Part shown: in pieces, positions 1-64,000 of the stretch | Layout of the letters: every line of letters starts with the position of its first letter | Position numbering within the stretch: position 1 is the first letter of the stretch | DNA from: Hydrogenophaga taeniospiralis CCUG 15921 | GTDB lineage: Bacteria > Pseudomonadota > Gammaproteobacteria > Burkholderiales > Burkholderiaceae_C | Direction of reading: 5' to 3' | Assembly (NCBI RefSeq): GCF_001592305.1 | Contig: NZ_BCWR01000004.1 | Location: 124,001 to 188,000 of the forward strand | DNA: 64,000 nucleotides | Notes under the pieces: model-generated | Told to the model about the DNA's origin: nothing | Database searches by the model: none | What the model saw: the letters and a program-made list of their open reading frames with translations, nothing else | Program-made: the position numbers and the translations under genes

Positions 1-1260
1 CCGCTGCGCCCGCCGCTCCAGCAAGGCCCGCTCTTTCTCGTTCCCCGCTTGCGCCGCGGCCTGGCGCAGCGCGGCCCGGGCCTCTTCCTGGCGCCCCAGC
101 TTTTCCAGCAGATCGCCCCGCACCGCGTGCAGCCAGTGGTAGCGCTGCAGGGCCTTGTCCTGCAGCAGGGTTTCGACGATGGCCAGGCCCGCGGACGGGC
201 CTTCGTGCATGGACACGGCCACCGCGCGGTTGAGCTCGACCACGGGCGACGGCGCCACGCGCATGAGCTCGGCGTAGAGCGCGGCGATGCGCGCCCAGTC
301 GGTGTCCGCGGCGGTGGGCGCGCGGGCATGGCAGGCGGCGATGCTGGCCTGCAGCCGGTAGCTGCCAACGGGCTGGCCCAGCGCCTCGGCACGCGCCAGC
401 GCGGCCAGGCCGCGGCGGATCAACAGGTGGTCCCAGCGGCCGCGGTCCTGCTCGGTCAGCAGCACGGGGTTGCCCTGGGCATCGGTGCGTGCGCCGGTGC
501 GCGAAGCCTGGATTTCCATCAGCGCCACCAGGCCATGCACCTCCGACTGGTCGGGCGCCAGCTCGGCGAGCATGCGGCCCAGGCGCAGGGCCTCGTTGCA
601 GAGTTCGGGGCGCATCCAGTCGCCGCCACTGGTCGCCGTGTAGCCTTCGTTGAACACCAGGTAGACCACTTCGAGCACCGAGCCCAGGCGCTCGGCCAGC
701 TGCTCGCCCCGCGGCACCTCGAAAGGCACGCTCGCGTCGGCCAGCGTGCGCTTGGCGCGCACGATGCGCTGGGCGATGGTGGCTTCGGGCACCAGGAAGG
801 CGCGCGCGATTTCGTGCGTGGTGAGACCGCCGAGCAGCTTGAGCGTGAGGGCCACGCGCGCGTCGGTGGAGAGCACGGGGTGGCAGGCGGTGAAGATGAG
901 GCGCAGCAGGTCGTCGCCGATGTCGTCCTGCCGCGCGGCATCAAGCGCGTCCACGAAGTCGGGCACGGTGAGCGCACCCAGCGCGTCGAGGTCGCGCACG
1001 ATGTCTTCGTGCCGCGCGTCGGCCATCTGGCGATGACGCAGCCAGTCGAGCGCGCGGTTTTTCGCGGTGGTCATGAGCCAGGCGCCGGGGTTGTTCGGCA
1101 CGCCGTCTTTCGGCCAGTGTTCCAGCGCAGCGACCAGCGCGTCCTGCGCCAGTTCCTCGGCCACGCCGAGGTCGCGCACGCGCCGCGCCACCGCGGCGAC
1201 GATGCGGGCGGACTCGATGCGCCAGACGGCGGCGATGCTTTGGTGGACGGCGGAATGCAC
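1..1260 (-). CDS. ECF-type RNA polymerase sigma factor (ECF42/DGPF-associated), 3' end cut by window edge
   Basis: Alternative sigma factor that would direct RNA polymerase to a small stress-type regulon. The frame begins at GTG 1260 (V-H-S-A-V-H-Q-S) and stays open to base 1, giving 420 visible codons, close to the usual 410-420 residues, so only a few codons should be missing. Region 2 is seen in RVRDLGVAEELAQDALVAAL. Region 4 is seen in LTTHEIARAFLVPEATIAQR followed by IVRAKR. After it comes a long C-terminal extension of about 200 residues with TPR-like helices, for example HGLVALMEIQASR and VVELNRAVAVSMHEGP. That extension and the neighbouring YciI/DGPF genes are the hallmarks of group ECF42. 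No anti-sigma gene is adjacent. The gene is last in a minus-strand cluster starting near 3,149 or 3,685. No good ribosome site is seen before the GTG, so the exact start is uncertain. Confidence 0.9.
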   Translation of the reverse strand, partial: MHSAVHQSIAAVWRIESARIVAAVARRVRDLGVAEELAQDALVAALEHWPKDGVPNNPGAWLMTTAKNRALDWLRHRQMADARHEDIVRDLDALGALTVPDFVDALDAARQDDIGDDLLRLIFTACHPVLSTDARVALTLKLLGGLTTHEIARAFLVPEATIAQRIVRAKRTLADASVPFEVPRGEQLAERLGSVLEVVYLVFNEGYTATSGGDWMRPELCNEALRLGRMLAELAPDQSEVHGLVALMEIQASRTGARTDAQGNPVLLTEQDRGRWDHLLIRRGLAALARAEALGQPVGSYRLQASIAACHARAPTAADTDWARIAALYAELMRVAPSPVVELNRAVAVSMHEGPSAGLAIVETLLQDKALQRYHWLHAVRGDLLEKLGRQEEARAALRQAAAQAGNEKERALLERRAQR

Positions 1261-1305
1261 GGACGGGAGCTTACTGCGGGGGTCACGAAAAGGGCCTCAC
1301 CCCGG

Positions 1306-1329
1306 CCCTCTCCCGCGCGCGGGAGAGGG
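1306..1329. repeat. 24-bp perfect palindrome between the VOC and sigma factor genes
   Basis: The half CCCTCTCCCGCG is followed directly by its exact reverse complement. It sits in the 79-base gap between the VOC stop (1340) and the sigma factor start (1260), in a C/G-rich stretch beginning near 1290. It could form a strong hairpin in the transcript and reduce read-through into the sigma gene, or be an intergenic REP-like element. No T-run follows on either strand, so it is not a classic terminator. Confidence 0.7.
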
Positions 1330-1339
1330 GGATTCGCAC

Positions 1340-1750
1340 TCACATCTGCGCAGGTGCCGCGGCCTCGTCCATCCAGAACACTTCCCACTGGTGGCCATCG
1401 AGATCGGCGAAGCCGTGCTGGAACATGAAGCCGTGGTCCTGCGGCGGGTTGGGCGTGGTGGCGCCCGCGGCCACGGCCTTGCGCACCACCTCTTCTGCCT
1501 CGGCACGGCTGCCCACCGACAGGGCGATCAGCACTTCGGTGCTCTTGTGCGCATCGCTGATGGGCTTTTTGGTGAAGCCCTGGAAGAAGGGCTCGACCAG
1601 CAGCATGGCGTAGAAGTTTTCGCCGATTTCCAGGCAGGCGCCCTGCTCGTTGGTGAAACGCTGGTTGAAGGTGAGGCCCAGGGCCTTGAAGAAGGCCTGC
1701 GAGCGGGCCATGTCCTTGATGGGCAGGTTGACGAAGATCTGGCGGAACAT
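1340..1750 (-). CDS. VOC (glyoxalase/dioxygenase superfamily) protein
   Basis: A 136-residue single-domain protein of the vicinal-oxygen-chelate fold. It opens with FRQIFVNLPIKDMARSQAFF, the usual first strand and helix, and ends with GFADLDGHQWEVFWMD, the usual last strands ending in a D-G-H-x-W-E segment. Substrate and metal are not evident; many such proteins beside ECF42 sigma factors are uncharacterised. ATG 1750 is preceded by AAGGAGAACCCTC, a good ribosome site. It lies 62 bases downstream of the YciI gene and is probably in the same transcript. Family assignment is firm; function is unknown. Confidence 0.88.
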   Translation of the reverse strand: MFRQIFVNLPIKDMARSQAFFKALGLTFNQRFTNEQGACLEIGENFYAMLLVEPFFQGFTKKPISDAHKSTEVLIALSVGSRAEAEEVVRKAVAAGATTPNPPQDHGFMFQHGFADLDGHQWEVFWMDEAAAPAQM

Positions 1751-1812
1751 GAGGGTTCTCCTTGGAAGCGGGTTCGTTGTGGGGTTCGTTGGCTGGTGGT
1801 GTGGGCGTGCGA

Positions 1813-2235
1813 TCAGGCTATCTGCTTCGCTTCCATCTGCTTGAACTTGTCCAGCGCCTCGCTGGGCGGGAACTCGTCAAGCTCGATGAGCTGGCGCAGC
1901 TCGATCACGGCTTCTTTGCCCCGCCCGGCGGGGTTGGGAAAACGGCGGCTCCATTCCAGGGCTTCCTCGCGGTTGCGCACCTGGATCAGGGTGTAGCCGG
2001 CGATGAGTTCCTTGGCCTCGGCGAAGGGGCCGTCCACGACGCGCTGGCCCGAGGCGTCGTAGTGCACGCGCCAGCCGGTGCGACTGGGGTGCAGGCCGCT
2101 GGCGTCGAGCAGCACGCCGGCGCGCGCCAGTTCCTCGTGGTACGCGGCCATCTCGGCCATCAGTTCCTCAGGGGCTTCGGGCGTGACTTCGGCCTCGAAC
2201 TCCGGGCAGGACTTGACGATGATCATGAATCGCAT
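1813..2235 (-). CDS. YciI/DGPF-domain protein
   Basis: A 140-residue YCII-related protein carrying the defining D-G-P-F segment (VVDGPFAEAKELIAGYTLIQ, about residues 68-87). The family adopts a ferredoxin-like dimeric fold; no catalytic activity is established for this branch. ATG 2235 follows GGAGAACCTC. Only 19 bases separate it from the upstream VOC gene. DGPF proteins are the standard genomic partners of ECF42 sigma factors, which fits the sigma gene at the end of this cluster. It is one of two such proteins here; the other is at 3320-3685. Confidence 0.93.
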   Translation of the reverse strand: MRFMIIVKSCPEFEAEVTPEAPEELMAEMAAYHEELARAGVLLDASGLHPSRTGWRVHYDASGQRVVDGPFAEAKELIAGYTLIQVRNREEALEWSRRFPNPAGRGKEAVIELRQLIELDEFPPSEALDKFKQMEAKQIA

Positions 2236-2254
2236 GAGGTTCTCCTGGAGGGCT

Positions 2255-2695
2255 TCAGGCCGGGCAATCGGTGCCGGGCATCGTGGGTTGCATCATGCTG
2301 TTGTGATTGCCTTCGGTGTCGCGGAAGACCACGTAGTCGCCCACACCGGGAATGCTCATCGGCTCGCCGATCACCTCGCCACCGGCCCCGCGCACGCGCT
2401 GCATTGCGGCGCGGATATCGTCGACGCCGATCACCACCGATGGATGCTGCATGGGCCAGTCGGCCTTGAAGGGAAACAGACCGCCATTGATCGAGCCCAA
2501 GGCCGCTTCGGGGGGCATGGGCGGACGGGCACCTGGCGGCGCGGTGTTCACCAGCATGTACTCGCCCATCTCGGGGCCGAGCATCTGGTGCGTCCAGCCG
2601 AAGGCGGCGGCGTAGAAACGCGCGGCGCGCTCCCGGTCCCTGTAGGGCATTTCAAAGTGCACGACGGCACACATGGGGACGGTGGTGGTGCTCAT
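2255..2695 (-). CDS. VOC family protein (lyase/PhnB-like)
   Basis: A 146-residue VOC-fold protein. It starts MSTTTVPMCAVVHFEMPYRD, with F-Y-x-x-A-F-G-W next, and ends with a strand containing VVFRDTEGNHNSMMQP. This matches bacterial members annotated as glyoxalase-like, related to the PhnB/YdcJ types. ATG 2695 is chosen because GAGGAGAAAACC lies directly before it; an open frame extends further upstream without a start signal. Only 10 bases separate it from the SRPBCC gene, so the two are surely cotranscribed. The substrate is unknown. Confidence 0.88.
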   Translation of the reverse strand: MSTTTVPMCAVVHFEMPYRDRERAARFYAAAFGWTHQMLGPEMGEYMLVNTAPPGARPPMPPEAALGSINGGLFPFKADWPMQHPSVVIGVDDIRAAMQRVRGAGGEVIGEPMSIPGVGDYVVFRDTEGNHNSMMQPTMPGTDCPA

Positions 2696-2705
2696 GGTTT
2701 TCTCC

Positions 2706-3149
2706 TCAGGCCGGGGTTTCACAGAGGGTCTTGAGGGACTGCAGCGCCTTGGGCCAGGTCTGCGCCATCCAGTCCTCGTAGGTGCCGAACACATCGCAGT
2801 CGACGCGCACGCGGGTGCCACCCGCCTCGTCGCTGAAGGTGTAGTTTTCAAAACACGGCGCCCAGGCGCGCACCGCTTCGCTGGTGGTGTCTTCCACGCC
2901 GTTGTCGATCATGCCGAGGTGCTGGATGGACACGAACTCGGCCGGGCGGTGCACGGCGATCTCGGACACCATGCCCATGCCCTTGGGGTCGAGGAAACGG
3001 ATCTTCTGACCCTGGTCCCACGAGCCTTCGAAGCGCGAGCCTTCGCAGAAGGCGGCGGTCCACCGCTCGTAGGTGGGCGACTGCAACATGGTGCGCCACA
3101 CGTGTTCGCGCGGCGCGTTGATCAAGAGGTCGAAATGCTGGGTTTTCAT
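2706..3149 (-). CDS. SRPBCC/AHSA1-like lipid-binding-fold protein
   Basis: A 147-residue START/SRPBCC-fold protein. The opening KTQHFDLLINAPREHVWRTM and later W-T-A-A-F-C-E-G-S-x-F-E-G-S-W are typical of the AHSA1/polyketide-cyclase-like family. It closes with W-P-K-A-L-Q-S-L-K. Members bind hydrophobic ligands, and the specific role here is not known. ATG 3149 follows CAGGAGACCCTC, so it is preferred over a start 24 bases upstream. It is the first gene downstream of the predicted ECF42-type promoter at 3259-3285, so it may head the operon that ends with the sigma factor. Confidence 0.87.
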   Translation of the reverse strand: MKTQHFDLLINAPREHVWRTMLQSPTYERWTAAFCEGSRFEGSWDQGQKIRFLDPKGMGMVSEIAVHRPAEFVSIQHLGMIDNGVEDTTSEAVRAWAPCFENYTFSDEAGGTRVRVDCDVFGTYEDWMAQTWPKALQSLKTLCETPA

Positions 3150-3258
3150 GAGGGTCTCCTGTCGGTGGTTCACGGTTCGCCTGCGTCGGCGCGTTCGAGG
3201 GCCGGCGGCGGACTTGCCGGGCCTCGCGCGAAACCGTTTCAGCGGCTTCTGTGGGTAC

Positions 3259-3285
3259 GACGAAACAGGCGGGGCGTTTTCGACA
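3259..3285 (-). promoter_or_regulatory. Predicted ECF42-type promoter (TGTCGA-N17-CGTC)
   Basis: On the minus strand TGTCGA (3285-3280) is followed by 17 bases and then CGTC (3262-3259). The published ECF42 promoter consensus has TGTCGA at -35 and CG(A/T)C at -10. The site lies about 110 bases upstream of the SRPBCC start, pointing toward the sigma gene. It suggests that the cluster's own sigma factor transcribes SRPBCC-VOC-YciI-VOC-sigma. Motif and spacing are seen directly; use by this sigma factor is inferred. Confidence 0.75.
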
Positions 3286-3319
3286 GCACCGACCTAGGTA
3301 GAAACCCTAGACCCAGGTA

Positions 3320-3685
3320 TCAGGCCTGGCTCTCGTCGAAACAGGGTGCGAGCGGGCGCACTTCGACGGTGGCCCACTGCGCGGCGGGGCAGCGCTGGGC
3401 GATGGCGATGGCTTCTTCGCGGTCCACGTTCTGCAACAGAAAGAAACCGCCGATCATTTCCTTGGCTTCGGCGAACGGGCCGTCCAGCACCTGCGGACGT
3501 CCCCCGGCCTGGCTCACACGCACCGCGCTGGACAGGCCGGCAAGCGACTCCACCGCCTTGAGCTTGCCAACGGCTGCCAGGCCCTCGCCGAAGGCCTGCA
3601 TGGCGGCATAGGCGGCGCGGCCTTCGGCCTCGGTGCGGGTGGCGCGCTGGCCGACCGGTTCGTGGATCAGGAGCATGTAGGACAT
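3320..3685 (-). CDS. YciI/DGPF-domain protein
   Basis: A 121-residue second DGPF protein. It opens MSYMLLIHEPVGQRA and carries VLDGPFAEAKEMIGGFFLLQ at about residues 67-86. ATG 3685 is followed by the conserved first strand, which decides the start; the open frame runs on upstream to 3856 without family similarity. The gene points toward the SRPBCC gene but is separated from it by 170 bases containing the ECF42-type promoter, so it may be a separate unit. It diverges from the NIPSNAP gene. Confidence 0.92.
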   Translation of the reverse strand: MSYMLLIHEPVGQRATRTEAEGRAAYAAMQAFGEGLAAVGKLKAVESLAGLSSAVRVSQAGGRPQVLDGPFAEAKEMIGGFFLLQNVDREEAIAIAQRCPAAQWATVEVRPLAPCFDESQA

Positions 3686-3776
3686 GGCGGAGCCTTTCGG
3701 TGAACGAAAGGGCGATGCTACACAGACAGCCCGGGTCTCGCCATACGGCCGGTTTTTCTCGGGCACGGGCCAAATC

Positions 3777-3793
3777 ATGACATCAGGTGTCAT
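3777..3793. promoter_or_regulatory. Inverted repeat ATGACA-N5-TGTCAT in a divergent intergenic region
   Basis: A perfect 6-bp inverted repeat with a 5-base spacer lies between the YciI gene (minus) and the NIPSNAP gene (plus). Its size suits a dimeric repressor operator. No regulator gene with an obvious claim on it is adjacent. Assignment as an operator is a guess from position and symmetry. Confidence 0.4.
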
Positions 3794-3843
3794 CTTATGC
3801 ATGCCAGGATGCACGCATCGACAGCCATCCAGGAGCCCCCACC

Positions 3844-4632
3844 ATGCAAGCTTCATCCACCCAACCGCCCAGCGCGACCCAACCCGCGCAGGCCGAAACG
3901 CCGCCAGCGATCGACATCGACTGCAACGTGGTCGAACTGCGCCAGTACACCCTGCGTCCCGGCCAGCGCGACGTGCTGATCGAACTGTTCGACCGGGCGT
4001 TCGTGGAACCGCAGGAAGCGGTGGGCATGGCCGTCATGGGCCAGTTCCGCGACCTGGACGCCCCGGACCGCTTCGTCTGGCTGCGCGGCTTTGCCTCCAT
4101 GGACAGCCGCGCACAGGGCTTGACCGCTTTCTACGACGGCCCGGTGTGGCGGCGGCACCGCGACGCGGCCAACGCCACCATGATCGACTCCGACAACGTG
4201 CTGCTGCTGCGGCCCGCCTGGCCTGGCGCAGGCATCCCCATGGGCGGGCGCAAGCGGCCAACCGGACCGGTGCGCACCTCGCTACCGGGCGTTCTCGACG
4301 TGAGCGTCTTCCATCTGCACGAGCCGGCGTCCGCGGCACTGCTGCGGTTCTGCCAAGGGCCCATGACGCAGGCGCTGCTTCGAGGCGGGGCCGAGGTATT
4401 GGGCTGGTATGTCACGGAAAACGCACCCAACAACTTCCCGCGCCTTCCGGTGCGCCAGGGCGAACATGTGTTGGTGGGCTTCGCGATGTTCGCTGCGCCG
4501 GCAGCGTTCGAGACCTTTGCCCGCAGCGGCCTGTGGGCACGTGAAGTGCAGCCAGCGCTCGAACCCTGGCTGACGGGCCCGACCCAGAGCATGCGCCTGG
4601 TGGCAACCGACAGATCGTTGATCCATGACTGA
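3844..4632 (+). CDS. NIPSNAP family protein
   Basis: A 262-residue protein with a NIPSNAP-type dimeric alpha-beta barrel half. The segment NVVELRQYTLRPGQRDVLIE at about residues 29-48 is the family's opening signature, followed by F-V-E-P-Q-E-A-V-G-M and D-R-F-V-W-L-R-G-F. A second related half with HVLVGFAMFAAPAAFE follows. The first 25 residues are Ala/Pro/Gln-rich and not conserved. ATG 3844 has AGGAG at 3831-3835. No biochemical role is established for bacterial NIPSNAP proteins. It is probably monocistronic and divergent from the YciI gene. Confidence 0.85.
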   Translation: MQASSTQPPSATQPAQAETPPAIDIDCNVVELRQYTLRPGQRDVLIELFDRAFVEPQEAVGMAVMGQFRDLDAPDRFVWLRGFASMDSRAQGLTAFYDGPVWRRHRDAANATMIDSDNVLLLRPAWPGAGIPMGGRKRPTGPVRTSLPGVLDVSVFHLHEPASAALLRFCQGPMTQALLRGGAEVLGWYVTENAPNNFPRLPVRQGEHVLVGFAMFAAPAAFETFARSGLWAREVQPALEPWLTGPTQSMRLVATDRSLIHD

Positions 4633-4762
4633 GGAGACGCTGCGGTGATGCGTGCGAGCGCCCATGCCCGGCCGGCCCCGGCCCCAGTGCAAGGGGTATG
4701 TTGGCCGGTGTATCGTGCGACGGCTCGCTCGTTGTCAGCAGTCAACCCATGGAGGTTTCGCC

Positions 4763-5422
4763 ATGTCGCTCGCGCTCTACGGTCATCCCTTTTCTTCGTA
4801 CACGCAGAAGGTCCTCATCGCGCTGTATGAGAACCACACGCCGTTCGAATTCCGTGGCATCGGGCCAGACATGCCGCAGCACACGGCGGACTGGCTGCAG
4901 CGCTGGCCGCTGCGCAAGTTCCCCGTGCTGCTCGACGGGCAGCGCAGCTTGGCCGAGTCGAGCATCATCATCGAGTACCTGCAGCTCGCGCACGACGGAC
5001 CGGTGCGTCTGCTGCCGACCGAACCGATCGCAGCCCTCGACGTTCGTTTCCTCGACCGCTTCTTCGACCTGCACGTGATGAGCCCGATGCAACAGGCGGT
5101 CGCCGGAGCGCTGACGGGCGACGCAACCAAGCGCCAGGACGCTCTGGCGGCCGCGGTGGAGAAGCTGGAGCGTGCTTACGGCTGGCTGGAAGGACAGCTG
5201 GCCGACAGGCCGTGGGCCGCGGGCGCAGACTTCACGCTCGCCGACTGCGCGGCGGCGCCGTCGCTCTTCTATGCCGACTGGACGCACCGCATCTCCGACG
5301 CCTACCCCGTGCTCCGCGCGTACCGCGCGCGCCTGCTGGCGCGCCCATCGTTCGCCCGGGCCGTCGACGAAGCCCGCCCGTACCGCCCCCTCTTCCCGCT
5401 GGGCGCACCCGAGCGGGATTGA
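4763..5422 (+). CDS. Glutathione S-transferase
   Basis: A 219-residue cytosolic GST. The N-terminal thioredoxin-like domain shows LALYGHPFSSYTQKVLIALY (residues 3-22) and the glutathione-binding V-L-L-D-G-x-R-S-L-A-E-S-S-I-I-I-E-Y segment at about 56-74. The all-helical C-terminal domain carries the N-capping stretch D-F-T-L-A-D-C-A. ATG 4763 is preceded by GGAGG at 4751-4755. Class cannot be fixed from sequence; a Ser or Tyr at residues 12-14 is the likely catalytic residue. It stands alone, 130 bases after the NIPSNAP gene. Confidence 0.93.
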   Translation: MSLALYGHPFSSYTQKVLIALYENHTPFEFRGIGPDMPQHTADWLQRWPLRKFPVLLDGQRSLAESSIIIEYLQLAHDGPVRLLPTEPIAALDVRFLDRFFDLHVMSPMQQAVAGALTGDATKRQDALAAAVEKLERAYGWLEGQLADRPWAAGADFTLADCAAAPSLFYADWTHRISDAYPVLRAYRARLLARPSFARAVDEARPYRPLFPLGAPERD

Positions 5423-5639
5423 GCCCATGCGGTCAGGGCCTGCCCCCTGCCCAATGCCATGCGTCTGAAGGCGCATCGTCGCTCCGTCCACGCGTTGCTG
5501 ACACGGAACGCCAGGACAATGCGTTCCAATCGGCGCTCTCGTAAAACCTACGCGCCATGGTCTTCAGCACGGCAATGCCGGTTTCAAGGCACGCCCCATC
5601 AGTCCGTTTCCTCCCCATCCACCTCCTTTCCATCAGCGC

Positions 5640-5936
5640 ATGAAACCAGTCAACCTCACCCAGGAGGCCCGTGCCATTTCCCATCCCTGGATGTCCAAGA
5701 TCGTCGGCACAGCTGCCGGTGCGAACGTCAAGGTCTTGCGAATGGACGCCTCCTCCTATCCGAACGAAGTGCACCGTTTTGCAGAGGCCCTGCTCGTGCT
5801 CGAAGGCCACATGAACCTGGAGATCGAAGGCAGGACGGTCTGTGTTCAGGCCGGTGAGGTCTTCATCGTTCCCGCGGGCCAACCCCACGCCGTCGCCGCC
5901 GGAAGCCAAGGCACATTGGTCATCATCGACCAGTGA
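5640..5936 (+). CDS. Small cupin-domain protein
   Basis: A 98-residue single cupin. The barrel is visible from about residue 45 (EALLVLEGHMNLEIEGRTVC) to the end (AGEVFIVPAGQPHAV). The first motif has E-x6-G rather than the full H-x-H-x3-4-E metal set: H46 and E49 precede it and H82 lies in the second motif. Metal binding is therefore possible but not certain. Cupins of this size often buffer ligands or act as simple isomerases; no function can be assigned. No clear Shine-Dalgarno is seen before ATG 5640. The 217 bases before it hold no recognisable gene or element. Confidence 0.8.
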   Translation: MKPVNLTQEARAISHPWMSKIVGTAAGANVKVLRMDASSYPNEVHRFAEALLVLEGHMNLEIEGRTVCVQAGEVFIVPAGQPHAVAAGSQGTLVIIDQ

Positions 5937-6030
5937 AACCCTTGCGTCGAAAGGCGTGCTCCGGCAAGCCGGGTCACGCCGCTCACAGAGAGAATGTCCC
6001 TCCTTCAACACCCAACCCGGACACATCCCC

Positions 6031-6516
6031 ATGCTGACGATCCGCCCAGCTACCCCTGCCGACGATGACAGCCTCTGGCAGATCATGGAGCCGATCATCC
6101 GTGCGGGTGAAACCTACGACTTCCCGCGCGACACCACCCGGGCTGCCGCCCTGGCCGCCTGGCTGGCGCCGGGTTTCCAGTGTTTTGTGGCCGACGACGG
6201 GCAGCGGCTGCTGGGCACCTATGTGCTGCACCCGAACCGCCAGGGTGGTGGGTCGCACGTGGCGAACTGCGGCTACATGACGGCGGCCGATGCCACGGGC
6301 CAAGGGGTGGCGCGCGCCATGTGCGCGCACTCGCTGGACACGGCGCGGGCCCAGGGTTTTCGGGCGATGCAGTTCAACTTCGTGATCGCGAGCAACCACC
6401 GGGCCGTGAAGCTCTGGACCGGCATGGGCTTCGAGACCGTGGGCCGCCTGCCTGGTGCGTTTCTTCACCCCGTGCATGGGTACACCGACGCGCTGGTGAT
6501 GTTCCAGCGCCTGTGA
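6031..6516 (+). CDS. GNAT family N-acetyltransferase
   Basis: A 161-residue GNAT enzyme transferring acetyl from acetyl-CoA to an amine. It starts LTIRPATPADDDSLWQIM. The coenzyme A pyrophosphate loop is seen in A-D-A-T-G-Q-G-V-A-R-A-M at about 95-106. N-x-R-A-V-K-L-W-x-x-M-G-F-E at about 126-140 is the usual fourth-motif helix. It resembles the L-amino-acid/phosphinothricin acetyltransferase branch. ATG 6031 follows a weak site. It is convergent with the AsmA gene, and a short hairpin lies between them. Confidence 0.9.
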   Translation: MLTIRPATPADDDSLWQIMEPIIRAGETYDFPRDTTRAAALAAWLAPGFQCFVADDGQRLLGTYVLHPNRQGGGSHVANCGYMTAADATGQGVARAMCAHSLDTARAQGFRAMQFNFVIASNHRAVKLWTGMGFETVGRLPGAFLHPVHGYTDALVMFQRL

Positions 6517-6524
6517 GACCGGGT

Positions 6525-6539
6525 GGGGCGCGACGCCCC
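6525..6539. terminator. Short hairpin between convergent genes
   Basis: GGGGCG-CGA-CGCCCC forms a 6-bp all-GC stem with a 3-base loop in the 23 bases between the GNAT stop and the AsmA stop. It could serve both strands as a weak terminator; no T-run follows on the plus side. Confidence 0.45.
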
Positions 6540-8699
6540 TCAGCGCGGCTTCTGGGTCGGCGGCGAAGCCGAGCGGTTCGAGCCCGCGGCAGCGGGCGGG
6601 TTGCACGGGTCCTTGGCGTTGGCGCTGCCCGATTCGAGCAACGGCAGGATGGCCGCCGCGGGGCCCGCCGCGGCCCCCAGGGCCAGCGCACCGAGCACAC
6701 GCCCTGCGAGCCGTTTGGGCTCGATGCCCACCACCGGGTCCGAGAGCGTGCCGGTCACGGTGACGGGCGTTCTCAGGGACAGCAAGGACCAGTCCTTGGG
6801 CCGCGTGACCACGTGCAGGTTCAGCGATTCGTCGCGAAGGCTGACCTGGCCGGTGGTCCACACCGTGCTGTCCCGGTTGTCGATCACGGCCAGCGAGGGT
6901 CGCACGACGCCGTCGCGAGCCACCAGATCGAACCGGGCGCAGCGCAGCGGCAGGGGCCGGTCCCCTGTGATCACCACTTGCAGCGCCTGCGCGAGGTCGA
7001 TGCCCATGGCTTCGGTGACCAGGTGCGACAGGGTGCCTTCGCGCAGCCTGAGCTGCAACGGGCCGTCTGCCGAGCCCAGGATATCGGCGGTCGAGTTGCC
7101 GGCACCGCGCAGGTGCAGGTTACCGAACAGCTCGCCGGTGAGGTAGGCCTGCACCGGCTGCTCTCCACCCTGGCGGGCCGCCTGACGCTCGCGTTTGAGC
7201 GCGGTCGTGGCGGTGGCCGGCGGGGCCTTGCCCTCTGCCGAATCGGGACGTAGACCGCGTATCCAGCCGGCCATGTCGATGCCTTCGAACGCCAGCCGGG
7301 CTTCCCATTTCGCGGGACTGGCGTTGCTGTCCAGCGAGGTCATGCCCTTGAACTGCCCGCCCGACACATCGGCCTGCAAGGACTCCAGTCGCAGCACACC
7401 CTCGTCCAGAAACACCCGGGTTTTCAGCTGCCGCAGGGGCGCCATGGCCTGGGTGCCGAAGTCCAGCTCCTGGATGGCCATTTGCACGTCGGCGTCCATG
7501 GCTTTGAGCGATGGCAGGTTGAAGCGACGCTGCGGCAGGGCACGGCCCGCGGACGTGTCGGCGGGCGCCGCCGCACCGGTCTTTCTGTCACCGCCTATGG
7601 CCGGCCCCAGATCGGCCAGGGCGAGCTTGGGGCCGGTGAGCGTGCCCGAGAGGCGCGGTGGCTCGGTGCGCTGCTCGTACTGCAGATCGCCCTGGAGGCG
7701 GCTGCTGCCGATGTGGGCGCGTGTCGTCTTCAGCCGCCAGACGCCGGCGTCCTGCCGCAGTTCGCCGCGCAGATCGAATGGCGGTGTCTGCGGCAAGGTC
7801 AGCCCCAGGGGCCTGGCCACGTCCGCCAGCGAGGGGCCGGCCACCTCCACCGTGCCTTGCATGCGCGGCATGCCCAGCAGCGATGCGGCCTGGCCGTCGT
7901 ACAGCACGCGTGTGGCCGCGACCGTGCCCTCGATCCGGACCGGCACCCACGGCGCGTCGGAAGCGGTGTCCGGATCCTGCAGCAAGGGCAGCGTGCTGCC
8001 GGCGCGTACCGCCAGCTTGAGCGGCAAGGCGCGGTAGCGCCCGGTGAGCGAGGCCTGGTAGCCCGTGCCGGGGCCGCTCGCGGCACGGCCTTCGCTGCCC
8101 CGCACCTGCACGGCCACGTCCGCGTCCTGCACGGCATCGACCCAGGCGATCTGTCCCTGGCCCACGGTCAGGTTGCCGAAGCTGGGCAGCGCGCTCCTGC
8201 CGGGGGCGTCGACCGCAGGCGGAGGCGTTTCTTGGGCACCCAGTTGCCAGTTGGCCGCACCGTCGGCGGTGCGCACCAGGTGCGCGTCGAGCACGTCCGC
8301 ACGCAGCGCTTGCAGGTGCAGGGTGCCACCGCGTCGCCAGCGCCACACATCGCCCCAGCGCCAGGCGAGGGTGACGCGTTGCGCGTCCAGCAGGTGCGGC
8401 GCCTCGAAGCGGGGATCGGAGGCGATGCGCAGGTGTTCGACTTCCAGGCGCGGCCGCCAGATGAGGCGCAGCTTCACCGCGCCCTGCAACTGCACGGGCA
8501 CCTGGGCCCCACGCGCCATGGCGCGTTCCAGCGGCTGTCGCAGGAACGGCCACCCGGCCACTTCGCCGACAACGACCATGGCGGCCAGCAGACCGAGCAC
8601 ACCCACCGATGCCCACAGGACGGGCCGGCGGGCCCAGGCCGACCGCTCCCGCGCGGGGGCGGATGGCGGCGGAGGGGGGGCGTGAGGTGATGTGTTCAC
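6540..8699 (-). CDS. AsmA family protein
   Basis: A large periplasm-facing protein of about 719 residues in the AsmA/TamB-like superfamily, implicated in envelope phospholipid traffic. A cytoplasmic Pro-rich start is followed by one membrane segment (VLWASVGVLGLLAAMVVVGE, about residues 25-45). A long beta-rich region then begins L-E-V-E-H-L-R-I-A-S-D. The conserved C-terminal AsmA stretch includes G-E-L-F-G-N-L-H-L-R-G-A-G-N-S and V-T-V-T-G-T-L-S-D-P-V. The start is uncertain: GTG 8699 gives the best protein, while an open frame reaches TTG 8807. No strong ribosome site supports either. It is divergent from the Mla-type operon, a suggestive pairing since both act on envelope lipids. Confidence 0.88.
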   Translation of the reverse strand: MNTSPHAPPPPPSAPARERSAWARRPVLWASVGVLGLLAAMVVVGEVAGWPFLRQPLERAMARGAQVPVQLQGAVKLRLIWRPRLEVEHLRIASDPRFEAPHLLDAQRVTLAWRWGDVWRWRRGGTLHLQALRADVLDAHLVRTADGAANWQLGAQETPPPAVDAPGRSALPSFGNLTVGQGQIAWVDAVQDADVAVQVRGSEGRAASGPGTGYQASLTGRYRALPLKLAVRAGSTLPLLQDPDTASDAPWVPVRIEGTVAATRVLYDGQAASLLGMPRMQGTVEVAGPSLADVARPLGLTLPQTPPFDLRGELRQDAGVWRLKTTRAHIGSSRLQGDLQYEQRTEPPRLSGTLTGPKLALADLGPAIGGDRKTGAAAPADTSAGRALPQRRFNLPSLKAMDADVQMAIQELDFGTQAMAPLRQLKTRVFLDEGVLRLESLQADVSGGQFKGMTSLDSNASPAKWEARLAFEGIDMAGWIRGLRPDSAEGKAPPATATTALKRERQAARQGGEQPVQAYLTGELFGNLHLRGAGNSTADILGSADGPLQLRLREGTLSHLVTEAMGIDLAQALQVVITGDRPLPLRCARFDLVARDGVVRPSLAVIDNRDSTVWTTGQVSLRDESLNLHVVTRPKDWSLLSLRTPVTVTGTLSDPVVGIEPKRLAGRVLGALALGAAAGPAAAILPLLESGSANAKDPCNPPAAAGSNRSASPPTQKPR

Positions 8700-8833
8700 G
8701 TGGTGTTGGAACGGAGCCCACAGTGCGCAGTTCCGGTTTGATGATAGAAGCCGGGGCGTCTTCTCTTCGTTCGCCAACGCACAGACGGCGCCGTCGATAG
8801 AATCCAAAACTCCAACGATGAGCCGGTCCTTTC

Positions 8834-10000
8834 ATGCGCCATGCCCCCCTTGGAAACGCCTCTTCGGACACGATGGAGGTCCATGACGAGACACGGCCCC
8901 CTGGTGCCCGCTGGCTCTCGAGCGGTGAGGCATGGGTGCTTGAACTCAGCGGTGCATGGCGGGGGCATTCCGGCGCCTTGCCCGAGCTTCCCGCCCCGGA
9001 CATCGCGGGCCCGGTGGAGGTGAACGCCACCGCCCTGCACTCGTGGGACGCCGTGCTCGCCGGGCGCCTGTGGCAACAGCTCGAGCCGCTGGTGCGCCGC
9101 GCGGTGCCGGTGGATCTGAAGAGCCTGCCGCAAGGCTTGCAGGAGATCCTGGCGCTGGCCCTCAATGCCGCGCCACCGGCCGAAGAGGCCCCGGACAGCC
9201 CGCCGCCCGGGCCCGTGACGCGCGTGGGTGCGCGCGCGCTGGGCGCCTGGGACACGCGCCGCGAGTCGCTGAGCTTCGTGGGGGAGGTGCTGTTCTCGCT
9301 GGGCCGCTGGCTGCGCGGGGCGAGCGACATGCGGGCGTCGGACCTGCTGTGGCAGATCGAACAGACCGGGCCGCGCAGCCTGCCCATCGTGGCGCTGGTG
9401 TGTTTTCTCGTGGGCCTGATCGTGGCCTACATGGGCGCCGCGCAACTGCAGCGCTTTGGTGCCCAGACCTACATCGCCGACCTGGTCACCGTGGGCGTGG
9501 TGCGCGAAGTGGCGGCCTTGCTGGTGGGCATCGTGCTGGCCGGGCGCGTGGGGGCGGCTTTCGCGGCGCAGATCGGCAGCATGCGCGCCAACGAAGAGAT
9601 CGATGCCCTCACCACCCTCGGCGTGAACGCCTTCGACTTTCTGGTGCTGCCGCGCGTGCTGGCGCTGCTCATCGTGGGGCCCATGCTCACCGCCTTTGGT
9701 GCACTGGTGGGCATGGGGGTGGGCTGGCTGGTGGCCGTGCTCATCTACGGTGTCACGCCGCTGGAATACGTGTACGCCAGCGTGGATTCGCTGACCCTGC
9801 CCCATGTGCTGGTGGGTCTGATCAAGGGCACGGTGTACGCCGTGCTGGTGGCGCTGGCCGGCTGCCGCCAGGGCATGGCGGCCGGGCGCAGCGCGCAGGC
9901 CGTGGGCGACGCCACCACCGCATCGGTGGTACAGGCGATCGTCTGGATCGTCGTGGCCGCCTCCGTGCTCACCGTGGTGTTTCAACGACTGGATGTCTGA
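8834..10000 (+). CDS. MlaE-type ABC transporter permease with N-terminal STAS-like domain
   Basis: Inner-membrane permease of an MCE lipid transporter, 388 residues. Residues about 20-110 form a STAS-like domain (WVLELSGAWRG, VDLKSLPQGLQEI). Residues about 150-385 are the MlaE permease, with helices LPIVALVCFLVGLIVAYMGA and VREVAALLVGIVLAGRVGAA. The hallmark G-S-M-R-A-N-E-E-I-D-A-L segment follows at about 250-261. The STAS-fused architecture is common in proteobacteria, whereas E. coli has a separate MlaB. ATG 8834 is taken; ATG 8873 is an alternative. Its stop overlaps the next start by one base (TGATG), implying translational coupling. Confidence 0.93.
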   Translation: MRHAPLGNASSDTMEVHDETRPPGARWLSSGEAWVLELSGAWRGHSGALPELPAPDIAGPVEVNATALHSWDAVLAGRLWQQLEPLVRRAVPVDLKSLPQGLQEILALALNAAPPAEEAPDSPPPGPVTRVGARALGAWDTRRESLSFVGEVLFSLGRWLRGASDMRASDLLWQIEQTGPRSLPIVALVCFLVGLIVAYMGAAQLQRFGAQTYIADLVTVGVVREVAALLVGIVLAGRVGAAFAAQIGSMRANEEIDALTTLGVNAFDFLVLPRVLALLIVGPMLTAFGALVGMGVGWLVAVLIYGVTPLEYVYASVDSLTLPHVLVGLIKGTVYAVLVALAGCRQGMAAGRSAQAVGDATTASVVQAIVWIVVAASVLTVVFQRLDV

Positions 10001-10818
10001 TGACCGAAATCGCCCACCCGCCCCCCGCCACAGAACCGGCCCGCGCTGATCAGGCCCCCGCGCAGGCCCCGCTGGTGCGGGTACGCGATCTCACCATGGC
10101 CTTCGGCGACAACGTGGTGCAGCACGACCTGACGTTCGACGTGCTGCCCGGCGAGGTGTTGGCCATTGCCGGCGGCAGCGGCTGCGGCAAGAGCACGCTG
10201 ATGCGCCACCTCATCGGCCTGCAGGTGCCGGCGGCGGGCCAGGTGCTCTACGGCGACCACGACCTGTACGCGGCGGACGACGCATCGAAGCGCACACTGA
10301 TGCAGGCCTTCGGCGTGACCTTCCAGGCGGGCGCCTTGTGGAGCAGCATGACCGTGGGCGAAAACGTGATGCTGCCGATGCAGGTGTTCACCGACAGAAG
10401 CGCCGCCGAATGCGAGCAGGAGGCCCGCTTCAAGCTGGCGCTCGTGGGGCTGGCCGGCAGCTTCGACGTGGAGCCCGCCGCGCTCAGCGGCGGCATGAAG
10501 AAACGCGCCGCCATTGCGCGAGCGCTGGCCCTGAACCCGCCGCTGCTGTTTCTGGACGAACCCTCTGCCGGCCTGGACCCGCTGACCTCGGCGAACCTGG
10601 ACGAGCTCATCCAGCACCTGCGCGACGACCTGGGCACCACGGTCGTGATGGTCAGCCACGAGCTGGACAGCATCTTTGCCCTGGCCGATCGCCTGCTGTT
10701 CCTCGACGCCCAGACGCGCACCATGACCGCGCTGGGACCGCCGCGCGATCTCATGCGCGACGGTCCGGAGGGCGTTCGGTTGTTCCTGCGCCGCGGCGCC
10801 GCGGAGGACCGCGCATGA
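10000..10818 (+). CDS. MlaF-type ABC transporter ATP-binding protein
   Basis: A 272-residue ATPase energising the MCE transporter. It shows Walker A GGSGCGKST (about residues 57-65), the Q-loop V-T-F-Q-A-G-A-L-W-S-S typical of MlaF (TFQ-x-G-A-L-F-x-S), signature LSGGMKKR, Walker B LLFLDEPSAGLDP and switch S-H-E-L-D. The first 22 residues are a Pro/Ala-rich extension. Start ATG at 10000 overlaps the permease stop. Its own stop overlaps the MlaD start as ATGA. Position and the LSGGMKKR motif identify the subfamily clearly. Confidence 0.95.
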   Translation: MTEIAHPPPATEPARADQAPAQAPLVRVRDLTMAFGDNVVQHDLTFDVLPGEVLAIAGGSGCGKSTLMRHLIGLQVPAAGQVLYGDHDLYAADDASKRTLMQAFGVTFQAGALWSSMTVGENVMLPMQVFTDRSAAECEQEARFKLALVGLAGSFDVEPAALSGGMKKRAAIARALALNPPLLFLDEPSAGLDPLTSANLDELIQHLRDDLGTTVVMVSHELDSIFALADRLLFLDAQTRTMTALGPPRDLMRDGPEGVRLFLRRGAAEDRA

Positions 10819-11849
10819 AACGCAAGGTCAACGCCACACTGATCGGCGGCTTTGTGGTGGCCGGTCTGGCCCTGATCGCCACCGCCATCATTGCCCTGGC
10901 GGGCAACCGCTTTTTCACCAGCCAGGAACGTGTCGTCATGCATTTCAGCGGATCGGTCTATGGCCTGCAAGTGGGAGCGCCCGTGGTGTTCCGCGGCGTG
11001 CGGGTCGGCAGCGTCGAGTCGATCGAGGTGTTCTACGACCGCGCCACCGACAGCTTCTCCATTCCCGTGGTCGCCGCGCTCGACAGCAATGCCGTCGGCG
11101 GACTCGACGGCAAGCGCGCCGACGTGGACGTGGGCCTGGCCCTGCCTGCCCTCGTCAAGCGCGGGCTGAGCGCGCAGCTGGCCACGCAGAGCCTGCTCAC
11201 CGGCCTGCTGTACGTGGACCTCGATCTGCGACCGCAACGCGAGAGCAGCGTGCGCGGCACCTACCAGGGTGTCACCGAAATCCCCACCACGGCCACCGCC
11301 ATCCAGAACCTGCGGGCGCAGCTCGAAGGCATGGACTTCCGGGCCATTGCCGACGATCTGGCGGCCATTGCGTCGTCGGCCCGGGCCATCGTGTCGGGCC
11401 CGCAGCTCAAGCAGGCCCTGGACGACCTGGCCGCGATCACCGCGTCCATGAAACGCATGTCGTCGCGCCTGGACCAGCGCATGGACCCGCTGGCCGATGA
11501 ACTTCAACGCTCGCTGGCCGCCACGCGCAAGGCCATGGACGGCGTGGGCGAGGCCGCACGATCGGTGAACCAGACCGCCGCCGGGGTGGGCCGCACGTCG
11601 GACCGTGTGTCCGACCTGCTGGCGCCCGACGCGCCGCTGGTGAGCAACCTGCAGCGCGCCGCCGACGAGGTGGGGCGCACCGCGGCGGCGCTGCGCGAAG
11701 CCACCGCGGGCGACTCCAGCCTCATGGTCGGGGCCGATCGGGCCTTGGAGGATTTGTCCCGCGCCGCCCGCGCGCTGCGCGACCTGGCCGAAACACTGGA
11801 GCAGCAGCCGGACGCGCTGCTGCGTGGCCGTGAGGAGGTGAAGCCATGA
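10815..11849 (+). CDS. MlaD-type MCE-domain protein
   Basis: A 344-residue inner-membrane-anchored MCE protein that forms the periplasmic lipid channel. One membrane segment lies at about residues 9-30 (IGGFVVAGLALIATAIIALA). The MCE domain follows at about 37-115 (V-Y-G-L-Q-V-G-A-P-V-V-F-R-G-V-R-V-G-S-V). The remainder is a long helical region with repeating polar/hydrophobic spacing to the end. That is longer than the roughly 180-residue E. coli MlaD and more like PqiB/YebT-like or needle-type MCE proteins. Both ends overlap neighbours as ATGA. Confidence 0.93.
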   Translation: MKRKVNATLIGGFVVAGLALIATAIIALAGNRFFTSQERVVMHFSGSVYGLQVGAPVVFRGVRVGSVESIEVFYDRATDSFSIPVVAALDSNAVGGLDGKRADVDVGLALPALVKRGLSAQLATQSLLTGLLYVDLDLRPQRESSVRGTYQGVTEIPTTATAIQNLRAQLEGMDFRAIADDLAAIASSARAIVSGPQLKQALDDLAAITASMKRMSSRLDQRMDPLADELQRSLAATRKAMDGVGEAARSVNQTAAGVGRTSDRVSDLLAPDAPLVSNLQRAADEVGRTAAALREATAGDSSLMVGADRALEDLSRAARALRDLAETLEQQPDALLRGREEVKP

Positions 11850-12478
11850 AGCGCCGGATCGCACTGGCAGGTTTCGCGGGTCTGGGGGTGGCGCCCTGGC
11901 TGTTGACCGCATGCGCCCGTCCACCGGTGGCCACGCACTGGTACGAACTGCGCAGCCAGCCACCGGTGCCGGTGCCCGCAGCGCGGGCGGGCGACGGGGC
12001 GCTGTGGGAAGTGGCCAGCACGGTGGGCTTGCCGGGTGCCCTGGACCGCGAAACGCTGGTGGTCGCCAGCGGCGCGGCCGGCCTGGAGCCGCTGACCGGC
12101 CACCGCTGGGTGGAGCCGCTGCGCGACGCCATTCCGCGCCTGCTGGTGGCCGACCTGGCGGTGTTGCGCGGGCCGGGCCTGGTCTGGCGGGCCCCCGTGC
12201 CGCCCGGGGTGAACCCCGCCCGGCGCCTGCGGGTGGAGATCGTCAGCCTGATGGCCGACGCGGGGCGCCACACGCTGCGCCTGCAGGCGCGCTGGTGGCT
12301 GACCGACTCCCGACCAGGCGCCGCCGCGCCAGCGCTGGGTCAGGCCGACATCGACATCCCGCTGGCCAGCGCATCGGTCGACGCGCTGGCCGCTGCGCAC
12401 CGCCTGGCACTGTGGCAGCTCGCGGTGCGCATCGCCGAATCGGTACCCGCTCATGCCGTTTTGCGTTCAGTCCCATAG
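11846..12478 (+). CDS. PqiC/ABC-type transport auxiliary lipoprotein
   Basis: A 210-residue outer-membrane lipoprotein component of an MCE transporter. The signal peptide ends in lipobox L-T-A-C (Cys at about residue 23). The mature part begins A-R-P-P-V-A-T-H-W-Y-E-L-R, the typical start of ABC-type transport auxiliary lipoproteins. Further segments are P-R-L-L-V-A-D-L-A-V and R-L-R-V-E-I-V-S-L. It is fourth and last in the Mla-type operon and coupled by ATGA. The last codons run into repeat-like DNA, GTCCCATA being repeated at 12470 and 12485. Its 3' end is partly duplicated at 15434-15496, so the native C-terminus may have been altered by insertion of the island. Confidence 0.88.
   Translation: MKRRIALAGFAGLGVAPWLLTACARPPVATHWYELRSQPPVPVPAARAGDGALWEVASTVGLPGALDRETLVVASGAAGLEPLTGHRWVEPLRDAIPRLLVADLAVLRGPGLVWRAPVPPGVNPARRLRVEIVSLMADAGRHTLRLQARWWLTDSRPGAAAPALGQADIDIPLASASVDALAAAHRLALWQLAVRIAESVPAHAVLRSVP
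12391..12453 (+). repeat. Left copy of an imperfect direct repeat bounding the restriction-modification island
   Basis: Bases 12410-12453, near the end of the lipoprotein gene, match 15453-15496 without gaps at 37 of 44 positions. The similarity extends left to 12391. In protein terms both copies read A-A-H-R-x-A-L-W-Q-L-A-V-R-x-x-E-S-V-P-A. Between them lie the MITE-like element, a gene remnant and the restriction-modification genes. Confidence 0.8.
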
Positions 12479-12484
12479 TGTCCT

Positions 12485-12630
12485 GTCCCATAAATCACTT
12501 GCATCTGAAACCGCGTCTTCACACCCATGGCGGCGTTGCAAATCCTCGCGGTAGCACAAGCTATCGCTGCGGTTTGCGCCTTGCCCTGGGCGCGAATCCA
12601 TCGGTTCATTCATGCAACTATTTGCGGGAC
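12485..12630. mobile_element. 146-bp MITE-like element with imperfect terminal inverted repeats
   Basis: The left end GTCCCATAAATCACTTGCAT (12485-12504) and the reverse complement of the right end, GTCCCGCAAATAGTTGCAT, share GTCCC, AAAT and TTGCAT in the same order. An imperfect internal hairpin lies around GCAAATCCTCGCGGTAGC and GCTATCGCTGCGGTTTGC (about 12537-12577). It encodes no protein. It begins 6 bases after the lipoprotein stop, and its right end overlaps the remnant gene. Size and structure suit a non-autonomous element; no transposase partner lies in the window. Confidence 0.6.
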
Positions 12631-12872
12631 GGAGGGGCTAGCCGCATGACTGCCCTCACCTGTTCAGCCACTGCCACCGCGAACGCGGGGTCGTTGATGT
12701 GCTGGGGCAGCCAGATCAGCCGGTGCGTGTCGCTCACCACGAACAGGCGTCCAGCGTGTCGAACAGCACCGCATCGGCAGCCGGGTTGTGAAAGGGCTGG
12801 CTGGGGGCGTCGAGCAAGGACAGGCCGCCCATGGGCAGCAACGTCTTTACTGCAGCACCGGAGCGCACCGAT
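12619..12872 (-). pseudogene. Remnant of a Tm-1-like/UPF0261 protein, C-terminal part, frameshifted
   Basis: The minus strand reads V-K-T-L-L-P-M-G-G-L-S-L-L-D-A-P-S-Q-P-F-H-N-P-A-A-D and A-V-L-F-D-T-L-D-A. After a frame change it reads V-S-D-T-H-R-L-I-W-L-P-Q-H-I-N-D-P-A-F-A. This is the C-terminal end of the Tm-1-like (UPF0261) family, whose members end in a G-x-S-x-L-D-x-P-G-x-P-F-x-D-P-x-A-D block and an H-I-N-D-P-x-F block. The rest of the gene is absent and the final stop lies inside the MITE-like element. It marks debris at the left edge of the island. Confidence 0.75.
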
Positions 12873-12982
12873 GTGTTATTCATCTCAAAATACTGTATAT
12901 TCATCCACCACTTCATCGGTCTTGTCGACCGAAAAAGAGAGCCGCTACGGCAGATGCTCCCACGGCAAATAAATACGACCCA
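12873..12982 (+). promoter_or_regulatory. AT-rich leader upstream of the restriction endonuclease gene
   Basis: This stretch is much richer in A/T than the surrounding chromosome around 12875-12915 (CTCAAAATACTGTATATTCA). It probably carries the promoter of the restriction-modification genes. CTGTATAT resembles half of a LexA site, but no matching ACAG half follows at the right distance. No controller-protein gene is present, and no strong Shine-Dalgarno precedes ATG 12983. Confidence 0.4.
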
Positions 12983-14128
12983 ATGGCAAGCTTTGAGTAC
13001 AAAAAGTGGTCCGTGCAACGGAGCGCCAAGCAACCGTTGCTCGACTTTCTCGTCGACGGTTTGAAGGCTGGGGGCTGCACGGTTCTTTCCGTCAGTGACC
13101 CGTCTCACGCTCCGTTCCTGATTTCGTATGAGACACCCATGGGGGAGCGGCAGGGTGTGCTGGCATATGCCTTTTTGGCCAACTCCCAGATCACAAGAAA
13201 TCGCCCAGAGGACGAACACCGGTTCCAAATCAAGTACGGCAGTGACCCTCATGCCACGCTACCCCTCGAACGCGATTCGGCCCAGCTATTGACGACCATC
13301 TTCGTTGGTATAGACCCCGTGCGAAAGATGATGGTAGGTGCTGACCCGGTTCTCCACGACGGAACAAAGATGTTCATCAGCTTGGAGTTCAAGCGCTCGC
13401 ACGTTAAGAAGGTACTTGAGGTAGGGTGGCATGCTTGGGAACGGGAGAGCAGCAAGTCGAAAAGTGAGCCCGTGGAAGTCTTGGTGGGTGTTCAGCAGAA
13501 GCATGTTCTGGAGTTCATCACTTTCGAGCGACATGCCCTCGGTCTTGACGCAGGACACCGACAACTCATTGCAGAACAGCTACTTGGAAATCCAAGACTC
13601 AACGCTGCAGTGACCGCACCCCACGCATTGACGGCTGAACTAAAGATGCCGGCCGACGAAGTCCTAAATTTGATTCAGAGAGCCAGCCGCCTGAAGATGG
13701 CCGTGCGTGGATGGGTTGCGGAACACCACTTGGAGCAGTATTTGCAAACGATTCCAGGCGTAAAAGATTGCCGACGCTTGGATCAAGAGGGTCGTCCCGA
13801 CATTGAACTGCGGTTCAAGCGAAGCGGCCCGCTACTTATTGAGTGCAAGAACGTGTTGCGTGTAACTGCCAAAGGTGGCATACCTCGCGTGGACTTTCAA
13901 AGAACCCGGGCCTCAAAAGCGGACCCTTGCTCACGGTATTACAAACCTGGCGATTTCCATGTGCTTGCTGCCTGCCTGCATGCCGTCACCGAGAACTGGG
14001 AATACCGCTTCATCCCCACGATTCAACTGCCGGCACACCTGAAGTGCACCGGACGGATACAAAGCAACCTTCGCGTTGATGCCGGTTGGTACAGAAATCC
14101 TGCTGATGCATTCATAGCACTGGCGTAG
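12983..14128 (+). CDS. Putative restriction endonuclease with PD-(D/E)XK-type site
   Basis: A 381-residue protein directly upstream of a DNA cytosine methyltransferase, so most likely its partner endonuclease. A PD-(D/E)XK nuclease core is visible near the C-terminus. It reads G-R-P-D-I-E-L-R-F at about residues 272-280, followed by L-L-I-E-C-K-N-V at about 286-293, giving D, E and K catalytic candidates. The first 170 residues include F-Q-I-K-Y-G-S-D-P and M-F-I-S-L-E-F-K-R-S-H and resemble a separate recognition domain. I do not recognise the exact subtype or target sequence. ATG 12983 begins the conserved-looking M-A-S-F-E-Y-K-K-W; no good ribosome site is seen. Base composition is visibly lower in GC than the flanks, a sign of transfer. 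Confidence 0.7.
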   Translation: MASFEYKKWSVQRSAKQPLLDFLVDGLKAGGCTVLSVSDPSHAPFLISYETPMGERQGVLAYAFLANSQITRNRPEDEHRFQIKYGSDPHATLPLERDSAQLLTTIFVGIDPVRKMMVGADPVLHDGTKMFISLEFKRSHVKKVLEVGWHAWERESSKSKSEPVEVLVGVQQKHVLEFITFERHALGLDAGHRQLIAEQLLGNPRLNAAVTAPHALTAELKMPADEVLNLIQRASRLKMAVRGWVAEHHLEQYLQTIPGVKDCRRLDQEGRPDIELRFKRSGPLLIECKNVLRVTAKGGIPRVDFQRTRASKADPCSRYYKPGDFHVLAACLHAVTENWEYRFIPTIQLPAHLKCTGRIQSNLRVDAGWYRNPADAFIALA

Positions 14129-14135
14129 AGAGATC

Positions 14136-15359
14136 ATGACCAAGCGTTTTTCTGTACTGAGCTTGTTTACCGGAGTTGGCGGACTGGACTACGGGTTCGA
14201 GGCCGCTCAATTTCAGACTCGCGTAGCACTCGAATGGGACCACCAATGCTGCGAAAGCCTTCGGGCAAGTCGCGACTGGCCTCTGATAGAGGGCGACCTC
14301 CTTGCCACCCCGACCAAGGAAATCCTGAAAACGGGTCGTTTGCGTGAGGGCTCCGTCGACATGCTTATAGGTGGACCGCCCTGCCAGCCCTTTTCCAAGA
14401 GCGGATGGTGGAAGTCTGGGGATAGTTTGCGTTTGGACGACCCTCGCTCGAGCACTTTAGGGGGCTATCTACGGGTTCTGGAGGAAGCCCGTCCTCGCGC
14501 GTTTCTTCTCGAGAATGTCGAAGGCCTCGCTTTTGGCGGCAAGGACGAAGGTCTCAAGTTACTGCTTGCGGCCGTGAAACGCATCAATGAAACCAAGGAC
14601 ACAAACTATCAGCCGGTAGTGGTCACATTGAATGCAGCAGACTACGGAGTGCCCCAGACACGCAGCAGAGTGTTTGTCATCGGAGCGCGAGACGGACGTG
14701 TTTTTGTTCCCCCGCAACCCACCCATCATGATTTGAATGATCCCAGTAGGATTGGCGAGCCATGGGTGAGTTCTTGGGACGCGATTGGAGGATTGCGGGA
14801 GCCAAAGTCGGAAGACCTTCAGCTGACCGGAAAGTGGGCTGCCCTGTTGCCGTCCATACCCGAAGGACTGAACTATCTGTGGCATACGGATCGCATGGGC
14901 GGAGCGCCGTTGTTCGGGTGGCGCAGACGCTACTGGAACTTCCTCTTGAAGCTCGCGAAAAATCGACCAGCGTGGACCATCCAAGCGCAGCCTGGGCCTG
15001 CCACTGGACCCTTCCATTGGAACAATCGCCGTCTGAGTGGAGAGGAGCTGGCGCGACTTCAGACATTTCCAACCAATTTACACATTACTGGAAGCAGAAT
15101 TGAAGTACAGAGGCAAGTCGGAAATGCTGTTCCAAGCCTTCTCGCTGAAGTTCTGGCACGTGCGATCCGGGACCAGTTCTTCGATTCGCCTTTAGAAGGG
15201 CCTTTCCTCTTGCAAGTAAAGCGCAAGACGCAGTGCCCGCCCCCTGAGCCGGCAGCACCAGTACCCTTGCAATACCTCCGTCTTGCTGGCACACACATTC
15301 CGCATCCAGGCACTGGGCGCGGTTATCTTTACGAAACTGCGGAGTTGCTGGACGCATAG
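14136..15359 (+). CDS. DNA (cytosine-5)-methyltransferase (type II modification enzyme)
   Basis: Transfers a methyl group from S-adenosylmethionine to C5 of cytosine at the system's target site, protecting host DNA. It has 407 residues with all main motifs in order. Motif I is L-F-T-G-V-G-G-L-D-Y-G-F-E (about 10-22). Motif IV is GGPPCQPFSKSG, with the catalytic Cys at about 83. Motif VI is ENVEG and motif VIII QTRSRVFVIG. A target-recognition stretch contains N-Y-L-W-H-T and W-T-I-Q-A-Q-P-G-P-A-T-G-P. Motif IX is LSGEELARLQTFP and motif X is QVGNAVP. Seven bases separate it from the endonuclease gene. Target sequence cannot be predicted. Low GC matches its partner. Confidence 0.95.
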   Translation: MTKRFSVLSLFTGVGGLDYGFEAAQFQTRVALEWDHQCCESLRASRDWPLIEGDLLATPTKEILKTGRLREGSVDMLIGGPPCQPFSKSGWWKSGDSLRLDDPRSSTLGGYLRVLEEARPRAFLLENVEGLAFGGKDEGLKLLLAAVKRINETKDTNYQPVVVTLNAADYGVPQTRSRVFVIGARDGRVFVPPQPTHHDLNDPSRIGEPWVSSWDAIGGLREPKSEDLQLTGKWAALLPSIPEGLNYLWHTDRMGGAPLFGWRRRYWNFLLKLAKNRPAWTIQAQPGPATGPFHWNNRRLSGEELARLQTFPTNLHITGSRIEVQRQVGNAVPSLLAEVLARAIRDQFFDSPLEGPFLLQVKRKTQCPPPEPAAPVPLQYLRLAGTHIPHPGTGRGYLYETAELLDA

Positions 15360-15395
15360 GGGTAGGGAAGCTTGATGCTTGGTACCTGCCTACCC
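15360..15395. terminator. Hairpin after the methyltransferase gene
   Basis: GGGTAGG (15360-15366) pairs with CCTACCC (15389-15395) around a loop holding AAGCTTGATGCTT. It starts at the first base after the methyltransferase stop. No T-run follows, so termination strength is uncertain. The bases from here to 15493 hold only this hairpin and the right copy of the direct repeat. Confidence 0.45.
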
Positions 15396-15433
15396 GCGCA
15401 AGGCGCGCAGCAGCGGTTGCTACGGTCGGGCGG

Positions 15434-15496
15434 CGCCGCGCACCGGTCTGCTCTGTGGCAGCTCGCAGTGCGCCACGTTGAATCAGTGCCCGCTCA
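15434..15496 (+). repeat. Right copy of the imperfect direct repeat bounding the island
   Basis: This non-coding copy of the 3' end of the PqiC-like lipoprotein gene matches 12391-12453. The core 15453-15496 agrees at 37 of 44 bases with the left copy. It runs to the last codon of the sugar-binding protein gene on the opposite strand. It has no start and no upstream gene body, so it is a fragment rather than a second gene. Confidence 0.8.
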
Positions 15497-16447
15497 GAAC
15501 GGTGAGTCCTGGACGTAGTACTTCGACGCGTTCTCCTTGGTGATCAGCACCGAGGGAATGATGGTCGTGGCCGGCATCGCCTTGCCGGTGATGCGCGCCT
15601 CGGCGGTGAGCTTCATCGCGTCGGCGATCATGCTGGGCGAATAGGTCACGTCGGCGGTCACCACCGGGTCGCCGTCCATCACCTTCTTGATGTAGTCCTT
15701 GGAACCCGCACCGCCCAGCACCAGCTTCACGTCGCTGCGCTTGGCCTGTGTGATGGCCTTCTGCACACCCACCGCCATATCGTCGTCCGAGGCCCACACG
15801 GCGTCGATCTGTTTGAAGCGGGTGAGGTAGTCCTGCATGACCTTGAAGGCGTCGTCGCGGTTCCAGTTGCCGTGTTTGGCGTCGAGCACCTTGATGTTCG
15901 GGTGGCTCTTCATCACTGCGTTGAAGGCGTCGACGCGCTCGTTGTCGATCACGGTCGGGATGCCGCGCAGGACCACCACATTGCCCTTGCCGCCCATGGC
16001 CTTGGCCATGTACTCTGCGGCCACCTTGCCAAAGCCCGGGTTGTCGCCCGCCACGTAGGCGTTCTGCGCGCTCGGGTCGGTGAGCCCCCGGTCGACCACC
16101 GTCACGTACACGCCCTTGCCCTTCACCTGGGCCACGGGCTTGGTCAGTGGCGCGGATTCGAACGGCAGGATCACCAGCGTGTCGATCTTGTTGACGGTCT
16201 GCAGGTCCTGCACCTGGTTGGCCTGCTCGGCGGCGGAGCTGGCGGTCTTGACGATGATCGACGCGCCGGGGTACTGCTTCTCCAGCTCACCCTTGGTGCG
16301 GTTGGCCCAGTACACCACGCCGCCCGTCCAGCCGTGGGTGGCCGCGGGAACGGAAACCCCCATCACCAGCTTGTTCTGGGCGAAGGCCGGCGCCGTCACG
16401 AGGGTGGCGATGGCCAGCGAAATGGCAGAAAAAAGACGTCTGTTCAT
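15494..16447 (-). CDS. Sugar ABC transporter substrate-binding protein (RbsB-like, periplasmic-binding type I)
   Basis: A 317-residue periplasmic protein that captures a sugar for the adjacent permease and ATPase. A signal peptide ([20 protein letters not shown], cleavage after A-F-A) precedes [22 protein letters not shown] and [14 protein letters not shown] are the usual PBP type I hinge and ligand regions. [12 protein letters not shown] at about 219-230 is the family's D-D-x-A segment. It is last in the operon. ATG 16447 follows an AAGGAGAC site. The sugar is probably a pentose or related compound, judged from xylA in the operon. Confidence 0.92.
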
Positions 16448-16515
16448 AAATGTCTCCTTGTTGGCTTCTTCAGGCAGAAATGGCTCGCCGGCCCGGGGGC
16501 TGCGCTGCCGGACGT

Positions 16516-17529
16516 TCATCGCCGCCCTCGTTGCAGGAAGGCCACGACGATGATCACGAAACCCTGCACCGCCGCGTTCAGATAGACGCTGATGATGCTG
16601 GTGAGGTTGAGGATGTTGCCGATGACAGAGAGCAGCACAGCGCCGACCACCGTGCCCACGATGCGGCCCTGCCCGCCCTTGAGCGCGGTGCCGCCGACGA
16701 TCACGGCGGCAATCGCCTCGAGCTCCCAGAGCAGCCCGGTGGACGGCGATGCCGAGCCCAGGCGCGGCACGTACAGCAGCGTGGCGATGCCCACGCAGAT
16801 GCCCAGCAGCACGTAGGTGAGGATCTTGATGCGGTCCACCGCCACGGCCGCGTAGCGCGCCACCTGTTCGTTGGAGCCGATGGCCTGCACGTAGCGGCCG
16901 TAGCGCGTGCGGTTGAGCAGCCCTGCGCCGGCCACGGCCACCGCGAGGAAGACCCAGATCGGGATCGGAATGCCCAGCCAGGCGCCGTAGTAGACCGGGC
17001 CGTAGGCGTCGCCCAGGGCGTTGTCCAGTGTGAGCGCGCCGCCGTTGGAGAAGTAGGTGAGGTAGGCGCGGAAGATGCCCAGCGTGCCAAGCGTGACGAT
17101 GAAGGGTTCGATGCGGCCCTTGGTGATGAGCACGCCGTGGGCCAGTCCAAACGCCGCACCCAGCACCAGCGCGATGGCCATGCCCACCAGCACCGCCGCC
17201 ACCGGGTTGCCCAACAGCGGGGCCACCCAGTTCATCACCATGATCATGCAGCCCGCGATCAGCGCCGCCATCGAGCCCACCGACAGGTCGATGCCGCCGG
17301 AGATGATGACGAAACACATGCCCACCGCAATGATGCCGATGAAGGCGGTGCGGGTGAGCACGTTCATCGCGTTGTCCCAGGTGGCGAAGTCCGGGTTGAG
17401 CAGCGTGCCGACGATGCACAGCAGCACCAGGCCGACGATGGGCCCCGCGTCGAGCAGGTGCTGGCGCAGCGGCTTGCCGGATCGCATCGGAGCCGTGGTG
17501 GTGTTCAAGGATTGTGTGAGTTCTTGCAT
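16516..17529 (-). CDS. Sugar ABC transporter permease (RbsC/AraH-like)
   Basis: A 337-residue inner-membrane permease of the ribose/xylose/arabinose family. It has about ten hydrophobic segments, beginning [20 protein letters not shown]. The hallmark [13 protein letters not shown] lies at about residues 78-90, and [20 protein letters not shown] at about 275-294. Only 4 bases separate it from the ATPase gene, so it is cotranscribed with it and the binding-protein gene downstream. Confidence 0.94.
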
Positions 17530-17533
17530 GGTG

Positions 17534-19018
17534 TCAGTGAGTACCAGTGGCGTGGGCGATCAATGCCTCTTCGGTCAGGTGGTCGGCGTCCAGCGTGGCC
17601 TGTACGACGCCGGCACGCATCACCACGACGCGGTGGCACAGGCCGATCAGCTCGATGAGCTCCGACGAGATGACAACCACGCCGCGGCCCTCGGCCGCCA
17701 GGCGCTGGATCAGGAAATAGATGTCGCGTTTGGCGCCCACGTCGACGCCACGCGTGGGCTCGTCCAGCACCACCACGCGCGGGTTGGGCTGCAGCACCTT
17801 GGCCATGGCCAGCTTCTGCTGGTTGCCGCCGGAGAGCGAACCCGCCGGTGCGTCGAGCGAGCCGGTGCGGATGCCGAATTCGGCCACGGCCTTCTCCAGC
17901 GCGCGGCGCTCCGAGCGCGGGTCGAGCCGGGGCCTGGCGTGGCGGTCCAGGTCCATGAGCGTGAGGTTCTCCTGCAGCGACATGCGGGTATGCAGCCCGC
18001 AGCCCTTGCGGTCCTCACTCAGGTAGGTCATGCCTTCATGCGCCGCCTCGCGCGGGGTGTGAAAGCTCACCGTGCGCCCGGCGAGCCACATCTCGCCGGC
18101 GCTTCGCGGGCGCAGGCCCAGCAGGCCTTCGAACAGTTCGGTGCGGCCTGCGCCCACCAGGCCCGCGAAGCCCAGGATTTCACCCGGACGCAGGTCGAAG
18201 CTGACGTCCTTCGCCCAGCCCGGCACCGATACATGCCGCACCGACAGCAGCGGTTCGGCCGGGGGTGGCGTGATGCGGGGCGAAAACATGTCGGAGAGCT
18301 CGCGGCCCACCATCAGGTTGGCCATCTGCTGGCGCGTGTGATCGGCGGTGGGGCCACGCGCAACGAAGCGGCCGTCGCGCATCACCACGATTTCGTCGGT
18401 CACGCGTTCCACTTCCTCGAGCTTGTGCGAGATGTAGACGATGGTCACGCCCTGGCTGCGCAGCCGGGCAATCAGTTCGAACAGGCGCTGGGTTTCGGAG
18501 GGTGTGAGCGTGGCGGTGGGCTCGTCCATCACCAGCAGGCGCGCGTGGCGCGACAGGGCCTTGGCGATTTCCACCAGCTGCTTTTCGGCCACGATCAGGT
18601 CGCGCGCCCGCGTGTCGGGGTCGATGTCCAGGCCCACCTGTTGCAGCACGTCGCGCGCCGCCCGGCGCATGCCGGCCTCGTCGAGCAGCCAGCCGCGCCG
18701 CAGCTCTCGGCCCAGGAAGATGTTCTGCGCCACGGTGAGGTCGTCGGCCAGGTTGAACTCCTGGTGGATCAGCACGATGCCGGCCGCCTCGGCCTCGCGC
18801 GAGCTGGCGAAGTGCCGCACAACGCCATCCACCTCCAGGCTGCCGCCGGAGAGCTGCTCGTAGCCCGAGAGGATCTTCACCAACGTGGACTTGCCCGCAC
18901 CGTTTTCGCCCAGCAGGCCAACCATGCGCCCGGGCGCGAGATCAAAGCTCACGCCGTGCAGCACGCGCACCGATCCGAAGTCCTTGACGACGTCGTTGAA
19001 GCACACGCTCAGGCTCAC
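17534..19018 (-). CDS. Sugar ABC transporter ATP-binding protein (two fused nucleotide-binding domains)
   Basis: A 494-residue RbsA/XylG/MglA-type ATPase. The first half has Walker [10 protein letters not shown] (about residues 36-44) and Walker [12 protein letters not shown]. The second half has the degenerate P-loop [10 protein letters not shown], signature LSGGNQQK and [17 protein letters not shown] 19018 overlaps the stop of the dehydrogenase gene as GTGA. That gives translational coupling and fixes the start over a frame open to 19036. Confidence 0.95.
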
Positions 19019-20193
19019 CCGGCCACCTCCACCCACTGGCCACCTTGCGAAGACGAACGCACCGCCGCCTCGATGAAGGCCATGCCGTGCACGCCGTCTT
19101 CAATGGTGGGGAACACCACGTCGGGCGCGATGGCCGACCCGTCGCGCGCGGCGCGCAGGGCTTGAGCGATCTCGGCATAGACGGTGGCGAAGCCTTCCAG
19201 GTAGCCCTCCGGGTGGCCGGATGGCAGGCGGGTCACACGCGCCGCATCCGGTTTGGCCGCGCCGGTGCCGCGAGAGATGATCTGGGTGGGTTGGCCAAAC
19301 GGCGACCAGTGCAGCTGGTTGGGATGTTCCTGCCGCCATTCCAGGCCGCCTTTGTCGCCGTACACGCGCAGGCGCAGACCGTTTTCATTGCCGGGCGCCA
19401 CCTGGCTGGCCCAGAGCATGCCGCGTGCGCCACCGGCGAAGCGCAGCATCACCTGCACGTTGTCGTCCAGCGCGCGGCCGGCCACGAAGGCGCTGACCTC
19501 GGCACAGAGCGACTCGGTCTGCAGGCCGCTCACGAAGGCCGCGAGCTGGTAGGCGTGTGTTCCGATGTCGCCAATGCAGCCCCCCGCGCCGGCGCGCGCC
19601 GGATCGGTGCGCCAGGCGGCCTGCTTCTGGCCGCTGGACTCCAGCGCTTCGGTCAGCCAGTCCTGCGCGTACTCCACCTGCACCACGCGCAGCGTGCCCA
19701 GTGCGCCTTCGCGCACCAGTTGGCGGGCGTGGCGCACCATGGGATAGCCGCTGTAGTTGTAGGTCACGGCCAGCACCAGGCCTTTCGACCGGGCGAGTTC
19801 ACGCAGGCGCTGCGCCTGGGCCAGCGTGGTGGTCACGGGCTTGTCGCAGATGACGTGGATGCCCGCTTCGAGGAAAGCCTCGGCGGCGGGCGCGTGCTGG
19901 TCATTGGGCGTGACGATGGCCACGGCCTCGATGCCGTCGGCGCCGAGCGCGGCTTCTTCACGCGCCATCGTGCGGTAGTCGGGGTAGGCGCGCGCCAGGC
20001 CCAGCGCCTGCGCCGAGCGCAGGGCTTTCTCCAGCGTGGACGAGAGCGCACCGGCGAGCAACTCGTAGTGGTCGTCCAGCCGCGCGGCGATGCGGTGCAC
20101 GGCGCCGATGAAGGCGCCTTCGCCACCGCCCACCATGCCCAGGCGGATGCGGCGGCCTGCACCTTCTGCTGTGGAGCCGGCTTCGATGGTCAT
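19015..20193 (-). CDS. Gfo/Idh/MocA family oxidoreductase
   Basis: A 392-residue NAD(P)-dependent sugar or inositol dehydrogenase. The Rossmann fold shows I-R-L-G-M-V-G-G-G-E-G-A-F-I-G at about residues 16-30. The conserved C-D-K-P-V-T-T-T at about 115-122 holds the E/D-K-P lysine. G-G-C-I-G-D-I-G-T-H-A-Y at about 202-213 is the family's G-x-x-x-D-x-x-x-H catalytic stretch. The substrate is presumably the transported sugar or an early intermediate. The start overlaps the stop of the TIM-barrel gene (ATGA) and the stop overlaps the ATPase start. Confidence 0.93.
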   Translation of the reverse strand: MTIEAGSTAEGAGRRIRLGMVGGGEGAFIGAVHRIAARLDDHYELLAGALSSTLEKALRSAQALGLARAYPDYRTMAREEAALGADGIEAVAIVTPNDQHAPAAEAFLEAGIHVICDKPVTTTLAQAQRLRELARSKGLVLAVTYNYSGYPMVRHARQLVREGALGTLRVVQVEYAQDWLTEALESSGQKQAAWRTDPARAGAGGCIGDIGTHAYQLAAFVSGLQTESLCAEVSAFVAGRALDDNVQVMLRFAGGARGMLWASQVAPGNENGLRLRVYGDKGGLEWRQEHPNQLHWSPFGQPTQIISRGTGAAKPDAARVTRLPSGHPEGYLEGFATVYAEIAQALRAARDGSAIAPDVVFPTIEDGVHGMAFIEAAVRSSSQGGQWVEVAG

Positions 20194-21260
20194 TGCCCGC
20201 CCCCCTGCAGGCCCAGCATGCGGCGCAACTGGGCAGGGTCGGTGTCGCCGCCGGCAAAGTCGTCAAAGGCCTTTTCGGTCACGCGGATGATGTGGCGGCG
20301 GATGAACTCCGCGCCTTCGGCCGCACCGGCCTCGGGGTGCTTGAGGCAGCACTCCCATTCCAGCACCGCCCAGCTGTCGTAGTTGTACTGCGCCATCTTG
20401 GAGAAGATGGCGCCGAAGTCCACCTGCCCGTCGCCCAGCGAGCGGAAGCGGCCCGCGCGCTGTACCCAGGGCTGGTAGCCGGAATACACGCCCTGGCGGC
20501 CGGTGGGGCGGAACTCGGCGTCCTTGATGTGCAGCGCCTTGATGCGCTCGTGGTAGATGTCGATGAACTCGAGGTAGTCCAGCTGCTGCAGCAGGAAGTG
20601 CGAGGGGTCGTAGTTGATGCAGCAGCGCGCGTGGTTGTTCACGCGCTCCAGGAACATCTCGAAGGTGGTGCCGTCGAACAGGTCTTCGCCCGGGTGCAGT
20701 TCGAAGCACACGTTGCAGCCGGCGTCTTCAAAGGCGTCGAAGATGGGCATCCAGCGTTTCGCGAGTTCGTCAAACGCCGCTTCGATCAGCCCGGCGGGTC
20801 GCTGTGGCCAGGGGTAGAGAAACGGCCAGGCCAGCGCACCCGGGAAGCTCACGTTGCTCTTGAGGCCCAGGCGCTGCGAAGCCTTGGCGGACAAGATCAT
20901 CTGCTCCACCGCCCAGGCCTGGCGGGCTTTGGGGTTCTTGCGCACGGCTTCGGGGGCGAATCCGTCGAAGGCTTCGTCGTAGGCCGGGTGCACCGCCACC
21001 AGCTGCCCTTGCAAGTGGGTGCCCAGCTCGGTGATGGCGATGCCGTGCTCGCGCGCCACGCCGGCGATCTCGTCGCAATAGGTCTGCGATTCGGCGGCCT
21101 TGTCCAGGTCGAAGATGCGCTTGTCCCACGAAGGGATCTGCACGCCCTTGAAGCCCAGGCCGCCGGCCCATTTCGTGATCGATGCCCAGGAATCGAACGG
21201 TGCGGTGTCGCTGGCGAACTGCGCGAGGTAGATGCCCGGACCCTTGATGTTGGTGGCCAT
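20190..21260 (-). CDS. Sugar phosphate isomerase/epimerase (xylose-isomerase-like TIM barrel)
   Basis: A 356-residue TIM-barrel protein of the AP-endonuclease-2 superfamily, which includes inosose dehydratases, keto-sugar epimerases and 3-dehydroshikimate dehydratases. Metal-ligand segments are seen in C-F-E-L-H-P-G-E-D-L-F, C-I-N-Y-D-P-S-H-F-L, A-L-H-I-K-D-A-E-F and A-V-L-E-W-E-C-C-L-K-H-P, giving the usual E, D/H, H and E set. Pairing with a Gfo/Idh enzyme is a standard arrangement for cyclitol or keto-sugar catabolism. It lies 51 bases after xylA. The exact reaction cannot be named. Confidence 0.9.
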   Translation of the reverse strand: MATNIKGPGIYLAQFASDTAPFDSWASITKWAGGLGFKGVQIPSWDKRIFDLDKAAESQTYCDEIAGVAREHGIAITELGTHLQGQLVAVHPAYDEAFDGFAPEAVRKNPKARQAWAVEQMILSAKASQRLGLKSNVSFPGALAWPFLYPWPQRPAGLIEAAFDELAKRWMPIFDAFEDAGCNVCFELHPGEDLFDGTTFEMFLERVNNHARCCINYDPSHFLLQQLDYLEFIDIYHERIKALHIKDAEFRPTGRQGVYSGYQPWVQRAGRFRSLGDGQVDFGAIFSKMAQYNYDSWAVLEWECCLKHPEAGAAEGAEFIRRHIIRVTEKAFDDFAGGDTDPAQLRRMLGLQGGGQ

Positions 21261-21311
21261 GTGTGTCTCCTTGTTGGCGAATCTGCGGTTCTGCGGTACC
21301 GCGTGGGGGTT

Positions 21312-22679
21312 TCAGATGTAGCCGTTGACCAGGTGCTCCAGCCGTTCCTGCTGCGACGAGCGCGGCTGGGGCTCAAGGCCTTCGGCCTCCACGTCACGCG
21401 CCAGCGTCTCCAGCGAGCACTCTCCCTGCAAGATGGCGCGGCCGCGCGGTGAATCCCAACCCTGGTAGCGCGTCTGCACGTGGCGCTGCAGCGCACCGTC
21501 CTGCACCATCTTTTCTGCCACCAGCAGCGCGCGCGCACACAGATCCATGGCGCTGGCGTGGGCCCAGACCAGGTCGTCGGGGTCGATGGACTGGCGGCGC
21601 AGCTTGGCGTCGAAGTTCAGGCCGCCCTGGCCGATACCGCCGGCCTTGAGCACCTCGTACAGCGTGAGCGCGACCTGCGGCAGGTTGTTGGGGAACTGGT
21701 CGGTGTCCCAGCCCAGCATCTCGTCGCCGCGGTTCATGTCGATCGAGCCGAAGATGCCTAAAGCGCTGGCCAGTGCAATTTCGTGTTCGAAGTTGTGGCC
21801 GGCCAGCAGCGCGTGGTTCTGCTCCAGATTGAGCTTCACCTCGGTTTCCAGGCCGTTCGCTTTCAGGAAACCGTAGACCGTGGCCACGTCGTGGTCGTAC
21901 TGGTGCTTGGTCGGCTCGGCCGGTTTGGGTTCGATCAGGATCTGCCCCTTGAAGCCGATCTTGTGTTTGTGCTCCACCACCAGGTTCAGGAAACGGCCGA
22001 GCTGCGCCAGCTCGCGTTTCAGGTCGGTGTTGAGCAGGGTCTCGTAGCCTTCGCGCCCGCCCCACAGCACGTAGTTGTGGCCACCCAGTCGGTGCGTCAT
22101 TTCCAGCACGTTTTTCACCTGCGCAGCGGCGTAGGCGAACACGTCGGGGTCGGGGTTGGTGGCGGCGCCGGCCATGTAGCGGCGGTTGGAGAACAGGTTG
22201 GCCGTGCCCCAGAGCAGCTTCACGCCGGTCTGGTCCATCTTGCGTTCGAACACGGCTTCGATGCGGCGCAGGCGCTCGTTCGATTCGCGCAGCGTTGCGC
22301 CTTCGGGGGCCACGTCGCGGTCGTGGAAGGTGAAGAACGGCGTGCCGATCAGGCGGAACAGGTCGAAGGCGACGTCGGCCTTGTGCAACGCCTGTGCCAT
22401 CGGGTCGCCCGCGCCGTGCCAGGGCCGCAGGAAGCTGGCATCGCCGAACGGGTCGGTGCCATCGCCCACGAAGCTGTGCCAGTAGCAGGCGGCAAAACGC
22501 AACTGGTCTTCCATGCGCCGGCCCAGCACCAGGCGGTTCTTGTCGTAGAAGCGGTAGGCAAAAGGCTCTTCTGCCGTGGGCACGAAGCCTTCGCCGCGAA
22601 AGGCCAGGGGTTCGCGGAACGAGAAGTAGGCGCCGCGCGGGGCGGTGTCCATGGAGGCGGGGACCAGGGTCTGCGTCAT
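21312..22679 (-). CDS. xylA: Xylose isomerase
   Basis: Converts D-xylose to D-xylulose. It has 455 residues, near the family's usual 440. Catalytic and metal segments include [13 protein letters not shown] (active His at about 117), [36 protein letters not shown] and [11 protein letters not shown]. It is the first metabolic gene after the LacI-type regulator, only 31 bases from it. No xylulokinase gene is present in the window, so the phosphorylation step must be encoded elsewhere. Confidence 0.97.
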
Positions 22680-22710
22680 GGAAGCGCTCCTGTGCGTCAG
22701 GTGGATCGGG

Positions 22711-23757
22711 TCATGGGAGGTTGTCCTTCAGGTAGATGTCGATGCGAATGCGTTCCTGGTCCGCGATCACCGGCTCTTGCGACCACTGCGCGAGCGCGAG
22801 GCGCAGGGCAGAGCGGATCTCGTGGCCCGCGTCCTGGTTGATGACCGCGTCCATCGTGCCGTTGAGCAGGTCCGCGCGAGCGGCGGGGGTGAGCTCGTGG
22901 CCGACGAAAACCGTGTCCTGCGCGCGGCCGAGGCTGCACAGTGCCGTGCTGATGCCCCCGTTGCCGGCCCCTACGCTGTAGATCGCCGCCAGGTCCGGGT
23001 GGAGGGCGAACAGCTGGGTGGTCAGCGCTTCATTGCGGGCGGCGTCGTCCTGCCCTTCGAGCGGTGGCAGCACGGTCAGGTGCGGGTGTTCCTGCGCCAT
23101 CACCTGGTTGAAGCCGAAGTAGCGTTCGGCGTGGTCGCGCAGCGACAGGCTGCCCAGGATGATGGCGACCTTGGCGGGATGCCGACCGACGAAGCGGCCG
23201 ATGAGCGTGGCGGCGGTGCGGCCCGCGGCGGTGTTGTTGATGCCCACATAGTGCTGGCGCGTGGAGGACGGCACGTCCGACACCAGCGTGATGACCACGG
23301 TACCGGCCTGCGTGAGCTGGTCGATGGCCGAACGCACCACCGGATGGTCCAGCGCCATGACCACCACGGCATCGCGCTGGCCAACTTGGGCCAGCAGGGC
23401 CTTGGCCAGCTCGACCGGGTTGAACACGTTGACCGCCAGCACGTCGGCGTGGATGCGCTGATCGTGCATCCACTCCGCGTTGGCCTGGATCTGTTCACTG
23501 AGCAAGCCAACGAAGCGGTTGGCGCCGGCGGGCAGCAGGAAGGCCACCCGGCGCAGGCGCGCACGCGCCAGTTTGGCGGCGGAGGGGTCGGGCCGGTAGC
23601 CCAGGCGTCGCACCGCCTCGTTGACCTTGGCGACGGTGGCCGCGCGCACCCCAGGACGCTTGTTCACCGCCCGATCAGCGGTCGCCAGGCTGACCTGTGC
23701 CTCCTGCGCCACGTCTTCCAGCGTGGCGCGCACTTTTGGAGCGGCTTTGGCGTCCAT
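22711..23757 (-). CDS. LacI-family transcriptional regulator of the sugar operon
   Basis: A 348-residue repressor. The N-terminal helix-turn-helix reads [20 protein letters not shown] with the hinge helix [10 protein letters not shown]. The rest is a periplasmic-binding-type sugar domain of the XylR/RbsR kind. ATG 23757 is preferred; an upstream TTG at 23784 would place the operator palindrome inside the coding sequence. It is the first gene of a seven-gene operon and has a palindromic operator 9 bases upstream of its start, so it probably represses itself and all genes to 15494 until sugar is present. Confidence 0.93.
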
Positions 23758-23765
23758 GGCGGCAG

Positions 23766-23785
23766 TTTGAGGTACGCACCTCAAA
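23766..23785. promoter_or_regulatory. Palindromic operator upstream of the LacI-type gene
   Basis: TTTGAGGTACGCACCTCAAA has perfect 8-bp arms around ACGC. It lies just upstream of the regulator's ATG, where LacI-family autoregulatory operators are expected. A partial half-site TGAGGTCCGC lies at about 23823. No copy is seen before xylA, which supports one operator for the whole operon. Binding by this regulator is inferred. Confidence 0.75.
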
Positions 23786-23935
23786 AGTGGCCTAGGGGTT
23801 TTTACCAGTCAGAGGGAAAAACTGAGGTCCGCCACTCGACCGGAGGCCAACCGCTTCATGGCGGCGCGGGTTCACGCCGTGGTGGGCGAGCTGGGGTGGG
23901 GTGTCGTGGAGGCCGCACGGGTGGCGGCCATGCGC

Positions 23936-24700
23936 TCACACCTTCGAGAAGTCCGGCTTGCGGCGCTCCATGAAGGCGGTGAAGGCCTCCTTGGCCGCCG
24001 GCTCGCGCAGCATGCGGCCAAAGCTGGCGCCCTCTTCGGCCACCTGCGCCAGCACCTGTTCGGTCTGGCCTTTTTTCATGAGCCGTTTGGTCTCGATGAG
24101 CGAGCTCAGGGGCTTGGCGGCGAGCTTGCGCGCCACGGCCTGGGCGTAGCCCGCGGCTTCCAGCGGCGGCAGCACACGGTTGACCAGCCCCACCTCCAGC
24201 GCGGCCTCGGCCATGAAGGGCTCGCCCAGCAGCAGGGCTTCTGCGGCGCGGTGGTAACCCAGCATCTGCGGCACCAGCAGGCTGGAGGCCGCCTCGGGGC
24301 ACAGGCCCAGGTTCGCGAAGGGCATGGAGAACGCGGCGTTGTCGCCGGCGTAGACCAGATCGCAGTGGAACAGCAGGGTGGTGCCGATGCCCACGGCCGG
24401 GCCGCAGACGGCGGCGATGACGGGCTTGGGAAACAGCGCGATGCCGCGCAGGAAACGGAACACGGGCGAGTCCTGCGTGGCCGGTGGGGCGTTGAGGAAA
24501 TCGGCGATGTCGTTGCCGGCACTGAAGATGGCTTCGTGGCCCTGGAACACCACGCAGCGCACGGCCGGGTCGGCCTCGGTGGCTGCCAGCGCATCGGCCA
24601 GCGCGGCGTACATGGCGGCGGTGATGGAGTTCTTTTTGTCGGGGCGGTTGAAGGTCAGCGTGGTGACGCCGTCTTCGGTGTGGACGAGGATGTCGCTCAT
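23936..24700 (-). CDS. Enoyl-CoA hydratase/isomerase family protein
   Basis: A 254-residue crotonase-fold enzyme, probably hydrating or isomerising enoyl-CoA in fatty-acid or amino-acid breakdown. A-I-F-S-A-G-N-D-I-A-D-F at about residues 57-68 forms the oxyanion-hole segment. G-P-A-V-G-I-G-T-T-L-L at about 101-111 is the second. N-L-G-L-C-P-E-A-A-S-S at about 129-139 holds the acidic residue usual for enoyl-CoA isomerase-like members. The start MSDILVHTEDG at 24700 is typical. It stands alone between the LacI operon and the divergent patatin gene. Nothing beyond half-sites was seen in the flanking gaps. Confidence 0.92.
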   Translation of the reverse strand: MSDILVHTEDGVTTLTFNRPDKKNSITAAMYAALADALAATEADPAVRCVVFQGHEAIFSAGNDIADFLNAPPATQDSPVFRFLRGIALFPKPVIAAVCGPAVGIGTTLLFHCDLVYAGDNAAFSMPFANLGLCPEAASSLLVPQMLGYHRAAEALLLGEPFMAEAALEVGLVNRVLPPLEAAGYAQAVARKLAAKPLSSLIETKRLMKKGQTEQVLAQVAEEGASFGRMLREPAAKEAFTAFMERRKPDFSKV

Positions 24701-24927
24701 GAGGGGCCTGGATGGGTTGTGCGGGAAATCGCGGGCCCGGGGTCGGTGGGCCGACGGCCCGGGCGGGTGCGCAGGGCCGCCAAATTACCACGAACCGCCC
24801 GCCATGTCTGGAGTGCGCTGCCCACTGCGCGACAAGGCCCATGGCCGCGGCCTACACTTCGCGCAGGCGGGTTCACACCGCTGCCCGGGCCTCTCGCAGG
24901 CCGTGCCTTTCACGATAGGTGTCATCC

Positions 24928-27237
24928 ATGCCGCCCCCCCGTCCACCCTCCTTGTTCCGCTGCCTGAGCGCCGGCCTGCTGGCCCTGGGCCTGTGCCTGT
25001 GGCTGCCCACGCTGTCCCACGCGGCCGATCCGCAGCCGGCGGCCCAGGCCGCCCCCACCCCCAAGCGGCCCACGGTGGGTCTGGTGCTCTCCGGCGGCGG
25101 CGCGCGCGGCCTGTCGCACGTGGGCGTGCTCAAGGTACTGGAACAGGCGCAGGTGCCGGTGGACCTGATCGTGGGTACCTCGATGGGCGCGATCATCGGC
25201 GGGCTGTACGCCAGCGGCATGAGCGCCGACGAGCTCGAACACGAGATTCTGGCGCTGGAGTGGGGCGACCTGTTCGACCCGCGCGAGCCAAGGCAACTGC
25301 TGTCGCAGCGCCGCAAAGAGGAGGACTTCGAGTTCTCGCCGGTGCTGCGGCTGGGCTTTCGCAATGGCGAGTTCCGCCTGCCCAGCGGCGCGGTGTCCAC
25401 CCGCGCGCTGGAGGCCATGTTGCGCCGCTACACCCTGCCCACGCGCCACAAGGCCAGCTTCGACGGCCTGCCGATCCCGTTTCGCGCCGTGGCCACCGAC
25501 ATGGAGACCGGCCAGGCCGTGGTGATGGAACACGGCGACCTCGCCGCCGCGCTGCGCGCCAGCATGTCGGTGCCCGGGGTGTTCGCGCCGCTGGAGCTCG
25601 ACGGCCGCATCCTGGGCGACGGCGGGCTGGTGAACAACCTGCCCGTGGACGTGGCGCGGCGCATGGGCGCGGAAGTGGTGATCGCGGTGAACATCGGCAC
25701 ACCGCTGGCCGGGCGCGAAACCCTGGGCAACCTGCTGGGCATCACCACCCAGATGGTCAACATCCTGACCGAACAGAACGTGCAGGCCAGCATCGCCACG
25801 TTGACCAAGGACGACCTGCTGCTGCTGCCGCCCCTGGGCAAGATCACCTCGGCCGACTTCAACCGCGCGCCCGAGCTGGTGAAGATCGGCCACGACTACG
25901 CACAGTCGGTGCGCGAGGCGCTGAAGCGTTTCGCCGTGCCCCCGGCGCAGTACGCCGCCTGGGCCGCCCAGCGTCAGGCCATCGCCGACACCGGCCTGAC
26001 CCATGGTGGCCATGTGGGCGCACTGCGCTTCGAGGGCGTGGACGCCATGCGCGCGCAGCGCCTGTCGCGGCTGGTGCAGAGCGGACCCGATCAGGGCATC
26101 GACCTGCCGCAGATCGAGAGCGACCTGCAGCAGCTCGCGGCCACCGGCGACTACGAGCAGGTGGACTACCGGCTGGAGCGCATCGGCAGCCGCGTCGACG
26201 AGGCGCTGGTGATCCAGCTGCGCGAGAACAGCTGGGGCCCGAACTACGTGCGGCTCGGGCTGGACCTGCGCACCGATTTCGACGGCCAGGGCGCGTTCAA
26301 CCTGCGCCTGAGCCACAACCGCCACTGGGTCAACAGTGGCGGCGCCGAGTGGCGCAACCGCTTCCAGTTGGGCGAGACGCTGGGCGCGTTCACCGAGTTC
26401 TACCAGCCGCTGGACCGCCGGGCCAACTGGTTCGTGGCGACCTGGGCCGACGCCAGCCTGAAGCGCGTCGAACTCTACGACACCCATGGCGACGCGGTGG
26501 CCACCGGCAAGCGCCGCGGGGTGCAGGCCGGTGTCGACGTCGGATGGCCGATCGGTCTGCAAGGCCACCTGGGCGAGTTCCGGCTGGGGTTGACCGGCAG
26601 TGCCCGGCGCGCCGAACCGGAGCTGGTGAGCGCCAGCGTGGTGGACCAGACCACCGGCCTGAGCACGCAGCGCTGGCGCGAGGGGGGCGTGCGCATGGCG
26701 CTGATCTCCGACCAGCTGGACCACGCCAACTTCCCCTCGGCCGGGCACCGGATCAAGGGCGACCTGATGGTGGGCCGGCGCAACGCCGAAGGCGTCGTCG
26801 GCACCGATTTCGTCCGGCTCGACAGCACGTTCAACGCGGTGGGTTCGTGGGGCCCCCACACCCTGAACGCCGGTGCGCGCCTGGGCTACGCCAACCAGAT
26901 CCCGCTGGGCGCGCTCGACGAATATTCGCTCGGCGGTTTCCAGCAGCTCTCGGGCTATCGCGTGGGCCAGGTGACCGGCAACTACCTGTTGTTTGGCCGC
27001 CTGACCTACTACCGCCGCATGCCCTGGAACGTCGGGGTGGCGCGTGCGCTGTTCGCGGGCGGCTCGCTGGAAGTGGGCAACGCCTGGGCCGACCGGCACG
27101 ACATCGGCCTCAAGGGCCTGCGCACCGGCTCCAGCCTGTTCGTGGGCGCGGACACCGGCGTCGGCCCGTTCTACCTTAGCCTGGTGCACGCCGCGCGCGG
27201 CTACACCGGGCTGTACCTGCTGCTGGGGAGGCCGTAG
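24928..27237 (+). CDS. Patatin-like phospholipase with POTRA and outer-membrane beta-barrel (PlpD-like, type Vd secretion)
   Basis: A 769-residue exported protein. The signal peptide (residues 1-32) ends L-P-T-L-S-H-A-A. The patatin lipase domain follows at about 45-250. It shows oxyanion motif GGGARGLSHVGVL, nucleophile motif G-T-S-M-G-A with Ser at about 90, and catalytic dyad Asp in L-G-D-G-G-L-V-N-N. A POTRA-like segment (LRFEGVDAMRAQRLSRLVQ) precedes a C-terminal BamA/TamA-like barrel of about 350 residues ending A-A-R-G-Y-T-G-L-Y-L-L-L-G-R-P. This is the architecture of Pseudomonas PlpD, whose passenger is a surface or secreted lipase. The protein is expected in the outer membrane. ATG 24928 follows a weak AGGT; GTG 24919 is an alternative. 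Confidence 0.93.
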   Translation: MPPPRPPSLFRCLSAGLLALGLCLWLPTLSHAADPQPAAQAAPTPKRPTVGLVLSGGGARGLSHVGVLKVLEQAQVPVDLIVGTSMGAIIGGLYASGMSADELEHEILALEWGDLFDPREPRQLLSQRRKEEDFEFSPVLRLGFRNGEFRLPSGAVSTRALEAMLRRYTLPTRHKASFDGLPIPFRAVATDMETGQAVVMEHGDLAAALRASMSVPGVFAPLELDGRILGDGGLVNNLPVDVARRMGAEVVIAVNIGTPLAGRETLGNLLGITTQMVNILTEQNVQASIATLTKDDLLLLPPLGKITSADFNRAPELVKIGHDYAQSVREALKRFAVPPAQYAAWAAQRQAIADTGLTHGGHVGALRFEGVDAMRAQRLSRLVQSGPDQGIDLPQIESDLQQLAATGDYEQVDYRLERIGSRVDEALVIQLRENSWGPNYVRLGLDLRTDFDGQGAFNLRLSHNRHWVNSGGAEWRNRFQLGETLGAFTEFYQPLDRRANWFVATWADASLKRVELYDTHGDAVATGKRRGVQAGVDVGWPIGLQGHLGEFRLGLTGSARRAEPELVSASVVDQTTGLSTQRWREGGVRMALISDQLDHANFPSAGHRIKGDLMVGRRNAEGVVGTDFVRLDSTFNAVGSWGPHTLNAGARLGYANQIPLGALDEYSLGGFQQLSGYRVGQVTGNYLLFGRLTYYRRMPWNVGVARALFAGGSLEVGNAWADRHDIGLKGLRTGSSLFVGADTGVGPFYLSLVHAARGYTGLYLLLGRP

Positions 27238-27311
27238 GGCCGAAGCACTGGTGGTACAGCGGCTAGCACTGCGTTGAGAACGCTTGGCGGAGCGCAGTGC
27301 CCCAACCCAGG

Positions 27312-27399
27312 GACACCGCGGAACCGGCTTTGCCGGGCCGCTGGTGTCCGCCCCCTTTGAAGGGGGTGACGCGCTGCCAGCGCGGCGCGGGGGTGGGTC
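27312..27399 (-). repeat. Gene-end repeat, copy 1 (about 80 bp, nested hairpins)
   Basis: This copy ends 1 base before the thiolase stop codon at 27401, so the repeat follows the gene on the minus strand. Visible hairpins are CCGGCTTTGCCGG and CCCCCTTTGAAGGGGG. It belongs to a dispersed family with further copies at 28631, 34381, 37463, 38568, 53633 and 53753. Confidence 0.85.
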
Positions 27400-27400
27400 G

Positions 27401-28606
27401 TCAGACCCTTTCAAACACTCCCGCGGCGCCCTGCCCCATGCCCACGCACATCGTGACCATGCCGTACTTCTTGTTGTGGCGACGCAGCGCATGCACCACC
27501 GTGGCCGAGCGGATGGCGCCGGTGGCGCCCAGCGGATGACCCAGCGCGATGGCGCCACCCATGGGGTTGACCTTGGCCGGGTCCAGGCCCAGGGTATTCA
27601 TCACCGCGAGCGACTGGGCCGCGAAGGCCTCGTTGAGCTCGAACCAGTCGATGTCGTCCTGCTTCAGGCCCGCGTTCTTCAGCGCGGCCGGGATCGCTTC
27701 CACCGGGCCGATGCCCATGAGGTGGGGCGGCACGCCGCGCGAGGCGTAGCTCACGAAGCGGGCCAGCGGCGTGAGGTTGTAGCGCTTCAAGGCGGCCTCG
27801 CTCACCAGGATCAGCGCGCCGGCGCCGTCGCTGGTCTGCGAGCTGTTGCCGGCGGTCACCGAGCCGCGCGCGGCGAACACGGTGCGCAGCTTGGCCAGGC
27901 CTTCGAGCGAGGTGTCGGGGCGCGCGCCTTCGTCCAGGCTGATGATGCGGCTGCGGGTGGCGACCTCGGCGGTCTCCAGGTCCACGCTGCGCTCGGTCAC
28001 TTCCACCGGCGTGATCTCGTCGGTGAACTCGCCGTTCTTCATGGCCAGCACGGCGCGCTGGTGCGACTGCACCGCAAACGCGTCCTGCGCGTCGCGCGAG
28101 ACTTTCCACTGCTGGGCCACCTTCTCGGCGGTCAGGCCCATGCCGTAGGCGATGCCGTACTTCTCGACATCGTCGGTGTTGGCAAAGATCGCGGGCGAGA
28201 GGCTGGGCGCGTTGCCCATCATGGGCACCATGCTCATGCTCTCGGTGCCGGCGGCGATCATCACGTCGGCCTCGCCGACGCGGATGCGGTCGGCCGCCAT
28301 CTGCACGGCCGACAGGCCAGAGGCACAGAAGCGGTTGACGGTGATGCCACCCACCGAGTTGGGCAGGCCGGCCAGGATGGCGCCAATGCGCGCCACGTTC
28401 AGGCCCTGCTGCGCCTCGGGGATGGCGCAACCGCAGATCACGTCTTCCACGGCCTTCGGATCCAGGCCCGGCACCTGGGCCATGGCCGAACGCAGGGCGT
28501 AGGCCAGCAGGTCGTCCGGGCGCAGGTGCTTGAACGAACCCTTGTGGGAACGGCCGATGGGGGTGCGGGTAGCGGCGACGATGTAGGCGTCTTGAATCTG
28601 TTTCAT
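27401..28606 (-). CDS. Acetyl-CoA C-acyltransferase (thiolase, FadA-like)
   Basis: Cleaves 3-ketoacyl-CoA with CoA in the last step of beta-oxidation. It has 401 residues. The active-site Cys lies in N-R-F-C-A-S-G-L-S-A-V at about 92. The second region is W-F-E-L-N-E-A-F-A-A-Q-S and the C-terminal signature N-P-M-G-G-A-I-A-L-G-H-P-L-G-A-T-G. The final Cys is in M-C-V-G-M-G-Q-G-A-A. It is last in the TetR-controlled operon, 103 bases after the FadB-like gene; a gene-end repeat lies between the two genes. Confidence 0.96.
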   Translation of the reverse strand: MKQIQDAYIVAATRTPIGRSHKGSFKHLRPDDLLAYALRSAMAQVPGLDPKAVEDVICGCAIPEAQQGLNVARIGAILAGLPNSVGGITVNRFCASGLSAVQMAADRIRVGEADVMIAAGTESMSMVPMMGNAPSLSPAIFANTDDVEKYGIAYGMGLTAEKVAQQWKVSRDAQDAFAVQSHQRAVLAMKNGEFTDEITPVEVTERSVDLETAEVATRSRIISLDEGARPDTSLEGLAKLRTVFAARGSVTAGNSSQTSDGAGALILVSEAALKRYNLTPLARFVSYASRGVPPHLMGIGPVEAIPAALKNAGLKQDDIDWFELNEAFAAQSLAVMNTLGLDPAKVNPMGGAIALGHPLGATGAIRSATVVHALRRHNKKYGMVTMCVGMGQGAAGVFERV

Positions 28607-28630
28607 GTTGACTCCAAAAGTGTCTTGTCC

Positions 28631-28709
28631 AGAACACCGCGGAACCGGCTTGGCCGGGCCGCTGGTGTTGCCCCCTGGAGGGGGTTGCGCAAAGCGCGGC
28701 GGGGGTGGG
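28631..28709 (-). repeat. Gene-end repeat, copy 2
   Basis: This copy abuts the stop codon of the FadB-like gene (28710). Hairpins CCGGCTTGGCCGG and CCCCCTGGAGGGGG are visible. It lies inside an operon, between two genes that should be cotranscribed, so it may tune transcript stability or read-through rather than end transcription fully. Confidence 0.85.
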
Positions 28710-31109
28710 TCAATTCCGTACCGGCTTGCCGGTATTGAGCATCCCCAGAATCCGCTCCTGCGTCTTCGCATGCACGATCAACGAGCAGAACGCGCGGCGC
28801 TCCAGCGTCATCAGGTAGTCCTCGTTCACCAGCGTGCCAGGCTCCACGTCGCCGCCCGTCACCACGTTCGCGATCAGCGAAGCGATGTGGAAGTCGTGCT
28901 GGCTGATGAAGCCGCCGTCGCGCATGTTGACCAAACTACCGAGGATCGTCGCCTTGCCGTCGCGACCGGCCACCGGGAACAGGCGCTTGTGCGGTGCGCG
29001 GTAGCCGCCGTTGAACAGGCTCTTCGCTTCGCTGATGGCCACGAACAGCAGCTCGTCCTTGTGCGGCACGATCACGTCGGAGTGCAGCACGTAGCCCAGC
29101 TTGCGGGATTCCAGAGCGCTCGTGCCCACCTTGGCCATGGCCGCGGCGGTGAAGCCTTCGGTCAGGAAGGGCAGCAGGTCTTTGCCGGTCGAGGTCTCGG
29201 CGTTTTCGGCCGCGCGGCGGGCGATGTAGGTGAGACCACCGGCACCGGGCACCAGGCCCACACCCACTTCCACCAGACCGATGTAGCTCTCCATGTGCAC
29301 CACGCGGCGCGCGCTGTACACGGCCAGTTCGCAGCCACCGCCCAGGGCCAGGCCACGCACGGCCGACACCACCGGCACATTCGCATAGCGCAGGCGCAGC
29401 ATGGTCTGCTGCATGAAGCCTTCGGCGTCTTCGATGGCGCTCACGCCCACCGCCATGAAGGCCGGCAACATGGCCTGCAGGTCCGCGCCGGCGCTGAAGG
29501 GCTCGTCGCCCGACCACACGACCAGGCCCTGGTACTCCTTTTCCGCCAGGTCGATGGCGGCCATCAGGCCCTCGCACACGTCGGGGCTGATGGCGTGCAT
29601 CTTGGTCTTGATGCTGGCGATCAGCACGTCACCGTCGAGTGACCAGATGCGGATGGCGTCGTTCTCTTCGATGGTGGTGCCAGCGGTCTCGAACTTCGGC
29701 CCGGCCTCGCCCAGCAGCAGCTCGGGGAAGTGCTGGCGCTGGTACACCGGTAGTTGCAGGCGGCCCTGGAACTCGCCCTTGGAGGGGTTCCAAGAACCCT
29801 GCGCGGTGTGCACGCCACCGGCTTCGGCCACCGGGCCTTTGAACACCCACTCGGGCAGCGGCGCTGTGCTCAGCGCCTTGCCCGCGGCTATGTCTTCCTG
29901 AATCATCTTTGCCACTTCGAGCCAGCCGGCTTCCTGCCAGAGTTCGAACGGACCCTGCTTCATGCCGAAGCCCCAGCGCATGGCCTGGTCCACATCGCGC
30001 GCGGTCTCGGCGATGGTGGCCAGATGCACGGCGGCGTAGTGGAAGCTGTTGCGCAGGATCGCCCAGAGGAACTGGCCCTGCGGGCCTTCGGCGTTGCGCA
30101 GCAGCTTCAGGCGCTCGGCGGCCGGGCGCTTGAGCATGCGGCCGTAGACCTCGTCGGCCTTCTCGCCGGCGGGCACGTATTCGCCGCTGGCCAGATCGAA
30201 GCGCTGGATGTCGCGGCCCACTTTCTTGAAGAAGCCGGCCTTGGCCTTCTGGCCCAGGTTCCCCATCTCGATCAGCTTCTTCAGTACAGGCGGCGTGCCG
30301 AAGCTGCCGTAGAACGGGTCGGTGCTGTCGTCCAGGTTGTCCTGCAGCGTCTTGACCACGTGGGCCATGGTGTCCAGACCCACCACGTCGGCGGTGCGGA
30401 AGGTGCCGCTGCTGGCACGGCCCAGGCGCTTGCCGGTGAGGTCGTCCACCACGTCGTAGGTGAGGCCGAAGTTCTCCACCTCTTTCATCGTGGCCAGCAT
30501 GCCGGCGATGCCGATGCGGTTGGCCACGAAGTTGGGCGTGTCCTTGGCGCGCACCACGCCCTTGCCCAGACCGCTGGTGACGAAGGTTTCGAGATCGTCG
30601 AGGATCTGCGGCTCGGTGGTGGGCGTGGCGATCAGCTCCACCAGCGTCATGTAGCGCGGCGGGTTGAAGAAGTGGATGCCGCAGAAGCGCGGCTTGATCG
30701 CTTCGGGCAGCACTTCGGACAGCTTGGTGATCGACAGGCCCGAGGTGTTGGACGCGACGATGGCGTGCGGCGCGATGAAGGGCGCGATCTTGGTGTACAG
30801 GTCGAGTTTCCAGTCCATGCGCTCGGCGATGGCCTCGATGATCAGGTCGCAGTCTTTCAACTGCTCCATGTGCTCTTCGTAGTTGGCCTGGCCGATCAGG
30901 TCGGCGTCGGCCGCCACGCCCAAGGGCGAGGGCTTGAGCTTCTTGAGGTTCTCGACCGCGCGGGTGACGATGCCGTTTTTGTGGCCTTCCTTGGCAGGAA
31001 GATCGAACAGCACCACGGGGACCTTGACGTTGACCAGGTGCGCGGCAATCTGCGCACCCATCACGCCCGCGCCGAGCACGGCGACTTTTTTCACTTGAAA
31101 TCGGTTCAT
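28710..31109 (-). CDS. 3-Hydroxyacyl-CoA dehydrogenase/enoyl-CoA hydratase (FadB-like, dehydrogenase domain first)
   Basis: A bifunctional beta-oxidation enzyme of 799 residues. The NAD-binding hydroxyacyl-CoA dehydrogenase domain comes first (V-A-V-L-G-A-G-V-M-G-A-Q-I-A-A, about residues 8-22; G-I-H-F-F-N-P-P-R-Y-M; D-T-P-N-F-V-A-N-R-I-G). The crotonase domain comes last (F-S-A-G-A-D-L-Q-A-M at about 540-549, and A-V-R-G-L-A-L-G-G-G-C-E-L-A). This domain order is the reverse of E. coli FadB and is common in Burkholderiales. ATG 31109 starts M-N-R-F-Q-V-K-K; a frame open to 31277 is not coding. It lies 31 bases downstream of the DUF2147 gene. Confidence 0.96.
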   Translation of the reverse strand: MNRFQVKKVAVLGAGVMGAQIAAHLVNVKVPVVLFDLPAKEGHKNGIVTRAVENLKKLKPSPLGVAADADLIGQANYEEHMEQLKDCDLIIEAIAERMDWKLDLYTKIAPFIAPHAIVASNTSGLSITKLSEVLPEAIKPRFCGIHFFNPPRYMTLVELIATPTTEPQILDDLETFVTSGLGKGVVRAKDTPNFVANRIGIAGMLATMKEVENFGLTYDVVDDLTGKRLGRASSGTFRTADVVGLDTMAHVVKTLQDNLDDSTDPFYGSFGTPPVLKKLIEMGNLGQKAKAGFFKKVGRDIQRFDLASGEYVPAGEKADEVYGRMLKRPAAERLKLLRNAEGPQGQFLWAILRNSFHYAAVHLATIAETARDVDQAMRWGFGMKQGPFELWQEAGWLEVAKMIQEDIAAGKALSTAPLPEWVFKGPVAEAGGVHTAQGSWNPSKGEFQGRLQLPVYQRQHFPELLLGEAGPKFETAGTTIEENDAIRIWSLDGDVLIASIKTKMHAISPDVCEGLMAAIDLAEKEYQGLVVWSGDEPFSAGADLQAMLPAFMAVGVSAIEDAEGFMQQTMLRLRYANVPVVSAVRGLALGGGCELAVYSARRVVHMESYIGLVEVGVGLVPGAGGLTYIARRAAENAETSTGKDLLPFLTEGFTAAAMAKVGTSALESRKLGYVLHSDVIVPHKDELLFVAISEAKSLFNGGYRAPHKRLFPVAGRDGKATILGSLVNMRDGGFISQHDFHIASLIANVVTGGDVEPGTLVNEDYLMTLERRAFCSLIVHAKTQERILGMLNTGKPVRN

Positions 31110-31140
31110 TGGTTTTCCATGAAAGGGAAAGGACTCGCGT

Positions 31141-31578
31141 TCACTCCACGCGCAGCCAGACTTGCGTGCGGTAGAACGGGCCGATGTAACCGCGCATCTC
31201 CAGCCTCTTGCCGCCGTCGACCGGCTTGAGGCGCGTGCGGTAGACCTTGCCGTTGTTCGGGTCGACGATGTCGCCACCGTCGTAAATGGCCTTGTCGTCG
31301 GCGTTCTGCTTGAGGTTGCGCAGGATGGTCATGCCCAGCACCGGCTTGCCTTTGCGTTCGTCGGTGCAGTCTTCGCAGACCGCATCGGGCTTGGTGTCCG
31401 GGTCGAGCAGTTTTTCGATGTGGCCGGAGAAGACACCGTTGTTGTCCGTAATGCGAACCAGCGACTTCTCCTTCTTGGTGTCGTCATCGATGGTTTTCCA
31501 CAGGCCCACCGGCGTCGTCTGCGCGAAGGCAGACACGGCGGCCAGGCTCAGCGATGCGATCAGGGTCGTCTTCTTCAT
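31141..31578 (-). CDS. DUF2147 exported protein
   Basis: A 145-residue protein with a signal peptide (MKKTTLIASLSLAAVSAFAQ) and a DUF2147 domain. V-G-L-W-K-T-I-D-D-D at about 27-36 is the family's opening, followed by Y-D-G-G-D-I-V-D-P-N-N-G-K-V-Y and ending Y-R-T-Q-V-W-L-R-V. A pair of Cys lies in V-C-E-D-C-T-D. Its function is unknown; the position between the acyl-CoA dehydrogenase and FadB-like genes is conserved-looking. An alternative start ATG 31587 overlaps the dehydrogenase stop as ATGA; ATG 31578 gives the cleaner signal peptide. Confidence 0.88.
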   Translation of the reverse strand: MKKTTLIASLSLAAVSAFAQTTPVGLWKTIDDDTKKEKSLVRITDNNGVFSGHIEKLLDPDTKPDAVCEDCTDERKGKPVLGMTILRNLKQNADDKAIYDGGDIVDPNNGKVYRTRLKPVDGGKRLEMRGYIGPFYRTQVWLRVE

Positions 31579-31583
31579 GGCGG

Positions 31584-33380
31584 TCATGCCAGTGCCGCGT
31601 CCGTGTCCATGAGCACCTTGCTGCCCGCACGCGCCGTGCGCATCAGCGTCGCGGTCTCGGGGAACAGCTTGGCGAAGTAGAAACGCGCGGTCTGCAGCTT
31701 GGCCACGTAGAACGGGTCGGTGTTGCCAGCGGCGATCTCGCGCAGCGCCACCTGTGCCATGCGGGCCCAGAAGTAGCCGAACACCAAGTGGCCGGCCACG
31801 CGCAGGTAGTCCACCGCGGCGGCGCCCACTTCGTCGGCGTTCTGCAGGCCCTTGAAGCCGATCTCGGTGGTGAACTTGGTGATCTGCTCGCCGAGCACGG
31901 CCAGCGGGTTGATGAACTCGGCCATTTTCTCGTTGACGCCCTCTTCCATCACCAGCGCGCCCACCAGCTTGCCGAACTTCTTGAGCGTGGCGCCGTTGTT
32001 GCCCAGCACCTTGCGGCCCAGCAGGTCCAGGCTCTGGATGGTGTTGGTGCCTTCGTAGATCATGTTGATGCGGGCATCGCGCACGAACTGCTCCATGCCC
32101 CATTCCTTGATGTAGCCGTGACCGCCAAACACCTGCTGGCACATCGTGGCGGCGTTGTAGCCGTTGTCGGTCAGGAAGGCCTTGGTGATGGGCGTGAGCA
32201 GCGAGAGCATCTCGTCGCTGTCCTTGCGCACTTTTTCGTCCGGGTGGTTGTGCGCCTTTTCCAGCAACACCGAGCTGTAGATGGCCAGTGCGCGGCCGCC
32301 TTCGGCGTAGGCCTTGGCCGTGAGCAGCATGCGGCGCACGTCGGGGTGCACGATGATCGGATCGGCCGGCTTGTCCTTGGCCTTGGGTCCGGTCAGGCTG
32401 CGCATCTGGATGCGGTCCTTGGCGTAGGCCAGGGCGTTCTGGTAAGCCACTTCGGTCAGGCCCAGCGACTGGTTGCCCACGCCCAGGCGCGCCGCGTTCA
32501 TCATCACGAACATGGCCTGCATGCCCTTGTTGGGCTGGCCCACCATGGTGCCGATAGCACCATCGATCACGATCTGTGCGGTGGCGTTGCCGTGAATGCC
32601 CATCTTGTGCTCCAGGCCACCGCAATAGATGCCATTGCGCTCACCCAGGCTGCCGTCGGCCTTGACGTGGAATTTCGGCACGATGAACAGGCTCACACCC
32701 TTGATGCCGGGAGGCGCGTCGGGCAGGCGGGCCAGCACCAGGTGGATGATGTTGTCGGCCATGTCGTGTTCACCGGCGCTGATGAAGATCTTGTTGCCGG
32801 TGATCTTGTAGGTGCCGTCGGCCAGGGGTTCGGCCTTGGTGCGCATCAGGCCCAGGTCGGTGCCGCAGTGCGGCTCGGTCAGGCACATGGTGCCGGTCCA
32901 CTCGCCGCTGGTCATCTTGGGCAGGTAGGTGTCTTTCTGCGCGTCGGTGCCGTAGGTATGCAGCGCGGCGTAGGCGCCGTGGGTGAGGCCGGGGTACATG
33001 GTCCAGGCCTGGTTGGCCGAGTTCATCATCTCGTACAGACACTGGTTGACCACCAGCGGCAGGCCCTGGCCGCCGTAGGCCGGGTCACAACTCAGTGCGG
33101 CCCAGCCGCCTTCCACGTAGGTCTTGTAGGCCGCCTTGAAACCGGTCGGGGTCTTGACCTCGTGGGTGGTCTTGTCGAGCGTGCAGCCTTCGGTGTCACC
33201 GCTGATGTTCAGCGGGAAGATCACCTGCGATGCGAACTTGCCGGCTTCTTCGAGCACCGCGTTGATGGTCTCGGCGTCCACCTCGGCGTGCTGGGGCATG
33301 CTCTGGAATTCGGCGCTCACGTTGAGCACTTCGTGCATCACGAACTGCATGTCGCGCAGGGGCGGGTTGTAGACGGGCAT
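31584..33380 (-). CDS. Acyl-CoA dehydrogenase (about 600-residue, DmdC/FadE-like type)
   Basis: FAD-dependent first step of beta-oxidation. It has 598 residues, longer than the classic 380-residue type because of an extra C-terminal domain. Signatures are M-C-L-T-E-P-H-C-G-T-D-L-G at about 160-172, I-F-I-S-A-G-E-H-D-M at about 194-203, and Q-Q-V-F-G-G-H-G-Y-I-K-E at about 415-426. I-Y-E-G-T-N-T-I-Q at about 441-449 places the catalytic Glu. It sits directly downstream of the TetR regulator (44 bases), with a good GGAGACC site before ATG 33380. It heads the metabolic part of the operon. Confidence 0.96.
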   Translation of the reverse strand: MPVYNPPLRDMQFVMHEVLNVSAEFQSMPQHAEVDAETINAVLEEAGKFASQVIFPLNISGDTEGCTLDKTTHEVKTPTGFKAAYKTYVEGGWAALSCDPAYGGQGLPLVVNQCLYEMMNSANQAWTMYPGLTHGAYAALHTYGTDAQKDTYLPKMTSGEWTGTMCLTEPHCGTDLGLMRTKAEPLADGTYKITGNKIFISAGEHDMADNIIHLVLARLPDAPPGIKGVSLFIVPKFHVKADGSLGERNGIYCGGLEHKMGIHGNATAQIVIDGAIGTMVGQPNKGMQAMFVMMNAARLGVGNQSLGLTEVAYQNALAYAKDRIQMRSLTGPKAKDKPADPIIVHPDVRRMLLTAKAYAEGGRALAIYSSVLLEKAHNHPDEKVRKDSDEMLSLLTPITKAFLTDNGYNAATMCQQVFGGHGYIKEWGMEQFVRDARINMIYEGTNTIQSLDLLGRKVLGNNGATLKKFGKLVGALVMEEGVNEKMAEFINPLAVLGEQITKFTTEIGFKGLQNADEVGAAAVDYLRVAGHLVFGYFWARMAQVALREIAAGNTDPFYVAKLQTARFYFAKLFPETATLMRTARAGSKVLMDTDAALA

Positions 33381-33424
33381 GGATCGGTCTCCTGTGGTGG
33401 GAATGGGCAAAAAGGCGAAAGTCG

Positions 33425-34147
33425 TCAGCTCCGGGCGGCGGTGCTGGCGGGTTTGCGCGCCCGCGCGCGGGGCGCGGGCTGCGGGGTGGGGGGCAGGCCG
33501 GGTGTGGTGGCGCTGCTGAAGCGGTGAACGATGCCTTCGAACGCCTGCAGCGCGCGGCGCAGCGAGTCGGGGCTGCGCAGGAAACGCGCTTCGTAGTGCA
33601 GCGCCAGGATGAGGGCGTGGATCTCGAAGCCCATCTGGGCTGCGTCGGTGTCGGCGCGCAAATGACCTTCTTCCACCGCGATCTCCACCGAGCGGCGCAC
33701 CGCGCTGAGCCAGGTGTTGACCGAGCTGGCCAGCGCGTCGCGCACCGGGCCGGGCCGGTCCTCGAACTGCACCGCGCCGCTGATGTAGATGCAACCCGAA
33801 TCGATCTCGACCGAGGTGCGCTTCATCCAGTTGTCGAACAGCATGCGCAGGCGGGGCAGGCCACGCGGCGCGCTCATGGCCGGGTAGAACACCTCTTCCT
33901 CGAACCGGGCGTGGTACTCGCGCACCACCGAGATCTGCAGCTCTTCACGCGAGCCGAAGTGGGCGAACACGCCCGACTTGCTCATCTGCATGACCTCGGC
34001 CAGCGCGCCGATGGACAGGCCCTCCAGACCGATCTGCGTGGCCAGCCCGAGCGCGGCATCGACGATGGCGGCTTTGGTTTGCTGGCCTTTTTGCAGCGGT
34101 CGGGCGGCGTCGCTGCGCTGGCGCTTGGTCGGAGTGGTTGGGCTCAT
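33425..34147 (-). CDS. TetR/AcrR-family regulator of the beta-oxidation operon
   Basis: A 240-residue repressor. The N-terminal helix-turn-helix reads I-V-D-A-A-L-G-L-A and L-S-I-G-A-L-A-E-V-M-Q-M-S-K-S-G-V-F-A-H-F. A ligand-binding domain with C-I-Y-I-S-G-A-V-Q follows, then an Ala/Pro/Arg-rich tail of about 25 residues. It is the first gene of the operon and has a matching operator at 34191-34212. By position it probably responds to acyl-CoA, as PsrA/FadR-type TetR proteins do; this is inferred. Confidence 0.92.
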   Translation of the reverse strand: MSPTTPTKRQRSDAARPLQKGQQTKAAIVDAALGLATQIGLEGLSIGALAEVMQMSKSGVFAHFGSREELQISVVREYHARFEEEVFYPAMSAPRGLPRLRMLFDNWMKRTSVEIDSGCIYISGAVQFEDRPGPVRDALASSVNTWLSAVRRSVEIAVEEGHLRADTDAAQMGFEIHALILALHYEARFLRSPDSLRRALQAFEGIVHRFSSATTPGLPPTPQPAPRARARKPASTAARS

Positions 34148-34190
34148 GCGGCGGGTCCGGCGGCACCGGACAAGGTGGGTTCAAAAGCAA

Positions 34191-34212
34191 ACCGCTCGAT
34201 AAATCGAACGGT
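34191..34212. promoter_or_regulatory. Predicted TetR-type operator (ACCGCTCGAT-AA-ATCGAACGGT)
   Basis: Two 10-base arms, ACCGCTCGAT and ATCGAACGGT, are complementary at 9 of 10 positions around a 2-base centre. The site lies 44 bases upstream of the TetR-type gene's start in its AT-rich promoter region, which suits autoregulation of the whole beta-oxidation operon. Binding is inferred from symmetry and position. Confidence 0.75.
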
Positions 34213-34274
34213 CGTGCTATTTTTACCGCAAAAGCCGGCCCGCGATCGGTTGGCACCCAAATTTCCAGAAATTT

Positions 34275-34314
34275 ATTAGGGCCGCAGCCCTAATCACTCA
34301 GCGGGTTAACCCGC
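34275..34314. repeat. Two adjacent palindromes between the TetR-type and slmA genes
   Basis: ATTAGGGC-CGCA-GCCCTAAT (34275-34294) is a perfect 8-bp inverted repeat. GCGGGTTAACCCGC (34301-34314) is a perfect 14-bp palindrome. The 311-base gap 34148-34458 holds these, the TetR-type operator and gene-end repeat copy 3, and no gene. They may form terminators for slmA on the minus strand. Confidence 0.5.
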
Positions 34315-34380
34315 AGCGAAACGGCATCCGCTTCCACCAGCCGGAGCGTGACCCGCAACGCATGAAACCGCCCAGCCGAG

Positions 34381-34458
34381 GGGCACCGCCGGGCCGGCTT
34401 TGCCGGACGGCCAGTGCCCGCCCCCTTGAGGGGGTAGCGCGAAGCGCTGCGGGGGTGT
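34381..34458 (-). repeat. Gene-end repeat, copy 3
   Basis: This copy abuts the slmA stop codon (34459). Hairpins CCGGCTTTGCCGG and CCCCCTTGAGGGGG are visible, with GCGC-GAA-GCGC next to the gene end. Orientation relative to the gene is the same as copies 1, 2, 5, 6 and 7. Confidence 0.85.
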
Positions 34459-35142
34459 TTAAAGATGAGCGCCGGGCAGCAGCAGCGCCAGGCTGTGCTC
34501 CAGGCTTTCGCTGGGCGAGCGCTTGAAGCCACTGCGCGCGAAGCGCTGCAGCCGGCCCACGCAGAAGGCCGTGACCACCGAGGCGTCGGCCTGCGCGTCT
34601 ACCGTGGGCGTGGTCGCGCCGGCCACCACGGCGGCTTCGCGCAGGTTTTGCCGCAGGGCCGATTCGATCTTGTCGAAAAAGAGATTCATGCGCTGTTGCA
34701 GGCGCTCGTTTTCGAACACCAGGGCGTCGCCCACCATCACGCGCGTCATGCCGGGGTTCTTTTCACCGAACTGCAGCAGCAGGGTGACCAGCTTGCGCGA
34801 GCGGGCCATGGCATCGGGTTCGCGTTCGCCCAGCTGGTTGACCAGGCCGAACACCGCCTGTTCGATGAATTCGATCAGGCCCTCGAACATCTGGGCCTTG
34901 CTGGCGAAATGGCGGTACAGGGCGGCTTCGCTCACCTCCAGCCGCGCAGCGAGCGCGGCGGTGGTGACCCGTTCAGCCCCAGGCTGTTCCAGCATGGTGG
35001 CCAGGGCCTGCAGGATCTGCACGCGGCGCTCACCGGGCTTGGGACGTTTGCGACCGTTGCCCTCCGTGTGGCCTCCATCGTCGTGGGCGGCATCGGCAGA
35101 AGGGCCCGCCATGGGCAGAGGCTCGGGTGCGCTGGAGGTCAT
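34459..35142 (-). CDS. slmA: Nucleoid occlusion factor SlmA
   Basis: A TetR-family DNA-binding protein that blocks FtsZ ring assembly over the nucleoid. It has 227 residues; the region from R-R-V-Q-I-L-Q-A-L-A-T-M-L-E at about 39-52 to the end matches SlmA. The helix-turn-helix reads V-T-T-A-A-L-A-A-R-L-E-V-S-E-A-A-L-Y-R-H, followed by F-A-S-K-A-Q-M-F-E-G-L-I-E-F-I-E. The first 35 residues are an extra Ala/Gly/Asp/His-rich extension. It lies next to argB with the two-component pair between; slmA and argB are close neighbours in many betaproteobacteria. Confidence 0.94.
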   Translation of the reverse strand: MTSSAPEPLPMAGPSADAAHDDGGHTEGNGRKRPKPGERRVQILQALATMLEQPGAERVTTAALAARLEVSEAALYRHFASKAQMFEGLIEFIEQAVFGLVNQLGEREPDAMARSRKLVTLLLQFGEKNPGMTRVMVGDALVFENERLQQRMNLFFDKIESALRQNLREAAVVAGATTPTVDAQADASVVTAFCVGRLQRFARSGFKRSPSESLEHSLALLLPGAHL

Positions 35143-35255
35143 GGGCAGTCGGTCCGTCGGTGGTCAGCGGGTGGGCGCCGTTCGGGGCCCGTTGGTTGTC
35201 ATCCCTTTTTGATTCTCGCACAGCGACACAGCCCGTTACAGTTGGGCTCGATCCC

Positions 35256-36743
35256 TCAGGCGGCCGCGGGCGCCGGATGCGGCCCCTGGATCGGCGCCAC
35301 CGCCACGAAAACCACACGCACGCGCAGACCGCGGCCCTGGGCGCCCGAGCCCAGTTGCAAGTGGGTGTGGTGTGCCCGCGCGATTTCGTCTGCGATGGCC
35401 AGCCCCAGACCATTGCCCTCGCCCGCGGTGCCGGGCACCCGGTAGAAGCGCTGCAGCACGTGCGCCTGTTCCTCGGCGGGGATGCCGGGGCCATCGTCCT
35501 CCACCTCGATCCACGCGCTCGGACCCGATGGGGTGTCCTCCTCGCCGCAACGCAGCGTGATGCGCCCGCCATCGGGGGTGTACCGCACGGCGTTGTCCAC
35601 CAAGTTGATGAGCAGCTCACGCAGCAACCAAGCGTGGCCCTGGGTCTGGGCCGGATGGCTTTCCAGCCCCAGGTCGATGTGCTTGTCGCCCGCCGCGTCC
35701 AGGAACAGCGACAGGATGGTCTCGCACAGCTCTTTCAGATCGACCTGCTGCAGCGGCTGGCTGTCAGCGCTCACGGTGTCGGCCCGCGACAGCGCCAGCA
35801 ACTGGTTGGCCAGTTGCGAGGTGCGGCGAGTGGCGTCGCGCAGACGCCGCACCTGGTCCACGCGCAGGCTGATCTGTTCGTCGGCGTCCATGCGGCGCGC
35901 GGCCTGCGCCCAGGCCTCCACCTGCGCCTGCAACCCGGCCAGGGGTGTGCGCAGCTGGTGCGCCGCGTCGGCCACGAAGCGGCGCTGGGCTTCGCTCTGG
36001 GCGTTGACGAGCGAGAACAGCCGGTTGAGCGCGGACACCAGGGGACGCACCTCGGTGGGTGCGCTGTCGGTGTCGATGGGGCTGAGGTCGCGCGGCGAAC
36101 GGTGCTCCACGGCCTGCTTGAGATCGATCAGGGGGCGCAGCGCGCGCGCCACGGCCCAGGTCACCGCCATGCCGGCCAGCACCAGCAGCAGCAGGTTGGG
36201 CAGCAGCACCCGCGTGAGCACCGACTCGAGCCAGTTCTGACGCGCGTCCGAGCCGTCGGCCAGCATGACGATGAGTTCGCCAGCGGCGGTGCGGTAGCGT
36301 TGCGCCACCACGCGGTAGGTGACGCCGCCTTCGACCACGCTCAGGAACTCCGCGCCATCGGTCGCCGGCAGCACGGTGGGCAGCCAGCCGTCGCCCAGCA
36401 GGGGCCGGCCACTGGCGTCCTGCAGACCGTAGGCGGAAAACCCCTCGCGCTCCTTGAGAAACTCCTCCACCGGCGGCGCCAGCAACAGGGCCAGCCCCGG
36501 CCCACCGTCCAGCCCCGCCACGCCGGGTGCCGCCATCGGGGAGTCGGGCGCCCGGCGTTGTTCGCCGGCGCGCGTGACCACCACCGAGTCGGCCAGCAGG
36601 GGCACCAGCCGCAGCAGTTGCTGGTCCTGCTGCAAGGCGGCGGTGCCCGCGCTCTGGTAGTGGAAGAACACGCTGACCAGGCCCACCAGGCCGAGCGGCA
36701 GCATCAGCAGCACCAGCAGGCGGCGCTGCAGGCCCCAGATCAT
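35256..36743 (-). CDS. Sensor histidine kinase (TctE/QseC-like)
   Basis: A 495-residue inner-membrane kinase, partner of the adjacent response regulator. Membrane segment 1 is L-L-V-L-L-M-L-P-L-G-L-V-G-L-V at about 9-23. A periplasmic 2CSK_N-type sensor region follows (T-A-A-L-Q-Q-D-Q-Q-L-L-R-L-V-P-L-L-A). Membrane segment 2 is V-L-L-P-N-L-L-L-L-V-L-A-G-M. HAMP is next, then the H-box F-V-A-D-A-A-H-Q-L-R-T-P-L-A. N-box N-L-V-D-N-A-V-R-Y-T and G-box E-D-D-G-P-G-I-P and G-N-G-L-G-L-A-I-A-D follow. ATG 36743 is preceded by GAGG; ATG 36779 overlaps the regulator stop and is an alternative. TctE-type systems often control tricarboxylate uptake, but no such transporter is adjacent. Confidence 0.92.
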   Translation of the reverse strand: MIWGLQRRLLVLLMLPLGLVGLVSVFFHYQSAGTAALQQDQQLLRLVPLLADSVVVTRAGEQRRAPDSPMAAPGVAGLDGGPGLALLLAPPVEEFLKEREGFSAYGLQDASGRPLLGDGWLPTVLPATDGAEFLSVVEGGVTYRVVAQRYRTAAGELIVMLADGSDARQNWLESVLTRVLLPNLLLLVLAGMAVTWAVARALRPLIDLKQAVEHRSPRDLSPIDTDSAPTEVRPLVSALNRLFSLVNAQSEAQRRFVADAAHQLRTPLAGLQAQVEAWAQAARRMDADEQISLRVDQVRRLRDATRRTSQLANQLLALSRADTVSADSQPLQQVDLKELCETILSLFLDAAGDKHIDLGLESHPAQTQGHAWLLRELLINLVDNAVRYTPDGGRITLRCGEEDTPSGPSAWIEVEDDGPGIPAEEQAHVLQRFYRVPGTAGEGNGLGLAIADEIARAHHTHLQLGSGAQGRGLRVRVVFVAVAPIQGPHPAPAAA

Positions 36744-36762
36744 GCCCTCGGTGGTGCGGCCG

Positions 36763-37455
36763 TCAGGCCCGTGGCGCATGGTCGGGCAGCTTGGCCAGCT
36801 CCAGCCGGTAGCCGAAACCGCGGATGGAACGCAGGGCAACGCCGGCGGGGTCGAGCTTGGCGCGCAGACGCGAGACATAGACCTCGATCGCGTTGGGCGT
36901 GATCTCCTTGTCCCAGCCGGTCAGAGCCTGCAGCAGCTTGTCCTTGGCCGCGGGCTTGGGCGCCTGCAGCAGCAGGTATTCCAGCACCGTCCACTCGCGC
37001 GGACCCAGCTCCATGACTTGACCCGAGAGGGTGACGCGCCGGTGGGCGGTGTCCATCTCCAGCGGGCCGAATCCCAGCACCGCCGACGTGGCGGCCTGCG
37101 AGCGCCGCAGCAGGGCACGCAACCGCGCCAGCAGCTCGGGCAGCTCGAACGGTTTGAGCATGTAGTCGTCGGCGCCCAGGTCCAGCCCGTGCACCCGGTC
37201 CTGCAGCGCATCGCGCGCGGTGAGGATCAGCACCGGCATGGCCAGGCCACGCGTGCGCAAGCGCCGCGTGAGCTCCAGCCCGTCCATCAGCGGCAGGCCG
37301 ATGTCGACGATGGCCAGGTCGAAGCTGTCGCTCTCCAGCGCCTGCTCGGCCCGCTCGGCGCTGCCCACCCAGTCCACCGTGTAGCCGGCGTTGCACAGCC
37401 CCAGCTTGATGCCGCTGGCGACCATCACGTCGTCTTCGACCAGGAGAAGTCTCAT
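36763..37455 (-). CDS. OmpR-family response regulator (TctD/QseB-like)
   Basis: A 230-residue transcription factor. The receiver domain shows L-L-V-E-D-D, phospho-acceptor Asp51 in A-I-V-D-I-G-L-P-L-M-D-G and K-P-F-E-L-P-E-L at about 101-108. The winged-helix output domain has L-G-P-R-E-W-T-V-L-E-Y-L-L-L and E-V-Y-V-S-R-L-R-A-K-L. It is immediately upstream of its kinase. A gene-end-type repeat (copy 4) lies 8 bases upstream of its start, an unusual place for that family. Confidence 0.95.
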   Translation of the reverse strand: MRLLLVEDDVMVASGIKLGLCNAGYTVDWVGSAERAEQALESDSFDLAIVDIGLPLMDGLELTRRLRTRGLAMPVLILTARDALQDRVHGLDLGADDYMLKPFELPELLARLRALLRRSQAATSAVLGFGPLEMDTAHRRVTLSGQVMELGPREWTVLEYLLLQAPKPAAKDKLLQALTGWDKEITPNAIEVYVSRLRAKLDPAGVALRSIRGFGYRLELAKLPDHAPRA

Positions 37456-37462
37456 CTAGTGA

Positions 37463-37541
37463 CTCCCCCTGCCGCGCTGCGCGCGTTCCCCCCGAGGGGG
37501 ACGCACCCTGGGACCGGCGAAGCCGGATCCTCGGGTGCCCT
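37463..37541 (+). repeat. Gene-end repeat, copy 4 (orphan)
   Basis: Same family as the other copies, but here it stands upstream of the response regulator gene. Read on the plus strand it has the gene-to-repeat polarity of copy 6, yet no plus-strand gene ends here. CCCCCCGAGGGGG and CCGGCGAAGCCGG hairpins are visible. The flanking gap 37456-37585 holds nothing else recognisable. Confidence 0.75.
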
Positions 37542-37585
37542 GGAACAGGTACCTGGCTCCGGAAAGGAGCGTGTGAGCGTCCATT

Positions 37586-38497
37586 TCAGTGCGACCGGAT
37601 CATGGTGCCAAAGGGTTCGTTGCCGAGCACTTCGAGCAGCAGCGCATGCGGCACGCGCCCATCGATGATGTGCACCGCGTTGACGCCGCTCTTGGCCGCG
37701 TCCAGCGCGCCCGCGATCTTGGGCAGCATGCCGCCGGAGATGGTGCCGTCCTCGACGAGTTCGTCGATGCGGCGCGGCGTGAGCTCGGTCAGGAGCTGGC
37801 CGGCCTTGTCGAGCACGCCGGGGATGTTGGTGAGCATGAGCAGCTTTTCGGCCTGCAGCACCGTGGCCAGCTTGGCCGCCACCACGTCCGCGTTGATGTT
37901 GTAGCTCTCGTTGTTCTCGCCGAACCCGATCGGGCTGACGACCGGGATGAAGGCGTCGTCCTGCAGCGCCTTGACCACACTGGGGTCGATGCTGACGATG
38001 TCGCCCACCTGGCCCACGTCGTGTTCCAGGTTCGGGTCTTTCTGGTCTGCCAGGCGCAGTTTCTGTGCGCGGATCATGGCGCCGTCGCGCCCGGTCAGGC
38101 CCACGGCCTTGCCGCCCGCGGCGTTGATCAGGCCCACGATGTCCTGCTGCACCTCACCGGCCAGCACCCACTCCACCACCTCCATGGTTTCGGCGTCGGT
38201 CACGCGCATGCCCTGGATGAACTGCCCCTTCTTGCCCAGGCGCTGCAACAGGGTTTCGATCTGCGGACCGCCACCGTGCACCACCACCGGGTTGATGCCG
38301 ACCAGCTTCAGCAGCACCACGTCCTCGGCGAAATCCTGCTGCAGGGCCGGGTCGGTCATGGCGTTGCCGCCGTACTTGATGACCATGGTCTTGCCGTGGT
38401 ACTTGCGGATGTACGGCAGGGCCTGGGCGAGCAGCTCGGCCTTTTCGCGGGGCTTGACGTGGGAAACGTCGACGGGGGTGTGGTGGGTGCTGGTCAT
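37586..38497 (-). CDS. argB: Acetylglutamate kinase
   Basis: Phosphorylates N-acetyl-L-glutamate with ATP, the second step of arginine biosynthesis. It has 303 residues. V-I-K-Y-G-G-N-A-M at about 39-47 is the ATP-phosphate loop. [10 protein letters not shown] at about 71-80 binds acetylglutamate. G-L-T-G-R-D-G and [13 protein letters not shown] follow in the C-terminal half. The N-terminal helix [14 protein letters not shown] resembles the arginine-sensitive hexameric form. ATG 38497 is the start conserved in the family. Confidence 0.97.
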
Positions 38498-38567
38498 GGC
38501 GGGTGGGCTGGTGAAAAACGATGGCCACCAAATTGTAGGTCGCACCGCCCGCCAACCCCTCAATCCA

Positions 38568-38648
38568 GAAACACTGCGGAACCGGCTTTGCCGGGCCGCT
38601 GGTGTTGCCCCCTTGAGGGGGTGGCACAAAGCGCCGCAGGGGTGGGTG
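38568..38648 (-). repeat. Gene-end repeat, copy 5
   Basis: This copy ends 7 bases before the stop codon of the fatty acyl reductase gene (38656). Hairpins CCGGCTTTGCCGG and CCCCCTTGAGGGGG are visible. It fills much of the 158-base gap before argB. Confidence 0.85.
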
Positions 38649-38655
38649 AATATCC

Positions 38656-40641
38656 TCAGAAGTGAATCCCCCGCATCATCTGCTGCATGGCGACCGCCTC
38701 CGGCGACAGCTGCGACTTCGCGCCTTTTTCCCCTTTCGCCGCCGACGAGTCCGGGAACATGCGAAAGCTCGTGTTCATCACGATCTGCGCGATGCGTGGC
38801 ACGAAGGCATGCAGCACCTGGCCGGTGACCCCCAGGCGCGTGGCGATGCGCACCGGCTTGAAGATGCAGGCCTGCGCGATCATGTCGGCCGCTTCTTCGG
38901 GCGAGAGCGTGGGCACGTTCTTGTAGATCTGCGTCGGCGCGATCATGGGCGTGCGCACCAGCGGCATGTTGATGGTGGTGAAGCTGATGCCCTGGTCGGC
39001 GAACTCGCTGCTGGCGCAACGGGTCCAGGCGTCCAGCGCGGCCTTGCTGGCCACGTAGGCGCTGAAACGCGGTGCGTTGGTCAGCACGCCGATGGAGCTG
39101 ATGTTGACCACATGCCCCTTGCGCTTGGCCACCATGCCCGGCAGCAGGCCCATGGTCACGCGCAGGCAGCCGAAGTAGTTGAGCTGCATGGTGCGCTCGA
39201 AATCGTGGAAGCGGTCGTAACTGCCTTCGATGGCGCGGCGGATCGAGCGGCCGGCGTTGTTGATCAGGAAGTCCACGCCCCCGTGGTTCTCGATCAGCAG
39301 CTTCACGAAACGGTCGGCATCGGCCATGTCGGCGATGTCGGCCGGGTAGGCGATGAACTGGTAGCCCTTGTCCTTGGCCTCCTTGCAGGCCTCGTCGAGC
39401 TTGTCCTGATCGCGCCCGCAGATGATCGTTACCGCGCCGGCCTCGGCGAACTTGTGCGCCGCCGCCAGGCCGATGCCCGAGCTGCCGCCGGTGACCAGCA
39501 CCACCTTGCCCGCCACCGTGCCTTTCAAGCTGCGGTCGATGTGCAGATCGGGGTCGAGGTGGCGTTCCCAATAGTCCCAGAGCCGCCAGGCGTAGTCCTT
39601 GAGGTTGGGGCAGGCGATGCCGCTGCCCTTGAGCGCGGCCAGCGTGTCGCGGCAGTCGAAGCGCGTGGGGTAGTTGACGAAGGTCATCATGTCTTCGGGC
39701 AGCCCGAGGTCCTGCATCACCGCGCGGTAGACGCGGCGCACCGGCGCCAGCGCCATCAGGCCCTTCTTCACGCTCTTGGGGATGAAGCCCATCAGCGCGG
39801 CGTTGATGAACAGGTTCATCTTGGGCGCGTGCGCGGCCTTGCTCAGAATGTCCAGCACATCGCCCACGCGGTAGCCCATTGGGTCGACCAGGTGGAAGCA
39901 GGCGCCGCTGCTGCGTTTCTGGTGGCTGATGTGGTCCAGCGCATCGACCACGAAGTCCACCGGCACGATGTTGATGCGCCCGCCCTCCAGGCCCACGCTG
40001 GGCATCCACGGCGGCAGGATCTGGCGCATGCGCTGGATCAGCTTGAAGAAATAGTACGGGCCGTCGATCTTGTCCATCTCACCGGTGCGGCTGTCGCCCA
40101 CCACCGCGGCCGGGCGGTACACCGTCCACGGCAGCTTGCATTCGGTGCGCACGATCTTCTCGCTCTCGTGCTTGGTCATGAAGTACGGGTGCTCGTAGTT
40201 CTCCGCTTCCTCGAACATGTCCTCGCGGAACACGCCCTCGTACAAACCCGCGGCGGCAATGGACGACACGTGGTGGAAGTGGCCGGCCCCGATGGTCCGG
40301 GCGAATTCCACCGTGTTGCGCGTGCCATCGATGTTGACCGCGATCTGGCTCTCGGCATCGGCCTCCAAGTCGTACACGGCGGCGAGGTGGTAGAAGTGGT
40401 CGATCTGCCCCTTGAGGGCCTTCACCGCGTCAGCGCTCACCCCCAGCTTCTTCGCGGTCAGGTCGCCGTACACCGGCACGGCGCGCGCGGTGCTCACACC
40501 CCAGTATTCGCGCAGCCCGGTCACCTTGCCCGCACTCTCCTGGCGGATCAGGTAATGCACCACCGAGCCCTTGCGCTCCAGCAGTTTTTTGACAAGGCGT
40601 TTGCCGATGAAACCGGTGGCACCGGTGACGAAGTAATGCAT
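38656..40641 (-). CDS. Two-domain fatty acyl(-CoA) reductase, SDR superfamily
   Basis: A 661-residue protein of two reductase domains. Residues 1-360 are an extended-SDR domain with T-G-A-T-G-F-I-G-K (6-14) and catalytic Y153-x3-K157 in H-P-Y-F-M-T-K-H. Residues about 378-600 are a classical SDR with T-G-G-S-S-G-I-G and Y-V-A-S-K. Length and domain order match the Marinobacter alcohol-forming fatty acyl-CoA reductase (about 660 residues), which takes acyl-CoA or acyl-ACP to fatty alcohol. With the wax ester synthase at 52055 this would supply the alcohol for wax esters. Substrate is inferred. The start is ATG 40641, divergent from the phasin gene. Confidence 0.88.
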
Positions 40642-40855
40642 CGAGGTTCTCCTGAGCGTGTGGTTCGGGGTTTTCAACAACCCGCCATTCTTCCCCAACG
40701 GCAGGTGCAAACGATTCCGCAGAAACCCGTGTTTGGCCGCCCGAGGATTAGTCGCGCGCCCCTACACAGCCCCCGCACGCGGCACGTACAGTGCTTTCAC
40801 GCCGTGGGCCGAGCCCATGCCCCGCATCCCTCTTTTCCCATCAATGGAGTCCCAC

Positions 40856-41392
40856 ATGGTCAAGAAAATCCAGAAGTCCAGCACCGCCGCCAAAGCCGGC
40901 ACCCCCTTCAACTCGCCGCTGTCGGGCGCGATCAAGGATTCGGCCCAGCAAATCTGGCTCGCCGGTCTGGGCGCGTTCTCCAAGGCCCAGGCCGAAGGCG
41001 GCAAGGCCTTTGAGTCCCTGGTCAAGGAAGGCCTGTCGATCCAGCGCAAGACCCAGGCCGTGGCCGAAGAGCGCATCTCCGAAGCCTCCAACCGCATGAG
41101 CAGCATGGCGACCGACATTTCCGCCAAGGCCGCGGGCCAGTGGGACAAGCTGGAGAATCTCTTTGAAGACCGCGTGGCCAAAGCGCTGAACAAGCTGGGC
41201 GTGCCGTCGGCGCGCGACATCGAGACCCTGATGGAGCGCATCGATACGCTGAACCAGCATGTGCAACGCCTGAGCCCCAAGACGCCGGCAGCCCCCAAGG
41301 CGGCGGCGAAACCCACGGCACGCAAGGCGGCCCCGGCCAAGGTGGCCAAGCCCGCCGCACGCAAGACCCCCAGCCGCGCCAAGGCCGCCTGA
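40856..41392 (+). CDS. Phasin (PhaI/PhaF-like polyhydroxyalkanoate granule protein)
   Basis: A 178-residue granule-associated protein. The phasin domain covers about residues 20-130: helical S-A-Q-Q-I-W-L-A-G-L-G-A-F-S-K-A-Q, typical of the PhaI/PhaF family, then K-A-F-E-S-L-V-K-E-G. A heptad-like segment I-E-T-L-M-E-R-I-D-T-L-N-Q-H-V follows. The tail (about 135-178) is built of Ala-Lys-Pro repeats like histone H1, thought to bind DNA and help share granules at division. ATG 40856 follows TGGAG. A strong terminator follows the gene. Confidence 0.93.
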   Translation: MVKKIQKSSTAAKAGTPFNSPLSGAIKDSAQQIWLAGLGAFSKAQAEGGKAFESLVKEGLSIQRKTQAVAEERISEASNRMSSMATDISAKAAGQWDKLENLFEDRVAKALNKLGVPSARDIETLMERIDTLNQHVQRLSPKTPAAPKAAAKPTARKAAPAKVAKPAARKTPSRAKAA

Positions 41393-41410
41393 GCATCTGA
41401 GAGCTGAATG

Positions 41411-41457
41411 GGCGGCGTATCGCGCCGCCACCCGAGGGGCGCCAGGCGCCCCTTTTT
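41411..41457 (+). terminator. Tandem hairpins with T-run after the phasin gene
   Basis: GGCGGCG-TATCG-CGCCGCC (41411-41429) is followed by GGGGCG-CCAGG-CGCCCC (41436-41452) and five T residues (41453-41457). The second hairpin plus T-run is a textbook intrinsic terminator and is the clearest in the window. Confidence 0.9.
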
Positions 41458-41521
41458 CATGCCTGTCACATTTGCTGCGACGCAGCAATCCCACCCACCC
41501 CTGCGGTCTACACTCGAACGC

Positions 41522-42781
41522 ATGACGCCTCCCCGCAAAGCCCCTGGCCGATCTGCCGCGCAAGCGGCGCGCCCCCACGCGTCCCAGCCCACCCGCCCCC
41601 GCACCGCGCTGGCGCTCGCAGGCGGCGGCCCGCTCGGCGCGATCTACGAAATCGGCGCCCTGTGCGCCCTGGACGACTGCCTGCAGGGGATCGACTTCAA
41701 CGGTTTTGATCACTACGTGGGCGTGTCGGCGGGCGGCTTCATCGCCGCCGGGCTGGCCAATGGCCTGACGCCGCACCAGCTCTGCCACGCCTTTATCGAA
41801 GACCGCCCCACGGAAGAGAGCTTCGACCCCTCGCTGCTCCTGAAACCCGCCTGGGCCGAGATGGGGGGCCGACTGCGGCGCCTGCCCGGTCTGCTGGGCG
41901 AGGCCTTGTGGGCCTGGGGAGTGCAGGGCCGGTCGCTGACCAATGCCTTCGAACCGCTGGGTGCGGTGCTGCCCACCGGCGTGCTCGACAACGAAGACAT
42001 CCACCGCCAGATCGAGCACCTGTTCAACAAGCCCGGCCGCAGCAACGACTTTCGCCAGCTGCGCGCGCGCCTGACCCTGGTGGCCACCCAGCTCGACACC
42101 GGCGAAGCGGCGCCATTCGGACGGCCCGGCTGGGACCACGTTCCGATCTCTCGCGCCATCCAGGCCAGTGCTGCCCTGCCTGGGTTGTTTCCGCCGGTGA
42201 ACATCGAGGGCAAGCATTACGTGGACGGCGCGCTCAAGAAGACCCTGCACGCCACCGTGGCGCTCGACGAAGGGGTGGACCTGCTGCTGTGCCTGAACCC
42301 GCTGGTGCCCTTCCATGCGGCGCCCCAGGAAGGCCGCTCCCGCCGCATCCCGTCGCTGGTCGAAGGCGGCCTGCCCACGGTGATGAGCCAGACCTTCCGC
42401 TCCATGATCCATTCGCGGCTGGCGCTGGGCATGAAGCACTACGAACGCGCGTACCCGCACACGGACATCGTGCTCATCGAACCCGACCAGCGGGACGCCG
42501 AACTGTTTTTCGCCAACACCTTCAGCTACCGGCAGCGCCGCGAGCTGGCCGAACATGCCTACCAGCAGACCCGACAGATGCTGCGCGAGCGGCAGGCCGA
42601 ACTGGCACCGCGCCTGCTCCGGCATGGCGTGACCCTGGACCCGGTGGCGCTCAACGACACCGGGCGCCATCTGATCCCTGCCCTGCCGGCGGCGACCTCA
42701 CCCCCAAGGGCGGTGGACCAACTGCATGCCACCCTCGACCGCCTGCAGCAGCACCTGCAGACCCTGCCCAGGCGGGCCTGA
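41522..42781 (+). CDS. Patatin-like phospholipase family protein
   Basis: A 419-residue probable cytoplasmic lipase-fold protein with no signal peptide. Oxyanion motif A-G-G-G-P-L-G-A lies at about 37-44. Nucleophile motif V-G-V-S-A-G-G places Ser at about 72. The dyad Asp is in Y-V-D-G-A-L-K-K at about 234-241, where D-G-A replaces the usual D-G-G. It belongs to the DUF3336-less PHA-linked patatin group by general look. With a phasin before it, it may act on storage lipid or PHA granules; this is inference. It is 3 bases from the TetR gene, so the two form an operon. Confidence 0.87.
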   Translation: MTPPRKAPGRSAAQAARPHASQPTRPRTALALAGGGPLGAIYEIGALCALDDCLQGIDFNGFDHYVGVSAGGFIAAGLANGLTPHQLCHAFIEDRPTEESFDPSLLLKPAWAEMGGRLRRLPGLLGEALWAWGVQGRSLTNAFEPLGAVLPTGVLDNEDIHRQIEHLFNKPGRSNDFRQLRARLTLVATQLDTGEAAPFGRPGWDHVPISRAIQASAALPGLFPPVNIEGKHYVDGALKKTLHATVALDEGVDLLLCLNPLVPFHAAPQEGRSRRIPSLVEGGLPTVMSQTFRSMIHSRLALGMKHYERAYPHTDIVLIEPDQRDAELFFANTFSYRQRRELAEHAYQQTRQMLRERQAELAPRLLRHGVTLDPVALNDTGRHLIPALPAATSPPRAVDQLHATLDRLQQHLQTLPRRA

Positions 42782-42784
42782 CCC

Positions 42785-43444
42785 ATGGTGAAAAAAGCCC
42801 CCCGCCGCACCGCCGAACGCATCCTGGAGGTCACGCTGGAGTTGTTCAACCGCTTCGGTGAGCCCAACGTCTCGACCACGCTGATCTCGTCCGAGCTCGG
42901 CATCAGCCCAGGCAACCTGTACTACCACTACCCGGCCAAGGACGAGCTGATCAACTCGCTGTTCGAGCGCTACGAGCGCGCGCTCGGCGACCTGCTGGGC
43001 GCCTCCGATGGAGTGCGCAACGTGGAGGACGCCTGGTTCTTCATGCACTCGCTGTTCGAGCTCATCTGGGAATACCGTTTCCTGTACCGGGACCTCAACG
43101 ACCTGCTGTCCAAGAACCGGCTGCTCGAAACCCATTTCCAGACCGTGCTGAAGAACAAGACCCGCGCGGTGCGCACCCTGCTCGCCGGCATGAGCCGGCA
43201 TGGGGGGCTGGACATCGACGCCCGCGAACTGGAGCCCACGGCCAACTGCATGGTGGTGGTGCTCACCTACTGGCTGAGCTTTGAATACGTGCGCGATCCA
43301 CGCCACGCCCTGGAGCCCGAACAGGCCCAGCAGGCGCTCATGCGCGGCGCCCACCATGTGCTCAACCTGCTGGCCCCCTACCTCGATGCCGACCAGCGAC
43401 AGCACCTGCTGCAGCTCAGCGGTCCCTACAACAGCCCGGCGTGA
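42785..43444 (+). CDS. TetR/AcrR-family transcriptional regulator
   Basis: A 219-residue regulator. The helix-turn-helix reads V-S-T-T-L-I-S-S-E-L-G-I-S-P-G-N-L-Y-Y-H-Y with Y-x-x-K-D-E-L-I. The C-terminal domain contains F-E-L-I-W-E-Y-R-F-L-Y-R-D-L-N-D-L-L and C-M-V-V-V-L-T-Y-W-L-S-F-E-Y, as in the DUF-type TetR C-terminal domain found next to PHA genes. It lies 3 bases after the patatin gene and slightly before the TPR-like gene, so the three are one operon. Confidence 0.92.
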   Translation: MVKKAPRRTAERILEVTLELFNRFGEPNVSTTLISSELGISPGNLYYHYPAKDELINSLFERYERALGDLLGASDGVRNVEDAWFFMHSLFELIWEYRFLYRDLNDLLSKNRLLETHFQTVLKNKTRAVRTLLAGMSRHGGLDIDARELEPTANCMVVVLTYWLSFEYVRDPRHALEPEQAQQALMRGAHHVLNLLAPYLDADQRQHLLQLSGPYNSPA

Positions 43445-43464
43445 CCGCGGCGCAAGGAGATCCC

Positions 43465-44238
43465 ATGGCCCAATGGACCCGTTGCCCCCACGCCGGTGCA
43501 TACCGATTCGACAGCGCGAGCCTGACGCCCCACTGGGGCCGGCTGCACCAGGGCGACGCGGAACCCCTGCCCGAAGACCCGGCGCTGCTGGACGCCTGGG
43601 TGCACTTTCACAACGGCGAATTCGAACAGGCCGCGCAGGCCGGTCTGCGGCTCGGTGACGCCGGCTGGACGCTGGCCAACAAGGCGACCTGCATCTACGC
43701 CCACTACATCGAACCCCGGGAGCAGACCCGGCTCGACCTGCTGCTGGGCGCGGCCGAACGGGCCGAAGCCCAGCAGAAGGCGGCACCCCGCAATCCCAAC
43801 GCCTGGTACTGGCAGGCCTATGCGGTCGGGCGCTACAGCCAGGGCATCAGCGTGGCCAAGGCACTGGCCCGGGGCCTGGGCGGCAAGGTGCGCCGCGCGC
43901 TCGAAACCGCCATCGCGCTCAACCCGCGCCACGCCGACGCCCACCTGGCGCTGGCCAACTTCCACGCCGAGGTGATCGACAAGGTGGGCGAGCTCATCGG
44001 TGGCATGACCTACGGCGCGCGTAAGGACACCGGGCTCTCGATGTACCAGACCGCTCTGGCCCTGAACCCCGGCTCGGCGATCACACTGGCCGAATACGCC
44101 AACGGCCTGCTGATGCTGGCCGGTGATCGGGCCAGCGAGGAAGCGACCCGGCTGATGGCGCGCGCGGCCGCCATCGAACCGCTGGACGCCATGGAGCACC
44201 TGTACGCCGATTCGGCCCGCATGGCGCTGGAAGGCTGA
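43465..44238 (+). CDS. TPR-like helical protein of unknown function
   Basis: A 257-residue protein with repeated helical pairs resembling tetratricopeptide repeats. Examples are A-L-E-T-A-I-A-L-N-P-R-H-A-D-A-H-L at about 148-164 and Y-Q-T-A-L-A-L-N-P-G-S-A-I-T-L-A-E-Y at about 193-210. No signal peptide or enzyme motif is seen. ATG 43465 has AAGGAG six bases upstream and is preferred over GTG 43441, which would overlap the TetR stop. It is third in the patatin-TetR operon. Confidence 0.85.
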   Translation: MAQWTRCPHAGAYRFDSASLTPHWGRLHQGDAEPLPEDPALLDAWVHFHNGEFEQAAQAGLRLGDAGWTLANKATCIYAHYIEPREQTRLDLLLGAAERAEAQQKAAPRNPNAWYWQAYAVGRYSQGISVAKALARGLGGKVRRALETAIALNPRHADAHLALANFHAEVIDKVGELIGGMTYGARKDTGLSMYQTALALNPGSAITLAEYANGLLMLAGDRASEEATRLMARAAAIEPLDAMEHLYADSARMALEG

Positions 44239-44268
44239 GAGGCCGGGCGCTTCCGGCCAACGCCTCTC
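44237..44268. terminator. Branched hairpin between convergent genes
   Basis: GAGAGGC (44237-44243) pairs with GCCTCTC (44262-44268). Inside it GGCCGG (44241-44246) can pair with CCGGCC (44253-44258). It overlaps the stop of the TPR-like gene and lies before the end of the DUF2817 gene, so it may serve both strands. Confidence 0.5.
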
Positions 44269-44320
44269 GGACGCAGGGCCGCCAACGCCCCAGCCGCCCG
44301 GACAACCCACCCCGATCCGG

Positions 44321-45430
44321 TCAACCCTGGGTAGACGCCTTCAAGCCATCGACCGCCTGAAACAGCGCCTGCCGCGCCTGCACCACGATCTGGGCGCGCC
44401 AGGTGTCGGTGTCCACGTAGAACGCCTCCTTCATGCGCTGGCGGATGGCCCGCTGCAACTCGGCCGGGGCCTCGGGGTGCAGGTGCAGCCAATGGTCTCC
44501 CCGCAGGGCGTCGATCACCTCCATGATCGGCACCGTGCCGTACTCCATGGCGATGCCGGTGTACTCGGCCTGCGCGCACTCTTCGTAGACCGCGCCCCAC
44601 ATCAGGCCGCTGAGCCGGGCCGAGGTGGAGGAGCCGTCGTAGATGGAGGTCACCGGCGTCTGCCCGCCACCGCCCCACCAGGCCCGTGCACGCGCCAGCG
44701 CGGTAGCGTCATCGCGGCAGGCGAAGATGCGCTCGCCCACGCCGCTGGGCCCCAGGCCGGTGTGCAGATCGATCCAGGCGATGTGCCGGGCCCGGCCGCC
44801 GTGCTGGCGCAGCACCTGGCGCAGGGTCTGGTTGCTCCAGGTGGGCGAGGTGCCGCCGAAGAACATCCCGCCGGGAAACCGGTGCTGCCCCTGCGTCACC
44901 GCCGCCTGGTAGGCCGACAGCCCGTGCGCCTCGATATAGGCGCCGATGGCGCTCTGGTTGTCGGGCCCGGGCGGCCAGGTCTCGGGCAGCAGCAGGGCGT
45001 GCAGGTCCGCGTAGGCCGGGTTGCCGGGCAAGGGCCCCGAGAAATCCTGGAAATTGCGGTTCAGGTCCACGTTCTCATGCGTCACGCGGCGCACGAAGGA
45101 GAAGCCATGGGGGTTGAGCGCATGGATATAGAGCACGGCCACGCCGGCCGCCCGCGCGTGCTCGCGCCACTCGGCATCGTGGGTGGCAAACACCTGCACG
45201 CCGGAACCGCAATAGCCCTCGGCCCCGTGGCAGGCGCTGCTGACGATCAGCAACCGCCGGGCATCGGCCGGGCCGTCGAGCGCCACGTCCATCGCCAGCG
45301 TTTCACCATCCCGGCCCGGGAGCGGGTGGTTGTGGCTGCGAATGGCCATGCCGGCCGCAGCGGCCCCCTCCAGGAACTGCACGCGCGCCCGGGCGTAGGA
45401 GGGCGAAAACCCCTGCTGCGGGCCGATCAC
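44321..45430 (-). CDS. DUF2817 protein (M14-like zinc carboxypeptidase fold)
   Basis: A 369-residue probable metallopeptidase. Zinc-ligand-type motifs are C-H-G-A-E-G-Y-C-G-S-G at about 67-77 (H-x-x-E), D-L-N-R-N-F-Q-D-F at about 121-129 and W-I-D-L-H-T-G-L-G at about 218-226. A late Glu lies in A-M-E-Y-G-T-V. These fit the M14/succinylglutamate-desuccinylase-like fold. GTG 45430 overlaps the M20 stop as GTGA, which fixes the start and couples it to the amidohydrolase. Together they may process an amino-acid conjugate; the substrate is unknown. Confidence 0.87.
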   Translation of the reverse strand: MIGPQQGFSPSYARARVQFLEGAAAAGMAIRSHNHPLPGRDGETLAMDVALDGPADARRLLIVSSACHGAEGYCGSGVQVFATHDAEWREHARAAGVAVLYIHALNPHGFSFVRRVTHENVDLNRNFQDFSGPLPGNPAYADLHALLLPETWPPGPDNQSAIGAYIEAHGLSAYQAAVTQGQHRFPGGMFFGGTSPTWSNQTLRQVLRQHGGRARHIAWIDLHTGLGPSGVGERIFACRDDATALARARAWWGGGGQTPVTSIYDGSSTSARLSGLMWGAVYEECAQAEYTGIAMEYGTVPIMEVIDALRGDHWLHLHPEAPAELQRAIRQRMKEAFYVDTDTWRAQIVVQARQALFQAVDGLKASTQG

Positions 45431-46644
45431 GCGGCGCCTTCGGTGCGCGGCTGGCCCAACCACTGTTCGGCCAGCCGCACCCAGTAGGTCGCGCCCAGCG
45501 GAATCAGGTCGTCGTTGAAGTCGTAGCTCGGGTTGTGCAGCATGCAGGGCCCGTCGCCATGGCCCATGTCGCGGTGCACGCCGTCGCCGTTGGCGATGAA
45601 GACGTAGCAGCCCGGCCGCGCCTGCAGCATGTAGGCGAAATCCTCAGCGCCCATGGTGGGCTCCTGGTCCAGCACCCGGTCGGCGCCCACGATGTCGGCC
45701 ATGACGCCGCGCGCGAACGCGGTCTGCGCCGCGTCGTTGACGGTGGGTGGGTAGTTGCGGTGGAAGTGGAACTCGCAGCCCGCGCCAAAGGCCGCGCAGG
45801 TGTGTTCGGCGATCTCCCGCATGCGGCGCTCGATCAGGTCCAGCACCTCGTAGGTGAAGGTGCGCACCGTGCCCTGGATAACGCAGTGGTCGGGCACCAC
45901 GTTGTTGGCCTCGCCGGTGTGGATCATGGTCACGGAGATCACGCCCGCGTCCAAGGGCTTCTTGTTGCGCGTGATGATGGTCTGGAAGGCCATCACCATC
46001 TGGCAGGCCACGGGCACCGGGTCGATGCCGTTGTGCGGCAACGCGGCGTGCGCGCCCTTGCCACGGATCTCGATGCGAAAGTCGTTGCTCGACGCCATCA
46101 CCGGCCCCGCGCTGGCGGCGAAACTGCCCACCGGCAGGCCCGGCCAGTTGTGCATGCCGAACACCGCCTCCACCGGAAACTGCTCGAACAAGCCGTCCTT
46201 GATCATCTCGCGCGCACCGCCTCCGCCCTCTTCGGCCGGCTGGAAGATCAGGTAGACCGTGCCATCGAAATTCCGGTGTTTCGCGAAATGCTGTGCGGCG
46301 GCCAGCAGCATGGCGGTGTGGCCGTCGTGGCCGCAGGCGTGCATCTTGCCGGCATGCTGGCTCGCATGGGCGAAGTGGTTGTGTTCCTGCATGGGCAAAG
46401 CGTCCATGTCCGCGCGCAGACCGATCGCCCGCCCACTGGCGCCGCCGTCGCGGCCGTGCACGATGCCCACCACCCCGGTCGTGCCCATGCCGCGATGCAC
46501 CGGTATGCCCCATTCGGTCAGCTTCTGCGCCACCACGTCGGCGGTGCGCACCTCCTCGAAACAGAGCTCGGGGTGGGCGTGGATGTCGCGCCGCAGGGTG
46601 GCGATACCGGCGGCCTGCGTGAGGATGGAGTCGATCAGTTTCAT
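45427..46644 (-). CDS. M20-family amidohydrolase (hippurate hydrolase/aminoacylase type)
   Basis: A 405-residue zinc amidohydrolase releasing an amino acid from an N-acyl or N-aryl amide. L-R-A-D-M-D-A-L-P-M-Q-E at about 76-87 holds the first conserved Asp. H-A-C-G-H-D-G-H-T-A-M-L at about 102-113 and Q-P-A-E-E-G-G-G-G-A at about 134-143 are the metal segments. The dimerisation domain reads A-H-A-A-L-P-H-N-G-I-D-P. It has the layout of HipO/AmhX-type enzymes. It lies upstream of the coupled DUF2817 gene and about 100 bases downstream of a binding-protein gene, probably in the same unit. Confidence 0.94.
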   Translation of the reverse strand: MKLIDSILTQAAGIATLRRDIHAHPELCFEEVRTADVVAQKLTEWGIPVHRGMGTTGVVGIVHGRDGGASGRAIGLRADMDALPMQEHNHFAHASQHAGKMHACGHDGHTAMLLAAAQHFAKHRNFDGTVYLIFQPAEEGGGGAREMIKDGLFEQFPVEAVFGMHNWPGLPVGSFAASAGPVMASSNDFRIEIRGKGAHAALPHNGIDPVPVACQMVMAFQTIITRNKKPLDAGVISVTMIHTGEANNVVPDHCVIQGTVRTFTYEVLDLIERRMREIAEHTCAAFGAGCEFHFHRNYPPTVNDAAQTAFARGVMADIVGADRVLDQEPTMGAEDFAYMLQARPGCYVFIANGDGVHRDMGHGDGPCMLHNPSYDFNDDLIPLGATYWVRLAEQWLGQPRTEGAA

Positions 46645-46744
46645 GGGGACCTTGAGGGCGATGAATCAGACGCTCATGGTACCCAAGCAACACAACCGGG
46701 TGGTCCGCCGGGCGACAACCCTGCTGCCCGGCGGGGCAGACGCC

Positions 46745-47896
46745 CTAGCGCCGCACGCGGCCGTCTTCGGTCAGCAGGGTGAGCTCGACGAAGTGCGATC
46801 CAGTGTGCTTCTGCGGGCCGAAATCGATCGGAAAACCGCCCAGGTTCACGTTCTTCAAACCGTCGATGGCGTCGATGAAGCCCTCACGGGTGACGCCGCG
46901 ACCTGCGCGCTTGAGCGCCTCGACCAGCACCTTGGCCGCCACGAAACCCTCCATGCCCGTGTAGTTCGGCGACAGGCCCCGCTTGTCCTTGAGCGCGGCC
47001 AGGTACTCGCCCGACAGCGGGGTGGCCGGTGAATAGGGGAATGGCATCACCTGACTGACCGACACCCCTTTCGCCACGGAGCCCAGCTCGTCGAGCAATG
47101 CCTGGGTGCCCACAAATGAGACGTTGTAGAAATTGCCGCCGTACCCTTGCTGCCGCGCCAAACGGATGAAGGTGGCGCAGGCCTTGTAGGCGCCGATCTG
47201 CACGATGGCTTCGGGCTTGGCAGCCAGGATGGCCTTCAGCGCCTGGGCCACGTCGGTGCTGTTGCGCTCCACGGTTCCGACCACGGTGGGGGCCAGGTCC
47301 AGCGCCTTGAGCGCGCGCTGCACACCTTCGAGACCGGCCTGGCCATAGGCATCGTTCTGGTAGAACACCGCCACCTTCTTGATGCCGACCGAAGTGACCT
47401 GGCGAACGATGGCGGCGGTTTCTTCGAAATACGAGGCGCGCACGTGGATGACGTATCGGTTGAAGGGTTCACGCAAGGCTTGCGCGCCGGTGAACGGTGC
47501 AAAAAAGGGCAGCTTGGCTGCGGTCGCCAGCGGCAGGGCGGCCAGGCTGGTGGGTGTGCCCACGTAGCCGAACAGGGCAAACACGCCGTCGGCAATGAAC
47601 TGCTTGGTGTTGGCCACGCAACGCTCGGGCTCGTAGCCATCGTCCAGGCGCTGGATCTCGATGCGCCGTCCATGCACACCGCCCTGAGCGTTGACCTGAT
47701 CCAGATACAGCTGAGCCCCGATGTTGAACTGCAGCCCCAGCTGGGCCGACGGACCCGTGAACGGCCCCGACTGCCCCAGCACGATGGCGGTATCGCTCAC
47801 CCCCTGACTTTGCGCCTGCGCCACCCCTCCCCACACCCCCAAGGCCGATGAACCCACGAGCTTGCACACGGTTGAAAGTGCCTGGCGACGTTGCAT
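46745..47896 (-). CDS. Branched-chain-amino-acid-type ABC transporter substrate-binding protein
   Basis: A 383-residue periplasmic binding protein of the LivK/PBP6 type. A signal peptide (MQRRQALSTVCKLVGSSALG, cleavage after A-Q-A) precedes T-A-I-V-L-G-Q-S-G-P-F-T-G. V-N-A-Q-G-G-V-H-G-R-R-I-E at about 67-79 and Y-Q-N-D-A-Y-G-Q-A-G-L-E-G at about 160-172 are family landmarks. ATG 47896 follows GCAGGAGA. No permease or ATPase is nearby, so it is an orphan binding protein, common in Burkholderiales. It may feed the amidohydrolase downstream. Confidence 0.92.
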   Translation of the reverse strand: MQRRQALSTVCKLVGSSALGVWGGVAQAQSQGVSDTAIVLGQSGPFTGPSAQLGLQFNIGAQLYLDQVNAQGGVHGRRIEIQRLDDGYEPERCVANTKQFIADGVFALFGYVGTPTSLAALPLATAAKLPFFAPFTGAQALREPFNRYVIHVRASYFEETAAIVRQVTSVGIKKVAVFYQNDAYGQAGLEGVQRALKALDLAPTVVGTVERNSTDVAQALKAILAAKPEAIVQIGAYKACATFIRLARQQGYGGNFYNVSFVGTQALLDELGSVAKGVSVSQVMPFPYSPATPLSGEYLAALKDKRGLSPNYTGMEGFVAAKVLVEALKRAGRGVTREGFIDAIDGLKNVNLGGFPIDFGPQKHTGSHFVELTLLTEDGRVRR

Positions 47897-47990
47897 ACTG
47901 AATCTCCTGCTATGCTGATTTGGGACGGATTTCTGCTCTGCAAAAACCGTGCTCAACGGAGTGCCCAGCGTACAACATTTTTTTACACCC

Positions 47991-50078
47991 ATGATCGACA
48001 CCCCGACCCCCGGCGGCGGCGGCCCGACGAACCCGATGGACTCCGTGGTGCGCGGCGCCTGTCCACACGACTGCCCCGACACCTGCGCCCTGTTGACCAC
48101 GGTCAACCACGGCGTGGCCTTGCGGGTTCAGGGCAACCCGGCGCACCGGCACACCGATGGTGCACTGTGCACCAAGGTCTCGCGCTACACCGAGCGCAGT
48201 TACCACCCCGAGCGCATCCTGCAACCGCTCAGGCGCGTCGGTCCCAAGGGCAGCGGCCGGTTTGAACCCGTGGGCTGGGACGAAGCGTTGGACGGCATCG
48301 CTGCCCGGCTCAAGATCATTGCCTCACGCGACCCGCAGGCCATCCTGCCCTACAGCTACGCGGGCACGATGGGTCAGGTGCAGAGCGAGGGCATGGCCGC
48401 GCGGTTTTTCCACCGGCTCGGCGCCTCGCACCTGGACCGCACCATCTGCGCCACCGCGGGCGGCGAAGGCCTGACCCACACCCTGGGCGGCAAGGTGGGC
48501 ATGAAGGTCGAGTTTTTCGCCGAAGCCCAACTGATCCTGATCTGGGGCAGCAACTCCATCGCCAGCAACCTGCACTTCTGGCGCCTGGCGCAGCAGGCCA
48601 AACGCAACGGCGCGCGGCTGGTCTGCATCGACCCGCGCCGCTCCGAAACCGCCGACAAGTGCCACGAACACATCGCCCTGCGCCCGGGCACCGACGCCGC
48701 GCTGGCGCTGGCGCTGATGCATGAACTGATTGTGCACGACTGGCTGGACCACGATTACATCGAACAGCACACCCTGGGCTGGGAAGGCCTGCGCGAACGC
48801 GCCCTGCAGTGGCCACCCGAGCGCGCCGCCGAGGTCTGCGGCATCCCGGTGCAACAGATCACCGACCTGGCGCGCGCCTATGGCACAACGAAACCCGCGG
48901 CGATCCGGCTGAACTACGGCATGCAGCGCGTGCGCGGTGGCGGCAACGCGGTGCGCGCCATCGCCTGCCTGCCCGCGCTGGTGGGCGCATGGCGGCACCG
49001 GGCGGGTGGCCTGCTGCTGTCGGCCTCGGGCCATTTCCCGGTGGACCGGGCGGCGCTGCACCGGCCCGACCTGCTGGCGGGCCGCACCCCGCGCACCATC
49101 AACATGGTCACCATCGGCGACGACCTGCTGCGCGAGACCTCGGCAGCCTTCGGCCCGAAGATCGAGGCGCTGATCGTCTACAACAGCAACCCGGTGGCGG
49201 TGGCGCCCGAGTCGGGCCAGGTGGTGCAGGGCTTCGCGCGCGAAGACCTGTTCACCGTGGTGCTGGAGCATTTCCAGACCGACACCGCCGACCTGGCGGA
49301 CTACATCCTGCCCGCCACCACCCAGCTGGAGCACTGGGACATCCACACCAGCTACGGCCACACCGACGTGTTGCTCAACCGGCCCGCCATCGCTCCGGTC
49401 GGGCAGGCGCGGCCCAACACCGAGGTGTTCCGCCAGCTGGCGCGGCGCATGGGCTTCGACGAGCCCTGCTTCCAGGACAGCGATGAGGCCCTGTGCCGCA
49501 CCGTGTTCGGCGACGCGGTGGACTTCGATCAATTGCTGGAACACGGTTTCGCCACCCTGCCCCTGCCCGAGGCACCGTTCGCCCAGGGCGGTTTCCCGAC
49601 GGCGTCGGGTCGCTGCGAGTTTTTCAGCGCTCGACTGGCGGCCCAGGGCCTGGACGGTCTGCCCGACCACCTGCCCAACCACGAGGTCGCCGGCAGCAGC
49701 GCGCGCTACCCGCTGGCCATGATCTCGCCGCCCGCACGCAACTTCCTCAACTCCAGCTTCGTCAACGTGAAAAGCCTGCGCGACATCGAAGGCGAACCGG
49801 TGCTGGAGATCCACGCCGACGATGCCCAGGCCCGCGGCATCGCCAGCGGCCAGATGGTGCGCATCTTCAACGACCGGGGGGAGTACCGCTGCAAGGCCAA
49901 GGTGTCGCCACGCGCGCGCCCCGGCGTGGTCAATGGCCTGGGCATCTGGTGGCGCAAGCTCGGCCCGGCCGGCACCAACGTCAACCAGGTGACCAGCCAG
50001 CGGTTGACCGACCTGGGCCGCGGCCCGGTGTTCTACGACTGTCTGGTGGAAGTGGCCGGCGTCGCAACCGGCTCCTGA
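47991..50078 (+). CDS. Molybdopterin oxidoreductase (formate dehydrogenase-H/BisC superfamily)
   Basis: A 695-residue cytoplasmic molybdoenzyme with no Tat signal. The N-terminal 4Fe-4S site is C-P-H-D-C-P-D-T-C (about residues 19-27) plus the Cys in G-A-L-C-T-K-V at about 54. Molybdopterin regions include W-G-S-N-S-I-A-S-N-L-H at about 187-197. The C-terminal binding domain has I-S-P-P-A-R-N-F-L-N-S and G-T-N-V-N-Q-V-T-S. No Cys or SeCys was seen at the usual Mo-ligand position, so Ser or Asp may serve. Substrate is unknown. ATG 47991 is taken because earlier codons are not conserved. Confidence 0.9.
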   Translation: MIDTPTPGGGGPTNPMDSVVRGACPHDCPDTCALLTTVNHGVALRVQGNPAHRHTDGALCTKVSRYTERSYHPERILQPLRRVGPKGSGRFEPVGWDEALDGIAARLKIIASRDPQAILPYSYAGTMGQVQSEGMAARFFHRLGASHLDRTICATAGGEGLTHTLGGKVGMKVEFFAEAQLILIWGSNSIASNLHFWRLAQQAKRNGARLVCIDPRRSETADKCHEHIALRPGTDAALALALMHELIVHDWLDHDYIEQHTLGWEGLRERALQWPPERAAEVCGIPVQQITDLARAYGTTKPAAIRLNYGMQRVRGGGNAVRAIACLPALVGAWRHRAGGLLLSASGHFPVDRAALHRPDLLAGRTPRTINMVTIGDDLLRETSAAFGPKIEALIVYNSNPVAVAPESGQVVQGFAREDLFTVVLEHFQTDTADLADYILPATTQLEHWDIHTSYGHTDVLLNRPAIAPVGQARPNTEVFRQLARRMGFDEPCFQDSDEALCRTVFGDAVDFDQLLEHGFATLPLPEAPFAQGGFPTASGRCEFFSARLAAQGLDGLPDHLPNHEVAGSSARYPLAMISPPARNFLNSSFVNVKSLRDIEGEPVLEIHADDAQARGIASGQMVRIFNDRGEYRCKAKVSPRARPGVVNGLGIWWRKLGPAGTNVNQVTSQRLTDLGRGPVFYDCLVEVAGVATGS

Positions 50079-50089
50079 AAGCGGCGCCC

Positions 50090-51229
50090 GTGTCGTCCGT
50101 GCGCGCCCTGTTCAGCCTCGTCGGTCTGCTGGTCGTGCTGGCACCCGGCCTGTCGGGCTGCGCGAGCCCCGGCACCGGCGTGGGCTATTACTGGCAATCG
50201 GTCTCGGGCCATCTGCAGATCATGCGGGCCGCCCGCCCGCTGCAGGACTGGCTCGACGATGCACAGACCCCACCCGCGCTGCGCCAGCGGCTGGCCCTGG
50301 CCCAGCGCATCCGGCACTTCGCCGCAGCCGAACTGGCCTTGCCCGACAACGCCAGTTACCACCGCTACGCCGATCTGCACCGCCGCGCCGCCGTCTACAA
50401 CGTGGTGGCCGCCCCTGCGCTGTCGCTGACGCTACAGAGCTGGTGCTTCCCCGTGGTCGGCTGTGTGGGCTACCGTGGCTATTTCGACGAAGCCCAGGCG
50501 CAGGCCTTCGCCCGAAGCCTGCCCGAGGAACTGGAGTCCGTGGTGTATCCGGTGCCGGCCTACTCCACGCTGGGCTGGATGAACTGGGCCGGCGGCGATC
50601 CGTTGCTCAACACCTTCATCGGCTACCCCGAAGGTGAACTGGCGCGCATCGTGTTCCACGAGCTGGCCCATCAGGTGCTCTATGCAAAAGGCGACATGGT
50701 GTTCAACGAGTCGTTCGCCACCGCGGTCGAACGCCTGGGCGGCGAGCGCTGGCTGACGCACCATGCCAGCGACGCTGCGCGCCGCGAATACGCGGCCTTC
50801 GATGCGCGGAGGCGCGAGTTCCGTGCCCTCACCTTCGCGGTGCGGCAACGGCTGGAAGGCATCTATGCCGACACCGCCCTCGACGACGCCGAAAAGGCGC
50901 GCCGCAAGTCCGCGACGATGGACGACTTCCGCCAGACCTACCAGACACTCCGGCAGCGCTGGAACGGTTACGCCGGCTACGACGCCTGGGTCGCTCGCGC
51001 CAACAACGCCAGTTTTGGCGCCCAGGCCGCGTACGACACCCTGGTGCCGGGTTTTGAAGCCCTGTTCGAGCACCAGGGCCGGGACTTCCGTCGGTTTTAT
51101 GATGCGGTGCGCGCGCTGGCGCAACAACCGCTGGAAGAGCGGCACGCGGCGCTGCGACAACTGTCCACCCCGAGCGAGGCAACGGTAGCGGCGGGACAAG
51201 CGGTCCCCGCCCCGGCCGACCGCCCCTGA
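50090..51229 (+). CDS. Predicted aminopeptidase lipoprotein (HEXXH zinc type)
   Basis: A 379-residue exported zinc-peptidase-like protein. The signal segment ends in lipobox L-S-G-C (Cys at about 24). The mature start G-Y-Y-W-Q-S-V-S-G-H-L at about 32-42 is the hallmark of the bacterial predicted aminopeptidase family. The zinc motif F-H-E-L-A-H-Q at about 186-192 and F-N-E-S-F-A-T-A-V-E at about 203-212 give two His and a Glu. GTG 50090 starts V-S-S-V-R-A-L-F, 11 bases after the molybdoenzyme stop, so cotranscription is likely. Substrate is unknown. Confidence 0.88.
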   Translation: MSSVRALFSLVGLLVVLAPGLSGCASPGTGVGYYWQSVSGHLQIMRAARPLQDWLDDAQTPPALRQRLALAQRIRHFAAAELALPDNASYHRYADLHRRAAVYNVVAAPALSLTLQSWCFPVVGCVGYRGYFDEAQAQAFARSLPEELESVVYPVPAYSTLGWMNWAGGDPLLNTFIGYPEGELARIVFHELAHQVLYAKGDMVFNESFATAVERLGGERWLTHHASDAARREYAAFDARRREFRALTFAVRQRLEGIYADTALDDAEKARRKSATMDDFRQTYQTLRQRWNGYAGYDAWVARANNASFGAQAAYDTLVPGFEALFEHQGRDFRRFYDAVRALAQQPLEERHAALRQLSTPSEATVAAGQAVPAPADRP

Positions 51230-51253
51230 CGATTCACATCCACGGAACTATTC

Positions 51254-51586
51254 ATGGCCGACATCCACATCCGACGCGATCACCACCTGGGCCTGGCCGG
51301 CGCACGCAAGGTGGCCTGGAAATGGGCCGAACAGGCCGAAGCCGAGTTCGACATGAGCTGCACCTACGAAGAAGGCGGCGACTGCGACGAAGTGCAATTC
51401 AGCCGCACCGGTGTGAGCGGCACGCTTCGGGTGTCGGACGACCACTTCGAACTCGACGCCAAACTGGGTTTTCTGCTCGGAGCCTTCAAGGACCGCATTG
51501 AAGGCGAGATCGTGAAAAACCTCGACGAACTGCTGGCCGCGAAAAAACCCGCAAGCAAATCAGCGGCCAAAAAGAAAAAGGCCTGA
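51254..51586 (+). CDS. Polyhydroxyalkanoic acid system protein (PHA_gran_rgn)
   Basis: A 110-residue small protein. M-A-D-I-H-I-R-R-D-H-H-L-G-L-A-G-A-R-K is the typical opening of the PHA system/granule-region family. Most of the remainder is a beta-rich domain, and the tail is Lys/Ala-rich. Its molecular role is not established. It lies next to genes for acyl-CoA-binding protein and wax ester synthase, a lipid-storage context. ATG 51254 follows a weak site. Confidence 0.88.
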   Translation: MADIHIRRDHHLGLAGARKVAWKWAEQAEAEFDMSCTYEEGGDCDEVQFSRTGVSGTLRVSDDHFELDAKLGFLLGAFKDRIEGEIVKNLDELLAAKKPASKSAAKKKKA

Positions 51587-51600
51587 GCGCGCTCATAGGC

Positions 51601-51618
51601 AGCGCGGCGGGGGTGATT
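51601..51618 (-). repeat. Truncated gene-end repeat beside the acyl-CoA-binding protein gene
   Basis: GCGCGGCGGGGGTG matches the gene-proximal end of repeat copy 2 (GCGCGGCGGGGGTGGGTCA) and lies directly next to the acyl-CoA-binding protein stop (51620). Only this end is present, so it is either a remnant or a chance match of a simple GC-rich run. Confidence 0.5.
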
Positions 51619-51619
51619 T

Positions 51620-51874
51620 TCAGCTCAGTGATTCGATCAGGTCGACGTACTGCTGCATCGCGTCGTCGCCCGAAGTGCCCTTGAGCCCGTTCCACGCGTC
51701 CCATTTGGCGCGCCCCACCATGTCGCCGAAGCCGGGTTTCTTCTCGGCGTTGTCGCCCGCGGTGGCCTGCTTGTACAGCGCATAGATCTTCAACAGCGTG
51801 GCGTTATCAGGGCGCTCGCTGAGGTTCTTGGAGTTGGCCACGGCGGCATCGAAACGGGTCTTGAGATCGGACAT
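51620..51874 (-). CDS. Acyl-CoA-binding protein
   Basis: An 84-residue four-helix protein that binds and carries long-chain acyl-CoA. Family residues are clear: L-K-I-Y-A-L-Y-K-Q-A-T-x-G-D at about 28-41 and K-P-G-F-G-D-M-V-G-R-A-K-W-D-A-W at about 46-61. The length is that of typical ACBP. ATG 51874 follows GGAGACC. It is divergent from the wax ester synthase gene and convergent with the PHA-system gene, fitting a supply role for acyl-CoA in storage-lipid synthesis. Confidence 0.95.
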   Translation of the reverse strand: MSDLKTRFDAAVANSKNLSERPDNATLLKIYALYKQATAGDNAEKKPGFGDMVGRAKWDAWNGLKGTSGDDAMQQYVDLIESLS

Positions 51875-52054
51875 GCAGGGTCTCCTGGTGGTGGGCTGAA
51901 GGCGCCCGATGCGTCGCAAATACCACGCGGCATCAGGGCTGGCCCGGTATCTTACGGGTTGCCCTCCCGGCAAAATAGACATAAACACCCACAACATGCC
52001 GAGCCCACACCCGCCCCTGGCGGCGCCGTGAGGCCCCAGGCCACCGGAGATGAC

Positions 52055-53632
52055 ATGGTCCAGCGCGTTGCCCCAGCCGCCACTGCCTCGGCGGTGGTCC
52101 CGCCGTCCGCGGCACGGAAAAGTCCCCGAAAGAAGTCACCCCCCCTCATCACCCGCAGCGCCGTGCAGACACTGGCCAGCACGCTGGGGCTGGAGGGTGA
52201 GCGCATGAGCAAGGTCGACACCGCCTGGCTGCGCATGGACTCGCCATCCAACCTGATGATGATCGTCGGGGTCTGGATCCTGCGCCCCGGCATCACCCAC
52301 GCGGCGCTGGCCGAGCGCGTGCGCGAGCGCCTGCTGCCCTACCGCCGCTTTGTGCAAGTGGCCCGCGAAGACGCCGCGGGCGCGCACTGGATGGACGACA
52401 CCGACTTCCGCCTGGAGCGCCATGTGGTCACCCACACCCTCACGCGCCAACGCGGCCAGAGCGAACAGGACGCGCTGCAGGACCGGGTGGCCGAGCTCGC
52501 GATGCAGCCACTGGACCACCAGTACCCGCTGTGGCAGTTTGAACTGATCGAGCAGTACGACGGCGGCTCGGCGCTGATCGCACGCATCCACCACTGCATC
52601 GCCGACGGCATTGCCTTGATCAGCGTGATGATGAGTCTGGTCGACGGCGGCGCCCTGCCTCCGCAGCGCAAGAAGACCAAGCCGCCCAGGGCGGGCCTGG
52701 ACGCGGCCGAGGACTGGGTGGCCGACACGCTGATCCGTCCCCTGGGCGATCTGACCGCGCGAGCGCTGGAAGTGGCGGGCGGCGGCGCGGCCAAGTCACT
52801 GGCGCTGCTGGCCGCGCCCCAGCAGGGTCTGAACGACACCCTCGGGCAGGCGATGGAACTGGCCCGCATGGGCGGCCAGCTCGCCAGCGATCTGGCCGCA
52901 CTGGCGCTCATGCCCGACGACTCGCCGACCCGCCTCAAGGGCCAGCCTGGACGCGCCAAGCGCGTCGCCTGGTGCGAGCCCATCCCGCTCGACGAGGTCA
53001 AGGCCATCGGCAAGGCCTTGAACTGCTCGGTCAACGACGTGCTCCTCAGCTGCGTGGCCGGCGCCATCGGCGCCTACCTGCGCGCCCACGGCGACAACAC
53101 CCAGGGCCAGGAAATCCGCGCCATGGTGCCGATCAATCTGCGCCCGATGGCAGACGCCTGGAAGCTGGGCAACCGTTTTGGGCTGGTGCCGCTGGTGCTG
53201 CCCATCGGCATCGACAACCCGATCGAGCGCGTGTTCGCCGTGCGTGAGCGCATGAACGACCTCAAGGGCAGCCTGCAACCCTTGCTGACCTTTGGCCTGC
53301 TGTCGGTGGCCGGCCTGCTGGTCAAACCCGCGCAGGACGCGATGCTCAGCCTGTTTGGGCGCAAGACCACGGCCGTCATGACCAACGTGCCCGGCCCGGC
53401 CCACAAGATGAAGCTGTGCGGCGCCACGCTGGAGCAGACCATGTTCTGGGTGCCGCAGTCCGGCACGGTGGGTCTGGGCGTGTCCATCCTCAGCTATGGC
53501 GGTGGTGTGCAATTCGGCGTGATCGCCGACACCACCCTGTGCCCCGACCCGCAGCGCATCATTGACCAGTTCACGCCGGAATTTGCCCGGCTGCTCACGC
53601 TGACGCTGATGTTGCCTTGGGGACGGGATTGA
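52055..53632 (+). CDS. Wax ester synthase/diacylglycerol acyltransferase (WS/DGAT)
   Basis: Esterifies acyl-CoA with a fatty alcohol or diacylglycerol. It has 525 residues from ATG 52055, which has GGAG five bases upstream. ATG 52205, starting M-S-K-V-D-T-A-W-L-R-M-D, would give the more usual 475 and is a real alternative. The catalytic H-H-C-I-A-D-G (HHxxxDG) lies at about 178-184. The C-terminal half shows V-N-D-V-L-L-S-C-V-A-G-A, the N-x-R-P segment I-N-L-R-P and T-N-V-P-G-P. It acts at the inner membrane or on lipid inclusions. With the acyl reductase at 38656 it would allow wax ester storage. Confidence 0.93.
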   Translation: MVQRVAPAATASAVVPPSAARKSPRKKSPPLITRSAVQTLASTLGLEGERMSKVDTAWLRMDSPSNLMMIVGVWILRPGITHAALAERVRERLLPYRRFVQVAREDAAGAHWMDDTDFRLERHVVTHTLTRQRGQSEQDALQDRVAELAMQPLDHQYPLWQFELIEQYDGGSALIARIHHCIADGIALISVMMSLVDGGALPPQRKKTKPPRAGLDAAEDWVADTLIRPLGDLTARALEVAGGGAAKSLALLAAPQQGLNDTLGQAMELARMGGQLASDLAALALMPDDSPTRLKGQPGRAKRVAWCEPIPLDEVKAIGKALNCSVNDVLLSCVAGAIGAYLRAHGDNTQGQEIRAMVPINLRPMADAWKLGNRFGLVPLVLPIGIDNPIERVFAVRERMNDLKGSLQPLLTFGLLSVAGLLVKPAQDAMLSLFGRKTTAVMTNVPGPAHKMKLCGATLEQTMFWVPQSGTVGLGVSILSYGGGVQFGVIADTTLCPDPQRIIDQFTPEFARLLTLTLMLPWGRD

Positions 53633-53714
53633 CCCTCCCCCCGCGCCGCCTGCGGCGTCACCCCCCAGGGGGCGGCACTGGCGGCCCGGCAAAGCCGGTT
53701 CCGCGGTGCCCTGA
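53633..53714 (+). repeat. Gene-end repeat, copy 6
   Basis: This copy starts at the first base after the WS/DGAT stop codon. It reads in the same gene-to-repeat direction as the minus-strand copies do relative to their genes. CCCCCCAGGGGG and CCGGCAAAGCCGG hairpins are visible. It faces copy 7 in inverted orientation. Confidence 0.85.
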
Positions 53715-53752
53715 TTGAGGGCACTTCACGCCGGAGGGGAAGCTCAGCCCAG

Positions 53753-53834
53753 GATGCCGTGGAACTGGCTTTGCCAGGCCACAGGCATCGCCCCCCTTGG
53801 GGGGTGACGCCTCAAGCGGCGCGGGGGGGGTGGG
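53753..53834 (-). repeat. Gene-end repeat, copy 7
   Basis: This copy lies 6 bases before the coaX stop codon (53841). GGCTTTGCCAGGCC and CCCCCCTTGGGGGG are visible. Copies 6 and 7 form an inverted pair about 40 bases apart, filling the 208-base gap between the convergent WS/DGAT and coaX genes. Confidence 0.8.
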
Positions 53835-53840
53835 GTGAAG

Positions 53841-54605
53841 TCACCCCACTCTTCTACTCGCGATTTCCAGCAGGCCGTCGAAGATCAGGCTGTCCACCAG
53901 CTCGCAGGGGGTGGACATGCTGGGCGCCATTTTCCAGCCCGCACCGCCGGTCATGAACACCACCGGCGGCTCGCCGCAGTGGCGCTGCAGGTTCTCCACC
54001 ATGCGCTGCACGGCGCCCGCGATGGCGAAGGTGCCGCCACTGGTGAGCGCGTCGCTGGTGTTGGTGGGAAAGTCGCGCACGTCGCCGGTGGGCACATGCA
54101 GGCCAGCCGTGCCCGACTCCAGTGCGCGCAGCATGATGCCGTGCCCCGGCAGAATGATGCCGCCCAGGAAGCGGCCCTCGGCGTCGATGGCCTCGACCGT
54201 GACCGCCGTGCCCACCATCACCACCACACAGGGACGCGCCGGCCCCCGGGCCAGCAGGCGCTGGCGCGCACCGATCATGGCAACCCAGCGGTCCGACCCC
54301 AGGCGCGCCGGGTGGTCGTATCCGTTGATCACGCCCGCTTCGCTGAGGCTGGAGACCACCCACTGCGGCGCCACGTCCCACAGTTCCAGTTGCTCCTGCA
54401 CCCGGCGCTTGACCGCGTCCCCCGCCACGATGCAGCCCACCACCCATTGCGGTGCGGGCAGTGCGTGCCAGTCACCTTCGGCCAGCTTTTCGATGTTCTC
54501 CAGGAACTGCGCACCATGGGCCAACAGCCGCGCGCCCACACGGGGTGCGTCGTAGAGTGCCCATTTCAGGCGGGTGTTCCCAACGTCCAGGGCCAGAAAA
54601 GTCAT
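53841..54605 (-). CDS. coaX: Type III pantothenate kinase
   Basis: Phosphorylates pantothenate, the first step of coenzyme A synthesis. It has 254 residues of the ASKHA fold. [14 protein letters not shown] at about 3-16 is the phosphate-1 motif. [12 protein letters not shown] at about 105-116, [11 protein letters not shown] at about 132-142, and G-G-I-I-L-P-G-H-G at about 148-156 follow. It is not sensitive to CoA feedback in characterised members. ATG 54605 starts the first motif directly; the frame opens further upstream without signal. Confidence 0.95.
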
Positions 54606-54677
54606 GGTCGCATTATGACCACGCGACAACCGTGAACTTGTGGCGGTGCAGCATCCGACCGGGCTGCGACCAGGGGC

Positions 54678-55346
54678 TCAGATCAGGCCGATCCAGCAGG
54701 CGCGCTGCACGGCCGCCAGCTTGTTGTCGGTCTGCAGCTTGGCCATGGCATTGGCCAGGTGGTAGTTCACGGTGCGCTCGGAGCAATCCATCCGCTGCGC
54801 GGTCTCGCGCGCCGTGAGCCCTTCAAACGCCAGGTTGAGGCTTTCCAGCTCGCGTGGACTCAGGCTGACCCGCTGCTCGGCAATGGCGCGCCGGAGCATG
54901 GGCCAGACGTTGTAGGCCGACCAGGCCAGCACCGCAGCTTCCGAGCGATCGGCAAAGGCGCGTGGGCTGAACATGAAGCATTCGAAGGCCCGACCGGCGG
55001 GCAGGCTGAAGGCCACCCGCACCAGGGTCTGGTGCCCATGGGCCAGCCAAAGGCGGCGCCAGCGGCCGCTTTGTTCAAAGGCCGATTTGGAAATGTCTTG
55101 CCAAGCCACCAGCGGCGCGTCGCTTTCACGCCAGCTGGCGCCAAAGTCCTGGCTCTCGGCCAGCGCAGTGGCGGGTCCGAGCAGCCGTGGAGGATGCACC
55201 GCCAGCACATCGCGCTCGTCGCTCCCCGCCATGGGATTGGGGCCCAACACCACCACCGCTTCCACGCCCTGCTCCTGCAGCGCGCAGACCCAATCGGCCA
55301 GAATGGCGTCTACGCCAACACTGTCAAAGTTGACAGGCAACGTCAT
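54678..55346 (-). CDS. LuxR-family transcriptional regulator (possible quorum-sensing receptor)
   Basis: A 222-residue LuxR-type protein with a DNA-binding C-terminus: L-S-P-R-E-L-E-S-L-N-L-A-F-E-G, then E-R-T-V-N-Y-H-L-A-N-A-M-A-K-L-Q. The T-V-N-Y-H-L and N-K-L-A-A-V pattern is that of AHL-type LuxR proteins. The N-terminal 150 residues have the length of an autoinducer-binding domain but are divergent; I do not see a full set of AHL-contact residues. It is divergent from the CqsS-like kinase. Its first codons contain CTGTCA-N4-TGACAG, also found upstream of the cqsA-like gene. ATG 55346 is preferred; ATG 55379 is an alternative. No LuxI-type gene lies in the window. Confidence 0.85.
   Translation of the reverse strand: MTLPVNFDSVGVDAILADWVCALQEQGVEAVVVLGPNPMAGSDERDVLAVHPPRLLGPATALAESQDFGASWRESDAPLVAWQDISKSAFEQSGRWRRLWLAHGHQTLVRVAFSLPAGRAFECFMFSPRAFADRSEAAVLAWSAYNVWPMLRRAIAEQRVSLSPRELESLNLAFEGLTARETAQRMDCSERTVNYHLANAMAKLQTDNKLAAVQRACWIGLI
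55321..55336. promoter_or_regulatory. CTGTCA-N4-TGACAG palindrome at the start of the luxR-type gene
   Basis: CTGTCAAAGTTGACAG has perfect 7-bp arms around AG. It overlaps early codons of the luxR-type gene and lies about 105-120 bases upstream of the kinase start. Its core CTGTCA-N4-TGACAG is the same as the centre of the lux-box-like site upstream of the cqsA-like gene (59068-59087). It may be an operator for autoregulation or for the kinase operon. Confidence 0.6.
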
Positions 55347-55359
55347 GGCGCGTTGCACG

Positions 55360-55408
55360 CTGTTGCACGGACAATGCATTGCAACAGTGACAGTGGGGGG
55401 AATGTCAC
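55360..55408. promoter_or_regulatory. Nested inverted repeats in the luxR-kinase intergenic region
   Basis: CTGTTGCA (55360-55367) and TGCAACAG (55380-55387) form a perfect 8-bp inverted repeat with a 12-base spacer. GTGACA (55387-55392) and TGTCAC (55403-55408) form another with a 10-base spacer. GTTGCAC is also directly repeated at 55352 and 55362. They lie in the 93 bases between divergent genes, where promoters of both must overlap. Confidence 0.5.
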
Positions 55409-55439
55409 GGCCTGTTGGCTGTCTTTGCTGAAGGAGTAC

Positions 55440-56750
55440 ATGTTGCCGATGGACCGTTTGTGGGTTCAAAGTGCCAGAGCCCGACTCTGGCAGTGGGTGC
55501 TGGACGAGATCATCCGCGCCCCGCTGGAGCCTATTTTGCACCCATCCAGCAACCGGTTGATCTGGATCGGCGCGTTCACCTTCTTCGGGCATGTCATTTT
55601 TGCCTGGATATGGGGACGGTGGTTGCCCCAGCCCTATGAGAACTTCGGCGTGCGTGCCACCATGGCGCTGCTGGCTCTGCTGTATCTGTTGCCCGCCATT
55701 TACAAAGAGCCGGCCTCCCAGCAAAGCGGCTGGCTGTTCAGTGTGGCGACCTGGATCCAGCTGCCCTGGTTTTTCACCTGGATGTACTGCATGAACAGCG
55801 GCAACCAGGTCTGGCTGGCCAGCCTGACCGCCATGATCCTGATCTATTACCACGCGACCGACTGGCGCATTGCCTCGCTGGGCCTGATCACGGGCGGGCT
55901 CGCGGGCTGGGCCACCGCGGGGCTGATGCATGCGAACAGTGCCCCCTGGCGCGAGCCCCTCGCAAACATCGTCGTGATCGCCTTCGGAAGCGTCATGGGC
56001 GTGATGCTGGGGTTTTCCAGCGCCAACCTGCGTCGCGCGCGCCTGTTCAACACGCTCAGCACCATGGGCGTGATGGCGCACGAACTGCGCACGCCATTGG
56101 CCACCGTGAATCTGATGGGCGATGTGTTGCGCAACCTGGTGCAGCACGACGTGCCCGAAAACAAGCGCAAGAAGATCGAAGAACTCTCCGGGCGGCTGCA
56201 GAACCTGGTGCGCAGCATGAACCGCCAGATCGACACCCAGATCTCCAACGCTCAGCTGCTGCGCCTGCCGCGCGAGCAGTCCGCCATCATGGCCGCCGAG
56301 CTGGTGAACGAGCTGGTTGGCCACTACCCTTACCGCTCATCCCGTGAACGCGACTGCGTGCAGGTGTTTATTCAGCAGGACTTCTGTTTTCTGGGTTCTC
56401 GGCCCTTGTTTGCCCAGGTACTCACCAATCTGATGAAGAACGCCCTGCATTCGCTGGCCTCCGGGGGGACTGCGCCCCAACCGGGCGACTTGCGCGTACA
56501 GGTGGGTCTGCACCATGGCAAGGGACGCATTGCCGTCTCCGACAACGGCGTGGGCATTCCATACGAGAAGCTGCATCGCATCTTTGAACCCTTTTTCTCC
56601 ACCCAGGTGGGCGCCGGCAGCGGCCTGGGCCTGACCTTCTGCAAGAACGTGGTGGAAGCCGCCCATGGCCAGATCAGCGTGCACTCCGAACCCAACGAGG
56701 GAGCGGTCTTCATGATCGACCTCCCGCTCGACACCCCCAAAGACGCTTGA
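55440..56750 (+). CDS. Membrane histidine kinase of the CqsS/LqsS type
   Basis: A 436-residue sensor kinase, predicted receptor for the alpha-hydroxyketone made by the neighbouring synthase. Six hydrophobic segments span about residues 40-190. They include W-L-P-Q-P-Y-E-N-F-G-V-R at about 61-72, close to the P-Q-S-Y-E-N-L-G-L-R segment of Vibrio CqsS. The H-box V-M-A-H-E-L-R-T-P-L places phospho-His at 214. N-box N-L-M-K-N-A-L-H and G-boxes S-D-N-G-V-G-I-P and G-S-G-L-G-L-T-F follow. Unlike Vibrio CqsS it has no C-terminal receiver. ATG 55440 follows AAGGAG. It lies 25 bases before the response regulator gene. Confidence 0.9.
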   Translation: MLPMDRLWVQSARARLWQWVLDEIIRAPLEPILHPSSNRLIWIGAFTFFGHVIFAWIWGRWLPQPYENFGVRATMALLALLYLLPAIYKEPASQQSGWLFSVATWIQLPWFFTWMYCMNSGNQVWLASLTAMILIYYHATDWRIASLGLITGGLAGWATAGLMHANSAPWREPLANIVVIAFGSVMGVMLGFSSANLRRARLFNTLSTMGVMAHELRTPLATVNLMGDVLRNLVQHDVPENKRKKIEELSGRLQNLVRSMNRQIDTQISNAQLLRLPREQSAIMAAELVNELVGHYPYRSSRERDCVQVFIQQDFCFLGSRPLFAQVLTNLMKNALHSLASGGTAPQPGDLRVQVGLHHGKGRIAVSDNGVGIPYEKLHRIFEPFFSTQVGAGSGLGLTFCKNVVEAAHGQISVHSEPNEGAVFMIDLPLDTPKDA

Positions 56751-56775
56751 AACGTCTCACACCCACACCCCACCC

Positions 56776-57762
56776 ATGGCCATCAAAATCCCCCTCTTCC
56801 ACCGTCCGGGCGGCATTCTGTTTCTCGACGACGACATCGACTACCTCGAAATGCTTGGCATGGTCGTGCCCGCTCACTTACAAATGGAGCTGTACTCACG
56901 GCCGGCCAGTTTTGTCGAACGCATGCGGGAGGAACCGGCTCGCTGGGAGGCCGACGCGGGGCAGCATATCCAGATGATCGAGCGCTGGCGTCAGGGACAA
57001 CCCCTGATGCCCCAGGTCCTGCGGTACTGGGCCAACAACCCGTCGCGCTACGAGCTGGCGCAGATCTGCGTGGTCGACTACGCCATGCCCGGCACCGACG
57101 GCCTCAAAGTGCTCAACACCCTGCTGGACTGGCCAGGCTCGCGTGTGCTGCTGACGGGCGCGGCCGACGAACAGATCGCCATCCAGGCGTTCAACCACGG
57201 CCTGATCGACCAGTTCATCCCCAAGCAGACCGCCGACATCTCAGGTCGTCTGCTGACGGCCCTGGCCAAGCTGGCCAACGCGCCGCACCCGCGCCTGAAC
57301 ACGCTCTGGCGCGCGGCCTTGCGCCCCACCCAGCAGTCGATACTGCAGATTCCTTCGGTGGCGCAGGCCCTGCAGGCGTACACCCAGAAGCGCTGGGTGG
57401 AATACGTGGTGCTGGGCGAGCCCTTCGGCCTCCTGGGTCTGGACGCCTTGGGCGGTTGCGAATGGTTGCAGTTGGAACCCACCACCGGCCTGACGGACCT
57501 GGCGGAACTGGCGAGTTCAGCCGGCCTGGGTTTTGACGTCGCGCGCGCGGTGCAGGCCGGGCAACAACTGCCCGCCGTGGAACTGCACCAGCAGCTGAAC
57601 CTGCGCGGCCCTATCCGCACGGCGCGCACGGTGTCGATGGGCGACGACGCGGTGCTGACTGCGGCCCTCTTTCCCCTGAAAGAAGCCGATCTGCCGCAAC
57701 CCATCTATCCCTACCGCCACTTCCTGGACGCGCAGGGGGCCCGGGTGATTCAGGACGCCTGA
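56776..57762 (+). CDS. Unusual response regulator paired with the CqsS-like kinase
   Basis: A 328-residue protein with a receiver domain in its first half. The acidic pocket L-D-D-D lies at 17-20, the phospho-acceptor is Asp101 in C-V-V-D-Y-A-M-P-G-T-D-G, T127 is in V-L-L-T-G-A-A-D, and K150 is in F-I-P-K. Asp101 is about 45 residues later than in ordinary receivers, so an insert (about residues 45-95) splits the fold between its early strands. The remaining 175 residues contain no DNA-binding, kinase or cyclase motif that I recognise. A regulator also accompanies the related Janthinobacterium Jqs and Legionella Lqs systems. Its end overlaps the convergent cqsA-like gene by 13 bases. Confidence 0.85.
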   Translation: MAIKIPLFHRPGGILFLDDDIDYLEMLGMVVPAHLQMELYSRPASFVERMREEPARWEADAGQHIQMIERWRQGQPLMPQVLRYWANNPSRYELAQICVVDYAMPGTDGLKVLNTLLDWPGSRVLLTGAADEQIAIQAFNHGLIDQFIPKQTADISGRLLTALAKLANAPHPRLNTLWRAALRPTQQSILQIPSVAQALQAYTQKRWVEYVVLGEPFGLLGLDALGGCEWLQLEPTTGLTDLAELASSAGLGFDVARAVQAGQQLPAVELHQQLNLRGPIRTARTVSMGDDAVLTAALFPLKEADLPQPIYPYRHFLDAQGARVIQDA

Positions 57763-59003
57763 GCGCCCGCGGCAACGGCCCTGGCCCGCCGTGCGATCGG
57801 CCAGTCCCACGGCCGGACCAGCGGCGCGATCTCACGCGCCACATCGACCACGTGATCCAGTTCGGCGTCGGCCAGGGAAGCGTTGAGCGTGAGCCTGACC
57901 ATGGCGCGATTGCGACTGGTCGCGGGCGCGCAGAAGATGGCGCCGAACACCCCACGTTCCTCCAGCGCATCGCGCAGCTTCATGGTCTCGGGCTCGGTGC
58001 CCGCCTCCAGGGAAATGATCTGCTCCGTGCCTTGGTGAATGGGATACCCCAGGCCAGTGAACGCGTCCCTCAGCCTGCGGGTCACCTCGCGCAGCCGGCT
58101 GCGCTCGGCGTCGGCCGCCCGCAGCACCGCCACCGTGGCTTGCAGCCCGGCCACCTCGGGCGGCAGCAGACAGGAGCTGAAGATGTTGGGGTAGCTGGAG
58201 CTGAGGATGTAGTAGCGCATGCTGGCGGGCGCGCTGAAGAACCCGGCCCGTCCCGCGACCGCCTTGGCCAGGCTGGCGGTGATGAAATGCACCCGGTCCG
58301 TCAGCCCCAGTTCGGCGCACAGGCCCGCGCCCTCCGGCCCATGGGTTCCCAGCGAATGCGATTCGTCCACCAGAATCATGCTGCCGTGTTTTTCCGCGAC
58401 CTCCACCATGTTCTTCAAAGGGCAAAGCGCGCCCGTCGTGCTGTAAACCGAGTCCACCACCACGATGCCTGCGCCCTTCTTCTCCAGCATCCGGTCCAGG
58501 TGATCCGGGTCGTTGTGCCGGAACGCATGCGCGGGCGCCCGGGCCGCATGCGCGCCCTCCCAGAGCGAGGTGTGGGCCAGGGTGTCGAGGTAGACCGGCG
58601 TGCTGGCGTCCGCGATGGACTGCAGCAGACCGACGTTGGCGGCGTAGCCCGACTGGCAGACGAAGCCGTCCTCTTTCCCGACCCAGTCGGCCAGCGCCAT
58701 TTCCAGCGCGCGCGTCGGGTGCTGCTGGAGCAGGAACACTCCCGACTGGACCACGAACTCCGTGCTGCGCGTCACCGCCTCGACCTGCGCCGCGACGATG
58801 GTCGGATGCCCGGTGACGTTCAGGTAGTCGTTACCATCCAGACGCACGGCGTTGGGCCCGGGCGGACGCCCATGCAGAACGAATCGACCGCCCCAGGTGT
58901 CTCGCCATCGGGGCGTGAACTCGCGCCCGATGCGGGCCTGCAACGCGGCGGACAGGGGCGGATTGACCGGGGATGTTTCGCGGACGGGTTGAAGCGTTTC
59001 CAT
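57750..59003 (-). CDS. cqsA: CqsA/LqsA-type alpha-hydroxyketone autoinducer synthase
   Basis: A PLP-dependent alpha-oxoamine-synthase-fold enzyme expected to condense an acyl-CoA with an amino acid or S-adenosylmethionine to give a CAI-1/LAI-1-like signal precursor. It has 417 residues (Vibrio CqsA about 389). Matches to CqsA are extensive: C-Q-S-G-Y-A-A-N-V-G-L-L-Q at about 116-128, L-A-H-T-S-L-W-E-G-A at about 142-151 and I-V-V-V-D-S-V-Y-S-T at about 180-189. The PLP-binding stretch is L-V-D-E-S-H-S-L-G-T-H-G-P-E-G-A-G-L. PLP lysine 247 is in T-A-S-L-A-K-A. The C-terminus has G-V-F-G-A-I-F-C-A-P-A-T-S. ATG 59003 has AAGGAG seven bases upstream. A lux-box-like palindrome lies about 75 bases upstream. 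Confidence 0.93.
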   Translation of the reverse strand: METLQPVRETSPVNPPLSAALQARIGREFTPRWRDTWGGRFVLHGRPPGPNAVRLDGNDYLNVTGHPTIVAAQVEAVTRSTEFVVQSGVFLLQQHPTRALEMALADWVGKEDGFVCQSGYAANVGLLQSIADASTPVYLDTLAHTSLWEGAHAARAPAHAFRHNDPDHLDRMLEKKGAGIVVVDSVYSTTGALCPLKNMVEVAEKHGSMILVDESHSLGTHGPEGAGLCAELGLTDRVHFITASLAKAVAGRAGFFSAPASMRYYILSSSYPNIFSSCLLPPEVAGLQATVAVLRAADAERSRLREVTRRLRDAFTGLGYPIHQGTEQIISLEAGTEPETMKLRDALEERGVFGAIFCAPATSRNRAMVRLTLNASLADAELDHVVDVAREIAPLVRPWDWPIARRARAVAAGAQAS

Positions 59004-59019
59004 CGAGATCTCCTTTGAG

Positions 59020-59063
59020 AATGGGAAATCCCATTGAAAAAAGAAATCTGTGAAGAATTCACA
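59020..59063. promoter_or_regulatory. Two palindromes in the cqsA-like leader
   Basis: AATGGGA-AA-TCCCATT (59020-59035) and TGTGAA-GAA-TTCACA (59049-59063) are both perfect inverted repeats. They lie between the ribosome site of the cqsA-like gene and its lux-box-like palindrome. One could be a repressor site or an RNA hairpin near the start of the transcript. Confidence 0.5.
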
Positions 59064-59067
59064 ACAC

Positions 59068-59087
59068 ACCTGTCAGCCCTGACAGGT
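59068..59087. promoter_or_regulatory. Perfect 20-bp lux-box-like palindrome upstream of the cqsA-like gene
   Basis: ACCTGTCAGCCCTGACAGGT has perfect 9-bp arms around CC. It has the length and the ACCTGT...ACAGGT ends of the Vibrio lux box, the operator of LuxR-type proteins. It is centred about 75 bases upstream of the synthase start. The inner 16 bases share CTGTCA-N4-TGACAG with the site at the luxR-type gene. A further palindrome TCACG-TTT-CGTGA lies at 59105-59117. Confidence 0.75.
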
Positions 59088-59180
59088 CTTGTTACGCTTT
59101 ATTCTCACGTTTCGTGATGTTCTGCCGACAGTCGGCCAACGCGAACTCACCAGCACCCTGGCGTGGGCGCCACCCCCTCT

Positions 59181-60293
59181 TCAGTTCTGGCGCCAGGGCA
59201 GACCGTGGTAGCGCCAACCGCCCTTGCGGCCCCGGTGCGCGCTCTCATCGGGATCGCCCTCAAACCCCTCCAGCACGTTGTAGGCCTCCAGGCCCAGCTC
59301 GGTGGCACGCTTGGCCGCGGCAATGGAGCGCACCCCGCTGCGGCACAACAGCACCACCTTCTTGCCGTTGGCCGCCTGGCTCACCAGCTGGTCAAACGCC
59401 GGGTTCATCGCCATGCCCGGCCACTGCTTCCAGGCCACGGCCACCGCACCGGGCACAAAACCCACCCACTCGCGCTCGGCATCGGTACGCACATCCACCA
59501 GCACCGCCTCGCCCGCCTGCACCCACTGCCAGGCCAGCTGAGGCGACACGTCACCGGCGTAGCCCGCCTGCGCCCGACGCGGGTGCATGAGCAGCGCGCC
59601 GTCCGCGTCGTGGCGAATGCCGGAGCTGAGGTTGGCCGGCACGGCTTCGTCGATGCGGCGCGGCTTGGGCAGATTCAGCGCGTCCATGAGGGCCACGAAC
59701 TCGGCCTCGGTCTTGCCCGCCACACGGGCATTGCTCTTCTTCTCGTGGCCGATGCTGGAGTGCGTGCGCCCTTGGTAGTCGTGCCCGGGCCAGACGGTGG
59801 TGTCGTCCGGCAGCGCGAACAGCACCTGGGTCAGGCTGCGGTACAGGTCGCTGGCGCTGCCGGACTGGAAATCGGTGCGGCCGCAACCGTTGATGAGCAG
59901 GGTGTCGCCGGTGAGGACGTGGTCGCGCCACAGGTAGCTCATGCTGCCGGCGGTGTGGCCCGGGGTGTGCAGGGCCTGCAGCACTTCCTGCCCGAACGGC
60001 AGCGTGTCGCCGTGCCGCAGCTGCACCGCGGCGGTACCGATCCCGCAGCCCTGGGGCGCGGCGGTTCGGGCGCCGGCGAGCTCTGCCAGTTTGCCCGCGC
60101 TGGTGATGTGGTCGGCATGGGCATGGGTCTCCACCGCCCAGACCAGTTTCAGGCCGTACTCGCGCAGGGTCGCCAGGTCGCGCTCGATCTGCTCGTCCAC
60201 CGGATCGATGATGAGCGCGTCGCGCGTGACCTGGTCAAACAAGACATAGGTATAGGTGCTGGAATCGGGATCGAACAGCTGGATCGGTTTCAT
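59181..60293 (-). CDS. Persulfide dioxygenase-rhodanese fusion (ETHE1-like)
   Basis: Oxidises glutathione persulfide to sulfite and carries a sulfurtransferase domain, so it detoxifies sulfide-derived persulfide. It has 370 residues. The metallo-beta-lactamase-fold dioxygenase (about 1-235) has T-H-A-H-A-D-H at 56-62, H113, D130 in L-T-G-D-T and H171 in W-P-G-H-D-Y as iron ligands. The rhodanese domain (about 255-365) has Cys317 in V-L-L-C-R-S-G-V-R. The same fusion is known from Burkholderia. ATG 60293 opens the first strand. It lies 35 bases after the CstR-like gene, in one operon. Confidence 0.94.
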   Translation of the reverse strand: MKPIQLFDPDSSTYTYVLFDQVTRDALIIDPVDEQIERDLATLREYGLKLVWAVETHAHADHITSAGKLAELAGARTAAPQGCGIGTAAVQLRHGDTLPFGQEVLQALHTPGHTAGSMSYLWRDHVLTGDTLLINGCGRTDFQSGSASDLYRSLTQVLFALPDDTTVWPGHDYQGRTHSSIGHEKKSNARVAGKTEAEFVALMDALNLPKPRRIDEAVPANLSSGIRHDADGALLMHPRRAQAGYAGDVSPQLAWQWVQAGEAVLVDVRTDAEREWVGFVPGAVAVAWKQWPGMAMNPAFDQLVSQAANGKKVVLLCRSGVRSIAAAKRATELGLEAYNVLEGFEGDPDESAHRGRKGGWRYHGLPWRQN

Positions 60294-60328
60294 GGTGTTC
60301 CCTTCTGGATTGGCCGGGCCGGCGCCGC

Positions 60329-60574
60329 TCAGGAAAAACGGGCCAGCATGTCGGCCACATCGTCGGCCGGCACATCCCCCTGCGCGATGACGCAGCCCAC
60401 CATGGTGAAGAAGGTCTTGTCCAGCGCCTTGCGGGCGGCGGCGAGTTGCTGCGCCACTTTTTCGCAGTCCGCGTCGGTTTCGATCAACTTCTGAATACCC
60501 CGCAACTGGCCTTCCACGCGCTTGAGGCGCAGGACCAGGGCTCGCTTGCGTTCGGGATCGTGGACGGTGGACAT
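60329..60574 (-). CDS. CstR/CsoR-family metal- or persulfide-sensing repressor
   Basis: An 81-residue all-helical repressor. R-L-K-R-V-E-G-Q-L-R-G-I-Q at about 16-28 is the family's DNA-contact region. The sensing Cys are C37 (D-A-D-C-E-K) and C61 (M-V-G-C-V). The His four residues before the second Cys, needed for copper in CsoR, is replaced by Thr57. That favours persulfide sensing as in CstR over copper. The adjacent persulfide dioxygenase supports this. An FrmR-like formaldehyde role is less likely. It is the first gene of a two-gene operon. Confidence 0.9.
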   Translation of the reverse strand: MSTVHDPERKRALVLRLKRVEGQLRGIQKLIETDADCEKVAQQLAAARKALDKTFFTMVGCVIAQGDVPADDVADMLARFS

Positions 60575-60726
60575 CGGGTTTTCCTGTGAATGAAACAAGG
60601 CACTGCACACACCGGCCGCACGGGCAAAACGGTCGCTGGCATACCCCAACAAGTATTGTAGTGAGCCAGCCCGCAGCAGGTGATGCCTCGGCCGCATCAC
60701 CCTCCTCCACACAAACCGGGTTACTA

Positions 60727-60747
60727 TTACGTTTACGTAAACGTCAA
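60727..60747. promoter_or_regulatory. LiuR-like palindrome upstream of ppk2-icmF
   Basis: The core ACGTTTACGTAAACGT (60729-60744) is a perfect 16-bp palindrome flanked by TT and CAA. Sites of the form TTGACGTTTACGTAAAC are typical of LiuR, the MerR-family regulator of branched-chain amino acid catabolism in proteobacteria. It lies 64 bases before the PPK2 start and about 1 kb before icmF. A second TTGACGT lies at about 60758. No LiuR gene is in the window. Confidence 0.65.
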
Positions 60748-60810
60748 CTAGACACAATTGACGTGGGGTTGCTGCTGTTGCACCCTGCCTGCTCACCCAC
60801 CGGAGACGCC

Positions 60811-61710
60811 ATGCCCAGCCCGAGCGATGCCCCGTTGCCTTTTCCCGCCGCCGCGATCCGCGCCACCCGGGGCAGCCTCTGGCAGGACTGGCAGATCGAG
60901 CCCCAGACCCCAGGCAAAAACGGCAAGAACGACCGGCCCAAGGCGCTCGATTCCCTGGACACCGGCGCCAAGCCCTACTCGGGGGGCAACAAGGTCGCCG
61001 ACCGGGCCGCACTCGATGTGCTCACGCAGGAGCTGGATGTGCTGCAGAACCTGTTCTTCGCCGACGGCCGTTACAAGCTGCTGCTGGTCCTGCAGGGCAC
61101 GGACACCTCCGGCAAGGATGGCACCGTGCGTGGCGTGTTCGCGCGCACCAGCCCGCTGGGCGTGCACACCGTGGGCTGGAAGGCGCCCACCGAGGCCGAA
61201 CGCGATCACGACTTCCTCTGGCGCATCCACCAGAAGGTGCCCGGCGCGGGCGAGATCATGGTGTTCAACCGCAGCCATTACGAAGACGTGCTGGTGCCGG
61301 TGGTCAATGGCTGGATCAGCCCCGAACAGACCCGCCAGCGCTACCGCCACATCAACGATTTCGAGCGCCTGCTGGCCGAGACCGGCACCGTGATCCTCAA
61401 GTGCATGCTGCACATCGGTTTCGAAGAGCAGCGCCAGCGCCTGCAGGACCGGGTGGACGACCCCACCAAACACTGGAAGTTCAGTCTGGGCGACTTGGAG
61501 GTGCGCAAGCAATGGGGCGAATACCAGAAAGCCTACGAATCGCTGCTGCACGAGACCAGCACGCCCTGGGCGCCCTGGACGGTGGTGCCGGCCGACTCCA
61601 AAACCCACCGCAACCTGATGATCGCGACCCTGGTTCGCGACACCCTCAAGGCGCTGGACCTGCGCTATCCCCCCGAAGAGCCGGCACTGGCCGGGCTGCG
61701 CATCCGGTGA
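60811..61710 (+). CDS. ppk2: Polyphosphate kinase 2 family protein
   Basis: Transfers phosphate between polyphosphate and a nucleoside mono- or diphosphate. It has 299 residues with one PPK2 domain. Walker A is L-Q-G-T-D-T-S-G-K-D-G-T at about 93-104. The lid segment D-F-L-W-R-I-H-Q-K-V-P lies at about 134-144, with N-R-S-H-Y-E-D-V-L-V at about 153-162. D-R-V-D-D-P-T-K-H-W-K-F follows. ATG 60811 follows CGGAG. Single-domain enzymes can be class I, II or III; the class is not assigned here. The gene is 40 bases upstream of icmF and may be cotranscribed with it. Confidence 0.94.
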   Translation: MPSPSDAPLPFPAAAIRATRGSLWQDWQIEPQTPGKNGKNDRPKALDSLDTGAKPYSGGNKVADRAALDVLTQELDVLQNLFFADGRYKLLLVLQGTDTSGKDGTVRGVFARTSPLGVHTVGWKAPTEAERDHDFLWRIHQKVPGAGEIMVFNRSHYEDVLVPVVNGWISPEQTRQRYRHINDFERLLAETGTVILKCMLHIGFEEQRQRLQDRVDDPTKHWKFSLGDLEVRKQWGEYQKAYESLLHETSTPWAPWTVVPADSKTHRNLMIATLVRDTLKALDLRYPPEEPALAGLRIR

Positions 61711-61750
61711 GCCCCCATTCCCCACAAGACCAGAAACCAAGAGACAAGCC

Positions 61751-64000
61751 ATGACCCAACTCAGCGCCGACTACCAGGCCCTGGCCCGCTACCGCCCCAC
61801 GCACAAGGTGCGCTTCGTCACCGCCGCGAGCCTGTTCGACGGGCACGACGCGGCCATCAACATCATGCGCCGCATCCTGCAGGGCATGGGCGCCGAGGTG
61901 ATCCATCTGGGGCACAACCGCTCGGTGGATGAGGTGGTCACCGCCGCGCTGCAGGAAGACGCGCAGGGCATCGCCATCAGTTCCTACCAGGGCGGCCATG
62001 TGGAGTACTTCAAGTACATGGTGGACCTGCTCAGGAGCCGCGGCGGCGAACACATCCAGGTGTTCGGCGGCGGCGGTGGCGTGATCGTGCCGAGCGAAAT
62101 CCGGGAACTGCAGGACTACGGTGTGGCGCGCATCTACAGCCCCGAAGACGGCCAGCGCATGGGCCTGGCCGGCATGATCGGCGAGATGGTGATGCGCTGC
62201 GACCGGGACCTCACGCCCTACGCGCCCACCACGCTGGGCGCCATCCAGGGCCACGGCGAAATGCACTGGCGCGCGCTGGCGCAGCTGATCACGGCGCTGG
62301 AAAACCGGGAGGCGCCGGACGAAGGCAAGCCGGGCCGGCGGGGCGACAGCGCACCACGCATCGACCCGGCGCTGGTCGAAGCGATCCGCACCGAAGCCGC
62401 CCACAAAAAAGTGCCGGTGCTCGGCATCACCGGCACCGGCGGCGCGGGCAAGTCCAGCCTGACCGACGAGCTGATCCGCCGCCTGCGGCTGGACCAGGAA
62501 GACCGCCTGCGCGTGGCCCTCATCAGCATCGACCCCTCGCGCCGCAAAAGCGGCGGCGCCCTGCTCGGCGACCGCATCCGCATGAACGCGATCGCGCCCT
62601 GGGCCACCACGCCGGGCGCCACGCGCGCCGCACTGCCCGGTGGCAACCCGGACAACGGCCAACGCGTGTTCATGCGTTCGCTGGCCACACGCGATTTCGG
62701 CAGCGAGATCAGCGCGGCCCTGCCCGACGCAGTGGTGGCCTGCAAGGTGGCGGGCTTCGACCTGATCGTGGTCGAGACCTCCGGCATCGGCCAGGGCGAC
62801 GCGGCCATCGTGCCGCACGTGGACGTGCCCATGTATGTGATGACCCCCGAGTTCGGCGCCGCCAGCCAGCTTGAAAAGATCGACATGCTCGACTTCGCGG
62901 AGTTCATCGCCATCAACAAGTTCGACCGCAAGGGCGCCAGCGACGCGCTGCGCGACGTGGCCAAGCAGGTGCAGCGCAACCGCGAGGCCTGGACCACGCC
63001 GGCCGAGCAGATGCCGGTCTTCGGCACCATGGCCGCGCGCTTCAACGACGACGGCGTGACCGCGCTCTACCAGGCGCTCAAGCCCCGTCTGATGGCGCTG
63101 GGCCTGCCGCTGCGTGAGGGCCGGTTGCCCCAGGTCGCGGTGCGCCACAGCACCAACCAGAGCCCCATCGTGCCGGCCGCGCGCACGCGCTACCTGGCCG
63201 AGATCAGTGACACGCTGCGGGGCTACAAGAAGAAGGCGCGCGAACAGGCCGCGCTCGCGCGCGAAATCCAGCAACTGCGCGAGGCCGCGCGCATGCTCAG
63301 CGTGGCCAAGCCCCACCGGCCCAAGGCCGCCGAAGCCGCCATCGACCTGGCCCAGGAACGCGAGCTGGCGCAGGACCCGGCCGCGCGCAAGCTGCTGGCC
63401 CAGTGGCCCGACATGCAGAAGGCCTACGCGGGCGACGAGTACGTGGTGAAGATCCGCGACAAGGAGATCCGCACCGCGCTCACCACGAAGTCGCTCAGCG
63501 GCACCTCCATCCGCAAGGTAGCCCTGCCGCAGTACGAAGACCACGGCGAGATCCTCAAGTGGCTGATGCTGGACAACGTGCCCGGCAGCTACCCCTACAC
63601 CGCCGGCACCTTCGCCTTCAAGCGCGAAGGCGAAGACCCGACCCGCATGTTCGCGGGCGAGGGCGACGCCTTCCGCACCAACCGCCGCTTCAAGCTGCTG
63701 TCCGAAGGCATGCCCGCCAAGCGCCTGTCCACCGCATTCGACTCGGTCACGCTCTACGGCAACGACCCCGACCCGCGGCCCGACATCTACGGCAAGGTGG
63801 GCAACTCGGGTGTAAGCATCGCCACGCTGGACGACATGAAGGTGCTCTACGGTGGCTTCGACCTGTGCCACCCGGCCACCTCGGTTTCCATGACCATCAA
63901 CGGCCCGGCGCCGAGCATCCTGGCGATGTTCATGAACACCGCCATCGACCAGAACGTCGAGAAGTTCAAGGCCGACAACGGCCGCGAGCCGACCGACACC
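61751..64000 (+). CDS. icmF: Fused isobutyryl-CoA mutase, 3' end cut by window edge
   Basis: Coenzyme B12-dependent interconversion of isobutyryl-CoA and n-butyryl-CoA, with its own G-protein chaperone. 750 residues of about 1,090 are visible. The B12-binding domain comes first: F-D-G-H-D-A-A-I-N-I-M at about 29-39 with the base-off His. The chaperone GTPase domain follows: P-loop G-T-G-G-A-G-K-S-S-L at about 229-238, D-P-S-R-R-K-S-G-G-A, E-T-S-G-I-G-Q-G-D and N-K-F-D-R-K-G. The mutase domain begins near 590 with T-K-S-L-S-G-T-S-I-R and Y-P-Y-T-A-G. This order is unique to IcmF. ATG 61751 is conserved. The frame is open at base 64000. Confidence 0.96.
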   Translation, partial: MTQLSADYQALARYRPTHKVRFVTAASLFDGHDAAINIMRRILQGMGAEVIHLGHNRSVDEVVTAALQEDAQGIAISSYQGGHVEYFKYMVDLLRSRGGEHIQVFGGGGGVIVPSEIRELQDYGVARIYSPEDGQRMGLAGMIGEMVMRCDRDLTPYAPTTLGAIQGHGEMHWRALAQLITALENREAPDEGKPGRRGDSAPRIDPALVEAIRTEAAHKKVPVLGITGTGGAGKSSLTDELIRRLRLDQEDRLRVALISIDPSRRKSGGALLGDRIRMNAIAPWATTPGATRAALPGGNPDNGQRVFMRSLATRDFGSEISAALPDAVVACKVAGFDLIVVETSGIGQGDAAIVPHVDVPMYVMTPEFGAASQLEKIDMLDFAEFIAINKFDRKGASDALRDVAKQVQRNREAWTTPAEQMPVFGTMAARFNDDGVTALYQALKPRLMALGLPLREGRLPQVAVRHSTNQSPIVPAARTRYLAEISDTLRGYKKKAREQAALAREIQQLREAARMLSVAKPHRPKAAEAAIDLAQERELAQDPAARKLLAQWPDMQKAYAGDEYVVKIRDKEIRTALTTKSLSGTSIRKVALPQYEDHGEILKWLMLDNVPGSYPYTAGTFAFKREGEDPTRMFAGEGDAFRTNRRFKLLSEGMPAKRLSTAFDSVTLYGNDPDPRPDIYGKVGNSGVSIATLDDMKVLYGGFDLCHPATSVSMTINGPAPSILAMFMNTAIDQNVEKFKADNGREPTDT

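What the first reader, a model, noticed from the sequence alone, without database searches (positions are those of the whole stretch)
54678..59003. Alpha-hydroxyketone quorum-sensing locus (CqsA/CqsS-like) combined with a LuxR-type regulator
Four adjacent genes encode a CqsA/LqsA-type synthase, a CqsS-like six-segment kinase without a receiver, an unusual response regulator, and a divergent LuxR-type protein. Synthase-kinase-regulator sets are known from Vibrio (Cqs), Legionella (Lqs) and Janthinobacterium (Jqs). Linkage to a LuxR-type gene with a lux-box-like site upstream of the synthase is not part of those descriptions as I know them. It suggests a hybrid circuit in which a LuxR solo controls, or is controlled by, hydroxyketone signalling.
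Basis: partly seen in the sequence, partly recalled or inferred. Interest (0 to 1): 0.85.

Follow-up and report, generated by a model that had tools for sequence, protein, structure and literature searches.

The report
Hydroxyketone signalling locus with LuxR-type switch
In Hydrogenophaga and related freshwater and soil bacteria, a cholera/Legionella-type chemical signalling gene set has a dedicated LuxR-type DNA-binding protein beside it, and conserved binding-site-like sequences suggest this protein controls the signal-making gene, its own gene and a small RNA.

Summary
The four genes are a CqsA/LqsA-family synthase, a receiver-less CqsS/LqsS-like kinase, an LqsR-family response regulator and a divergent LuxR-type gene. 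The lux-box-like site is a real cis-element, CCTGTCA-N4-TGACAGG. It lies about 80 bp before cqsA in 91 of 94 distinct LuxR-linked upstream regions and in 1 of 17 unlinked ones. Synonymous codons at the luxR start are frozen to the same box. Outside the window, the box stands before the Rfam sRNA RF02837 ("anti-hemB") in 47 of 47 LuxR+ Hydrogenophaga genomes and 0 of 5 LuxR- ones. Most likely the LuxR-type protein is the DNA-binding output of an Lqs-type circuit: it activates cqsA and the sRNA and represses itself. DNA binding, sign of regulation, ligand and the JqsR-LuxR contact are untested. No paper found describes this. New variant of a known kind.

The parts
54678..55346 (-). LuxR-type regulator, 222 aa, divergent from the kinase gene; conserved start MTLPVNFDSV at 55346 (stop codon included at 54678-54680)
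   Evidence: GerE HTH; 24-sequence alignment with conserved start; AF2 model pLDDT 89, pTM 0.85, QscR/RhlR/SdiA-like
55320..55337 (.). second box ACTGTCAAAGTTGACAGG (one mismatch) within codons 4-9 of luxR; probable autoregulatory operator
   Evidence: synonymous sites frozen to the box in 56 distinct luxR genes
55440..56750 (+). CqsS/LqsS/JqsS-like membrane histidine kinase without receiver (true start possibly the TTG at 55443 or ATG at 55449)
   Evidence: HisKA + HATPase_c; hydropathy; start from intergenic alignment
56776..57762 (+). LqsR/JqsR-family response regulator, no DNA-binding domain recognised
   Evidence: partial Response_reg; LqsR 6sy9 E 4e-15
57750..59003 (-). CqsA/LqsA/JqsA-family alpha-hydroxyketone synthase, converging on the response regulator gene
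   Evidence: PRK07179 549.6 bits; CqsA 3hqt
59033..59038 (-). conserved -10-like TTCAAT, 29-30 bp after the box, with no conserved -35 element
   Evidence: TTCAAT without mismatch at offset 29 or 30 in 78 of 91 regions
59069..59086 (.). lux-box-like operator CCTGTCAGCCCTGACAGG, 83 bp before the cqsA start

Best explanation
This is an Lqs/Jqs-type alpha-hydroxyketone quorum-sensing locus that has its own LuxR-type transcription factor. CqsA makes a hydroxyketone, and the membrane kinase senses it and sets the phosphorylation of the LqsR-type regulator (inferred from family knowledge). The LqsR-type protein has no recognised DNA-binding domain, and it most likely passes the signal to the adjacent LuxR-type protein (inferred from the retained gene pair). 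The LuxR-type protein binds CCTGTCA-N4-TGACAGG (strongly supported by co-occurrence, not shown directly). From sites about 30 bp upstream of a -10-like element it activates cqsA (positive feedback) and the sRNA RF02837; from a site inside its own first codons it represses itself (signs inferred from position).
For: Linkage: 47 of 48 cqsA genomes in Hydrogenophaga carry the luxR and 46 have it on the same contig a few kb from cqsA; 26 of 29 cqsA genomes in the family, across about 20 genera; named loci in Hydrogenophaga, Polaromonas and Ramlibacter. Outside the family 0 of 16. Box at cqsA: 68 of 94 perfect, 91 of 94 with at most 2 mismatches; N4 and flanks vary; 1 of 17 unlinked loci has it with at most 2 mismatches. 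Box at luxR: Pro4 is CCT 56/56 and Phe7 TTT 56/56, although elsewhere in the gene these residues mostly use CCC/CCG and TTC. Genome-wide: at least one perfect box in 19 of 31 LuxR+ and 7 of 220 LuxR- family genomes, p = 4e-15. sRNA: box in 47 of 47 LuxR+ and 0 of 5 LuxR- Hydrogenophaga genomes. The box follows LuxR rather than CqsA: G022 lacks cqsA but keeps the sRNA box, and G115 and G221 have no cqsA or kinase beside luxR-jqsR but carry boxes. luxR stays beside jqsR without the kinase and synthase genes in L088-L092 and L316.
Against: Genomes are related, so counts overstate independent events. Three of 94 linked cqsA regions lack a recognisable box. Eight perfect boxes occur in seven LuxR- genomes. 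G020 has cqsA with a box but no detected luxR and no box at its sRNA (a 59% complete draft). The box core CTGT-N8-ACAG is also that of LexA and other LuxR-type sites (own knowledge). Nothing shows that JqsR touches LuxR; the sign of regulation rests on box position only. No pairing of the sRNA with the local mRNAs beyond chance.
Confidence: 0.7

Rival explanations
1. The LuxR-type protein is itself a receptor: it binds the hydroxyketone (or another ligand) in its N-terminal domain and acts in parallel to the kinase branch, as in classical LuxR systems.
For: The predicted fold is that of QscR/RhlR/SdiA over the full length, and the N-terminal half aligns with the CepR2 ligand domain, Z 11.4, 3.6 A over 144 residues. 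Binding sites are lux-box-like.
Against: No Pfam autoinducer-binding match in any of 24 members. luxR stays with jqsR even where the synthase and kinase genes are absent from the locus, which favours a JqsR partner over a CqsA product.
Confidence: 0.3
2. The LuxR-type gene is a regulator that merely lives next to the locus; the box belongs to a different conserved DNA-binding protein, for example LexA or an AHL-responsive LuxR.
For: The core CTGT-N8-ACAG is shared by several regulator families (own knowledge). One perfect site in G053 stands before a canonical LuxR with an autoinducer-binding domain.
Against: Perfect boxes are concentrated in genomes that carry this luxR, whereas LexA is near-universal (own knowledge). 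The own genome has no PF03472 protein. luxR carries the box in its own start codons against codon usage. The sRNA has no box where luxR is absent.
Confidence: 0.12
3. The palindrome is a transcription terminator or RNA hairpin rather than an operator.
For: A 7-bp stem with a 4-nt loop can fold, and several copies lie just after an upstream gene.
Against: No T-run follows it at cqsA or at the sRNA. It has a near-fixed spacing to a -10-like element and sits inside the luxR coding start.
Confidence: 0.05

Closest known systems
Janthinobacterium Jqs system (jqsA-jqsS-jqsR; PMC3566124, PMC5080296)
   Same: The same three kinds of protein in one cluster: synthase, sensor kinase and LqsR-type regulator.
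   Different: No LuxR-type gene is described with it; the QS-regulated genes there carry a different motif, TTGA-N6/7-TCAA. cqsA loci in families other than the window's lack this luxR, and all but one lack the box.
Legionella Lqs (lqsA-lqsR-hdeD-lqsS; PMC3376566)
   Same: LqsR-family response regulator with unknown output, hydroxyketone synthase and kinase.
   Different: No linked LuxR-type regulator is described; the cluster carries hdeD instead. The transcription factor associated with Lqs there is LvbR (PMC11237717).
Vibrio CqsA/CqsS-LuxU-LuxO-Qrr-HapR (PMC3376566)
   Same: CqsA-family synthase, and here too a small RNA appears to be part of the regulon.
   Different: Vibrio uses a phosphorelay to LuxO and RpoN-dependent Qrr RNAs. 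Here there is an LqsR-type regulator, a LuxR-type factor, a sigma-70-like promoter and the unrelated RF02837 RNA; no pairing with the local mRNAs was found.
Ralstonia PhcX (LqsR family; PMC10653808)
   Same: An LqsR-type regulator separated from the Lqs synthase and rewired to other QS parts, like the luxR-jqsR pairs here.
   Different: PhcX neighbours phcBSRQ; that paper does not mention LuxR.
LuxR family QS regulators (QscR, RhlR, SdiA, TraR)
   Same: GerE HTH, predicted fold, lux-box-like dyad.
   Different: The N-terminal domain is beyond the reach of Pfam Autoind_bind; the gene lies beside a hydroxyketone locus instead of a luxI gene.

Membership tests
CqsA/LqsA/JqsA synthase | Equivalog score and PLP-enzyme active-site stretches | tested here: met
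   PRK07179 549.6 bits vs 428; alignment with 3hqt
CqsA/LqsA/JqsA synthase | Makes an alpha-hydroxyketone | not testable with these tools
   needs LC-MS or a reporter
LqsR-family response regulator | Sequence homology to LqsR across receiver and C-terminal region, phosphoacceptor Asp | tested here: met
   6sy9 E 4e-15 over residues 5-267; VVDYAMPG shared
CqsS/LqsS/JqsS kinase | Six-segment membrane sensor fused to HisKA/HATPase | tested here: inconclusive
   kinase domains clear; only four segments pass the hydropathy threshold; linkage with cqsA conserved
LuxR solo (autoinducer-binding domain plus HTH) | Pfam Autoind_bind PF03472 match | tested here: not met
   0 of 24 members; none in the whole own genome
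LuxR solo (autoinducer-binding domain plus HTH) | Autoinducer-binding fold and ligand binding | tested here: inconclusive
   predicted fold matches QscR/RhlR/CepR2; ligand binding not testable
LuxR solo (autoinducer-binding domain plus HTH) | C-terminal GerE HTH | tested here: met
   24 of 24
lux box | 18-20 bp dyad at a regulated promoter, bound by a LuxR-type protein | tested here: inconclusive
   dyad and position met; binding not tested
RF02837 anti-hemB sRNA | Score over the Rfam gathering cut-off of 49.5 | tested here: met
   59.7-66.5 bits; 53 of 60 genomes over the cut-off

The most novel reading that the evidence does not exclude
In this family the missing output of an LqsR-type response regulator is a LuxR-type transcription factor, controlled by protein contact with LqsR/JqsR and not by an acyl-homoserine lactone. 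It joins the hydroxyketone kinase pathway to LuxR-style promoters and drives both the synthase and a small RNA, an independently evolved counterpart of the Vibrio Qrr branch.
Probability: 0.4. Interest if true: 0.82.

Novelty: new variant of a known kind. Interest (0 to 1): 0.66.

Why it matters
How LqsR-family regulators act on genes is an open question: their C-terminal domain has no known activity (PMC3376566, PMC10653808). A lineage that keeps an LqsR-type gene beside a LuxR-type DNA-binding protein, with a sharply defined operator and predicted targets, makes that question directly testable in cultivable Hydrogenophaga. It also gives the conserved but functionally obscure sRNA RF02837 a predicted regulator in this genus, and shows two textbook quorum-sensing architectures apparently fused in one circuit.

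Tried and rejected
Terminator reading of the palindrome: rejected for cqsA and the sRNA, no T-run. hemJ as the direct target: the box lies upstream of an sRNA gene that sits between it and hemJ. Qrr-like pairing of the sRNA with luxR, cqsA, jqsR or jqsS translation starts: mean z between -0.2 and 0.5, so no support. Box at the sRNA in other genera: the sRNA core was found only in Hydrogenophaga loci among those fetched; genomes of other genera were not searched for the sRNA. No Rfam hit in the window itself. Pfam gave no name for the gene after the perfect box at C18.

Full report
WHAT IS THERE. The synthase passes the NCBI equivalog for hydroxyketone synthases and matches V. cholerae CqsA along almost its full length. 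The kinase has HisKA and HATPase_c and no receiver. The response regulator's only full-length solved relative is Legionella LqsR. The LuxR-type protein has a GerE HTH; its conserved start is at 55346. cqsA converges on the kinase-regulator pair, and luxR diverges from the kinase. Record titles of the closest relatives identify the genus as Hydrogenophaga and the wider group as Comamonadaceae, with Polaromonas and Ramlibacter.

LINKAGE. In 60 genomes of the genus, 48 have this cqsA and 52 this luxR. Of the 48, 47 carry the luxR and 46 have it on the same contig a few kb from cqsA; in G019 the contigs break within cqsA, and in G020 (59% complete) the contig ends before luxR would be reached. In 251 family genomes, 29 have cqsA and 31 luxR; 26 have both, adjacent, with the same gene order where inspected. 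In 399 order genomes, 16 cqsA genomes belong to other families; none has this luxR. Where complete, their loci keep cqsA, a kinase and usually an LqsR-type gene, at 26-36% identity for the latter. The luxR is thus a family-level addition to a widespread gene set.

THE BOX AT cqsA. Among 94 distinct upstream regions of the luxR-linked lineage, CCTGTCA-N4-TGACAGG is perfect in 68 and within two mismatches in 91; the four central bases and the flanks vary. In most it starts 80-85 bp before the start codon. The only other strongly conserved block is TTCAAT 29-30 bp after the box, a plausible -10; no conserved -35 lies between them, as expected for an activator-dependent promoter (inference). Among 17 regions without linked luxR, one (L325, two mismatches, about 110 bp upstream) has something similar.

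THE BOX IN luxR. The same half-sites lie in codons 4-9 of luxR. In 56 distinct genes Pro4 is CCT 56/56, Val5 GTC 55/56, Phe7 TTT 56/56 and Asp8 GAC 56/56, while elsewhere in the gene the modal codons are CCC/CCG for Pro, GTG for Val and TTC for Phe. Selection on the DNA is the simplest reading; a site downstream of the start suggests self-repression (inference). In several other genera this copy is two mismatches away.

THE SMALL RNA. The most frequent other box target in the genus is an intergenic region before a UPF0093 (hemJ-like) gene. Rfam identifies the RNA gene there as RF02837, anti-hemB, listed as ncS04 in Burkholderia cenocepacia (PMC5688073). The RNA is present with or without luxR. 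The box, at 0-3 mismatches and a near-constant distance, is present before it in all 47 LuxR+ genomes examined and absent (best 6-7 mismatches) in the five LuxR- genomes and in G020. A TAACAT-like element lies about 30 bp after the box, the same geometry as at cqsA. In the window's own genome this box is degenerate, ATTGTCAAAATTGACAGG, at G000:C6:7496, outside the window.

WHO BINDS IT. Perfect boxes occur in 19 of 31 LuxR+ family genomes and 7 of 220 LuxR- ones (Fisher p 4e-15; genomes are not independent). Genomes with luxR but no cqsA still carry boxes (G022 at the sRNA; G221 beside luxR-jqsR and G115 at luxR), so the box follows luxR rather than the synthase. The window's genome has no protein with a Pfam autoinducer-binding domain.

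WHAT FEEDS IT. Where synthase and kinase are not beside it, luxR still neighbours the LqsR-type gene (L088-L092, L316). LqsR-family proteins lack a known output (PMC3376566, PMC10653808). A JqsR-to-LuxR step is therefore my preferred but unproven link. The alternative, direct ligand binding by LuxR, has structural support: the model (pLDDT 89, pTM 0.85) matches QscR, RhlR and SdiA over its length, although no member matches PF03472.

COMPARISON. Jqs, Lqs, Cqs and PhcX papers in the library describe the synthase, kinase and LqsR-type parts and note homologues in Polaromonas (PMC3566124, PMC5080296, PMC3376566, PMC10653808). Searches for the LuxR linkage or a box with these genes returned no description of it; the library lacks most subscription papers. 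I rate it a new variant of a known kind.

SHOWN AND INFERRED. Shown by computation: gene identities, linkage, box conservation, frozen codons, co-occurrence with luxR, sRNA association. Inferred: DNA binding by this LuxR, activation and repression signs, JqsR-LuxR contact, hydroxyketone production.

Noticed in passing
L316:2230-4737 (Ramlibacter sp. WS9): An 836-aa hybrid kinase (HisKA, HATPase, receiver domains, Hpt) lies about 1.2 kb from a luxR-jqsR pair that lacks the usual kinase and has no cqsA detected in the locus; a possible replacement sensor.
   Followed up: partly
L094 (G047:C53:30000-43000): A second, divergent luxR-jqsR-jqsS set (45/34/29% identity) without synthase or box, in a genome that also has the main locus.
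   Followed up: no
L149, L153, L154, L160: Perfect boxes stand close to a homologous family of outer-membrane transporter genes of ShlB/FhaC appearance in four family genomes; possible circuit target outside Hydrogenophaga.
   Followed up: partly
L139:1501-2337 (G053:C17): A perfect box 67 bp before a canonical LuxR protein with Autoind_bind and GerE domains: a possible second-tier regulator.
   Followed up: partly
G000:C6:284513 (L103) and G000:C18:193951 (L104): Two further perfect boxes in the window's genome: one near a DJ-1/PfpI gene, one before a 274-aa protein without Pfam match, whose homologue also lies next to a box in G039.
   Followed up: partly
55346-55440: The luxR-kinase intergenic region has repeated TGCAAC/GTTGCA-like motifs before luxR in many Hydrogenophaga and a conserved ATTGT before luxR; another regulator may act here.
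   Followed up: no
L325:4757-4774 (G556): A cqsA of another family has a two-mismatch box (CGCGTCATAAATGACAGG) about 110 bp upstream without this luxR.
   Followed up: no
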